Shown here in pieces: positions 1 through 38,686 of a stretch of 38,686 nt of DNA. The position numbers and the translations under genes are program-made. The stretch covers positions 1 to 38,686 of the forward strand of contig SVUC01000006.1 in NCBI GenBank assembly GCA_015063455.1, written 5' to 3'. The DNA is from Oscillospiraceae bacterium. GTDB lineage: Bacteria > Bacillota > Clostridia > Oscillospirales > CAG-272. Positions within the stretch are counted from its first letter, which is position 1. Every line of letters begins with the position of its first letter. The notes beneath the pieces are model-generated. The model saw only the letters and a program-made list of their open reading frames with translations. It searched no databases and was not told the origin of the DNA.

Positions 1-126
<126 letters not shown>

Positions 127-127
127 T

Positions 128-158
128 GAGGATAACATTTCGTTATCCTCTTTTTCTT
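128..158 (+). terminator. Intrinsic terminator after the 5S rRNA
   Basis: Perfect 9-bp stem GAGGATAAC-atttc-GTTATCCTC followed by tttttctttt. Confidence 0.9.
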
Positions 159-160
159 TT

Positions 161-267
161 CTCTGACGCTATGAAGATACTTGGCTGACGACTTTCGCGA
201 TACGATCGCTGAAAAATAGGTATTCGCCAACACCTGAGGATAACATCTCGTTATCCTCTTTTCTTTT
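161..267 (+). repeat. 5S-derived tandem unit 1, with its own terminator hairpin (236-258)
   Basis: 'gaagatacttggctg' and 'aaaataggtattcgccaacacc' match the 5S 3' half. The middle is replaced by 'acgactttcgcgatacgatcgctg'. Ends in GAGGATAAC-atctc-GTTATCCTC-tttt. Confidence 0.9.
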
Positions 268-375
268 CTCTGACGCTATGAAGATACTTGGCTGACGACT
301 TTCGCGATACGATCGCTGAAAAATAGGTATTCGTCAACACCTGAGGATAACATTATGTTATCCTCTTTTTCTTTT
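268..375 (+). repeat. 5S-derived tandem unit 2, with its own terminator hairpin (343-365)
   Basis: Near-identical to unit 1. Differences are gcc to gtc, terminator loop attat, and one extra T in the T-tract. Confidence 0.9.
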
Positions 376-481
376 CTCTGACGCTATGAAGATACTTGGC
401 TGACGACTTTCGCGATACGATCGCTGGAAAATAGGTATTCGCCAACACCTGAGGATAACATCTCGTTATCCTCTTTTCTTT
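376..481 (+). repeat. 5S-derived tandem unit 3, with its own terminator hairpin (451-473)
   Basis: Near-identical to units 1 and 2; one A to G change in 'cgctggaaaata'. Confidence 0.9.
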
Positions 482-517
482 ACTTTATTACATTTTCATA
501 TAAAAGACATTTGCTTA

Positions 518-546
518 TTGATATATTAACAGAAATATGTTATCAT
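518..546 (+). promoter_or_regulatory. Putative sigma-A promoter for the heparinase-like gene
   Basis: TTGATA - 17 nt - TATCAT upstream of the CDS at 599; gtggagg RBS just before the ATG. Confidence 0.6.
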
Positions 547-598
547 ATACGAAAATACTTAAAAAATGATGTGATTTGTCTCTGTGGAGGAATGAGTT

Positions 599-2590
599 AT
601 GGGTAGACAGGAACAACTTTTTAGAATTGCTCATGCTGTAACAGATGATGATGCTGTTTCAGTTAAATATACAGAGTACCTTGAGATGCTTTTTGATGCT
701 GTTGATCCTAAGCGAGTTAGTGGTGATTTTCTAAATGCTATTGCTGCCGATGATTACAGTACGGCGGTACTTTTGCTTGCAGCTTACTATAGAGGAAAGC
801 CTGATATCAAGATTCCGTCTATTTCATCGCTCGGTACGTATAATGTTGAGACGGCAGATTTAACTGCACGAGGCATTATGAAAGTTGTAAATGTTGAGTG
901 GTCTTTTCCAGACGGGGAAGTTGACTTTCTATTCGATCCTACGGAAATTAAAGGACCGAGAAATAATGAATGGGTTTGGCAATTTAACCGTAACTCGTAC
1001 TGGGTCAATATGGCTCGCACATACACTGCGACTGCGGACGAAAAATACGCAGTCGCATTTCAGAAACAACTTCTTAAATGGATAGCTCAAACATATATTC
1101 CTGAAAATTGGAATTCACGAGGTAGCACATGGCGAACAATTGAATGTGGTCTTCGCCTTTCAAATTATTGGAGTGTAGCATTTGACGCATTCAAAAAATC
1201 GAATTCTGTGCACGATGTCACTCTTCTATTGATGGTTGCATCAATGTACCATCAGTCAAAACATCTTATCTCTCATCCGACAAAAGGTAATTGGCTGATG
1301 ATGGAAATGAACGGCGTTTTTACATTCTCTGTTATTTTCAACGAAATGATTTATGCGGAATCTAATCGCAGACTTGCCGCAGAGTATCTCCTGAAGGCGC
1401 TAAAACAGCAAACTCTCCCTGACGGAATGCACAATGAACTTACTCCCGACTATCAGAGAGTCGTTTTTGACTGCGCGTGTAACTTTTATGAAATTGCTGT
1501 TAATTACGGATTTGAAAGTGATATTTCTGGTCAATTCGTTGAGCTAATGCGAAAGACAGTCGATACTGCTATCATGCTTTCCACTCCTGCTTTCACCCAG
1601 CCGAGAACAAATGAAACATCTACAACAAAAACAACTTTGTTTACGGGACGAGCAGAAAAATTGCTTGGAAAACGACCTGAATATTCTTTTGTGAATACTA
1701 AGCGTCTTGAAGGAAATCCGCCTATGTGTGAGACTGCATCTGTTTTTCTTGAGTACGCCGGATTTGCTGTTATGCGTTCTGATTGGGGACCTGACGCTGC
1801 ATATATATGCTTTGACGTAGGACCGCTTGGAATGGCTCATATCCATCAAGATAAGCTCAATATTAATCTCTACAAGGGTGGCGAGGAGCTTATATATGAT
1901 GATGGAGGCGGAGAATACGAAATATCTCCTGCGCGGGTATACTCAAAGTCGGGATACAGTCACAATATACTTCTCGTTGACGGAATTGCACAGCGTAGAG
2001 AAGTTCCACTTCAATCCGACGAGCCTATTGATGCAGACTGGATCACAAATTCGGAGTTTGACTACGCCTCCGCAGTATATGATGAGACATACGGTGAAGA
2101 GTTTAGCAGACCTGCGGTATGGAAAAGGGAGATCAGATTCTGCAAACCCGATTTTTTCTGCGTTGCAGACACAATAAGCTCGTCTGACGGTAAAGCTCAT
2201 GATTACGAGATACTTTTCCACCTTGATACAACGAAAGTGAATTTGCTGTCCGACTTCCAAAACGGCGTTATTTCAGATTACGGAAGAAAGTACGATGTGG
2301 CTATTATACCGCTTGATGACGACAGTGCAGATGTGGAGCTGAAAACAGTATCTGCAGTTACCGAGCCACAGTTCCAAGGATGGTTTAACGGACGTAATGA
2401 TACAAGGCTTCATGAGGCGATAACAGTCTCCAGGGAAGTAAAGAACGCGAAGAATTACCGTTTTGTCACCATTCTTTTCCCGATCACATCAAACGGTGAA
2501 CTGCCTGTGATTAAAAAAGAGGACAATAATGTCACGGTTTTCTTTAACTGCAAGGAACACACCATCGACCTCGATAAACTTAATAAGTAA
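599..2590 (+). CDS. Heparinase II/III-like family protein (putative polysaccharide lyase)
   Basis: 663-aa ORF with RBS. Segments such as 'AHIHQDKLNINLYKGGEELIYDDGGGEY' and 'YSHNILLVDG' resemble heparinase II/III-like proteins. No obvious signal peptide. Confidence 0.8.
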   Translation: MGRQEQLFRIAHAVTDDDAVSVKYTEYLEMLFDAVDPKRVSGDFLNAIAADDYSTAVLLLAAYYRGKPDIKIPSISSLGTYNVETADLTARGIMKVVNVEWSFPDGEVDFLFDPTEIKGPRNNEWVWQFNRNSYWVNMARTYTATADEKYAVAFQKQLLKWIAQTYIPENWNSRGSTWRTIECGLRLSNYWSVAFDAFKKSNSVHDVTLLLMVASMYHQSKHLISHPTKGNWLMMEMNGVFTFSVIFNEMIYAESNRRLAAEYLLKALKQQTLPDGMHNELTPDYQRVVFDCACNFYEIAVNYGFESDISGQFVELMRKTVDTAIMLSTPAFTQPRTNETSTTKTTLFTGRAEKLLGKRPEYSFVNTKRLEGNPPMCETASVFLEYAGFAVMRSDWGPDAAYICFDVGPLGMAHIHQDKLNINLYKGGEELIYDDGGGEYEISPARVYSKSGYSHNILLVDGIAQRREVPLQSDEPIDADWITNSEFDYASAVYDETYGEEFSRPAVWKREIRFCKPDFFCVADTISSSDGKAHDYEILFHLDTTKVNLLSDFQNGVISDYGRKYDVAIIPLDDDSADVELKTVSAVTEPQFQGWFNGRNDTRLHEAITVSREVKNAKNYRFVTILFPITSNGELPVIKKEDNNVTVFFNCKEHTIDLDKLNK

Positions 2591-2608
2591 AAATCACATT
2601 ATAAAATA

Positions 2609-2637
2609 AAAAGGCAGAAAACATTTTCTGCCTTTTA
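2609..2637 (+). terminator. Intrinsic terminator, possibly bidirectional
   Basis: aaAAAGGCAGAAAA-cat-TTTTCTGCCTTTT between convergent genes. Confidence 0.85.
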
Positions 2638-2660
2638 TTGTTGTAATAAATTACAATTAT

Positions 2661-2945
2661 TTATTGTTTGTTCTCAGCCAATACTTGATACCACTTTTCA
2701 AAACGCTTCTGATTGAAAATAATAAACTTATACGCCTCACCGTTTGTCATATGGAATGTTGCTACCGGAAACAGAATCCATTTCCACGAGATTTCTTTGA
2801 TTTCACTCAAAGGCAGTATTAGTTTTTTGTACTTTTTGTCAACCGTGAGTTTTTGACAAACATACATAACTGCCTCTGAATCAAGATAAAGCCCTCCACC
2901 GATTATTCCTTTATGAATCAAGCTGCACATAAACGCTTTTCGCAT
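2661..2945 (-). CDS. Small hypothetical protein, possibly PH/GRAM-like
   Basis: 94-aa ORF with a beta-rich pattern and the C-terminal phrase 'FIIFNQKRFEKWYQVL'. Confidence 0.55.
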   Translation of the reverse strand: MRKAFMCSLIHKGIIGGGLYLDSEAVMYVCQKLTVDKKYKKLILPLSEIKEISWKWILFPVATFHMTNGEAYKFIIFNQKRFEKWYQVLAENKQ

Positions 2946-2966
2946 CGTATATATCCCGTCAAATTA

Positions 2967-3875
2967 TCAAATATCGAGTTTAAGTGTTCTGATAGCATTT
3001 TCTCTCGCTATCTTTGCGTAATTTTCTTCCGAAATCATTCCACTGTCGGTCATTTCATTTAAAAAATCCCGAACCTCAAACATAAATCTTGACGTACGAT
3101 TGCATATGTCGCATCCGTACATTATTCTGTCTGAAAATTCCTCGAAGAATCTCGCTGTATACTCAGGATCACGACGGATCGCACTTCTTCCGCTTCCCGC
3201 AGAAATATCGCAGTACAGATTGCCATATTCTCTCATAAGCTTCGCTACGCGTCCCTCGCGGACTTTTCCTTTGAGATACTCTCCTCTGTTCTCATCTGTG
3301 ACGTCGTCGCCTATCTCTGCCCAGAACGGCTGAGAATGTCCGATAAAAATGAGATCCTTGTGTTTTTTCAGCATTTTCTCGAGACGTGGAAGGTTTAGAT
3401 CATCCACAACGCCGTACCCGTCACAAATCACGGACGTAAAGTGAAGAAGCACAGGCATACCGACCTCTTCGCAATGTGAGAAATATTTGTCGAGGAGCGG
3501 ATCGTCAAAATACATATTCGGCGTGAACTCGCCAACTCCTTTTGCACCCATTGATTTGTGGTGTGAGAGAATGTCTGATAGATCTTTGCCTTGATACTCT
3601 TTTTCATATGTTCGCGGATCGACATAACAGAACCAAGCGAACTTATCGGGCGATTTGATCGACACGTCGCAGCAGTTTTCGTTGTTGAGCGGAGATTCAT
3701 CGAATTCGTGTGAGCACAGGGGAAGGTTTACTCCAAATTCTATGTCGAGCTCGTCGTACATTTTCAGAAGCTCATCTGTCGTGAGTACATTTAATCTTTG
3801 GAGGAATACAGGGGAGCAAATATCGTGGCTCAGCACAGTGTGGGCATGTATGTCGATCTTATTAACACGTTTCAT
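2967..3875 (-). CDS. Amidohydrolase-family metal-dependent hydrolase
   Basis: 302-aa ORF with N-terminal 'KIDIHAHTV', plus 'GVGEFTPNMYFDDPLLDKYFSHCEEVGMPVLLH' and 'LYCDISAGSG', typical of Amidohydro_2 TIM barrels. Confidence 0.8.
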   Translation of the reverse strand: MKRVNKIDIHAHTVLSHDICSPVFLQRLNVLTTDELLKMYDELDIEFGVNLPLCSHEFDESPLNNENCCDVSIKSPDKFAWFCYVDPRTYEKEYQGKDLSDILSHHKSMGAKGVGEFTPNMYFDDPLLDKYFSHCEEVGMPVLLHFTSVICDGYGVVDDLNLPRLEKMLKKHKDLIFIGHSQPFWAEIGDDVTDENRGEYLKGKVREGRVAKLMREYGNLYCDISAGSGRSAIRRDPEYTARFFEEFSDRIMYGCDICNRTSRFMFEVRDFLNEMTDSGMISEENYAKIARENAIRTLKLDI

Positions 3876-3992
3876 TTTCGTCTCCGGGGTGATTTTTGTT
3901 GATTTTATAATATGTGTTAATTATATCATCAAATACATTTGGAAACAATGATTTTTTTCTGAAAAATAATGAAATAATTTTGATAAAAAAGG

Positions 3993-4021
3993 TTGACAAA
4001 AAAACAAGTATGTGTTATAAT
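3993..4021 (+). promoter_or_regulatory. Consensus sigma-A promoter for the tRNA operon
   Basis: TTGACA - 17 nt - TATAAT with extended -10 (TGt). Confidence 0.92.
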
Positions 4022-4062
4022 ATTAAACGTCGACGGGATACCCCCCGAAGATAATTTCCAAT

Positions 4063-4135
4063 GGAAGCATAGCTCAGCTGGGAGAGCATCTGCCTTACAA
4101 GCAGAGGGTCATAGGTTCGAGCCCTATTGTTTCCA
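4063..4135 (+). tRNA. tRNA-Val(TAC)
   Basis: Cloverleaf GGAAGCA...TGTTTCC A; anticodon stem TCTGC/GCAGA with loop cttacaa. Confidence 0.95.
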
Positions 4136-4162
4136 TAGAGTCAAGCTTAGACTTGGCTCAAT

Positions 4163-4236
4163 GGCCCGGTAGTTCAGTTGGTTAGAACGCTAGCCTGTCA
4201 CGCTAGAGGTCAGGGGTTCGAGTCCCCTTCGGGTCG
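4163..4236 (+). tRNA. tRNA-Asp(GTC)
   Basis: Cloverleaf GGCCCGG...TCGGGTC G; anticodon loop ctgtcac. Confidence 0.95.
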
Positions 4237-4266
4237 TTTTTTGATTTTGAAAAAGATCAGAAAAAT

Positions 4267-4339
4267 GCCTCTGTAGCTCAGTTGGTAGAGCAGGGGATTG
4301 AAAATTCCCGTGTCGTTGGTTCGATTCCGACCGGAGGCA
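4267..4339 (+). tRNA. tRNA-Phe(GAA)
   Basis: Cloverleaf GCCTCTG...CGGAGGC A; anticodon loop ttgaaaa. Confidence 0.95.
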
Positions 4340-4344
4340 TGATG

Positions 4345-4385
4345 GGTATGATAGTCTGATTTTTGAATAATCGTCATCATGCCAC
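4345..4385 (+). repeat. Inter-tRNA structured repeat, copy 1
   Basis: 41 nt 'ggtatgatagtctgatttttgaataatcgtcatcatgccac'; 38/41 identical to copy 2. Confidence 0.9.
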
Positions 4386-4423
4386 GAGATTACTTCGTAA
4401 TCTCCAAGGTTAAACTTGGACCT

Positions 4424-4464
4424 GGTATGATAGTCTGGGTTTTGAGTAATCGTCATCATGCCAC
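4424..4464 (+). repeat. Inter-tRNA structured repeat, copy 2
   Basis: 41 nt 'ggtatgatagtctgggttttgagtaatcgtcatcatgccac'; GGTATGAT can pair with ATCATGCC. Confidence 0.9.
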
Positions 4465-4492
4465 AAAAACAAAAGAACGGTGAAAGCCGTAT

Positions 4493-4565
4493 GCGGATTT
4501 AGCTCATTTGGTAGAGCGCAACCTTGCCAAGGTTGAGGTGGCGGGTTCGAGCCCCGTAATCCGCT
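4493..4565 (+). tRNA. tRNA-Gly(GCC)
   Basis: Cloverleaf GCGGATT...AATCCGC T; anticodon loop ttgccaa. Confidence 0.95.
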
Positions 4566-4589
4566 TTTTTTGTTTTTAAAATTTTGCAG

Positions 4590-4611
4590 AACGCCGATGT
4601 GGCGTTTTTTG
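4590..4611 (+). terminator. Intrinsic terminator of the tRNA operon
   Basis: AACGCC-gatgt-GGCGTT followed by tttt. Confidence 0.75.
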
Positions 4612-4630
4612 ATTTTTCTGAACAAAAATC

Positions 4631-4678
4631 AAAAGCCGTATGCTTCCTGATATTTCGGGATGTCATACGGCATTTTTG
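4631..4678. terminator. Bidirectional terminator between the tRNA operon and pheA
   Basis: GCCGTATG...CATACGGC stem with A-rich and T-rich flanks. Confidence 0.75.
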
Positions 4679-4695
4679 TTTATTTCATTTTATAC

Positions 4696-5859
4696 TCATA
4701 TCATTTCACGATAGCTTCCGAGATATTTGAATTCTTCACAGCTGTCAGAGAGTGACTGCATAAGTGATGCAAATGATTCGGAATAGACCGAGGTATCAAA
4801 ATCCATAAAGAAGCGGAATTCGAAATCACTTCCTTCGATCGGGCGTGATATAAGCTCGGTTAGGTTTATTCCGAGTGCAAAGAAGCGGGAGAGTACCTTG
4901 TAGAGCGCTCCGGGAGAGTTGCTCGTAACAAGCATAAGAGATGTTTTATCAGCTCCGGGATAGATCTCAATGTTCTTGGAAACGCAAAGGAAACGGGTGT
5001 AATTGTTGTCTGAGTTCTGGATATTGCGCGCGAGACTCTCGAGATTGTAGAGACCTGCACAGGAACGTGAAGAAATTGCGGCAATGTCGTGTCTTCCCGA
5101 TTCGTGTACGAGGCGTGCTGCAACAGCTGTGTTCGCGGCGTATGTAACCTTTACTCCGGGTAGTTTTTCAATGAATTTGCTGCACTGATTGATCGCCTGC
5201 TCATGCGAGATGATCTCTTTGATATCCTCGAGCTTTGTGCCCGGGTTAGCAAGGAGTGAATGCTCGATCTTACAGCGTACTGAGCGCACAACATATACAT
5301 TGTACTTCTCGAGGAGCTTATATACGGCTGTCACACTGCCCGCAGTGCTGTTTTCGATCGGGAGAACGCCGTACTTCACATAACCGTTCTCAACGGCTCT
5401 GATGACGTCCTCGAACGTCTTGACGTATTCGATATCGGGGGACTTGAAAAGCTTTTCGGCTGCAGTCATAGAGTTGGCGCCCTCGGTACCCTGGCAGGCA
5501 ACGTGCGCTTTTTCGGGGAACAGACTCGGAGTGGATTCAATTGCAGAGGTGATCCTGTCATAAAGATCTGACTTCTGTCCGAGCAGCTTGTTCTGATAAT
5601 CTCTTGAGAGTTCAAAGAGGAGAGAATACATCTGACGGGTGTATCCTGACATTTCTTCTGCGGCAAGGGAGGACACCTTGTTCAGCTTGTCTCTTTCGCG
5701 TGCTGCGTCGAAAACAGGCATTCCGCTGTCTTTTTTGTATCCTGCGATCTTCGCAGCAATTTCCATACGCTTTCCAAGAAGCTCAACGAGCTGGTTGTCG
5801 ACTTCGTCGATCTCGTTGCGGTATGAAATAAGTCTTTCTTTGTCAATATATTCTGCCAT
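4696..5859 (-). CDS. pheA: Bifunctional chorismate mutase / prephenate dehydratase (P-protein)
   Basis: N-terminal chorismate mutase helix (RNEIDEVDNQLVELLGKRM), then prephenate dehydratase plus ACT domain (ESRPI-like 'ELISRPIEGSDFEFRFFMDF'). Start moved to MAEYIDKER (5859), which has an AAAGGA RBS; the track's 6009 start adds 50 unlikely residues. Confidence 0.92.
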   Translation of the reverse strand: MAEYIDKERLISYRNEIDEVDNQLVELLGKRMEIAAKIAGYKKDSGMPVFDAARERDKLNKVSSLAAEEMSGYTRQMYSLLFELSRDYQNKLLGQKSDLYDRITSAIESTPSLFPEKAHVACQGTEGANSMTAAEKLFKSPDIEYVKTFEDVIRAVENGYVKYGVLPIENSTAGSVTAVYKLLEKYNVYVVRSVRCKIEHSLLANPGTKLEDIKEIISHEQAINQCSKFIEKLPGVKVTYAANTAVAARLVHESGRHDIAAISSRSCAGLYNLESLARNIQNSDNNYTRFLCVSKNIEIYPGADKTSLMLVTSNSPGALYKVLSRFFALGINLTELISRPIEGSDFEFRFFMDFDTSVYSESFASLMQSLSDSCEEFKYLGSYREMI

Positions 5860-5893
5860 TTTTGTGTTCCTTTGATTATGAATGTAGAGAATT

Positions 5894-6871
5894 TTATTCA
5901 AATAAACCGATTGCAAGATCGTGCGGTGTAGTTCTGAAAAGGTTTGAGGATATAGAGTCAAACGCCGCTTCAACGGCTGAGGGGGTGTATTCGCATCCCA
6001 CCAGAACATTTACTATATCATCAGGCGAGAGATTTGCGAAAAAATCTCCCGAAACCGAAGCCGATTCGATTTTACCGCCGCGGACCGTAAAAGTGAAATC
6101 AAATTCACCGCCTGAGGTGTGAATGGTTTTTTCGATCTCAAATTTTGGGGATGCGGCGAAGACTATCTTTTCGTCATCGAATTTTTCATTTGATATCTGC
6201 CTTATTCTGATGTCGTCGTCACGGCTTATCTCGTAACTGTCCGAGCAGATCGTTTTTGCAATGTGCTCTTTCAGCTCATCCGGCGTCATCGGGAATTGCA
6301 GATGCTCGCTGAGATTTGTGACACGCTCTCTTACCGATTTGATCGCCTTGGATGTTATCTTATAATCTTTTGGGGTCGTTGATCGCACGATTTCTTCGAG
6401 ATCGGAATCAAGCAGAAGAGTACCGTGGTGCACCACAGCTCCGCCTGCACGGTATTGCGCGTTTCCGCTGATCTTTCTGCCGTCGATCATAATATCATTT
6501 CTTCCGCTGAGCTCAGCTTTTACCCCGAGAAGAGAGAGAGAGTCAATTATCGGACGGACAAATTTTTCAAAATTTATCTCCTGTTTTGTCTCTGGAGAGA
6601 TAAAAGTAAACATCAAATTTTTTTCATCCGAGTAGATAGTACCGCCGCCTGACAACCTGCGCGCAAGGGTAATTCCTTTTTCTCTGACGTGCGGAAGATT
6701 GACTTCTTCAAAAAGGTTCTGAAAACGACCGATTATTATTGTCGGAGTGGTTTTCCAGAGCATAAAAATGTCACTGTTTTCTGCACCGTCAATTTTTTTC
6801 TCGGCTGCAAAGTAGTATTCTGCTGCAAGATTATAGTAAATATCGGATGATTTTGTATCAATATAGATCAT
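5894..6871 (-). CDS. lplA: Lipoate-protein ligase A family
   Basis: 'FMLWKTTPTIIIGRFQNLFEEVN...GITLARRLSGGGTIYSDEKNLMFTFI' and 'DIMIDGRKISGNAQY'. Confidence 0.92.
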   Translation of the reverse strand: MIYIDTKSSDIYYNLAAEYYFAAEKKIDGAENSDIFMLWKTTPTIIIGRFQNLFEEVNLPHVREKGITLARRLSGGGTIYSDEKNLMFTFISPETKQEINFEKFVRPIIDSLSLLGVKAELSGRNDIMIDGRKISGNAQYRAGGAVVHHGTLLLDSDLEEIVRSTTPKDYKITSKAIKSVRERVTNLSEHLQFPMTPDELKEHIAKTICSDSYEISRDDDIRIRQISNEKFDDEKIVFAASPKFEIEKTIHTSGGEFDFTFTVRGGKIESASVSGDFFANLSPDDIVNVLVGCEYTPSAVEAAFDSISSNLFRTTPHDLAIGLFE

Positions 6872-7227
6872 GATTTTTTATTCAGTTCTCTGTGATAGAC
6901 GAAATACGATATTGCATAGACGATATATGCGGTGATGAATCCGACGGGAAGATTCAACAGGCTGTTTGTGTGGTCGATAAGCATTTGGATAAGAATAATT
7001 ATCCAAGGGATAACGCCAACGATAAGACCGCATGGCAGAGCTTTTTTGATACACAACAGAATACCGCTGGTGATAGATATAAGCACCCACAGCCACGCAT
7101 ACCACGGGGTATTCACTATCACGTGGACTATGTATGGTGAGCTGATTTGTGTATCTAGTGCGGCAAGAGCAAAAATGAGAAAAATAACAAATGCTGCCGG
7201 AATGAAGCCGATGGTTTTTCTTATCAT
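6868..7227 (-). CDS. Small integral membrane protein of unknown function
   Basis: Several hydrophobic segments. Start at MIRKTIGF favoured by a GGGAGG RBS. Confidence 0.65.
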   Translation of the reverse strand: MIRKTIGFIPAAFVIFLIFALAALDTQISSPYIVHVIVNTPWYAWLWVLISITSGILLCIKKALPCGLIVGVIPWIIILIQMLIDHTNSLLNLPVGFITAYIVYAISYFVYHRELNKKS

Positions 7228-7262
7228 TTGTGAACCTCCCATCAATACTGTAGATTGATTGA

Positions 7263-8405
7263 TCAGTCGGGACGTCTCTCGCCGAGAACTATGCGGTATT
7301 TCTGATAGAAGCTTTCGTAATAGCCGCCGTCGAGTGCATCGCGGATCTTCTGCATAAGATCATTGTAGAAATAGAGGTTGTGCAGAACTGCGAGACGCAT
7401 TCCGAGCGCTTCTTTTGCCTTGATGAGATGGCGGATATATGCGCGCGAATGATTACGGCACGCAGGACAGCCGCAGTTCTCGTCGATCGGACGCGGGTCG
7501 TTCATATATTTTTCGTTGAGGAGATTCATCTTACCGTGCCATGTGAAGAGGTTGCCGTGACGTGCGTTACGGGAAGGCATTACGCAGTCGAAGAAGTCAA
7601 CGCCTCTGTGAACTGCCTCTACGATGTTCTGAGGAGTTCCGACACCCATAAGGTATCTCGGCTTCTCAGTTGGCATATACGGCTCAACAGCCTCGATAAT
7701 GCGGTACATTTCTTCGGTTTCTTCACCGACAGCAAGACCGCCGATCGCATAACCGTCGGTGTCAAGCTCGCGGATCTGCTCCATATGACGAATTCTGAGA
7801 TCAGCATAAGTGCTTCCCTGGTTGATACCGAAGAGAAGCTGACCGGGATTTATCGTTTCTTCAAGCTGAGAGAGACGGTAGAGCTCTTCCTTGCATCTTC
7901 TGAGCCAACGGGTAGTACGGTCACAGGAATTTCTTGTGTAATTGTATTCGGCGGGATTCTCAATGCATTCATCAAACGCCATAGCGATCGTAGAGCCGAG
8001 ATTTGACTGAATACGCATACTTTCCTCAGGTCCCATGAAGATACGTTTGCCGTCAATGTGAGAAGCAAAATAAACGCCTTCTTCCTTGATCTTTCTTAAG
8101 CTTGCAAGGGAGAATACCTGGAATCCGCCGCTGTCTGTGAGAGTGGGACGATCCCAGCCTGTGAACTTCTGAAGTCCACCCTGATCGTGTACAAGTCTGT
8201 CGCCGGGGCGGATGTGAAGGTGATATGTGTTAGAAAGCATTACCTGACAGTTTACGTCCTTGAGGTCGTAAGCGGATACACCGCCCTTGATAGCGGCACA
8301 GGTAGCTACGTTCATAAATACGGGAGTTTCTATTACACCGTGAGGTGTGACGAGACGACCGCGTCTTGCGCGGCTGTGTTCATCTTTTGCGAGTATTGTA
8401 AACAT
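7263..8405 (-). CDS. tgt: Queuine tRNA-ribosyltransferase (tRNA-guanine transglycosylase)
   Basis: 'LSNTYHLHIRPGDRLV', 'TDSGGFQVFSL', 'DCVMPSRNARHGNLFT', and the C-x-C-x2-C...H zinc site. Confidence 0.97.
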   Translation of the reverse strand: MFTILAKDEHSRARRGRLVTPHGVIETPVFMNVATCAAIKGGVSAYDLKDVNCQVMLSNTYHLHIRPGDRLVHDQGGLQKFTGWDRPTLTDSGGFQVFSLASLRKIKEEGVYFASHIDGKRIFMGPEESMRIQSNLGSTIAMAFDECIENPAEYNYTRNSCDRTTRWLRRCKEELYRLSQLEETINPGQLLFGINQGSTYADLRIRHMEQIRELDTDGYAIGGLAVGEETEEMYRIIEAVEPYMPTEKPRYLMGVGTPQNIVEAVHRGVDFFDCVMPSRNARHGNLFTWHGKMNLLNEKYMNDPRPIDENCGCPACRNHSRAYIRHLIKAKEALGMRLAVLHNLYFYNDLMQKIRDALDGGYYESFYQKYRIVLGERRPD

Positions 8406-8479
8406 TTATTGTTCTCCTTGAATTAGGGTGGAATTGCTTGTTTTTGCAAATTGACGATCAATTCATGCATACTTAATTT

Positions 8480-10693
8480 TTAAGTTAATCTTGCGAATTG
8501 ACGGTCAATCGCAGATTTTTTGATTTCAAATGCCACAGGTCTGCCGTGCGGACAGGTACGGATCACCTGATTGTCCTCACCGGGCTTTTTCAGCAGCCTG
8601 TCACAGATCCATTTGATGTGCGCGCGATCGTATATTCTGCCGCCTTTGATTGCAGCCTTGCAGGACGCCTGCCAAAGCCTTGTTTCAAAGAATCCTTCAG
8701 CAGCAGACTCAACACTTGCGCCGACCTCTGACAGCTTTGAGATCAAAGTTGTAAACAGATCGATAGATGCATCACGTTCAAGCTGCTCGGGTATCTGGAC
8801 GATACTTGCTGTGTACGTTGAGATCGTTTTCTTTTCGATCGTGTAATCGAAGCCGAGAGCCTTGATCTTGTCCTCGTAATCGGATATCGCTTCTGCTTCT
8901 GTTGCAAGCACGTCGATCTCGATCGGTGAGAAGAGAAGCTGACCGCCTATTTTATCTCCTCTGTTTTTGAGATTTGCGCGCATCTTGCGAGAAAGTTCGT
9001 CAAAAATGATACGCTCGTGTGCCGCGTGCTTGTCGATCATAAGAAGTCTCTCGTCGATCTGAACGAGAACATAGCAGTTGAATGCTTCACCGATGATCAA
9101 ATATTCCGGAATTTCCGACGGGTCGATCTCACCGCTGTATATTTCTTCTTCCTTGTCTTCTGTTTCGTTAATACTGATCTGCGGCTCAGGCGTGTTTTCG
9201 TGAGTTTGTTCCGCTGATTCCGAGGGTAGAGATGCCACAGGAGCATAAGAGTCTCTCACATTCGGAATTTCATTTTCTGCCATTGAGATAGCTGCACGTT
9301 CTGCCTCAAGCCGAGCTTCTTCAGCTGCAATAAGAGCATCGCGCTCTGCTGATCTTGCTTTTTCAGCCTCTTCTGCCTCAAGATCGGAAACTGTAACATA
9401 AGACGGAACATATTCGGATGCACGTCTGATGTTTTCAGCTGCACGTCGGTTAGCCTCTGCAAGCTCAGCTTCGGTTTTTCCTTCAGTCGACGCAGCCTCA
9501 AATTTCAGCTTCGGGGAAGATCTGGTCGAATCGTTTATTGTTTTGATCTCGGGAACAATGTCAGACAGACGTATCTGATCTGCTTTTTTTGTTCTCTCGT
9601 CAAGCGGCTTGAATGCGCCGTACAGCTGAGATGCAGTCATTCCGGATGGTTTGGAAGACGGGGACTTCTTTGCTGCCTGAGGGAACTGCAGCTCGGGACG
9701 CTTTGCTTCAGCTTCAAGAGCAGAGAGTGTGGCGTAATAAACTGCATCGTAGATCAATTTTTCGTTGGCGAATTTCACCTCAAGCTTCGCGGGATGTACG
9801 TTTACATCAACGGCTTGCGGCGGAAGTTCAATGTTGAGAACACAGAACGGGAACTTTTCAGCAGGAATTTTTGAAGAATATGCCTGTTCAAGAGCCGCCG
9901 AGGCGGTTTTTGACTTGATATATCTTCCGTTGATGAAGAAATTCTCCATATTTCTGTTGGAGCGGTAGAGATCGGGCTCTGAGACAAATCCTGTGATGCG
10001 GATCCCGTTTTCTTCTCGGTCAACCTTGAGCGAACGCTTTGCGGTTTCTTTGCCGAAGAGTGCCCATATCGTCTCCGAGAGATCACAGTTTCCCGATGTC
10101 ATAAACTTGATCTCACCGTCACTTATGTATTTGAAAGAAATATCAGAACGCGAGAGCGCGATCTTTTCAACAACAGCACCTATCGCCGTCGATTCTGTCG
10201 AATCTTTTTTGAGGAATTTACGGCGTGCGGGAACATTGTAGAAAAGATCCTCGACGATTACAGTTGTGCCGTCCTGGCATCCTACGTCGATGACAGATTC
10301 TACTTTACCGCCGTTTGCCGTGAGTACAGCCCCGAGAGGCTGACCTTTTACTTTGGAGAAGATCCTCAGCTTTGATACCGATGCGATAGCCGCAAGAGCT
10401 TCACCGCGGAAGCCGAGGGTGAAAATAGAGTCAAGATCCTCAACATTTTTTATTTTACTCGTTGAGTGACGTTTTATAGCCGCCTCAAGATCGTCCTTTT
10501 CGATACCGCATCCGTTGTCGGCTACTCTGATAAACGATACCCCGCCGCGCTGGACTTCAATAGTTATCTTGTCAGCACCGGAGTCGATTGCATTTTCGAG
10601 GAGCTCTTTCACAGCAGAGGCAGGACGGTCAACGACTTCGCCTGCCGCTATGAGATTGGCAACCTCAAAGCTTAACAGATTAATTTTTCCCAT
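8480..10693 (-). CDS. mutL: DNA mismatch repair protein MutL
   Basis: GHKL ATPase N-terminus (VANLIAAGEVVDRPASAVKELLENAIDSGA; GFRGEALAAIASV); C-terminal DKHAAHER and CPHGRP motifs. Confidence 0.97.
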   Translation of the reverse strand: MGKINLLSFEVANLIAAGEVVDRPASAVKELLENAIDSGADKITIEVQRGGVSFIRVADNGCGIEKDDLEAAIKRHSTSKIKNVEDLDSIFTLGFRGEALAAIASVSKLRIFSKVKGQPLGAVLTANGGKVESVIDVGCQDGTTVIVEDLFYNVPARRKFLKKDSTESTAIGAVVEKIALSRSDISFKYISDGEIKFMTSGNCDLSETIWALFGKETAKRSLKVDREENGIRITGFVSEPDLYRSNRNMENFFINGRYIKSKTASAALEQAYSSKIPAEKFPFCVLNIELPPQAVDVNVHPAKLEVKFANEKLIYDAVYYATLSALEAEAKRPELQFPQAAKKSPSSKPSGMTASQLYGAFKPLDERTKKADQIRLSDIVPEIKTINDSTRSSPKLKFEAASTEGKTEAELAEANRRAAENIRRASEYVPSYVTVSDLEAEEAEKARSAERDALIAAEEARLEAERAAISMAENEIPNVRDSYAPVASLPSESAEQTHENTPEPQISINETEDKEEEIYSGEIDPSEIPEYLIIGEAFNCYVLVQIDERLLMIDKHAAHERIIFDELSRKMRANLKNRGDKIGGQLLFSPIEIDVLATEAEAISDYEDKIKALGFDYTIEKKTISTYTASIVQIPEQLERDASIDLFTTLISKLSEVGASVESAAEGFFETRLWQASCKAAIKGGRIYDRAHIKWICDRLLKKPGEDNQVIRTCPHGRPVAFEIKKSAIDRQFARLT

Positions 10694-10705
10694 ATCAGTT
10701 TATTT

Positions 10706-13300
10706 TTATAATAATTTTTTCCATTCGTAGATTAAATTCAGGGCTTCAATGGGGGTTAGTGTATTGATGTCAGTCTTTTTCAGAGCTTCTTTTATTTCGT
10801 CTGCCGCAAAGTCAGCAAAGCTGAGAGTCATCGGCATATCGTCAGGCTCCGAATTATGCGCGATTTTTGCTTTTTTCTTCGGCTGCTTTCCTTCGAGCGT
10901 CGCAAGAATATCTTTTGCGCGGCGTGTGATCTCGCCCGGAACTCCTGCAAGACGTGCGACCTCGATACCATAGCTGTCGTCAGCAGGCCCACGCACGATC
11001 TTTCTGAGGAAGGTTACATCCTCGCCTCTCTTTTTGGCGGCGATGTTGTAGTTTACAATTCCGTCGATCTCACCTTCAAGTGAAGTCAGCTCGTGATAAT
11101 GCGTAGCAAACATTGTTTTTGCACCGATCTTTTTGCCGACAGTGTATTCAGCGACAGCACGTGCTATGCTCATTCCGTCATATGTAGACGTTCCGCGGCC
11201 GATCTCGTCGTAAACGATAAAACTTCGGCTTGTGGCATTTGAGAGGATGTACGCTACCTCTTTCATCTCAAGCATAAATGTTGATTGACCTGATGCCAAG
11301 TCATCAGATGCGCCGACACGGGTAAAGAGCTTGTCCACAATACCGATTCTCGCGGATGTTGCGGGGACAAACGATCCGATCTGCGCCATGAGAATGATGA
11401 GCGCGGTCTGGCGCATATATGTCGATTTACCTGCCATATTCGGACCTGTGATCAGCATAAGGCAGTTGTCCTTGGTGTCAAGATAAGCGTCATTCGGAAC
11501 GAAATATGAGTCCGGTGCAAACTTTTCTACAACGGGGTGACGTCCGTTTTTGATATCAATGATGTCACTGCAGTCAACCTCGGGACAGACGTAAGAGTTC
11601 TGCGATGCCGATTCCGCGAGGGAGATGAATACGTCGAGGATCGCAAGTGCCTGTGCTGAGCGTCTGATTCGCACAGATTCACATTCGACAGCGTCTCTGA
11701 TTGCAACAAACATATCGTACTCGAGAGCCTTCAGCTTGTCGTCAGCTCCGAGAATCGTAGCTTCCATATCCTTCAGCTCATCGGTAATGTATCTTTCTTT
11801 GTCGGAGAGAGTCTGCTTTCTGACATAAGTATCGGGAACAAGCTCGGCCTGAGAACGAGGAGCTTCGATATAGTAACCGAACACTCTGTTGTAACCGATC
11901 TTGAGATTTTTTATCCCTGTTTTTTCTCTCTCGTTAGCTTCGGCGGTCTTGATCCATTCTTTACCGTTCGACATTATGTAGCGAAGATTGTCAACATCCT
12001 CGTTATAGCCGGATTTGATAATACCTCCCTCGCGGATCATAAACGGCGGATTTTCTTCGATCGAGTCGTCGATCAGCTCGTACACATCTCTGAGCTCGTC
12101 GAGCTGAGAGAAAATATCAGCGAGTGCACCGCTTTTTATGTCGGAGAGAAGACGTTTTACGTCGGGAATGATCTTGATGGTCTGAGCGATTGCTCTGAGA
12201 TCTCGCCCACCTGCCGTTCCGTAGGAGACCTTTGTGACAAGTCGTTCGAGGTCAAGAACGGATGAGAGAATTTCTCTGAGCTCCTCTCGAAGAATAAAGT
12301 TGTCGCACAATTCCCCTACCGCGTGCTGACGGTTCAAAATCTCAGACGCGTTTGTCAGGGGATGCTCGATCCACTGCTTGAGAAGACGTGCTCCCATTGA
12401 CGAGCTTGTTTTGTCAAGCACCCAAAGGAGAGAGCCTTTTTTCTCTTTGGTGAGCATTGTTTCGCAAAGCTCGAGGTTACGTCTTGTTGACACGTCCATT
12501 TCGAGAAATGCGGATGAATCGTAAAACGATATTTTTTTGATGTATGAAATATCAGACTTCTGCGTATCGGCAATGTATTTGAGCGCGGCACCTGCTGCTA
12601 TTACTGCAGAACGAGGCTTTCCGGCGATCTCGTCTATGCCGAAATGATTCTCTGTTCTCTCGATAGCACGGTCCGCATCGAAAAAATCAGCGGCAGCTTC
12701 TGTGAGAAGAGAATGAGAGCGAAGCTTGATGTAATTTGCAACCTTGGGCAGAGAACGGGAGGATGTGCTCATGATGATCTCACTCGGAGAATACGTCGAG
12801 AGCTCGTTGATAATATCGTCCTCTGAGAGTCGATCCTTGAACGATGTAGCCGCAAAATATGCTGTGGAAATATCCGCAAAGCACATTCCGATAGATGTTC
12901 CGTCATAATAGATCGCGGCAAGATAGTTGTTTGACTTTTCGTTCAACAGATCCGTTTCGATAAGGGTACCTGGGGTAATGATCCTTACAACTTCACGCTT
13001 GACGAGATTTTTGGTTGTTTTGGGATCTTCAACCTGTTCGCAGATTGCAACCTTGTATCCTTTTTCGATAAGCTTTCCTATGTATGTTTCTGCGGAATGA
13101 TACGGTACTCCGCACATCGGAGCACGTTCTTCCTCGCCGCAGTCGCGGCCTGTGAGAGTGAGATCAAGTTCTGAGGACGCAAGCTGAGCGTCATCGAAGA
13201 ACATCTCGTAAAAGTCCCCGAGTCTGTAAAACAGTATAAAGTCAGGGTATTTATCTTTGATTTCAAAATATTGCTGCATCATCGGGGTCATTTTTATCAC
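10706..13300 (-). CDS. mutS: DNA mismatch repair protein MutS
   Basis: 'MTPMMQQYFEIKDKYPDFILFYRLGDFYEMFFDDA', Walker A 'TGPNMAGKSTYMRQTA', 'DEIGRGTSTYDG'. Confidence 0.98.
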   Translation of the reverse strand: MIKMTPMMQQYFEIKDKYPDFILFYRLGDFYEMFFDDAQLASSELDLTLTGRDCGEEERAPMCGVPYHSAETYIGKLIEKGYKVAICEQVEDPKTTKNLVKREVVRIITPGTLIETDLLNEKSNNYLAAIYYDGTSIGMCFADISTAYFAATSFKDRLSEDDIINELSTYSPSEIIMSTSSRSLPKVANYIKLRSHSLLTEAAADFFDADRAIERTENHFGIDEIAGKPRSAVIAAGAALKYIADTQKSDISYIKKISFYDSSAFLEMDVSTRRNLELCETMLTKEKKGSLLWVLDKTSSSMGARLLKQWIEHPLTNASEILNRQHAVGELCDNFILREELREILSSVLDLERLVTKVSYGTAGGRDLRAIAQTIKIIPDVKRLLSDIKSGALADIFSQLDELRDVYELIDDSIEENPPFMIREGGIIKSGYNEDVDNLRYIMSNGKEWIKTAEANEREKTGIKNLKIGYNRVFGYYIEAPRSQAELVPDTYVRKQTLSDKERYITDELKDMEATILGADDKLKALEYDMFVAIRDAVECESVRIRRSAQALAILDVFISLAESASQNSYVCPEVDCSDIIDIKNGRHPVVEKFAPDSYFVPNDAYLDTKDNCLMLITGPNMAGKSTYMRQTALIILMAQIGSFVPATSARIGIVDKLFTRVGASDDLASGQSTFMLEMKEVAYILSNATSRSFIVYDEIGRGTSTYDGMSIARAVAEYTVGKKIGAKTMFATHYHELTSLEGEIDGIVNYNIAAKKRGEDVTFLRKIVRGPADDSYGIEVARLAGVPGEITRRAKDILATLEGKQPKKKAKIAHNSEPDDMPMTLSFADFAADEIKEALKKTDINTLTPIEALNLIYEWKKLL

Positions 13301-13433
13301 CTCACGTCAGTGAAAAATATTAGAATAAATATGATTTTTAGGGGATTTCCGAAAATAAATATTATCTTTAAGATTCACCGAAAGCCCACTTTACGCGTCA
13401 GGGCATATCCGTGGGCTTTGGCAAATGGTATTT

Positions 13434-13853
13434 TTAGTGTTCGTGACCGCAGTCGCTGTGGCAGGATGCGCAGTTGTGAGAGCAGGGACGCTGTCCTGTG
13501 ATTACAAACTGAAGCTCGCCGTAGATCTCGTTTGTGAGCGCGTCAAAAGCTTCCTTAGCACTTACGTAGTTTACATAAACGGGATGAGCGGTGATCTGGT
13601 CGTAAAGCTCTTCAATTCGAGCCTGTACTGTTTCTCGTATATCATCAGCGATAGCACCGTCGCCTGTCTTGCCGTAAGCATCAGCGAGAAGGTTTTGCTG
13701 AGCATTGTATTCAGCGATAAGAGAATTGAGCTCTTCGCTTCTTTCGTATTCAGCGATAGATTCTTCGATAGCGCGGCATCTTTTATCCGCTTTAACAAGT
13801 GCGCCGAGCTGAGCAACGACGTCTTTCATTTCCTGGGTGAGAATTTCTTCCAC
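13434..13853 (-). CDS. YlbF/YmcA (RicF/RicA-like) family protein with Cys/His-rich C-terminus
   Basis: Helical YlbF-type sequence between miaB and mutS, as for B. subtilis ymcA; C-terminus CSHNCASCHSDCGHEH. Confidence 0.85.
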   Translation of the reverse strand: MEEILTQEMKDVVAQLGALVKADKRCRAIEESIAEYERSEELNSLIAEYNAQQNLLADAYGKTGDGAIADDIRETVQARIEELYDQITAHPVYVNYVSAKEAFDALTNEIYGELQFVITGQRPCSHNCASCHSDCGHEH

Positions 13854-13922
13854 TTTTGTGTTTCCTTTCGGTTTTATATAAATTTTTTTTGACGAATATA
13901 TTATGGTCTGACGTGAGCCAGC

Positions 13923-15347
13923 TTATCCAAGGATTTCTCCCTCGAGACAGAAGGTTTCAACTTTCCTTACCTTGACATCTACAAAGCTTCCGATCAGAGA
14001 AGGATCAGCTTTAACGTGGATAGGACGTACACAGTCTCCTCTGCACGTCAGCATTGAGGGATCGTTCTTGCTCACGCCTTCTGCGAGAACGCGGAGAGTG
14101 CGTCCTTCGAATCTGCGGTTTCTCTCGTCGGAGATTTTGTTCTGCAGCGCAAGCATTCTCTCAAATCTTTCAGTAGATACCTCGTGAGGAACCTGGTTTT
14201 CCATTCTTGCGGCGGGAGTTCCATTTCGCGGCGAATAGATGAACGAGAAGATCATGTCGTAACGTACTTTTTCGAGAATGTCGAGAGTGCCGAGAAAATC
14301 TTCCTCTGTCTCGCCGGGGAATCCGACGATTATATCAGATGTGATTGACACGTCAGGTACAGCTTCCTTGAGCTTCGCAATCTTTTCGAGATAACGGGCA
14401 GTATCGTACTTGCGGTTCATTTCCTTGAGTATTCTGTCAGATCCCGACTGGATGGGCAGATGGAAATGCTTTACAACTTTTTCTTCGGTCGCCATCGCTT
14501 CGATCAGGCGGTCTGAGGCATCCTTAGGATGACTCGTCATAAATCTGAGCCTGAAGTCACCGTCAATGGCACAGATCTTGTGCATCAGCTCTGCGATGTC
14601 ACATCCGTCGCCGCCGCTGTACGAGTTTACGTTCTGACCGAGAAGGGTGATATCCTTTGCTCCGCCGGCGATCAGCTGCTTTGCTTCTTCGATGATATCT
14701 TCAGCACGTCGGCTCCTCTCGCGTCCGCGTACATACGGGACGATGCAGTACGAACAGAAATTATTGCATCCGTACATTATCGAGAGCCACGCCATATGAT
14801 TTGATTCTCGTGTGAGAGGAAGGCCTTCGTTTATCTTCCATTCGTCGCTGAGTATGAATTTTCTCGCGCCTCCTGTGAGAGCATTGTGCACGAGAGAGGG
14901 GAGTGTGTGGATAGCGCCCGTATCAAAGGTGAATGATACGTAGGGATAACTCATTTTGAGCTTGTTCGCCCTTGCTTCCTGTGTAACCATACATCCGCCG
15001 ACACCGATTATGAGTGACGGATTTCTGTCCTTGATGTGCTTGTACTGACCGATTATCGAGAGAGCTTTCTTTTCGGCGTGTTCACGTACCGCGCAGGTGT
15101 TGACAAGAATGAGGTCCGCTTCATCCGGAGTGGTGACCTTTTCGTAGCCCATTGCGGTACACAGTCCGGCAAGACGCTCACTGTCAGCTTCGTTCTGCTG
15201 ACAACCGAAGGTCTGGACAAAGTATTTTGGCTTTTTTGTGTCAGCACGCCCATTTTTTTTGTGGATTTTCGCAACAGAATCAGCAATGTCGAGGTACGGA
15301 GCGACATCTGCATCAACTGTTTTTGCTTCTATATATTTTTCAGACAT
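13923..15347 (-). CDS. miaB: tRNA-2-methylthio-N6-dimethylallyladenosine synthase
   Basis: UPF0004 domain (YFVQTFGCQQNEADSERL), radical SAM 'MYGCNNFCSYCIVPYVRGRERSR', C-terminal TRAM. Confidence 0.97.
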   Translation of the reverse strand: MSEKYIEAKTVDADVAPYLDIADSVAKIHKKNGRADTKKPKYFVQTFGCQQNEADSERLAGLCTAMGYEKVTTPDEADLILVNTCAVREHAEKKALSIIGQYKHIKDRNPSLIIGVGGCMVTQEARANKLKMSYPYVSFTFDTGAIHTLPSLVHNALTGGARKFILSDEWKINEGLPLTRESNHMAWLSIMYGCNNFCSYCIVPYVRGRERSRRAEDIIEEAKQLIAGGAKDITLLGQNVNSYSGGDGCDIAELMHKICAIDGDFRLRFMTSHPKDASDRLIEAMATEEKVVKHFHLPIQSGSDRILKEMNRKYDTARYLEKIAKLKEAVPDVSITSDIIVGFPGETEEDFLGTLDILEKVRYDMIFSFIYSPRNGTPAARMENQVPHEVSTERFERMLALQNKISDERNRRFEGRTLRVLAEGVSKNDPSMLTCRGDCVRPIHVKADPSLIGSFVDVKVRKVETFCLEGEILG

Positions 15348-15379
15348 ATGTGTTTGTTTTCCTTGATTTTGAATTAATA

Positions 15380-16438
15380 TCAGTCATTCTTGCCGACAGG
15401 CTCAAACATTTCTTCGGTGATTCCGGGAGTTGTAATTATCTCCCCTTCATCGGTGACAAATACCGCTTCGAATTTGAGGTTACCTTCCTCGTAAAGCTCG
15501 AGTGATTTTTCAACACCGAGCACGAACAGTGCTGTTGAGAGTGCGTCTGCGGAAGCTCCGTTCAGTGCGTGCACTGCTACAGATCTCACTCCGCTGTCGG
15601 CGGGATAACCTGTCACAGGATCGATTATGTGATGATATCTCACACCGTCAACCTCGAAATATCTCTCATAGTCTCCCGAAACAGAGATAAATCCTGAGTT
15701 CAGATACATATACCCGATCACACCACCTGCGTTGTCGGGATCGCGGATACCAATTTTGTAATTTCCGTATTCGGGCTTCTCACCGAATACTCCGATATTA
15801 CCGCCGAGGGATACGAGACCGTATTCAACGTCGGTAGTGCTGAGATATTCGAGAAGAGACTGCGCGGCAATACCTTTTCCGATCCCGCCGAAATCAATTT
15901 TTGTTTTGGAATCAAGCTTGCGGATCGTGCGGTTGATTATCATCAGCTTGTCGCTTCCTGTATGCTCAAGAGCAGCGAGAACGTCAGCCTTTGAGGGAAC
16001 AACAGCGGTCTTTGGATCCCAAAGCTCTGTTACCGCACCGAGTGTGTAGTCATACGCTCCGCCGGTGAGCTCTCTAATTTTGTCAGCAGTCTCAAGAAGA
16101 GAGACGAGCGTGTCGTCAGCTGTGATCATTACGTCGACTCCTGAGTTGAGTGCATATACATCACTTTTTTCGCTGTGAGCCGAAAGCGTTCCTTCGATGT
16201 CGGAGAGAATATCAGCACATTCGTTTGCAACTGAGGAAAGGTAATCATCTGACAGAACAGATCCGTCAGAACCCTTAACTGCGAGACGTAATGTGATATA
16301 TGTGTCCATTGCAAAGAAGTTGAAATCGCGGTATTCTTCATTTTTCTTTCCACATCCACTGAGGGAGATCACGGAAGACATGAGAAGAATTACTGCAAGT
16401 GCTGCGGAGAAAAACCGTCTTGGAATATAATTTTTCAT
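15380..16438 (-). CDS. apbE: FAD:protein FMN transferase, lipoprotein
   Basis: Lipobox 'LSGC'; 'FFAMDTYITLRL', 'KIDFGGIGKGIAAQ', 'YHHIIDPVTGYPAD'. Confidence 0.95.
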   Translation of the reverse strand: MKNYIPRRFFSAALAVILLMSSVISLSGCGKKNEEYRDFNFFAMDTYITLRLAVKGSDGSVLSDDYLSSVANECADILSDIEGTLSAHSEKSDVYALNSGVDVMITADDTLVSLLETADKIRELTGGAYDYTLGAVTELWDPKTAVVPSKADVLAALEHTGSDKLMIINRTIRKLDSKTKIDFGGIGKGIAAQSLLEYLSTTDVEYGLVSLGGNIGVFGEKPEYGNYKIGIRDPDNAGGVIGYMYLNSGFISVSGDYERYFEVDGVRYHHIIDPVTGYPADSGVRSVAVHALNGASADALSTALFVLGVEKSLELYEEGNLKFEAVFVTDEGEIITTPGITEEMFEPVGKND

Positions 16439-16977
16439 ATTGCACCTTCTGTTCGTTTATTGTTGATGTATATTTTTTCGGGGAGAATATTTAGGATAAT
16501 ACCGCTGAGCGTTCCGTATATCATAGATGCTATGACAAGTGGAAGGGCATATCCGAGAGAGGCTTTGCCGATCAGGACCAGTGCTGCTGTGAGCTGTCCG
16601 ACATTATGTGATAGCGCACAGATCACGGAAATTCCGATAAAACTGAAACGGGACGCAAAAAAATGTTTTTTGGTGATCTGAAGTGATACGAGAGATAGTG
16701 ATGCGCCGAAGAGTGAGAATAGCAGCGAGGTAGGATTTCCAAACAGAAAAAAAGTCAGAATGATCCTGCAGAAAGAAACTGCGGCTGCACTTTTTATTGA
16801 TAAACGGTATGCGGCGGCTGTTATTGCAATATTTGCAAGTCCTATCTTGAACCCCGGTATCGGCATTACTGCGATGGGAATGATAGCTTCAACAAACGAG
16901 AGCATCATTGCACATCCGACGAAAACCGCACATTCGGCGATAAGGCGAACTTTTTTATCCGATGACAAAGTCTTCAT
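16435..16977 (-). CDS. Gx transporter family protein (often annotated heptaprenyl diphosphate synthase component I)
   Basis: 'VEAIIPIAVMPIPGFKIGLANIAITAAAYRLS' and multiple TM segments; ATGA overlap with apbE. Confidence 0.88.
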   Translation of the reverse strand: MKTLSSDKKVRLIAECAVFVGCAMMLSFVEAIIPIAVMPIPGFKIGLANIAITAAAYRLSIKSAAAVSFCRIILTFFLFGNPTSLLFSLFGASLSLVSLQITKKHFFASRFSFIGISVICALSHNVGQLTAALVLIGKASLGYALPLVIASMIYGTLSGIILNILPEKIYINNKRTEGAI

Positions 16978-17389
16978 CCTGCACCTGCCCCGAGTTCTCC
17001 GATATGATTTTTATAACCACTCCCGCAGGAACACACACTATAACCTCAGAGTCCCGTGATATTTCTCCCGAGTGCTCGCAGGTGTGATCGGGACAGCTTG
17101 ATTCTGTAACAGCTACCCGTCCGTCAAACACCGTGACTAAAAGAATGATACCGCGCGACTCGATCTCATAGGTTTTGTTGATTCCGAGAGGGTATGAGAT
17201 CTCTCCCTGTGGAGTCGATACTGTAAAGCTGTCCCCCGCATTTCCGCTGAGGCTGAAAATAAACAGGATCACAGCTGATGCGGCCATAACAATGAGGAGA
17301 ATAATGTCTGATACGGTTATCTTTTTTTTCGGAAAAACCTGCATGATCTCCCTCGTTAGATTACATAAATATACTATTTTATTATACAC
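16955..17389 (-). CDS. NusG domain II-containing membrane-anchored protein
   Basis: One N-terminal TM, then 'RVAVTESSCPDHTCEHSGEISRDSEVIVCVPAGVVIKI', typical of NusG_II proteins beside Gx transporters. Confidence 0.88.
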   Translation of the reverse strand: MYNKIVYLCNLTREIMQVFPKKKITVSDIILLIVMAASAVILFIFSLSGNAGDSFTVSTPQGEISYPLGINKTYEIESRGIILLVTVFDGRVAVTESSCPDHTCEHSGEISRDSEVIVCVPAGVVIKIISENSGQVQDEDFVIG

Positions 17390-17446
17390 GAAAAGATGTG
17401 ATAAGTCAAGAAATTCTGTATTCTATCGCATAAATTTGCGTAAAAA

Positions 17447-17482
17447 AAGCACACACAACTGTGTCGGGTTATGTGTGCGGTA
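17447..17482 (-). terminator. Intrinsic terminator of the cupin gene
   Basis: Minus strand GCACACA...TGTGTGC followed by TTTTTTT. Confidence 0.75.
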
Positions 17483-17502
17483 TTTTGTTTGCTTATTCAC
17501 CA
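17483..17502. repeat. 20-bp direct repeat, copy 1
   Basis: ttttgtttgcttattcacca, identical to 17980-17999. Confidence 0.9.
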
Positions 17503-17954
17503 TCGTAGTAATTTACATGGTTCCCTGTGCGGAATAACTTGTTGATTCCTTTACCCCAGACGGCTATCTTGTCGGAATCGGGATACATAGTTACATCAAT
17601 ATCGTGTGCTGTATCAAAATCAAGATAAACGAGCATTTCATCGTCAGACGAGTTTGTCAGCTTGTGAGCTCCGCTCGCGTCTGCGGGGAAGAAGAGAAGA
17701 TCACCGCTGACTACCTCTCTTTCTCCTTCGGGAGTTCTGAGGATCCCTTTTCCGCTGATTACATAAAACACTTCTTCATTTTTATGGTGATAGTGGTATG
17801 GATATGCGGATTTTTTCGGAGGAATTTCATAAATGCTTACGACGCAACCTTTAGCAAGACCGCGCGGAAGGAAATCTCGCTTGAAATATTCGTAATCTTC
17901 GTGCTCCGATTTGTGATTTTTCTCAAGATCATCGATTTTTGAATGCTTAATCAT
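17493..17954 (-). CDS. Cupin-domain protein
   Basis: 'YPYHYHHKNEEVFYVISGKGILRTPEGEREVVSGDLLFFPA'. Start at MIKHSKID favoured by GGAGACTTGCAAATG. Confidence 0.88.
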   Translation of the reverse strand: MIKHSKIDDLEKNHKSEHEDYEYFKRDFLPRGLAKGCVVSIYEIPPKKSAYPYHYHHKNEEVFYVISGKGILRTPEGEREVVSGDLLFFPADASGAHKLTNSSDDEMLVYLDFDTAHDIDVTMYPDSDKIAVWGKGINKLFRTGNHVNYYDGE

Positions 17955-17979
17955 TTGCAAGTCTCCTTATAGGAATGGT

Positions 17980-17999
17980 TTTTGTTTGCTTATTCACCA
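17980..17999. repeat. 20-bp direct repeat, copy 2
   Basis: ttttgtttgcttattcacca; spans an in-frame ...GGTGAATAA gene end, as in copy 1. Confidence 0.9.
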
Positions 18000-18208
18000 A
18001 GAAAATCAAAATTGTTGACCATATCGCTGATGTACTTCGGGAAAACGGTCAAACGGATAGCCGATCTCGTGAAGGTGTCCGGGCATTCCGTCCCCTTCGC
18101 AGATTAGAGATTCCTTTATCCAACCCTCAGGTCGAACATCCTTCAGCCGTACTTCTTTGAATTTGTTGTGTTTTTTCTTTCAGACGCCTCAAAACCGGTT
18201 TGAAAGTG
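17990..18208 (-). pseudogene. Frameshifted gene remnant, possibly glycoside-hydrolase-like
   Basis: Minus-strand pieces in different frames: MNHFQTGFEASERKNTTNS / KEVRLKDVRPEGWIKESLICEGDGMPGHLHEIGYPFDRFPE / YISDMVNNFDFLGE-stop. No intact ORF. Confidence 0.6.
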
Positions 18209-18219
18209 GTTCATTTATC

Positions 18220-18861
18220 CTAAAAATCAATTGAAAGAAGCTCGGAGAAATCATAAATGTAATAGTCCGTCTCTTCTTTTATATGTTCGGTATAGTGACG
18301 TGATGATTCGTCAAAAACGCCGCAAACCTTCATTCCCGCGAGCTTTGCTGTTTTGTCAGCCTCAATGTTGTCGTCGAGGAAAAGTATGTTTTCGATTCTG
18401 TCACCGATCTTTTCTGCTGCTTTTTTGTAGATCTCGGGATCTGCTTTTGTCGTTCCGAAGTCCTCACACGACCAGACGTTGTCGAATATGTCGTATATCC
18501 CGATTCGCTTGAGACAAGCGTCCAGCGTGATGTGCGGACTTGCGGTAAGCACATGAAGACCGGCTCCTTGTTCCTTCAAGGATCTCAGCACAGATATCAC
18601 ATTTGCTTTTGCAGGAATAGTATAGAAATAATCATCATACAAGTATTTTTTCATCGTTGATACTATTTCATTTTTCTGCATGTCGAGTCCGAGCCCAATG
18701 TAGTATTCGGCAGTTTTTGAAAGACCGAGAGGTGTGATTATCTTGACGGTTTCCGGCCCGTAAGTAATCCTATTTTCGTCAAGCACACGAAGAAGGGCTG
18801 ATATGTATGTGGGCATAGAATCGACAAGTGTTCCGTCGAAATCGAACAGATAATTCTTCAT
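18220..18861 (-). CDS. HAD-superfamily hydrolase (phosphoglycolate-phosphatase-like)
   Basis: 'YLFDFDGTLVDSMPTYISALL', 'LTASPH', 'ILFLDDNIEADKTAKLAGMKVCGV'. Confidence 0.93.
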   Translation of the reverse strand: MKNYLFDFDGTLVDSMPTYISALLRVLDENRITYGPETVKIITPLGLSKTAEYYIGLGLDMQKNEIVSTMKKYLYDDYFYTIPAKANVISVLRSLKEQGAGLHVLTASPHITLDACLKRIGIYDIFDNVWSCEDFGTTKADPEIYKKAAEKIGDRIENILFLDDNIEADKTAKLAGMKVCGVFDESSRHYTEHIKEETDYYIYDFSELLSIDF

Positions 18862-18929
18862 AGTGACACATCCTTACATTTTATTGATTTTAGTATATCA
18901 TATATAGATGCCTTTGTCAAACGTGGAAG

Positions 18930-18962
18930 AAAAACAGCCCGGACGTTTTTGTGTCCGAGCTG
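18930..18962 (-). terminator. Intrinsic terminator downstream of the beta-helix gene
   Basis: Minus strand CAGCTCGGAC-acaaaaac-GTCCGGGCTG-TTTTTCTT. Confidence 0.85.
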
Positions 18963-19002
18963 AGAAATATGTGTTTGCGATAATGTTTTACGAAAACTGA
19001 AA

Positions 19003-21129
19003 TTAAAGTATCATACGGCATTGATTACGCAATACGAGGAGCGTACCGCTTGACCAATCTGTATCATGTGAGATGTCATCTACATCGGATATGACAGAGT
19101 TGTTGTACTCTACGATTACGTCTCCCGCTTCAAGACCGCGTTTTTGAGCAGCACCTTCAACTCCCAGAACCAAAGCGCCGTTGTGACCGCTTGTTCCGTA
19201 AACAGTCATTTCTCCGTCGTTTGCAATATTTCGCACCGTGACGCCGTTTATACTGCGGATGCGTATTTCTTCGTCGGCTGTCGTGAACTTTCTCGATTTT
19301 GGTAAAACGGGAGTATCAGCTATCGCACGCAGCGGCTCATAACGTACGCCAAACTCATTGGGGAAGTTTTCAAATCCTTTAAGCGCGGGATTCTGCGGTC
19401 TGTAGTCTGACTTGTCTGGGGCAACAAAGTCGCAGTCGAGGCAGATCGAGTTCTCGTCAAGTCCTGTGATCTCTTTGAGTATCTTTGCTTTGCCGGGAGT
19501 TGTCTGAGACGGAGTGTGAAGGATATTTTTGTCAAGTCCTGTCCAATTTTCAGGCATAAGAATCGGTGCTGGATATGCGCGGAAGATGATATTGTTCTCA
19601 ACGATGTCATAGCTGTCTGGATACCAAACGTGGCAGTGTACTGCATTGTCAACCATAATATTGTTGCGTACTGTTCTATGGAAGCCTTCACGGAGCTTAA
19701 TTCCGCCGTTGAGGCAAAGATTTTCGGTGAGAATGTAGTAAGATGAGCCGTCATCTAAGTCGATATCCCATCCTCTGTCGCAGCGGAATCTGCTTCGTGT
19801 GATCTCATTCGGTGCGAGCATATCAAGAGACGCATACTGTCCGCACTCGGTGTCGGGAGTGTCGGTCAGATGCCAGAATCTGTCTCTGCCCCAGGAATTT
19901 AAGCTGCCGTGGTCGCCCGTTTCACGAACTGTATCGAATACGTCGCATCCTTCGATTCGATGGCCGCCGAATGTGCCCTCGGAAATATTGATTCCGGAGC
20001 GTGATGTGTGGCAGATCGTACAGTTTTTGACGGTTATTTTGTACGACATAGAGATCTCAACCCCTGTCGCCTGTTTTTCTGTCGTTCCTACTCTCTCGAT
20101 CAGACAGTCCTCAACGATACAGTTCTTGGGATAATCGTCAGATTTAGGTCCGGGAGTTTTGTCCATATCAGCCGCCGCCTGTCTTTCCTTGAACTCGAAA
20201 AGCGGGCTTCGAACTGATGAGGATCTACCGACAAAACAAACGCCTGATGCGCCCAGATCTGCGATGTGTGAACGAGAAATTGCAATTCTCGAGGAATTTC
20301 CGTCAACAAAAATACCGTTTGATCCTATATCGTGGAAATTACACTTATCTATCGTGCAGTCTGAGCTGTCTCTTACGGTTACAGCACCCTTGCGGCAGAT
20401 CGTCCAGTCACTTCTGAGAAGAGGCTCTTTTGTCTCCATAAAAGTGCGTGAGCTGCGGCAGAACGATATATTCTCGATGGATACATTTTTGCAGTTATCC
20501 AGAATGAAGAATTCTGACAGAACAACGATTTCTGCAGTATCAAGATCGGCGCCGTCGAATGGACGGACATAGACCTTTCCCTCGGTTGAGCTGTATACCC
20601 ACTCGCCCGGCTCAGTCATCTCTTCGCGGATGTTTTCGGCAAAGCGGTATGATTGGTGCATTCCATCCTGACGGTTATTCTGCCATCCGCCGTTGAGGAT
20701 CAGCGTATTATCATCGTTTTTTCCTTCGATTCGATAGGAAAAACCGCCCCACATACAGCTGTGCATTGCGTGGATATATCCGCCTGTGGGGTCAGCCCAC
20801 TCTTTTACTTTTTCGGGATATATGCAGTCTTCTGCGTATCCGCCGAAAATATCGTTCGGATTTGTCATTTTAGGGTAACGAGCCATTGTGTACTTTCGGT
20901 CGTCAATGTACAATCCGTCAACTTCACACGGAACGGTGGCAGAGTAGACTCCCGCTTCAACTTCTGTAAAATCATCTCTCTTCAAACGAAGTGTACCGCG
21001 CAGCTCAGTATTGTCGCCGCCGATAATTCGAATGTTCTCACCGTGGACCATAATCGGCTCTGAGATGTAATGCACGCCTGACGGGATATGGATAGTTGTG
21101 TTGCTCTGAATACTTGAAAGATCTATCAT
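19003..21129 (-). CDS. Right-handed parallel beta-helix protein with C-terminal PDZ-like domain (putative glycosidase-like)
   Basis: Repeated beta-helix phrases (SIENISFCRSSR, CTIDKCNFHDIGSNGIFVDGNSS, ITVKNCTICHTSRSGINIS). C-terminus 'GALVLGVEGAAQKRGLEAGDVIVEYNNSVISDVDDI' is PDZ-like. Confidence 0.85.
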   Translation of the reverse strand: MIDLSSIQSNTTIHIPSGVHYISEPIMVHGENIRIIGGDNTELRGTLRLKRDDFTEVEAGVYSATVPCEVDGLYIDDRKYTMARYPKMTNPNDIFGGYAEDCIYPEKVKEWADPTGGYIHAMHSCMWGGFSYRIEGKNDDNTLILNGGWQNNRQDGMHQSYRFAENIREEMTEPGEWVYSSTEGKVYVRPFDGADLDTAEIVVLSEFFILDNCKNVSIENISFCRSSRTFMETKEPLLRSDWTICRKGAVTVRDSSDCTIDKCNFHDIGSNGIFVDGNSSRIAISRSHIADLGASGVCFVGRSSSVRSPLFEFKERQAAADMDKTPGPKSDDYPKNCIVEDCLIERVGTTEKQATGVEISMSYKITVKNCTICHTSRSGINISEGTFGGHRIEGCDVFDTVRETGDHGSLNSWGRDRFWHLTDTPDTECGQYASLDMLAPNEITRSRFRCDRGWDIDLDDGSSYYILTENLCLNGGIKLREGFHRTVRNNIMVDNAVHCHVWYPDSYDIVENNIIFRAYPAPILMPENWTGLDKNILHTPSQTTPGKAKILKEITGLDENSICLDCDFVAPDKSDYRPQNPALKGFENFPNEFGVRYEPLRAIADTPVLPKSRKFTTADEEIRIRSINGVTVRNIANDGEMTVYGTSGHNGALVLGVEGAAQKRGLEAGDVIVEYNNSVISDVDDISHDTDWSSGTLLVLRNQCRMIL

Positions 21130-21209
21130 TTTCTTGCAGACTCCTATTCAGTGAAATAATTTGGATTTTTTCTGTACCAAAGAGGGTAGTTGCTCCGGAT
21201 GAAATAAAA

Positions 21210-21240
21210 AAAGAACAACCCACACGGGCTGCTCTTTAGT
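21210..21240 (-). terminator. Terminator after tRNA-Leu copy 2 in transcription order
   Basis: Minus strand AAGAGCAGCCC-gtgt-GGGTTGTTCTT-TTTTT. Confidence 0.85.
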
Positions 21241-21242
21241 TA

Positions 21243-21324
21243 TGCGGAAAACGGGACTTGAACCCGTACGGTGTGAACCACACGCCCCTCAAACGTGCGC
21301 GTCTGCCAGTTCCGCCACTTCCGC
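21243..21324 (-). tRNA. tRNA-Leu(GAG)
   Basis: Class II tRNA GCGGAAG...; anticodon stem CACGT/GCGTG, loop TTGAGGG. Confidence 0.94.
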
Positions 21325-21353
21325 ATGTGACAACTTGTGCTGTCAACGTTCAT

Positions 21354-21382
21354 ATTATACCACTTTGAGTTGGGTTTGTCAA
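21354..21382 (-). promoter_or_regulatory. Consensus sigma-A promoter for tRNA-Leu (21243-21324)
   Basis: Minus strand TTGACA - 17 nt - TATAAT with TGg extended -10. Confidence 0.93.
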
Positions 21383-21454
21383 TAGCTTTTTTGTTTTTTC
21401 AGAGAAAATATATTTGTTTTTTGTCAGAGGCGGGAAAAGGACGGGTAGAAAGAA

Positions 21455-21490
21455 TAAAAAAAGAACGAAGCTTGTGCTTCGCTCTTTTTA
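21455..21490 (-). terminator. Terminator between the two tRNA-Leu genes
   Basis: Minus strand AAGAGCGAAGC-acaa-GCTTCGTTCTT-TTTTT. Confidence 0.88.
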
Positions 21491-21572
21491 TGCGGAAAAC
21501 GGGACTTGAACCCGTACGGTGTGAACCACACGCCCCTCAAACGTGCGCGTCTGCCAGTTCCGCCACTTCCGC
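21491..21572 (-). tRNA. tRNA-Leu(GAG), identical second gene
   Basis: The 82-nt sequence is identical to 21243-21324. Confidence 0.94.
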
Positions 21573-21621
21573 ATAGCCATATAAGCATTCAACCGCTGAC
21601 AGTTTTCTGTCAACGGTTGAT

Positions 21622-21650
21622 ATTATACCACTTTGATTTCGTTTTGTCAA
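21622..21650 (-). promoter_or_regulatory. Consensus sigma-A promoter for tRNA-Leu (21491-21572)
   Basis: Minus strand TTGACA - 17 nt - TATAAT with TGg extended -10. Confidence 0.93.
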
Positions 21651-21686
21651 TAGGTATTTCGAAGTTTTTTTGAAAAAATGAAAAAC

Positions 21687-21923
21687 TTATTTAGCGGAGT
21701 GGTAGCACCAGATATTACCCTTAACTGCGATGCAGAGGATATCAACGAGCCACATGAAAGGAACGAAGAGAAGAATGATTCCGATGATAATCGCAACAGT
21801 ATCCTTTTCATCTACAGCGCGAACGATACGGTAGATTGCCCAAACGATATCGAGTGCGGGGATAGCGAGGATGATCTTTACGATAAGCGGAAGATTATCA
21901 AATGCATTGATGAGTTCTTTCAT
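21687..21923 (-). CDS. Small membrane protein of unknown function
   Basis: 78 aa with hydrophobic segments; GAAAGGAG RBS. Confidence 0.7.
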   Translation of the reverse strand: MKELINAFDNLPLIVKIILAIPALDIVWAIYRIVRAVDEKDTVAIIIGIILLFVPFMWLVDILCIAVKGNIWCYHSAK

Positions 21924-22102
21924 TGAGTTATCTCCTTTCGGTTATTGTTAATATCATTATACATTAATTTTATCAAAAAATCAACAATTTTGTTGAAATT
22001 TAAGAAAAAATAATTGCTTGAATTACGTAAAATGAACCGGAAAACAGAACAGCCGACGCGTCTTGACTTGGTTTCATTTGCGTCGGCTGTTTTTATCCTG
22101 TT

Positions 22103-23419
22103 TTATTTCAGTGTGAGCAGGGGAGCTGCGTTTTCGTTGACACATTCCGCCGTGATCGTTACTTTTTCTACGTCATCGCGAGAGGGAAGCGTGAACATAA
22201 TATCCGTCATTGTTTCCTCAATGATAGATCTGAGTCCGCGTGCACCTGTGTTTCTGCTGATCGCCTTTTCTGCAACCGCACGAAGTGCATCAGGCGTGAA
22301 TTCGAGCTCGATATCATCCATTGAGAAGAGCTTAGCATACTGCTTTGTGAGCGAATTCTTGGGCTCGGAGAGGATTCTTACAAGTGCATCGCAGTCGAGG
22401 TTTTCGAGTCCTACGATAACGGGGAGACGTCCTACAAGCTCGGGAATGATACCGTATTTTACGATGTCATGTGCAGATACGTCCTTGAATACACCTGCTT
22501 TGAGCTTTTCGTCCTTTTTCTTGATGTCACCGCCGAATCCGATGAGCGACTGTCCTTTTCTCTGTTCAATGATCTGATCGAGATTGTCAAACGCACCGCC
22601 GCAGATGAAAAGAATGTTTTCGGTGTTTATCTGAATAAATTCCTGATTCGGATGTTTTCTTCCGCCCTGAGGTGGAACATTCGCTGTTGTTCCTTCGAGG
22701 ATCTTGAGGAGAGCCTGCTGTACGCCCTCACCCGATACATCTCTGGTTATAGATCTGTTTTCGCTTCTGCGGGAAATCTTGTCGATCTCGTCGATGTAGA
22801 TGATTCCTCTCTCAGCAAGCTCGATATCGTAATCTGCTGCCTGAATTAGACGGAGAAGGATGTTTTCAACGTCCTCACCGACGTAACCAGCCTCTGTGAG
22901 TGTGGTTGCATCCGCGATTGCGAAGGGTACCTTGAGCGTTTTTGCAAGAGTCTGAGCGAGAAAGGTCTTACCGACACCTGTTGGGCCGATCAGAAGAACG
23001 TTACTCTTCTGGATCTCAACATCTTCTTCTGATTCGTTCTCGTCTCCTTTTTTTCTGCGGTTTTTCAGCTTAAGCTGGGCATCGCGGTGAATGAGTCTTT
23101 TATAGTGATTGTAAACCGCAACGGAAAGCGCGATCTTTGCTTTATCCTGACCGATGATATACTCGTCAAGAGTTTCCTTGATCTCCATAGGAGTCGGCAG
23201 CTTTTCATCATCGAGAGAAGCACCTGATGAGACGGAATCACTTGTGTAGTCGAAAATTATATCGTTGCACGCATCAATGCACTTGTCGCAGATATACAGA
23301 CCCGTGGGGGAGGGAATCAGAAATTCTACCTGATTTTCACCGCGTCCGCAGAATGAACAAGAGCGCTCAACTCTGATATTTCCGTTATTTCTTGAATTGT
23401 TAGCCATATTTTTCTCCAA
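22103..23419 (-). CDS. clpX: ATP-dependent Clp protease ATP-binding subunit ClpX
   Basis: Zinc-binding N-terminus CSFCGRG...CDKC; Walker A '[17 protein letters not shown]'; Walker B '[11 protein letters not shown]'. Confidence 0.98.
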
Positions 23420-23472
23420 TACGAATGTGAAACAGCTTAATATACTATTTCGGTCGGTGTATTTTACACTGA

Positions 23473-24057
23473 TTACGGTCTGTGCTCGATAACCTTATCG
23501 ATAAGTCCGTATTCGCAAGCCTGAGCAGCTGTCATAAAGTTGTCGCGCTCTGTGTCTGCTGCAATGATCTCGATCGGCTTACCTGTATTCTGAGCAAGGA
23601 TAGAGTTGAGTCTTTCACGAGTGCGGAGAATGTGCTCTGCGTGGATCTTGATGTCTGTAGCCTGACCCTGTGTTCCGCCGAGAGGCTGGTGGATCATAAT
23701 CTCACTGTTGGGAAGAGCGAGTCTCTTACCCTTTGCACCTGACGAGAGAAGGAATGCACCCATAGAAGCTGCCATACCGATGCAGATTGTGGATACGTCG
23801 CACTTGATGAAATTCATTGTGTCGTAGATCGCCATACCTGCGGAAACGGAGCCGCCGGGGCTGTTGATGTAGAGACAGATATCGCGGTCGGGATCTTCTG
23901 CTTCAAGATAGAGAAGCTGAGCTACAACGAGAGAAGCTGTTGTATCATTAACTTCGTCAGCGAGGAAGATGATTCTGTCGTTCAAAAGACGGGAGAAAAT
24001 GTCATAAGAACGTTCGCCTCGGTTAGTCTGCTGTACTACATAAGGAACGAGTGCCAT
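23473..24057 (-). CDS. clpP: ATP-dependent Clp protease proteolytic subunit ClpP
   Basis: '[19 protein letters not shown]', '[21 protein letters not shown]', 'MIHQPLGG'. Confidence 0.98.
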
Positions 24058-24258
24058 ATATATACCTCCGTATATTGTAATAAGTTATAGTCGGGAATAT
24101 TCCGCCACTTGACGTATGATGTTATTTTTGACATAAAGAGCTGTGCACAATCTATGGAGAGGCAAAACATCTATATTTCCCGGAAAAGTTTACCTCAATT
24201 ATCGAAATAACCGCCGCCCGTTAAAGTAGAGGCAGCGGTATTGTCGTAGTGTCGTAAA

Positions 24259-25563
24259 TTATTCAGCGTCAGCCTTAGCTTCAACTTCTGTGATAACAGC
24301 CTTTTCGCGAACGAGGTCGATAGCCTTCTTAACCTTGAGATCTTCGCCAACAGCGTCAGCTGCAACAGCTTCCTTAACCTTGTCAGCTTCCATACCATAG
24401 TACTCAGCGAGTCTCTGGTATTCAGCTTCGATTTCTTCTTCGGAAGCAACGATAGATTCAAGAGCAGCGATCTTTTCAAGAGCAAGGCGAGTCTTAACCT
24501 GCTTTTCAGCATCAGGTCTCATCTGTTCTCTGAGTGCGTCGAGAGTAAGGCCTGTGTACTGGAAGTATGTCTGAAGATCGAGACCGTTCATACGGAGTCT
24601 GTTGTCATAGTCACGAACGAAGTTTTCTGTTTCGTTTTCGTACATACATTCGGGAATTTCACCTTCGAGCTTTTCGCAGAGGATCTTGATGAGAGCGTCA
24701 TCTACCTGAGCGTCTGCCTGCTTAGCGTGAGATTCTTCGATCTTAGCCTTGATGTCAGCCTTGTATTCATCGAGAGTATCAAATTCGGAAACGTCCTTTG
24801 CGAAATCGTCGTCAAGAACGGGGAGTTCGTTGAACTTGATAGCGTGGAGCTTGCACTTAAATGTAGCTTCCTTACCAGCGAGGTTTTCTGCGTGGTAGTC
24901 AGCGGGGAATGTAACAACAACGTCGAATTCGTCGCCGATGTTCTTTCCTACGATCTGATCTTCGAATCCGGGGATGAACTGACCGGAACCGAGCTTGAGC
25001 TGATGACCTTCAGCCTTGCCGCCGTCGAATGCTACACCGTCAACGTAACCGTCGAAGTCGATTGTTACGAGGTCGTCGTTCTGAGCAGCACGGTCTGTAA
25101 TCTCGATCATTCTGGAGTTGCGGTTCTGAACTCTCTTGAGTTCTTCTTCAACTTCAGCGTCAGTAGCGTGAGAAACTGTCTTTTCAACAGCAACACCGAT
25201 GTAATCCTTGATTTCAACTTCAGGCTTGGTGAAGAATGTTGCTACGAGAACAACACCGTTTTCGTCGATAGATTCGATATCGAATTCGGGACGGCTTACG
25301 ATCGTTTCTTCAACTTCCTTTACAGCGTCAGCGTATGCATCGGGAATGATTTCGTTGATAGCATCTTCGTAGAATACTTCCTTGCCATACATTTTTTCAA
25401 CGATAGCGCGGGGAGCTTTACCCTTGCGGAAGCCGGGGATAGAGATATTCTTGGAAGTCTTCTTGAATACCTTGTTGATAGCAGCTTCGAAAGTAGCATG
25501 ATCTACTTCGATTGTGATTTTTTTCTGGTTTGCACCGATTGTCTCCTGTGATTTCAGGCTCAT
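24259..25563 (-). CDS. tig: Trigger factor
   Basis: 'SIPGFRKGKAPRAIVEKMYGKEVFYEDA', FKBP-like middle domain; tig-clpP-clpX order. Confidence 0.97.
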   Translation of the reverse strand: MSLKSQETIGANQKKITIEVDHATFEAAINKVFKKTSKNISIPGFRKGKAPRAIVEKMYGKEVFYEDAINEIIPDAYADAVKEVEETIVSRPEFDIESIDENGVVLVATFFTKPEVEIKDYIGVAVEKTVSHATDAEVEEELKRVQNRNSRMIEITDRAAQNDDLVTIDFDGYVDGVAFDGGKAEGHQLKLGSGQFIPGFEDQIVGKNIGDEFDVVVTFPADYHAENLAGKEATFKCKLHAIKFNELPVLDDDFAKDVSEFDTLDEYKADIKAKIEESHAKQADAQVDDALIKILCEKLEGEIPECMYENETENFVRDYDNRLRMNGLDLQTYFQYTGLTLDALREQMRPDAEKQVKTRLALEKIAALESIVASEEEIEAEYQRLAEYYGMEADKVKEAVAADAVGEDLKVKKAIDLVREKAVITEVEAKADAE

Positions 25564-25625
25564 TTTTGTTTATCTCCTTAGATATTTATATACTTAATAT
25601 TATAATTATTTGCATAGCTTTCTAT

Positions 25626-25654
25626 ATTTTACAATTATTGACGGGAATTGTCAA
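25626..25654 (-). promoter_or_regulatory. Putative sigma-A promoter of tig
   Basis: Minus strand TTGACA - 17 nt - TAAAAT. Confidence 0.75.
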
Positions 25655-25726
25655 TGCAAATTGCAAAAAAAGTTAGTTAAAAATTTGTGAAAGCTGCTTG
25701 TTTTACTGATATAAGCCGATCAGGCA

Positions 25727-26470
25727 CTAACGAAAAACCTTTTGCGGATAAAAATCTATGAAATCTGCGGATATCATAGTGAACTTTATTCCGTCATAGA
25801 CAGTCGTTTGCGGATGAGAATATTTTCCGTGAATGTGTCCGAAGAAGCATTCGCTCACCCCGAAGGATCTCATTGTATCTATAAGTTCGGGAACAATAAA
25901 ATCTCCGAAAACGGGAGGGAAGTGAAGGAACACCTTGATCGGTGCCGACTCTTCACCGTCGGGCTCACGTCTGAGCTTTACGCCCTCACTGAGAGAATTT
26001 GTCAGACGTATCACCTCGCGCGAGACGAGCTTTTCGTAGTCGGTCGGATTTGGAGTTGCCTGCAATTTTTCATCAATGAACCATCCGCGAGTTCCGCAGA
26101 TGATCATTTGCTTCTCGCCATCGCCGACACGAAAGGCGTTGTTCTGCAGAAAATCAATGGAAGAGATACCGATATCCGAAAGAAATTTCTTCATTTTGGT
26201 GACGGTCGTCCACCAGTAATCGTGGTTTCCTTTACCGAGGATTTTTCTGCCCGGAAGAGAGTCGATGAATCTGAAATCTTCCGCTGCCTCATCAAGCGTC
26301 ATTGCCCACGAGATGTCTCCGGGAACAACAACGGTGTCACCGTCCTCAACGAGTGCACGCCACCGTTTTTCGATCTTTTCGGTATATCCCGTCCAGCGAT
26401 GACCGAATTTATCCATCGGCTTGTTGACAAGCAATGAAAGGTGCAAGTCTCCTATAGTGTATACAGCCAT
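25727..26470 (-). CDS. Metallophosphoesterase
   Basis: 'TIGDLHLS', 'VVVPGDISWAM', 'ILGKGNHDYWW', 'FGHIHGKY'. Confidence 0.92.
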   Translation of the reverse strand: MAVYTIGDLHLSLLVNKPMDKFGHRWTGYTEKIEKRWRALVEDGDTVVVPGDISWAMTLDEAAEDFRFIDSLPGRKILGKGNHDYWWTTVTKMKKFLSDIGISSIDFLQNNAFRVGDGEKQMIICGTRGWFIDEKLQATPNPTDYEKLVSREVIRLTNSLSEGVKLRREPDGEESAPIKVFLHFPPVFGDFIVPELIDTMRSFGVSECFFGHIHGKYSHPQTTVYDGIKFTMISADFIDFYPQKVFR

Positions 26471-27954
26471 TATACACGGAATACGAGATCGGGCATCTCT
26501 TCCTTGTCAAGAACTTCCGTGAAGCGTACTTCAAGACCGAGAGTTTTTGCAAGAGGCTCGGGAACAACTGTGCCTGTTTCATCAGCAAGCTTTGTGAGAA
26601 GTGCAAAAATGTTGTCCTCATCATATGAAACGCCGAGAGCGTCAGCAACTGCGGGAGCAAATTTGTACGGGCTTGCAGTAGATGCGAGAACTGTCTTTGT
26701 TTCGTCGCCTGTAGCTTCTCTATATTTTTTGATACATCCGTAACCTACTGCGGTATGAGGATCTATGAGGTAGTGCTCATTTTTGTAAACCTCAGCAATT
26801 GCGGCAGATGTTTCCTCTTCATTCATTGAGTAGCCGGAGAATACTTCGCGGATCTTTGCCATAAGCTCGTCGGGAGCTTTGTATACTCCGTTTTCCTTGA
26901 GCTGAGCCATGAGGTCTGCTGTGAGGGATGCGCCGCCGAGGACGGAGATGAGGCGTTCGAGATTAGAGGAGATCAGAATATCCATTGAGGGACTGATCGT
27001 TTTGTAGAATTCTCGTGTTCTGTCATATACGCCTGTATTGATAAAGTCTGTGAGAACGTTATTGCTGTTAGACGCACATATGAAACGGTTTACGGGAAGT
27101 CCCATTTTGCTTGCGATGTATGCTGCAAAAATGTTTCCGAAGTTTCCTGTGGGAACGCAGATGTTGATCTTGTCTCCGCAGGAAATATCGCCCGAGTTTA
27201 CGAGATCGCAGTAAGCGGAAACGTAGTAAACGATCTGCGGAACAAGTCTGCCCCAGTTGATGGAGTTCGCGCTTCCGAAGAAGAATCCGTTTTCGTTTGC
27301 ATTTTCAGCGAGAGATCTGTCGGAAAAAATTGCTTTAACACCGTTCTGAGTGTCGTCAAAGTTACCTCTGACAGCTGCAACGTAAGTATTTTTACCGCCT
27401 GTTGTCTGCATCTGATGCTTCTGCATACGGCTGACGCCGTCAACAGGGTAGAATACTGTGATCTTTACGCCGTCAACATCCTTGTAGCCTTCAAGTGCTG
27501 CCTTACCTGTGTCACCGCTTGTCGCAACGAGAATATGAGAAATTCTCTCTTCGCCCGTCATCTTGAGTGCGCGGGAGAGGAGTCTCGGCATAAGCTGGAG
27601 TGCCATATCCTTGAACGCGGACGTGGGGCCGTGCCAGAGCTCAAGAGAGTAGATGCCATCATTCATTGTGTGAAGAGGGGCTGCACCGCCGGGGAATCTT
27701 TCCTCGGAATAAGCTTCACGGCAGTCGGATGCGAGAAGTGTCTGATCGTAATCGTCGAGGAATTTTGCAAGAATAAAGTGTGCTCTCTCTGCGTAATTCA
27801 TTTTTCCGAGCTTTACAAACTCGTCGGCAGAGATCGCGGGGAATGATTCGGGAATGTAGAGACCGCCATCGGGTGCAAGACCTTCCTTAATAGCTTCAGC
27901 TGCGGATACATAACCCTGATTTTCGCGAACATCGCGTGTGCTTTTGTAGTTCAT
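26470..27954 (-). CDS. thrC: Threonine synthase
   Basis: 'YSLELWHGPTSAFKDMALQLMPRLL', 'VATSGDTGKAALEGY', 'CVPTGNFGNIFAAYIAS'. Stop/start overlap TAATG with the next gene. Confidence 0.96.
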   Translation of the reverse strand: MNYKSTRDVRENQGYVSAAEAIKEGLAPDGGLYIPESFPAISADEFVKLGKMNYAERAHFILAKFLDDYDQTLLASDCREAYSEERFPGGAAPLHTMNDGIYSLELWHGPTSAFKDMALQLMPRLLSRALKMTGEERISHILVATSGDTGKAALEGYKDVDGVKITVFYPVDGVSRMQKHQMQTTGGKNTYVAAVRGNFDDTQNGVKAIFSDRSLAENANENGFFFGSANSINWGRLVPQIVYYVSAYCDLVNSGDISCGDKINICVPTGNFGNIFAAYIASKMGLPVNRFICASNSNNVLTDFINTGVYDRTREFYKTISPSMDILISSNLERLISVLGGASLTADLMAQLKENGVYKAPDELMAKIREVFSGYSMNEEETSAAIAEVYKNEHYLIDPHTAVGYGCIKKYREATGDETKTVLASTASPYKFAPAVADALGVSYDEDNIFALLTKLADETGTVVPEPLAKTLGLEVRFTEVLDKEEMPDLVFRV

Positions 27955-28007
27955 GACTGATCCTTTGTTTTATATAATGTAAATTTTTTTCGTTAAATTA
28001 ATATGTA

Positions 28008-28961
28008 TTACGGCAGATTTTTTGCGAAAAATTGATATGCGGTATCAAAAAAGATTTTTTTTGAATCGGAGGGAGATATCCCTGCATCTGCAAATTTTTC
28101 AGCAAAAGAGGGGATATATTCGATGCCGTCGATACCGTGCGGAAGATCCGTTCCGTCAAAATCGCATCCGAAGGAGACGTGAGCGGGGCAGAGCATTTCA
28201 TATTTCAGTATGTGCGGGATCACATCATCGGGAATTGCTCCGTTTTCTTCAGCTGAGAGATGAGGCGGGCAGAGGCTGATACCTGCGATTCCGCCGAGTT
28301 TTGTAAGTCGGATGAATTCTTCGTCGGTGAGGTTTCGCGTGTGATCTCTGACCGTGCAGGAATTTGAGTGAGTCGCAATCGGCGATACTCCGTATTCTTC
28401 GCAGATATCCATGATCTCTCCTGCGGTAATTCTCGATGCGTGAGAGATGTCCGGGATGATACCGCACTCAGCCATAGCACGCACAGCGTCGCGTCCGAGC
28501 TTTGTCAGGCCTGTATCATGTCCGTGAGCTCCGCCGATCGAGGATACACCGCCCCAGACGGGAGTGATAACTCTTATTCCTCGATCAAAAAGTTCTTTTA
28601 TTCTCTCGAGATGTCCGTCGATTATCCGCACATCTTCAATAGAAATAATAAATGCGGTTTTTTGAGGGCTTCTGTAAAACTGCATGAGATCTTCACGAGA
28701 TCTTATTATCTGTACATTGTTCTCGCGTGCATCAGAGATAAGTTTATCGTATACCCAAAGAAACTGTTTCCATCCTTCGCTGTCTGACAGAGAGGGGGAG
28801 GTGAATATCGCGGTAAGCTGTATGTATTTTTCAAAGCCGGCTGTTTTTTTCAGCGAAATGTGACAGCTGTTTTCAAAAATTGTCTCGTTATTTTTCCATA
28901 CGGACAGTGCCGTATCGCAGTGGAGGTCAAAATATTTCATTGCGTACCCGTTGTTACTCAA
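28008..28961 (-). CDS. Membrane-dipeptidase family (M19) dipeptidase
   Basis: 'YFDLHCDTALSVW', 'CGIIPDISHAS', 'PIATHSNSCTV'. True start may be the internal MKYFDLHC (28940). Confidence 0.93.
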   Translation of the reverse strand: MSNNGYAMKYFDLHCDTALSVWKNNETIFENSCHISLKKTAGFEKYIQLTAIFTSPSLSDSEGWKQFLWVYDKLISDARENNVQIIRSREDLMQFYRSPQKTAFIISIEDVRIIDGHLERIKELFDRGIRVITPVWGGVSSIGGAHGHDTGLTKLGRDAVRAMAECGIIPDISHASRITAGEIMDICEEYGVSPIATHSNSCTVRDHTRNLTDEEFIRLTKLGGIAGISLCPPHLSAEENGAIPDDVIPHILKYEMLCPAHVSFGCDFDGTDLPHGIDGIEYIPSFAEKFADAGISPSDSKKIFFDTAYQFFAKNLP

Positions 28962-29376
28962 AATTATTGTGCCCTTGTCGGTTGAATTTGCTTTTTCTTT
29001 TTACGGCATTTTTGATGTGATTTATCTTTAGGGGAGAGAATTCCTCGCTTGCTGGATCTGAGTAGACCTCGATCACATCTATACGTACGAATTTTTCTGT
29101 CGGATGAAGCGAAAGATACTCGTCAGCGGCGCGTATCAGGCAATCCTGCTTGCGCGTATCTACCGCTGATGCGGGAATTCCGAAATCCGAGATCTTCTCG
29201 GGATCCTGACGTCTTGTCTTAATTTCAGCAAATATCAGCGAGATACCGTCATCGGCAATGATATCGATCTCGCAGTGCCGCAGGAACACATTCATATCAA
29301 TTATATGACAACCGATACTCTGAAGATACTCTGCGGCGTATTTTTCTCCGAGTTTTCCGAAATCGCGTGTGTTCAT
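28954..29376 (-). CDS. YraN/UPF0102 family endonuclease-like protein
   Basis: 'LGEKYAAEYLQSIGCHIIDMNVFLRHCEIDIIADDGISLIFAEIKTR'. Confidence 0.94.
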   Translation of the reverse strand: MNTRDFGKLGEKYAAEYLQSIGCHIIDMNVFLRHCEIDIIADDGISLIFAEIKTRRQDPEKISDFGIPASAVDTRKQDCLIRAADEYLSLHPTEKFVRIDVIEVYSDPASEEFSPLKINHIKNAVKRKSKFNRQGHNNFE

Positions 29377-30047
29377 TCGTCTGCCTTTGAGCTTTTTTCT
29401 GTATTCATTTTCTTTTTCATAAGCTGTTCTTCGAGCTTATCTCGATCTCTCTCAAGAAAACCGAGGAACGACTTTCTGTAGATCTCAGTCGGACCGAGCT
29501 CGTATACGATCAGCTTGTGCGCGGGGGTTGGATATCCCTTGTGAACGTCAAGCTTGTATTCTGGATATTTTTTTGAGATCTCTTCCATCTGACGGTCACG
29601 AGTGACCTTTGCAAGAACGGATGCTGCCGCTATTGATTGAGAGATCGCGTCCCCGTGAACTACGGTAAATGATGGAACGCCGAAATCTGTCTGACGGTTT
29701 CCGTCGATCAGAACAACATCCGGCTGAATCTTTTCTCGCACGATATCGACTGCACGTCTCATTGCAAGAAGAGATGCCGCGAGAATGTTGATCTCGTCTA
29801 TCTCTGCCGGAGTTGATTCCGCAACACCGTAAGCGATCGCCTTTTCGGTGATCTCCTCGTACAGCTTTACGCGTTTCTTGTCGGTCAGCTTTTTTGAGTC
29901 GTCAAGTCCTTCGATCACGCATCCCACAGGGAGAACAACGGCTGCGGCTACAACGGGACCGCAGAGCGGACCTCGTCCCGCTTCGTCTGTTCCGCATACG
30001 ATGCCGTATTCGCGGGCGTAATCGGAGTCGAAATTATAGTCAAGCAT
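29373..30047 (-). CDS. rnhB: Ribonuclease HII
   Basis: 'VCGTDEAGRGPLCGPVVAAAVVLP', 'AASVLAKVTRDRQM', 'HKGYPTPAH'. Confidence 0.97.
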   Translation of the reverse strand: MLDYNFDSDYAREYGIVCGTDEAGRGPLCGPVVAAAVVLPVGCVIEGLDDSKKLTDKKRVKLYEEITEKAIAYGVAESTPAEIDEINILAASLLAMRRAVDIVREKIQPDVVLIDGNRQTDFGVPSFTVVHGDAISQSIAAASVLAKVTRDRQMEEISKKYPEYKLDVHKGYPTPAHKLIVYELGPTEIYRKSFLGFLERDRDKLEEQLMKKKMNTEKSSKADE

Positions 30048-30996
30048 TGTCGCTCACCGCTGTTTCTTCGGATTTGGTTTCGATTTTGTCTGATTTGTCT
30101 GATTTTTTATCTTCTGTGCGTTTTTTCGGCTGAGGCGGCTCTTCAAGAGTGATACGTCCGATTTTTGCCTCGCGGAATTCGTCAAGGACGATCGTTGCCG
30201 CACGCTCAGTGTTCAGCTCTCCGCCCGAGATGAGAAATCCTCTCTTTTTTGCGACAGCACAGAGGAGATCGTACGGAGAAGCACCTTCAAGCTGAGATGC
30301 GTCAAGCTTGTATCTTGTGCAGAAATCGTTTCTCGCTACGCTGAAAAGACGGACACAAAGCTTAGATGCAAGCTCTTCAATATCGAGGATGGCATCTCTG
30401 ATGGCACCTGTAAATGCGAGGTTTTCCCCGATGATATTATCGTCAAACTTAGGCCAAAGAACACCGGGCATATCGAGAAGCTCAATTCCAATATTAGTCG
30501 TTACCCACTGCTTTGTGAGTGTAACACCGGGTCTGTCCTCGACCTTTGCCTTTTTTTCTCCGCCGAGCTTGTTGACGAGAGATGATTTTCCGACATTCGG
30601 GATGCCGACGATCATCGCTCTGATGTGCCGTCCGCTCATACCCTTTTCGGCATATCTCTGAAGCTTGTCAGAGAGGATCTCACGTATCGCGGGAGAAATA
30701 GACTTGATGCCCTCGCCTGTTATGGTGTCGATCGCAAGAGCTTTTTTGCCATTCCCGTATGAGTAATACTCAACCCAGCGTTTTGTCTTTGCGGGATCGG
30801 CAAGAGAAGCTTTGGTGAGGAGGGTGAGACGCGGCTTTGTGCCTGTGAGGCGGTCGATCTCAGGATTTTTTGAGCTTTTGGGGATACGCGCATCAAGAAG
30901 CTCGATGACTATATCTATCTGTGATAAGTTTTCCGTGATCAGACGGCGGGTTTTCGCCATATGCCCGGGAAACCACTGAATTGTCTGTGAAGGCAA
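30040..30996 (-). CDS. ylqF: Ribosome biogenesis GTPase YlqF/RbgA
   Basis: 'IQWFPGHMAKTRRLI', circularly permuted GTPase motifs (LLTKASLAD, GIPNVGKSSLVNKL, DMPGVLWPK). Confidence 0.95.
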   Translation of the reverse strand: MPSQTIQWFPGHMAKTRRLITENLSQIDIVIELLDARIPKSSKNPEIDRLTGTKPRLTLLTKASLADPAKTKRWVEYYSYGNGKKALAIDTITGEGIKSISPAIREILSDKLQRYAEKGMSGRHIRAMIVGIPNVGKSSLVNKLGGEKKAKVEDRPGVTLTKQWVTTNIGIELLDMPGVLWPKFDDNIIGENLAFTGAIRDAILDIEELASKLCVRLFSVARNDFCTRYKLDASQLEGASPYDLLCAVAKKRGFLISGGELNTERAATIVLDEFREAKIGRITLEEPPQPKKRTEDKKSDKSDKIETKSEETAVSDNA

Positions 30997-31037
30997 ATCT
31001 TATACCTCTTTCTGTGTGATTAAGGGAAACTCTCAAA

Positions 31038-31625
31038 TTACTTGAAAAAAGTAACTTCTTGCAGAGGGAAGATACGTGCGATAGCTTTTCCTACGATACA
31101 TCTTTCGTCGATCGTTCCAAGCTCGATCTGACGGCTGTCACCCGAGTGGTCACGATTGTCACCGAGAACGAAAACTTCATTTTCGGGAACGATGATCGGC
31201 ATATCGTATTCGGGATAGATCGGCGGATGGGTGGGATCAAAATATGCGTAATCCTCTGTGATCGGCTTGTCGTTCACATATACTGTGCCGGTCGCCGAAT
31301 CTATATCAACCTTGTCTCCCGCTACTGCGATAACTCTTTTAACAATGGGCTCGGAGTAAGGCATCGCGTCTATCTTATGAATGATAACGATGTCTCCCTG
31401 TGAGGGCTCATAAAACAGATCCGAGATGACGAGATAATCGTCTTGGAAGAGTGTTTGTTCCATTGATTCGCCTGTCACGATACTTATACGTGTGACGAAC
31501 GCGAAGAGGATCATAACAACGATCGAGACAATACCGATCATTTCGCAGATCTCATATATTGCACCGATTATTCCGTCGGGATCGTTAGTATCTTTTCTTG
31601 TTTGTGGGTTGTTGTTCATTTCCAT
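31038..31625 (-). CDS. lepB: Signal peptidase I
   Basis: 'GESMEQTLFQDDYLVISDLFY', 'PIVKRVIAVAGD', 'VFVLGDNRDHSGDSR'. Confidence 0.96.
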   Translation of the reverse strand: MEMNNNPQTRKDTNDPDGIIGAIYEICEMIGIVSIVVMILFAFVTRISIVTGESMEQTLFQDDYLVISDLFYEPSQGDIVIIHKIDAMPYSEPIVKRVIAVAGDKVDIDSATGTVYVNDKPITEDYAYFDPTHPPIYPEYDMPIIVPENEVFVLGDNRDHSGDSRQIELGTIDERCIVGKAIARIFPLQEVTFFK

Positions 31626-31649
31626 TCATCCTTTCGATGAACTTTTGAG

Positions 31650-32864
31650 TTATTTCTCGATCACGAGATCCATAAGTGTGCTTCCGTCAGAGATGTAGGT
31701 GTCGCAACCCGAACAGGTCTTTTCCGTGAACACATCAACGCCTGATCGGTCTTCTCTTGAATCATAGATGAAGAACGGAACAGGTTCCATTGCGTGTGTG
31801 CGAGTTTCGATCGGGGTGGGGTGATCAGGGAGAACCATGATCTTATAGTCTTCGCCGCATCCCTTGAGATATTCCCATACGGGTGTGAGAATTTCTGCGT
31901 CGATCTTCTCTATAGAGGCAACCTTTACATCCGGCTCTCCTCTGTGACCGCATTCGTCGGGTGCTTCAACGTGAATGTAAACAAGATCGTTTTTCTCGAA
32001 CGCGTCGATTGCCGCCTGAGCCTTTCCGCTGTAGTTGGTGTTGAAGTTGCCTGTTGCGCCTTCTACGTCAATAACATCGCATCCCGCGCATACTCCGATA
32101 CCTTTGATAAGGTCAACTGCAGAAACGATAGCTGCGCTGATACCCCATTTTTCAGAGAATGAGGGAAGTGCGGGCTTCTTTCCGGGGCTCCAGAGCCACG
32201 GAGAGTTTGCAGGCTTGAGACCTCTCGCACGTCTTGCTTCATTAACGGGATGATGGTCAAGGATCTTTGCGCCCTCTTCCATAAATCTGAGGAATTCTTC
32301 TCCGCCGTTATCAGCAGACGGGAGATGTTCTCCGATCACCTGACCGAGAATATCGTGCGGTCTCATAAAGGGATATTTGTCATTCGCATTTTTCCAGATC
32401 AGGCAGTGGCGGTAGCTTACACCTGTGTGAAGAACGCGGCCTTCCATCGGAAGAGCTTCGTTGAGAGCTTTTACAAGCTCGTCAGCCTCTTCTGTTGAGA
32501 TCTCATCTGCACTGTGGTCTATCATTGTTCTCTCACTGTACTTGTCGCTCGAATCTCCTGAGAGAGTTACGATGTTGCAGCGGATAGCAGTGTCGTCGGG
32601 ATCCATTGAGAGTCCGAGACTCATGGCTTCAAGAGGGGAACGTCCCTTTGAGAATTCTCGGGGATCGTATGAAAGAATAGCGAGGTTTGCGGTGTCACTC
32701 TCGGGTACCATTCCGTCGGGTACGTTAGATACTGTACCACAGAGGGATCTTGCTGCAAGAGCATCCATCGCTGGCTTGTTTGCTTTTTCCATCGGAGTCA
32801 TACCGCCGAACATATCAAGAGGGCGGTCAGCCATTCCGTCAGGGATAAGAATAAGATATTTCAT
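31650..32864 (-). CDS. apgM: Cofactor-independent phosphoglycerate mutase, archaeal-type (ApgM-like)
   Basis: 'KYLILIPDGMADRPL', 'VPDGMVPESDTANLAILSYDP', 'PDECGHRGEPDVKVASIEKID'. Confidence 0.88.
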   Translation of the reverse strand: MKYLILIPDGMADRPLDMFGGMTPMEKANKPAMDALAARSLCGTVSNVPDGMVPESDTANLAILSYDPREFSKGRSPLEAMSLGLSMDPDDTAIRCNIVTLSGDSSDKYSERTMIDHSADEISTEEADELVKALNEALPMEGRVLHTGVSYRHCLIWKNANDKYPFMRPHDILGQVIGEHLPSADNGGEEFLRFMEEGAKILDHHPVNEARRARGLKPANSPWLWSPGKKPALPSFSEKWGISAAIVSAVDLIKGIGVCAGCDVIDVEGATGNFNTNYSGKAQAAIDAFEKNDLVYIHVEAPDECGHRGEPDVKVASIEKIDAEILTPVWEYLKGCGEDYKIMVLPDHPTPIETRTHAMEPVPFFIYDSREDRSGVDVFTEKTCSGCDTYISDGSTLMDLVIEK

Positions 32865-32975
32865 AATGTATTTTGACCTTTCGGGAGAATATGTAATTGT
32901 GATGTAAAAATATACTGTAACCTGTTATAGCAAAAAACTATTGCGGCGGACAGATAAATACAAATATACATAATT

Positions 32976-33004
32976 ATTATACCACAAAACTTACCGCGAT
33001 ACAA
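32976..33004 (-). promoter_or_regulatory. Putative sigma-A promoter for the apgM-like gene
   Basis: Minus strand TTGTAT - 17 nt - TATAAT with TGg. Confidence 0.65.
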
Positions 33005-33102
33005 TGAGAAACTGAAAATAGAGGCTGAAAATATTACATAAAAATTATGAAAAACACATGAGAAATTTATGATAATTTTCGTAATATTTTTTTTGAAAAG
33101 AC

Positions 33103-33131
33103 TTGAAATCAGGAAGAAAACGTGATAAAAT
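33103..33131 (+). promoter_or_regulatory. Putative sigma-A promoter of rpsT
   Basis: TTGAAA - 17 nt - TAAAAT with TGa extended -10. Confidence 0.7.
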
Positions 33132-33237
33132 ATTATACTGTATGGTATTGTCTCGATCCGGACCCTCTCAGACGGAGAAAGACGCTGTTTCGGCTGTAAT
33201 AAAGCCGTATAAATAATTTATTTAGGGAGAAAAAAAT

Positions 33238-33501
33238 ATGCCTAACATTAAAAGCGCAAAAAAGCGTGTAAAAGTTATTTCTGTTAAGACTCTTCAGAAC
33301 AAGATGTTCAAGAGCCAGCTCAAGACAACAGTTAAGAAGTTCTATGCTGCAGTAGAAGGCGGCAACAAGGCTGAAGCTCAGGCTGCTTACACAGAAGCTG
33401 TAAAGATCGTAGACAAGGCTGTTGCAAAGAACATTCTTCACAAGAACAACGCTGCTCACAAGAAGAGCCAGTTCACACACGCCCTCAACAAGATGGCGTA
33501 A
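33238..33501 (+). CDS. rpsT: 30S ribosomal protein S20
   Basis: MPNIKSAKKRVKV...NAAHKKSQFTHALNKMA; RBS agggag. Confidence 0.97.
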   Translation: MPNIKSAKKRVKVISVKTLQNKMFKSQLKTTVKKFYAAVEGGNKAEAQAAYTEAVKIVDKAVAKNILHKNNAAHKKSQFTHALNKMA

Positions 33502-33624
33502 GCCCAAACGTATCCGATAATTTTATCAGATAAACCGCTGATGGCGATTGACCCGTCGCTTGATGCAAAAAACAAAAGTTAAACAAAACAACAAAAGTCA
33601 ACACAAAAGTCAACAAATAACAAA

Positions 33625-33666
33625 GATTCCCGAACAGGTCAAGCTCCGGCCGGTCGGGATTTTTTG
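33625..33666 (+). terminator. Intrinsic terminator of rpsT
   Basis: ATTCCCGA.C.GG...CC.G..GGTCGGGAT followed by tttttt. Confidence 0.75.
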
Positions 33667-33742
33667 ATTTTTTTGAAATTTTTTAATTTTTTCTGTAAGA
33701 TTCTGCTGTCATGCCGGTCTTATAGGTAAAGGGGGGATTTGC

Positions 33743-34237
33743 GTGAAAGAATTTGAAAAGCTTTATGAAGCGTATTTCAGCGATGTTTTCAAATATCTGC
33801 GCTCTCTTGCGAGAGATGAGGATTTGGCGGAAGAGATCACGGCGGAAACGTTCTTTCGCGCAATGAGATCTCTTTCGTCATTCAGAGGAGAGTGTGATGT
33901 AAAGGTGTGGCTTCTCAGAATTGCGAAGAATACATATTTTACTCATCTTTCAAAAAACAAACGTCTCGCAGAGCTTGATCTGTCTTATGAAAATACAGAT
34001 GACGGGAGTATATCTGCAGATGAAGAGCTGATCGAGCGTGAGACTGCAGGAGAGATACTGCGCTCTCTGCACGAGCTTGGAGAGCCGTACAAAGAAGTGT
34101 TTATGCTTCGGGTCTATGCGGAGCTGAGCTTTTCTCAGATCGGAGATGTGTTCTCCAAGAATGAGAACTGGGCGTGCGTAACGTATCACAGAGCAAGAAA
34201 AAAGATTATCGAGAAAATTTCAGAAAAGGAGAGTTGA
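33743..34237 (+). CDS. ECF-type RNA polymerase sigma factor
   Basis: Sigma region 2 'FKYLRSLARDEDLAEEITAETFFRAMRS', region 4 'EPYKEVFMLRVYAELSFSQIGDVFSKNENWACVTYHRARKKI'. Confidence 0.94.
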   Translation: MKEFEKLYEAYFSDVFKYLRSLARDEDLAEEITAETFFRAMRSLSSFRGECDVKVWLLRIAKNTYFTHLSKNKRLAELDLSYENTDDGSISADEELIERETAGEILRSLHELGEPYKEVFMLRVYAELSFSQIGDVFSKNENWACVTYHRARKKIIEKISEKES

Positions 34238-34238
34238 T

Positions 34239-35162
34239 ATGAGAAATATTGAGAACGAATGTGGGATCGTCGAGGACCTTCTCCCTCTTTACACAGAAGA
34301 ATTGGCGGGGGAAGAGTCGGTCAGATTTGTTGAAGCACATCTTAAGGAGTGCGTGTCCTGCAGAGCGGAGTTCGAGAGAATGAAAAAACAAATCGCACAG
34401 GATGAAAAATGCAGAACAATTGACACAGTTCCTCTTGATAAAATGGGGAAGATGATAAAGAAAAATCGGAATCGCAGTGTTCTGCTTTCGGTGCTGATCG
34501 TTACGGCGGTGTTTTTGTCACTCTTCTCGAATATAACCTCTCCGAGATATTTTGACTATTCGGACGGCGTTGTATCGGCATCCGTGACTGATGAGGGCAA
34601 CGTATATCTTTGGTTCAGCGATGAGGTTACATATTGGTCAGTTGATAAGGTAAAAAATGACGAAGGACGTGACTTCTATACTGTGACCGCATCGTATTCC
34701 CTGTACGACAGACTGCTCGGAAGATCAAAAAATTCTAATCTGCACCCGAGCCTGTATCCAACAGATGCCGTGATAAGATCTGATGACGGAGAAGTACCTG
34801 TCGTATATTATGTGCAGAATAATGGTGAGGATGATGTTTGTCTCTGCGGAGATCATTCCGATATCGGAATGGGGAGAACACTCCCGCGGCTTGTTCTCGG
34901 ATATTACTTGCTTGCGGCGACAGGAGTGCTTATCTTCCTTCTTGGGTTGTGTGCTCTGCTGCACAAGAATAAGTCTGCGCTGTCGAGCCTCGTGAATCTG
35001 GCATTAATTCCTGCGTCATATATTGCGGCACATCTTGCTGTAAAGGGATTTGTCAGTGTGACATATTCTGCACTTCACGATTTCATCTATATTGTCATAA
35101 CGGCAGCTGTGATATATGCTGCAGCTGTTGTTATGCTTGGAATAATTCGGGAAAAACGATAA
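34239..35162 (+). CDS. Zinc-finger (zf-HC2/ZAS) anti-sigma factor-like membrane protein
   Basis: N-terminal 'CGIVEDLLPLYTEELAGEESVRFVEAHLKECVSC'; four predicted TM segments; starts 1 nt after the sigma gene stop. Confidence 0.9.
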   Translation: MRNIENECGIVEDLLPLYTEELAGEESVRFVEAHLKECVSCRAEFERMKKQIAQDEKCRTIDTVPLDKMGKMIKKNRNRSVLLSVLIVTAVFLSLFSNITSPRYFDYSDGVVSASVTDEGNVYLWFSDEVTYWSVDKVKNDEGRDFYTVTASYSLYDRLLGRSKNSNLHPSLYPTDAVIRSDDGEVPVVYYVQNNGEDDVCLCGDHSDIGMGRTLPRLVLGYYLLAATGVLIFLLGLCALLHKNKSALSSLVNLALIPASYIAAHLAVKGFVSVTYSALHDFIYIVITAAVIYAAAVVMLGIIREKR

Positions 35163-35193
35163 TAAAAAAATAGCTGCAAGGGATCTATTAAAT

Positions 35194-35436
35194 CTAAGTT
35201 AAAAAGCACCCAAGATCAAGAGTATTGGGCTCATTCTCCACAGAAACATCCTGTGTGGGAACATCTGATTCTTCCGTGTCACGATCGGTGTCAACTGCCG
35301 GATGCTCTTCTTCTGATTCGGATGTAGCAGTATCGATCGGCGGTTTTTCTGTGTCATAATAGGGCGGAACTGGATCATTAGGAAAGATTATAAAGGAATC
35401 GTCAATCTTCGGAGAGACCATATTCTCAATATCCAA
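35194..35436 (-). CDS. Doubtful ORF, acidic low-complexity
   Basis: 80 aa, TTG start, Pro/Glu/Asp/Thr-rich; no clear RBS and no family recognised. Confidence 0.25.
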   Translation of the reverse strand: MDIENMVSPKIDDSFIIFPNDPVPPYYDTEKPPIDTATSESEEEHPAVDTDRDTEESDVPTQDVSVENEPNTLDLGCFLT

Positions 35437-35455
35437 GCGCCTAACGGTACACAGG

Positions 35456-35515
35456 CCGAAATGGGAAGATGTCTATAAATCGGAATCATGGGAATACGTC
35501 ATTGATCTTGAGTGA
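35456..35515 (+). pseudogene. 3'-terminal remnant of a sialidase-like gene
   Basis: Encodes PKWEDVYKSESWEYVIDLE-stop; the downstream intact gene ends PKWEDVYKSESWEYIIDPE-stop (36845-36904). Confidence 0.9.
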
Positions 35516-35626
35516 ATGCAAATTCGTACTTGTTTTCGCATATGTTACATGATATAATGTTGGCAGTATCGCGAAAGAAATTTGATCTTCCGATCGTTTT
35601 GAAGTGGAAAATATGAGGGGACAAAA

Positions 35627-36904
35627 ATGAAAATTGAAAAAATTAAAGTAAAAGACGCGGACGAGCGTGGTATCGCACACTTGTACCACAAAAAATATGC
35701 AGAGCCGGAAGGACTTACATTGATCGAGACTCATAAAGTACAGGGAACATCTGATTTTTACGATGCATCCGAAAGACGTATCAGCTATGATAACGGAAGA
35801 ACTTGGGGCGAATGGGAAGAAACTTATAAAGAAGATTTTCAGGCATACGGAGATCATGAGCGTTTGACTGAAAGAATGTGTGAGGCGTGGAATCCCGTCC
35901 ACAGACATCATGTTCGTATAGAGATGGATCGCGTATTTTGCGACGGACACCTGAAAGCATACGAAAAGTTTTGGGGTGGCGCAAAAGAACCTCCTTTTAC
36001 GGATCACACATATGTTGTGGTGGTGCGTGAGGATAAAACAGAAAACAGAACTATGGTCAAATACGAAGAAGGAGAAGATTTTGACCCGAATGATCCGTTG
36101 AAAGAATCATATTTCAAGAGAAATTTTGCGGGCATTACCACAAGCATAATTGTTGATGAGAACGGAGACATTTTCTTCCCCGTCTGTGTCTCGATGAATA
36201 GCTGCTGCAAGATTCTCGGTCTTGATGTTAATACATATTTTCCGGTTATGCCGTATTTTAGCTCGGGAGTTATTGTTTTCCGCGGAGTCTGGAACGGAGA
36301 GAGATACGATATCACTTACTCAAAGCCTATAGTGATATCTGACAGGTTCTCCTCTCGCGGACTGATGGAACCTTCTATAGCTAAGCTGAAGTCCGGAAGA
36401 ATACTTGTTGTATTCCGCGGATCAAACGCGGCAAATCCTGTGTGGAATACTCGAATCGATCCAGGTATGCCCGGCTTTAAGTGGTATGCATTCTCCGAGG
36501 ATAACGGTGAAACCTTCTCAGATCCGTTCCCGTGGCATTACGACACCGGTGAGGTGATCTATTCGTCTTCAACAGTGTCGAGGCTGTTCCGTGATGAGTT
36601 CACAGGTAAGCTCTATTGGATAGGAAACATCACAGGCCCGAACTCTATCGCCAACTTTCCGAGATATCCCCTCAATATATTTGAGGTGGATGAGACATAC
36701 GGATATGCTATCCGCAGCAGTATGATGGAAATTGACACAAAGCACGACGATGAGGCTGACGGTGTTCAGCTTTCAAACTTCGGAATATATCAAGACAGAG
36801 AAACACACAAGATCCATATTACCCTTACCAAACTCGGACAGCTTCCCAAATGGGAAGATGTTTATAAATCGGAATCATGGGAATACATTATTGATCCCGA
36901 ATGA
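35627..36904 (+). CDS. Sialidase/BNR-repeat family-like protein
   Basis: Asp-box-like motifs 'SYDNGRTWGEW' and 'SEDNGETFSDPF'; 'MEPSIAKLKSGRILVVFRGSN'. No obvious signal peptide. Confidence 0.8.
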   Translation: MKIEKIKVKDADERGIAHLYHKKYAEPEGLTLIETHKVQGTSDFYDASERRISYDNGRTWGEWEETYKEDFQAYGDHERLTERMCEAWNPVHRHHVRIEMDRVFCDGHLKAYEKFWGGAKEPPFTDHTYVVVVREDKTENRTMVKYEEGEDFDPNDPLKESYFKRNFAGITTSIIVDENGDIFFPVCVSMNSCCKILGLDVNTYFPVMPYFSSGVIVFRGVWNGERYDITYSKPIVISDRFSSRGLMEPSIAKLKSGRILVVFRGSNAANPVWNTRIDPGMPGFKWYAFSEDNGETFSDPFPWHYDTGEVIYSSSTVSRLFRDEFTGKLYWIGNITGPNSIANFPRYPLNIFEVDETYGYAIRSSMMEIDTKHDDEADGVQLSNFGIYQDRETHKIHITLTKLGQLPKWEDVYKSESWEYIIDPE

Positions 36905-36957
36905 AAAACTGAGCCGCATATTCACAATCAATCGAATATATTCTCTGGGTAAATCAA

Positions 36958-36983
36958 AAATCCCTCGTTTTTTCGAGGGATTT
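36958..36983 (+). terminator. Intrinsic terminator of the sialidase-like gene
   Basis: TCCCTCG-tttttt-CGAGGGA-ttt. Confidence 0.8.
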
Positions 36984-37001
36984 AATTTGTGTCAGCCAAT
37001 A

Positions 37002-37035
37002 AAAAAGAGATGTTTGCCTGAAGCAACACCTCTTA
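37002..37035 (-). terminator. Terminator of the mreB/mbl gene, possibly bidirectional
   Basis: Minus strand AAGAGGTGTT-gcttcaggc-AAACATCTCTT-TTTT. Confidence 0.75.
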
Positions 37036-37050
37036 TTTTTTATTTAAAAA

Positions 37051-38067
37051 TTACAGTAATCTCTGACGTGAGATGTTTATCGCACCTTCTGGGATAGCTG
37101 AGAGGTTTTCAAGGCACTTGCCTGTACCGATCGCAACACACGATACCGCTTTGTCTGCAATACGTGTCTTGATACCCGTTGTGTAAGCGATGAGACGGTC
37201 AAGACCGTGCAGCAGGCTTCCGCCTCCTGTCATGACGATACCGTTTGCGAGAATATCACCGATCAGCTCGGGCGGTGTACGTTCAACTACAGAGCATACC
37301 GCCTCAATTACCGATGTGATCGGCTCTTCAAGTGCGTCGGGAATCTCGTCTGATGTGATACGTACTACTCTCGGCAGTCCCTGAATCAGACATCTTCCTT
37401 TAACCTCGATCGAACGAGGCTCTTCTCGCGGCCACGCAGATCCGATCTTTATCTTGATCTCCTCCGCGGTTCTCTCGCCGATGAGGACGTTGTGCTTACG
37501 TCTGACATAACGTATTATTGCTTCATCAAATTTGTCACCCGCAACCTTGATAGATTCGGAGACAACAACTCCGCCGAGGGAGAGAACTGCGATGTCTGTG
37601 GTGCCTCCTCCTATATCGACGATCATTCGTCCCACCGGGGCTGATATATCAATTCCTGCACCGATCGCGGCTGCAACAGGTTCTTCGATAAGATATGTAC
37701 GTCTTGCTCCTGCCTGAGTAGCGGCATCAACAACTGCTCTCTCTTCCACTTCAGTGATTCCCGAGGGAACGCAGATGATAACACGGGGCTTGAATATAAC
37801 CGTTCCGCAAGCTTTTTTTATAAAGTGTGCGATCATTCGGAGCGTGATCTCGTATTGGCTGATAACTCCGTCTCTGAGTGGGCGGATCGCCGTGATGTTT
37901 CCGGGAGTTCTTCCAAGCATAAGCTGAGCTTCACGGCCGAACTTCAGGATCTTATCTGTATTTTTATCGATCGCAACAACGGAAGGCTCTTTGATCACGA
38001 TGCCTTTTCCCTTGACATACACGAGAACCGTAGCGGTTCCGAGGTCAATTCCGATGTCTTTGCTCAT
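37051..38067 (-). CDS. mreB: MreB/Mbl rod shape-determining protein
   Basis: 'DIGIDLGTATVLVYVKGKGIVIKEPSVVAID', 'MIVDIGGGTTDIAVLSLGGVV', 'GIVMTGGGSLLHGLDRLI'. Confidence 0.96.
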   Translation of the reverse strand: MSKDIGIDLGTATVLVYVKGKGIVIKEPSVVAIDKNTDKILKFGREAQLMLGRTPGNITAIRPLRDGVISQYEITLRMIAHFIKKACGTVIFKPRVIICVPSGITEVEERAVVDAATQAGARRTYLIEEPVAAAIGAGIDISAPVGRMIVDIGGGTTDIAVLSLGGVVVSESIKVAGDKFDEAIIRYVRRKHNVLIGERTAEEIKIKIGSAWPREEPRSIEVKGRCLIQGLPRVVRITSDEIPDALEEPITSVIEAVCSVVERTPPELIGDILANGIVMTGGGSLLHGLDRLIAYTTGIKTRIADKAVSCVAIGTGKCLENLSAIPEGAINISRQRLL

Positions 38068-38145
38068 TATTTATTTCCTGACCTTTCATTTGAAAGATTA
38101 TCTGTATTTTATATTATGTAAAATAAAAATAGGTACACATATTAT

Positions 38146-38174
38146 ATTATACAACATAAAACGAGGTTTTGCAA
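38146..38174 (-). promoter_or_regulatory. Putative sigma-A promoter of the mreB/mbl gene
   Basis: Minus strand TTGCAA - 17 nt - TATAAT. Confidence 0.65.
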
Positions 38175-38378
38175 TGTTTTTGTGATAATCTCTTACTTTG
38201 TTCGAGCTTTTTCTGCAATAATAGTGTAATATCAGCGTACAGTTCTTTTGTGTGACAACATAATAACACAATACGGGTTCAAATTTTTTTGTAATCTTCA
38301 CACAATTTTCACTAATCGGTGATATAATATTTTTTAGGTAAAAAATTGATATTAAACATATCTCGGAGGACAAATAAA

Positions 38379-38686
38379 TTGATCGAAGTAAAGAATTTAG
38401 TCAAGCGATACGGCGATGTTACTGCCGTGCGCGGAGTAAGCTTCAATATCGAGAAGGGAATGATCTACGGTTTCCTCGGTCCGAACGGTGCCGGTAAGTC
38501 AACAACGATGAACATTATCACAGGATGTCTTGCCGCAACCGAGGGTGAGGTTACAATAAACGGATGCGATATTTATGAGGATCCGATCGGAGCAAAATCC
38601 GCTGTCGGATATCTTCCCGAGCAGCCGCCGCTTTATATGGATATGACACCGAACGAATATCTCGAGTTTGTCGGAGAAGCAAAAGG
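38379..38686 (+). CDS. ABC transporter ATP-binding protein (partial, runs off the window)
   Basis: TTG start after cggaggac RBS; translates to LIEVKNLVKRYGDVTAVRGVSFNIEKGMIYGFLGPNGAGKSTTMNIITGCLAATEGEVTINGCDIYEDP... with Walker A. Absent from the ORF track. Confidence 0.93.
   Translation, partial: MIEVKNLVKRYGDVTAVRGVSFNIEKGMIYGFLGPNGAGKSTTMNIITGCLAATEGEVTINGCDIYEDPIGAKSAVGYLPEQPPLYMDMTPNEYLEFVGEAK

Follow-up and report, generated by a model that had tools for sequence, protein, structure and literature searches.

In Peptococcaceae and Pseudoalteromonadaceae, rRNA operons have been described that carry remnants of 5S rRNA genes at their distal ends (Stepanov & Fox 2021, RNA 27:133, PMC7812874). 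These remnants comprise a 5S-like core that carries an insertion and lacks one or both ends, and they occur in multiple copies behind a normal 5S gene, with a terminator before each. No relevant publication on bacterial small RNAs derived from 5S was found in a literature search. The locus analyzed here lies at the beginning of a contig of 38,686 nucleotides (the window) from a metagenome-derived Oscillospiraceae genome assembly that is 81% complete and spread over 154 contigs. At this locus, an intact 5S gene is followed by an array spanning positions 161-484 and made up of three tandem units (161-267, 268-375 and 376-484) of 107-109 nt, spaced by 107 and 108 nt (Table 1). An earlier note, made from the sequence alone, had reported three tandem units of about 107 nt at this place, and both its description and its coordinates proved right.

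Table 1. Features of the 5S gene, the unit array and the adjoining gene in the window.
Feature	Position	Strand	Evidence
Intact 5S rRNA gene, closing an rRNA operon that is truncated by the contig end	7..123	+	Rfam RF00001, 92.2 bits
5S gene terminator: GAGGATAAC-atttc-GTTATCCTC, then T tract	128..150	+	terminator scan
Unit 1 body: 3' part of 5S whose apical hairpin is swapped (insert hairpin at about 193-214)	161..235	+	
Unit 1 terminator	236..258	+	terminator scan
Unit 2 body, with C to T at 334	268..342	+	
Unit 2 terminator	343..365	+	terminator scan
Unit 3 body	376..450	+	
Unit 3 terminator, array end	451..473	+	terminator scan
Promoter-like site TTGATA-17-TATCAT, before the next gene	518..546	+	1 found vs 1.9 in shuffles
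Next gene, co-directional: heparinase II/III-like protein	599..2590	+	

Each unit runs from 5S sequence of the loop A/helix V side (CTCTG..GAAGATACTTGGCTG) through a new apex into the 5S 3' strand AAAATAGGTATTCGCCAACACC and on to a terminator. The retained strands, which include both loop-E-side strands of 5S, are 81% (left) and 92-100% (right) identical to the genome's own 5S gene, and the units contain nothing of the 5' half of 5S, that is, of the part before window position 64. Both points, as well as the replacement of the native apex by an insert hairpin, agree with what the earlier note had read from the sequence: ACGACTTTCGCGATACGATCGCTG stands where 5S has GCGACGGCCCGG, with a net gain of 12 nt per unit. 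The insert sequence was found nowhere else in the same genome, which hence provides no origin for it. The RF00001 threshold was reached in the window only by the 5S gene itself; the unit array stays below the gathering threshold, and no 5S-type Rfam match was obtained in positions 124-600 up to E = 1. Matches of the units to Rfam DapZ (20-24 bits, against a cut-off of 56) run over the terminator and were taken as chance.

Intrinsic-terminator-like hairpins followed by a T tract were identified at four sites, versus 0.5 expected in shuffles, and the terminators of the units share their stem with the terminator that follows the 5S gene, bearing out the earlier description of a 5S-like terminator per unit. 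No recognisable promoter was found inside the units, and the only promoter-like site of the region is no commoner than chance. Since the units lack a promoter and each of them lies behind a terminator, they could be transcribed only by polymerases passing the preceding terminators.

The earlier note had proposed a comparison with the 3' flanks of other rRNA operons in the same genome. A second contig end (C109), outside what its reader could see, begins inside a unit, so that the tail of this unit is followed by a complete one (at least two more), with different sequence downstream. At a third 5S end (C63) there are no units, and tRNA-Asn and tRNA-Lys genes lie directly behind the 5S gene. Because contig ends fall in repeats, the copy numbers of the unit are approximate. 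Among units 1-3, 5 of 98 columns vary, 3 of them in the terminator loop, and the T tract varies in length; the units can be told apart by their own substitutions. When the four complete units are compared, variable columns make up 3 of 5 in the terminator loop versus 4 of 93 in the rest (Fisher p 0.002, for few sites in recently amplified copies), and none occurs in the terminator stem. This uneven variation gives slight evidence that the terminator may be what matters in the units.

Without the terminator, the unit bodies are shuffle-like in folding stability (z = -0.71, -0.80 and -0.18 versus dinucleotide shuffles); the whole array, terminators included, reaches z = -5.8, and the insert hairpin alone, at z = -1.9, is modestly more stable than its shuffles. 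The best predicted fold of the unit is not 5S-like, with UUGGC, part of the apical arm in 5S, pairing with the GCCAA of the lost helix I, and a unit fold with the 5S-like helix V pairing (CUAU/AUAG) is predicted to be about 6 kcal/mol worse. The earlier note was correct in that the units differ little and that the terminator changes fall in the loop or the T tract. Its reading of the gcc to gtc change (334) as one that keeps pairing is weaker than stated, as units 1 and 3 share a predicted fold from which that of unit 2 departs. The fold predictions do not support a constrained 5S-like RNA, and no relative with the unit that would allow a covariation test was found in the genomes searched.

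Searches of 24 congeneric genomes, of a family sample of about 395 genomes and of an order sample of about 394 did not detect the unit. A covariance model built from the units, a check that the earlier note had suggested, retrieved from the 25 genomes of the genus the units themselves, then the 5S genes of the same genome (51.8 bits), then the 5S genes of congeners, and nothing else. Searches of plasmid, phage and viral collections returned either nothing or ordinary 5S matches, none of which spanned more than 25% of the query. The best 5S matches among named plasmid records were Pusillibacter and Vescimonas, which suggests for the source genome a clostridial lineage close to Oscillospiraceae. 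A weak match at the order level (G749, E = 1.1e-4) was discounted, as it extends over nothing but the terminator portion of the query. When 84,980 species genomes were scanned for the pattern of a 5S 3' part with a longer apex, a single match was returned, in a context that is not 5S-like. In the family, tandem arrangements of complete 5S genes are common and occur in several genera. A strict scan for simple terminators mostly found zero or one at the 5S ends of other relatives, suggesting that a stack is not generally needed.

In the sequences taken from behind 5S genes across genus, family and order, one congener (G004) was alone, besides the source genome, in showing a significant 5S-like fragment. 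Behind the 5S gene of G004 (C28), two units combine 5S-like pieces (GGTCGTGCCGAAGA-ACTTAAGTG ... AGTATTCGC) with a terminator and a pair of new hairpins (GAGATTT..AAATCTC and GAGTGTCACC..GTGACACTC), and three more units with different terminators are present on a second contig (C11). The insert, larger and with two hairpins, is unrelated to that of the window units, and several of the units end in terminators of differing sequence. A like construction is thus present twice in one genus with different material, and terminators persist despite sequence differences. It is conceivable, though a long shot, that the rRNA operon ends of this genus repeatedly build arrays from 5S fragments and newly gained hairpins, which would yield short 5S-mimic RNAs or meter read-through from the operon, so that unrelated arrays would serve one purpose in different species.

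Several side observations were made at these and related operon ends. The two-hairpin module of the congener (GAGATTTCC..GGAAATCTC / GAGTGTCACC..GTGACACTC) amounts to five repeats at two loci (L103 50-412, on G004:C11, and L029 1740-2015), with differing terminators behind. In three other genomes (G002, G009 and G001; L017, L023, L024 and L025), 5S genes carry an extra hairpin on the helix III side (e.g. GGGAGATACTTCGGTAACTCC), and in G009 and G001 this hairpin-bearing 5S coexists with a 5S of normal length at another place in the genome. The extra hairpins look like expansion segments of the type reported in PMC7812874. Between a 5S terminator and tRNA-Asn (L016 135-272, on G001:C59) lies an imperfect direct repeat of 46 nt (80%) that contains a hairpin (GATTTAG..CTAAATC). 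Behind another rRNA operon (L026 366-416, on G013:C4), a second copy of the adjacent tRNA-Asn gene has partly degenerated (88%), a further instance of tandem decay at such an end. Further along the window, on the minus strand, two identical tRNA-Leu(GAG) genes (21242-21325 and 21490-21573) lie 248 bases apart.

In our assessment, the units are very probably truncated, tandemly amplified pseudogene copies of the 5S 3' part with its terminator, in which the terminator is the only likely active part and the RNA body as such is probably functionless. That their sequence originates from 5S and its terminator is apparent from the direct alignment of the unit strands and terminators with both. The pseudogene reading is further based on the units that precede different downstream sequence at the second locus, on an insert found nowhere else in the genome, on shuffle-like bodies within a promoterless array that has an excess of terminators, on the invariant terminator stem with its variable loop, on the analogous arrays of the congener and on the published remnants. 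We infer the following order of events. A segment comprising part of the 5S gene and its terminator (about 64-160), without the 5' half, would have been duplicated, would then have gained the apical insertion and would have been multiplied by unequal recombination, the resulting units being spread or homogenised between at least two rRNA operon ends. Polymerases leaking past the first terminator would meet three more, shielding the co-directional downstream gene at 599, and the effect of the array would be at most passive backup termination. Two points count against the pseudogene reading: a recent functional amplification would also give near-identical units, and two congeners retain such arrays, at two loci each.

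The earlier note had offered recent amplification, a stacked terminator cassette, a structured small RNA under constraint and a ribosomal-protein decoy as explanations, and the first two fit the data. A selected stack, in which serial terminators end a strongly transcribed rRNA operon and the 5S remnant acts as their carrier, would refine the pseudogene reading rather than exclude it; we hold it to be possible rather than probable. It agrees with four serial terminators of invariant stem ahead of a co-directional gene, with the retention of terminators in the congener's units although their sequences differ, and with the unit-less operon end, which continues into tRNA genes; the strict scan, with zero or one simple terminator at most 5S ends of relatives, speaks against it, and the few variable sites say little about constraint. 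That each unit instead yields a 5S-derived small RNA or a decoy stabilised by the terminator hairpin is very unlikely, even though hairpin and terminator occur in every unit, the insert hairpin modestly exceeds its shuffles in stability and both loop-E-side strands are kept. The shuffle-like bodies, the predicted refolding by one substitution in unit 2, the position of promoterless units behind terminators and the absence of the unit from the other species searched all run counter to a small RNA. Ribosomal proteins uL5 and uL18 bind a part of 5S that the units lack and, as the bL25 gene was not detected in the 81%-complete genome, a decoy has no evident partner. An origin of the repeat number or order in the metagenome assembler appears extremely unlikely: contigs do start inside repeats, and the first 127 bases of C57 and C63 are exactly the same, as is typical of k-mer overlap, yet the units carry their own substitutions, unique sequence lies behind them at two loci and another genome holds an analogous array, limiting the uncertainty to copy number.

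Among known systems, the units resemble the remnants of PMC7812874 in their high similarity to 5S, the missing end, and the multiple copies 3' of a normal 5S gene with a terminator before each. They differ in family and in an insert that has its own sequence and is small, whereas the published insertions are large, and no expanded full-length 5S gene bearing their insert was found in their own genome. Expanded 5S rRNAs, with expansions in helix III, loop C and helix IV, likewise have a hairpin inserted in 5S-derived sequence, on the helix IV side in the units, but they are full-length genes, whereas the units, having no 5' half, cannot form helices I-III. With tandem 5S genes the units share head-to-tail 5S sequence at the end of an rRNA operon, those genes being complete copies and the units partial ones. 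The array, which gives no pointer to a new regulatory RNA, is therefore best described as a fresh, probably inert example of the published 5S-remnant class. This little-known class, with its insertions at rRNA operon ends, is now extended to another clostridial family, and the finding that one genus has two arrays whose inserts are unrelated bears on the origin and spread of 5S expansion segments.
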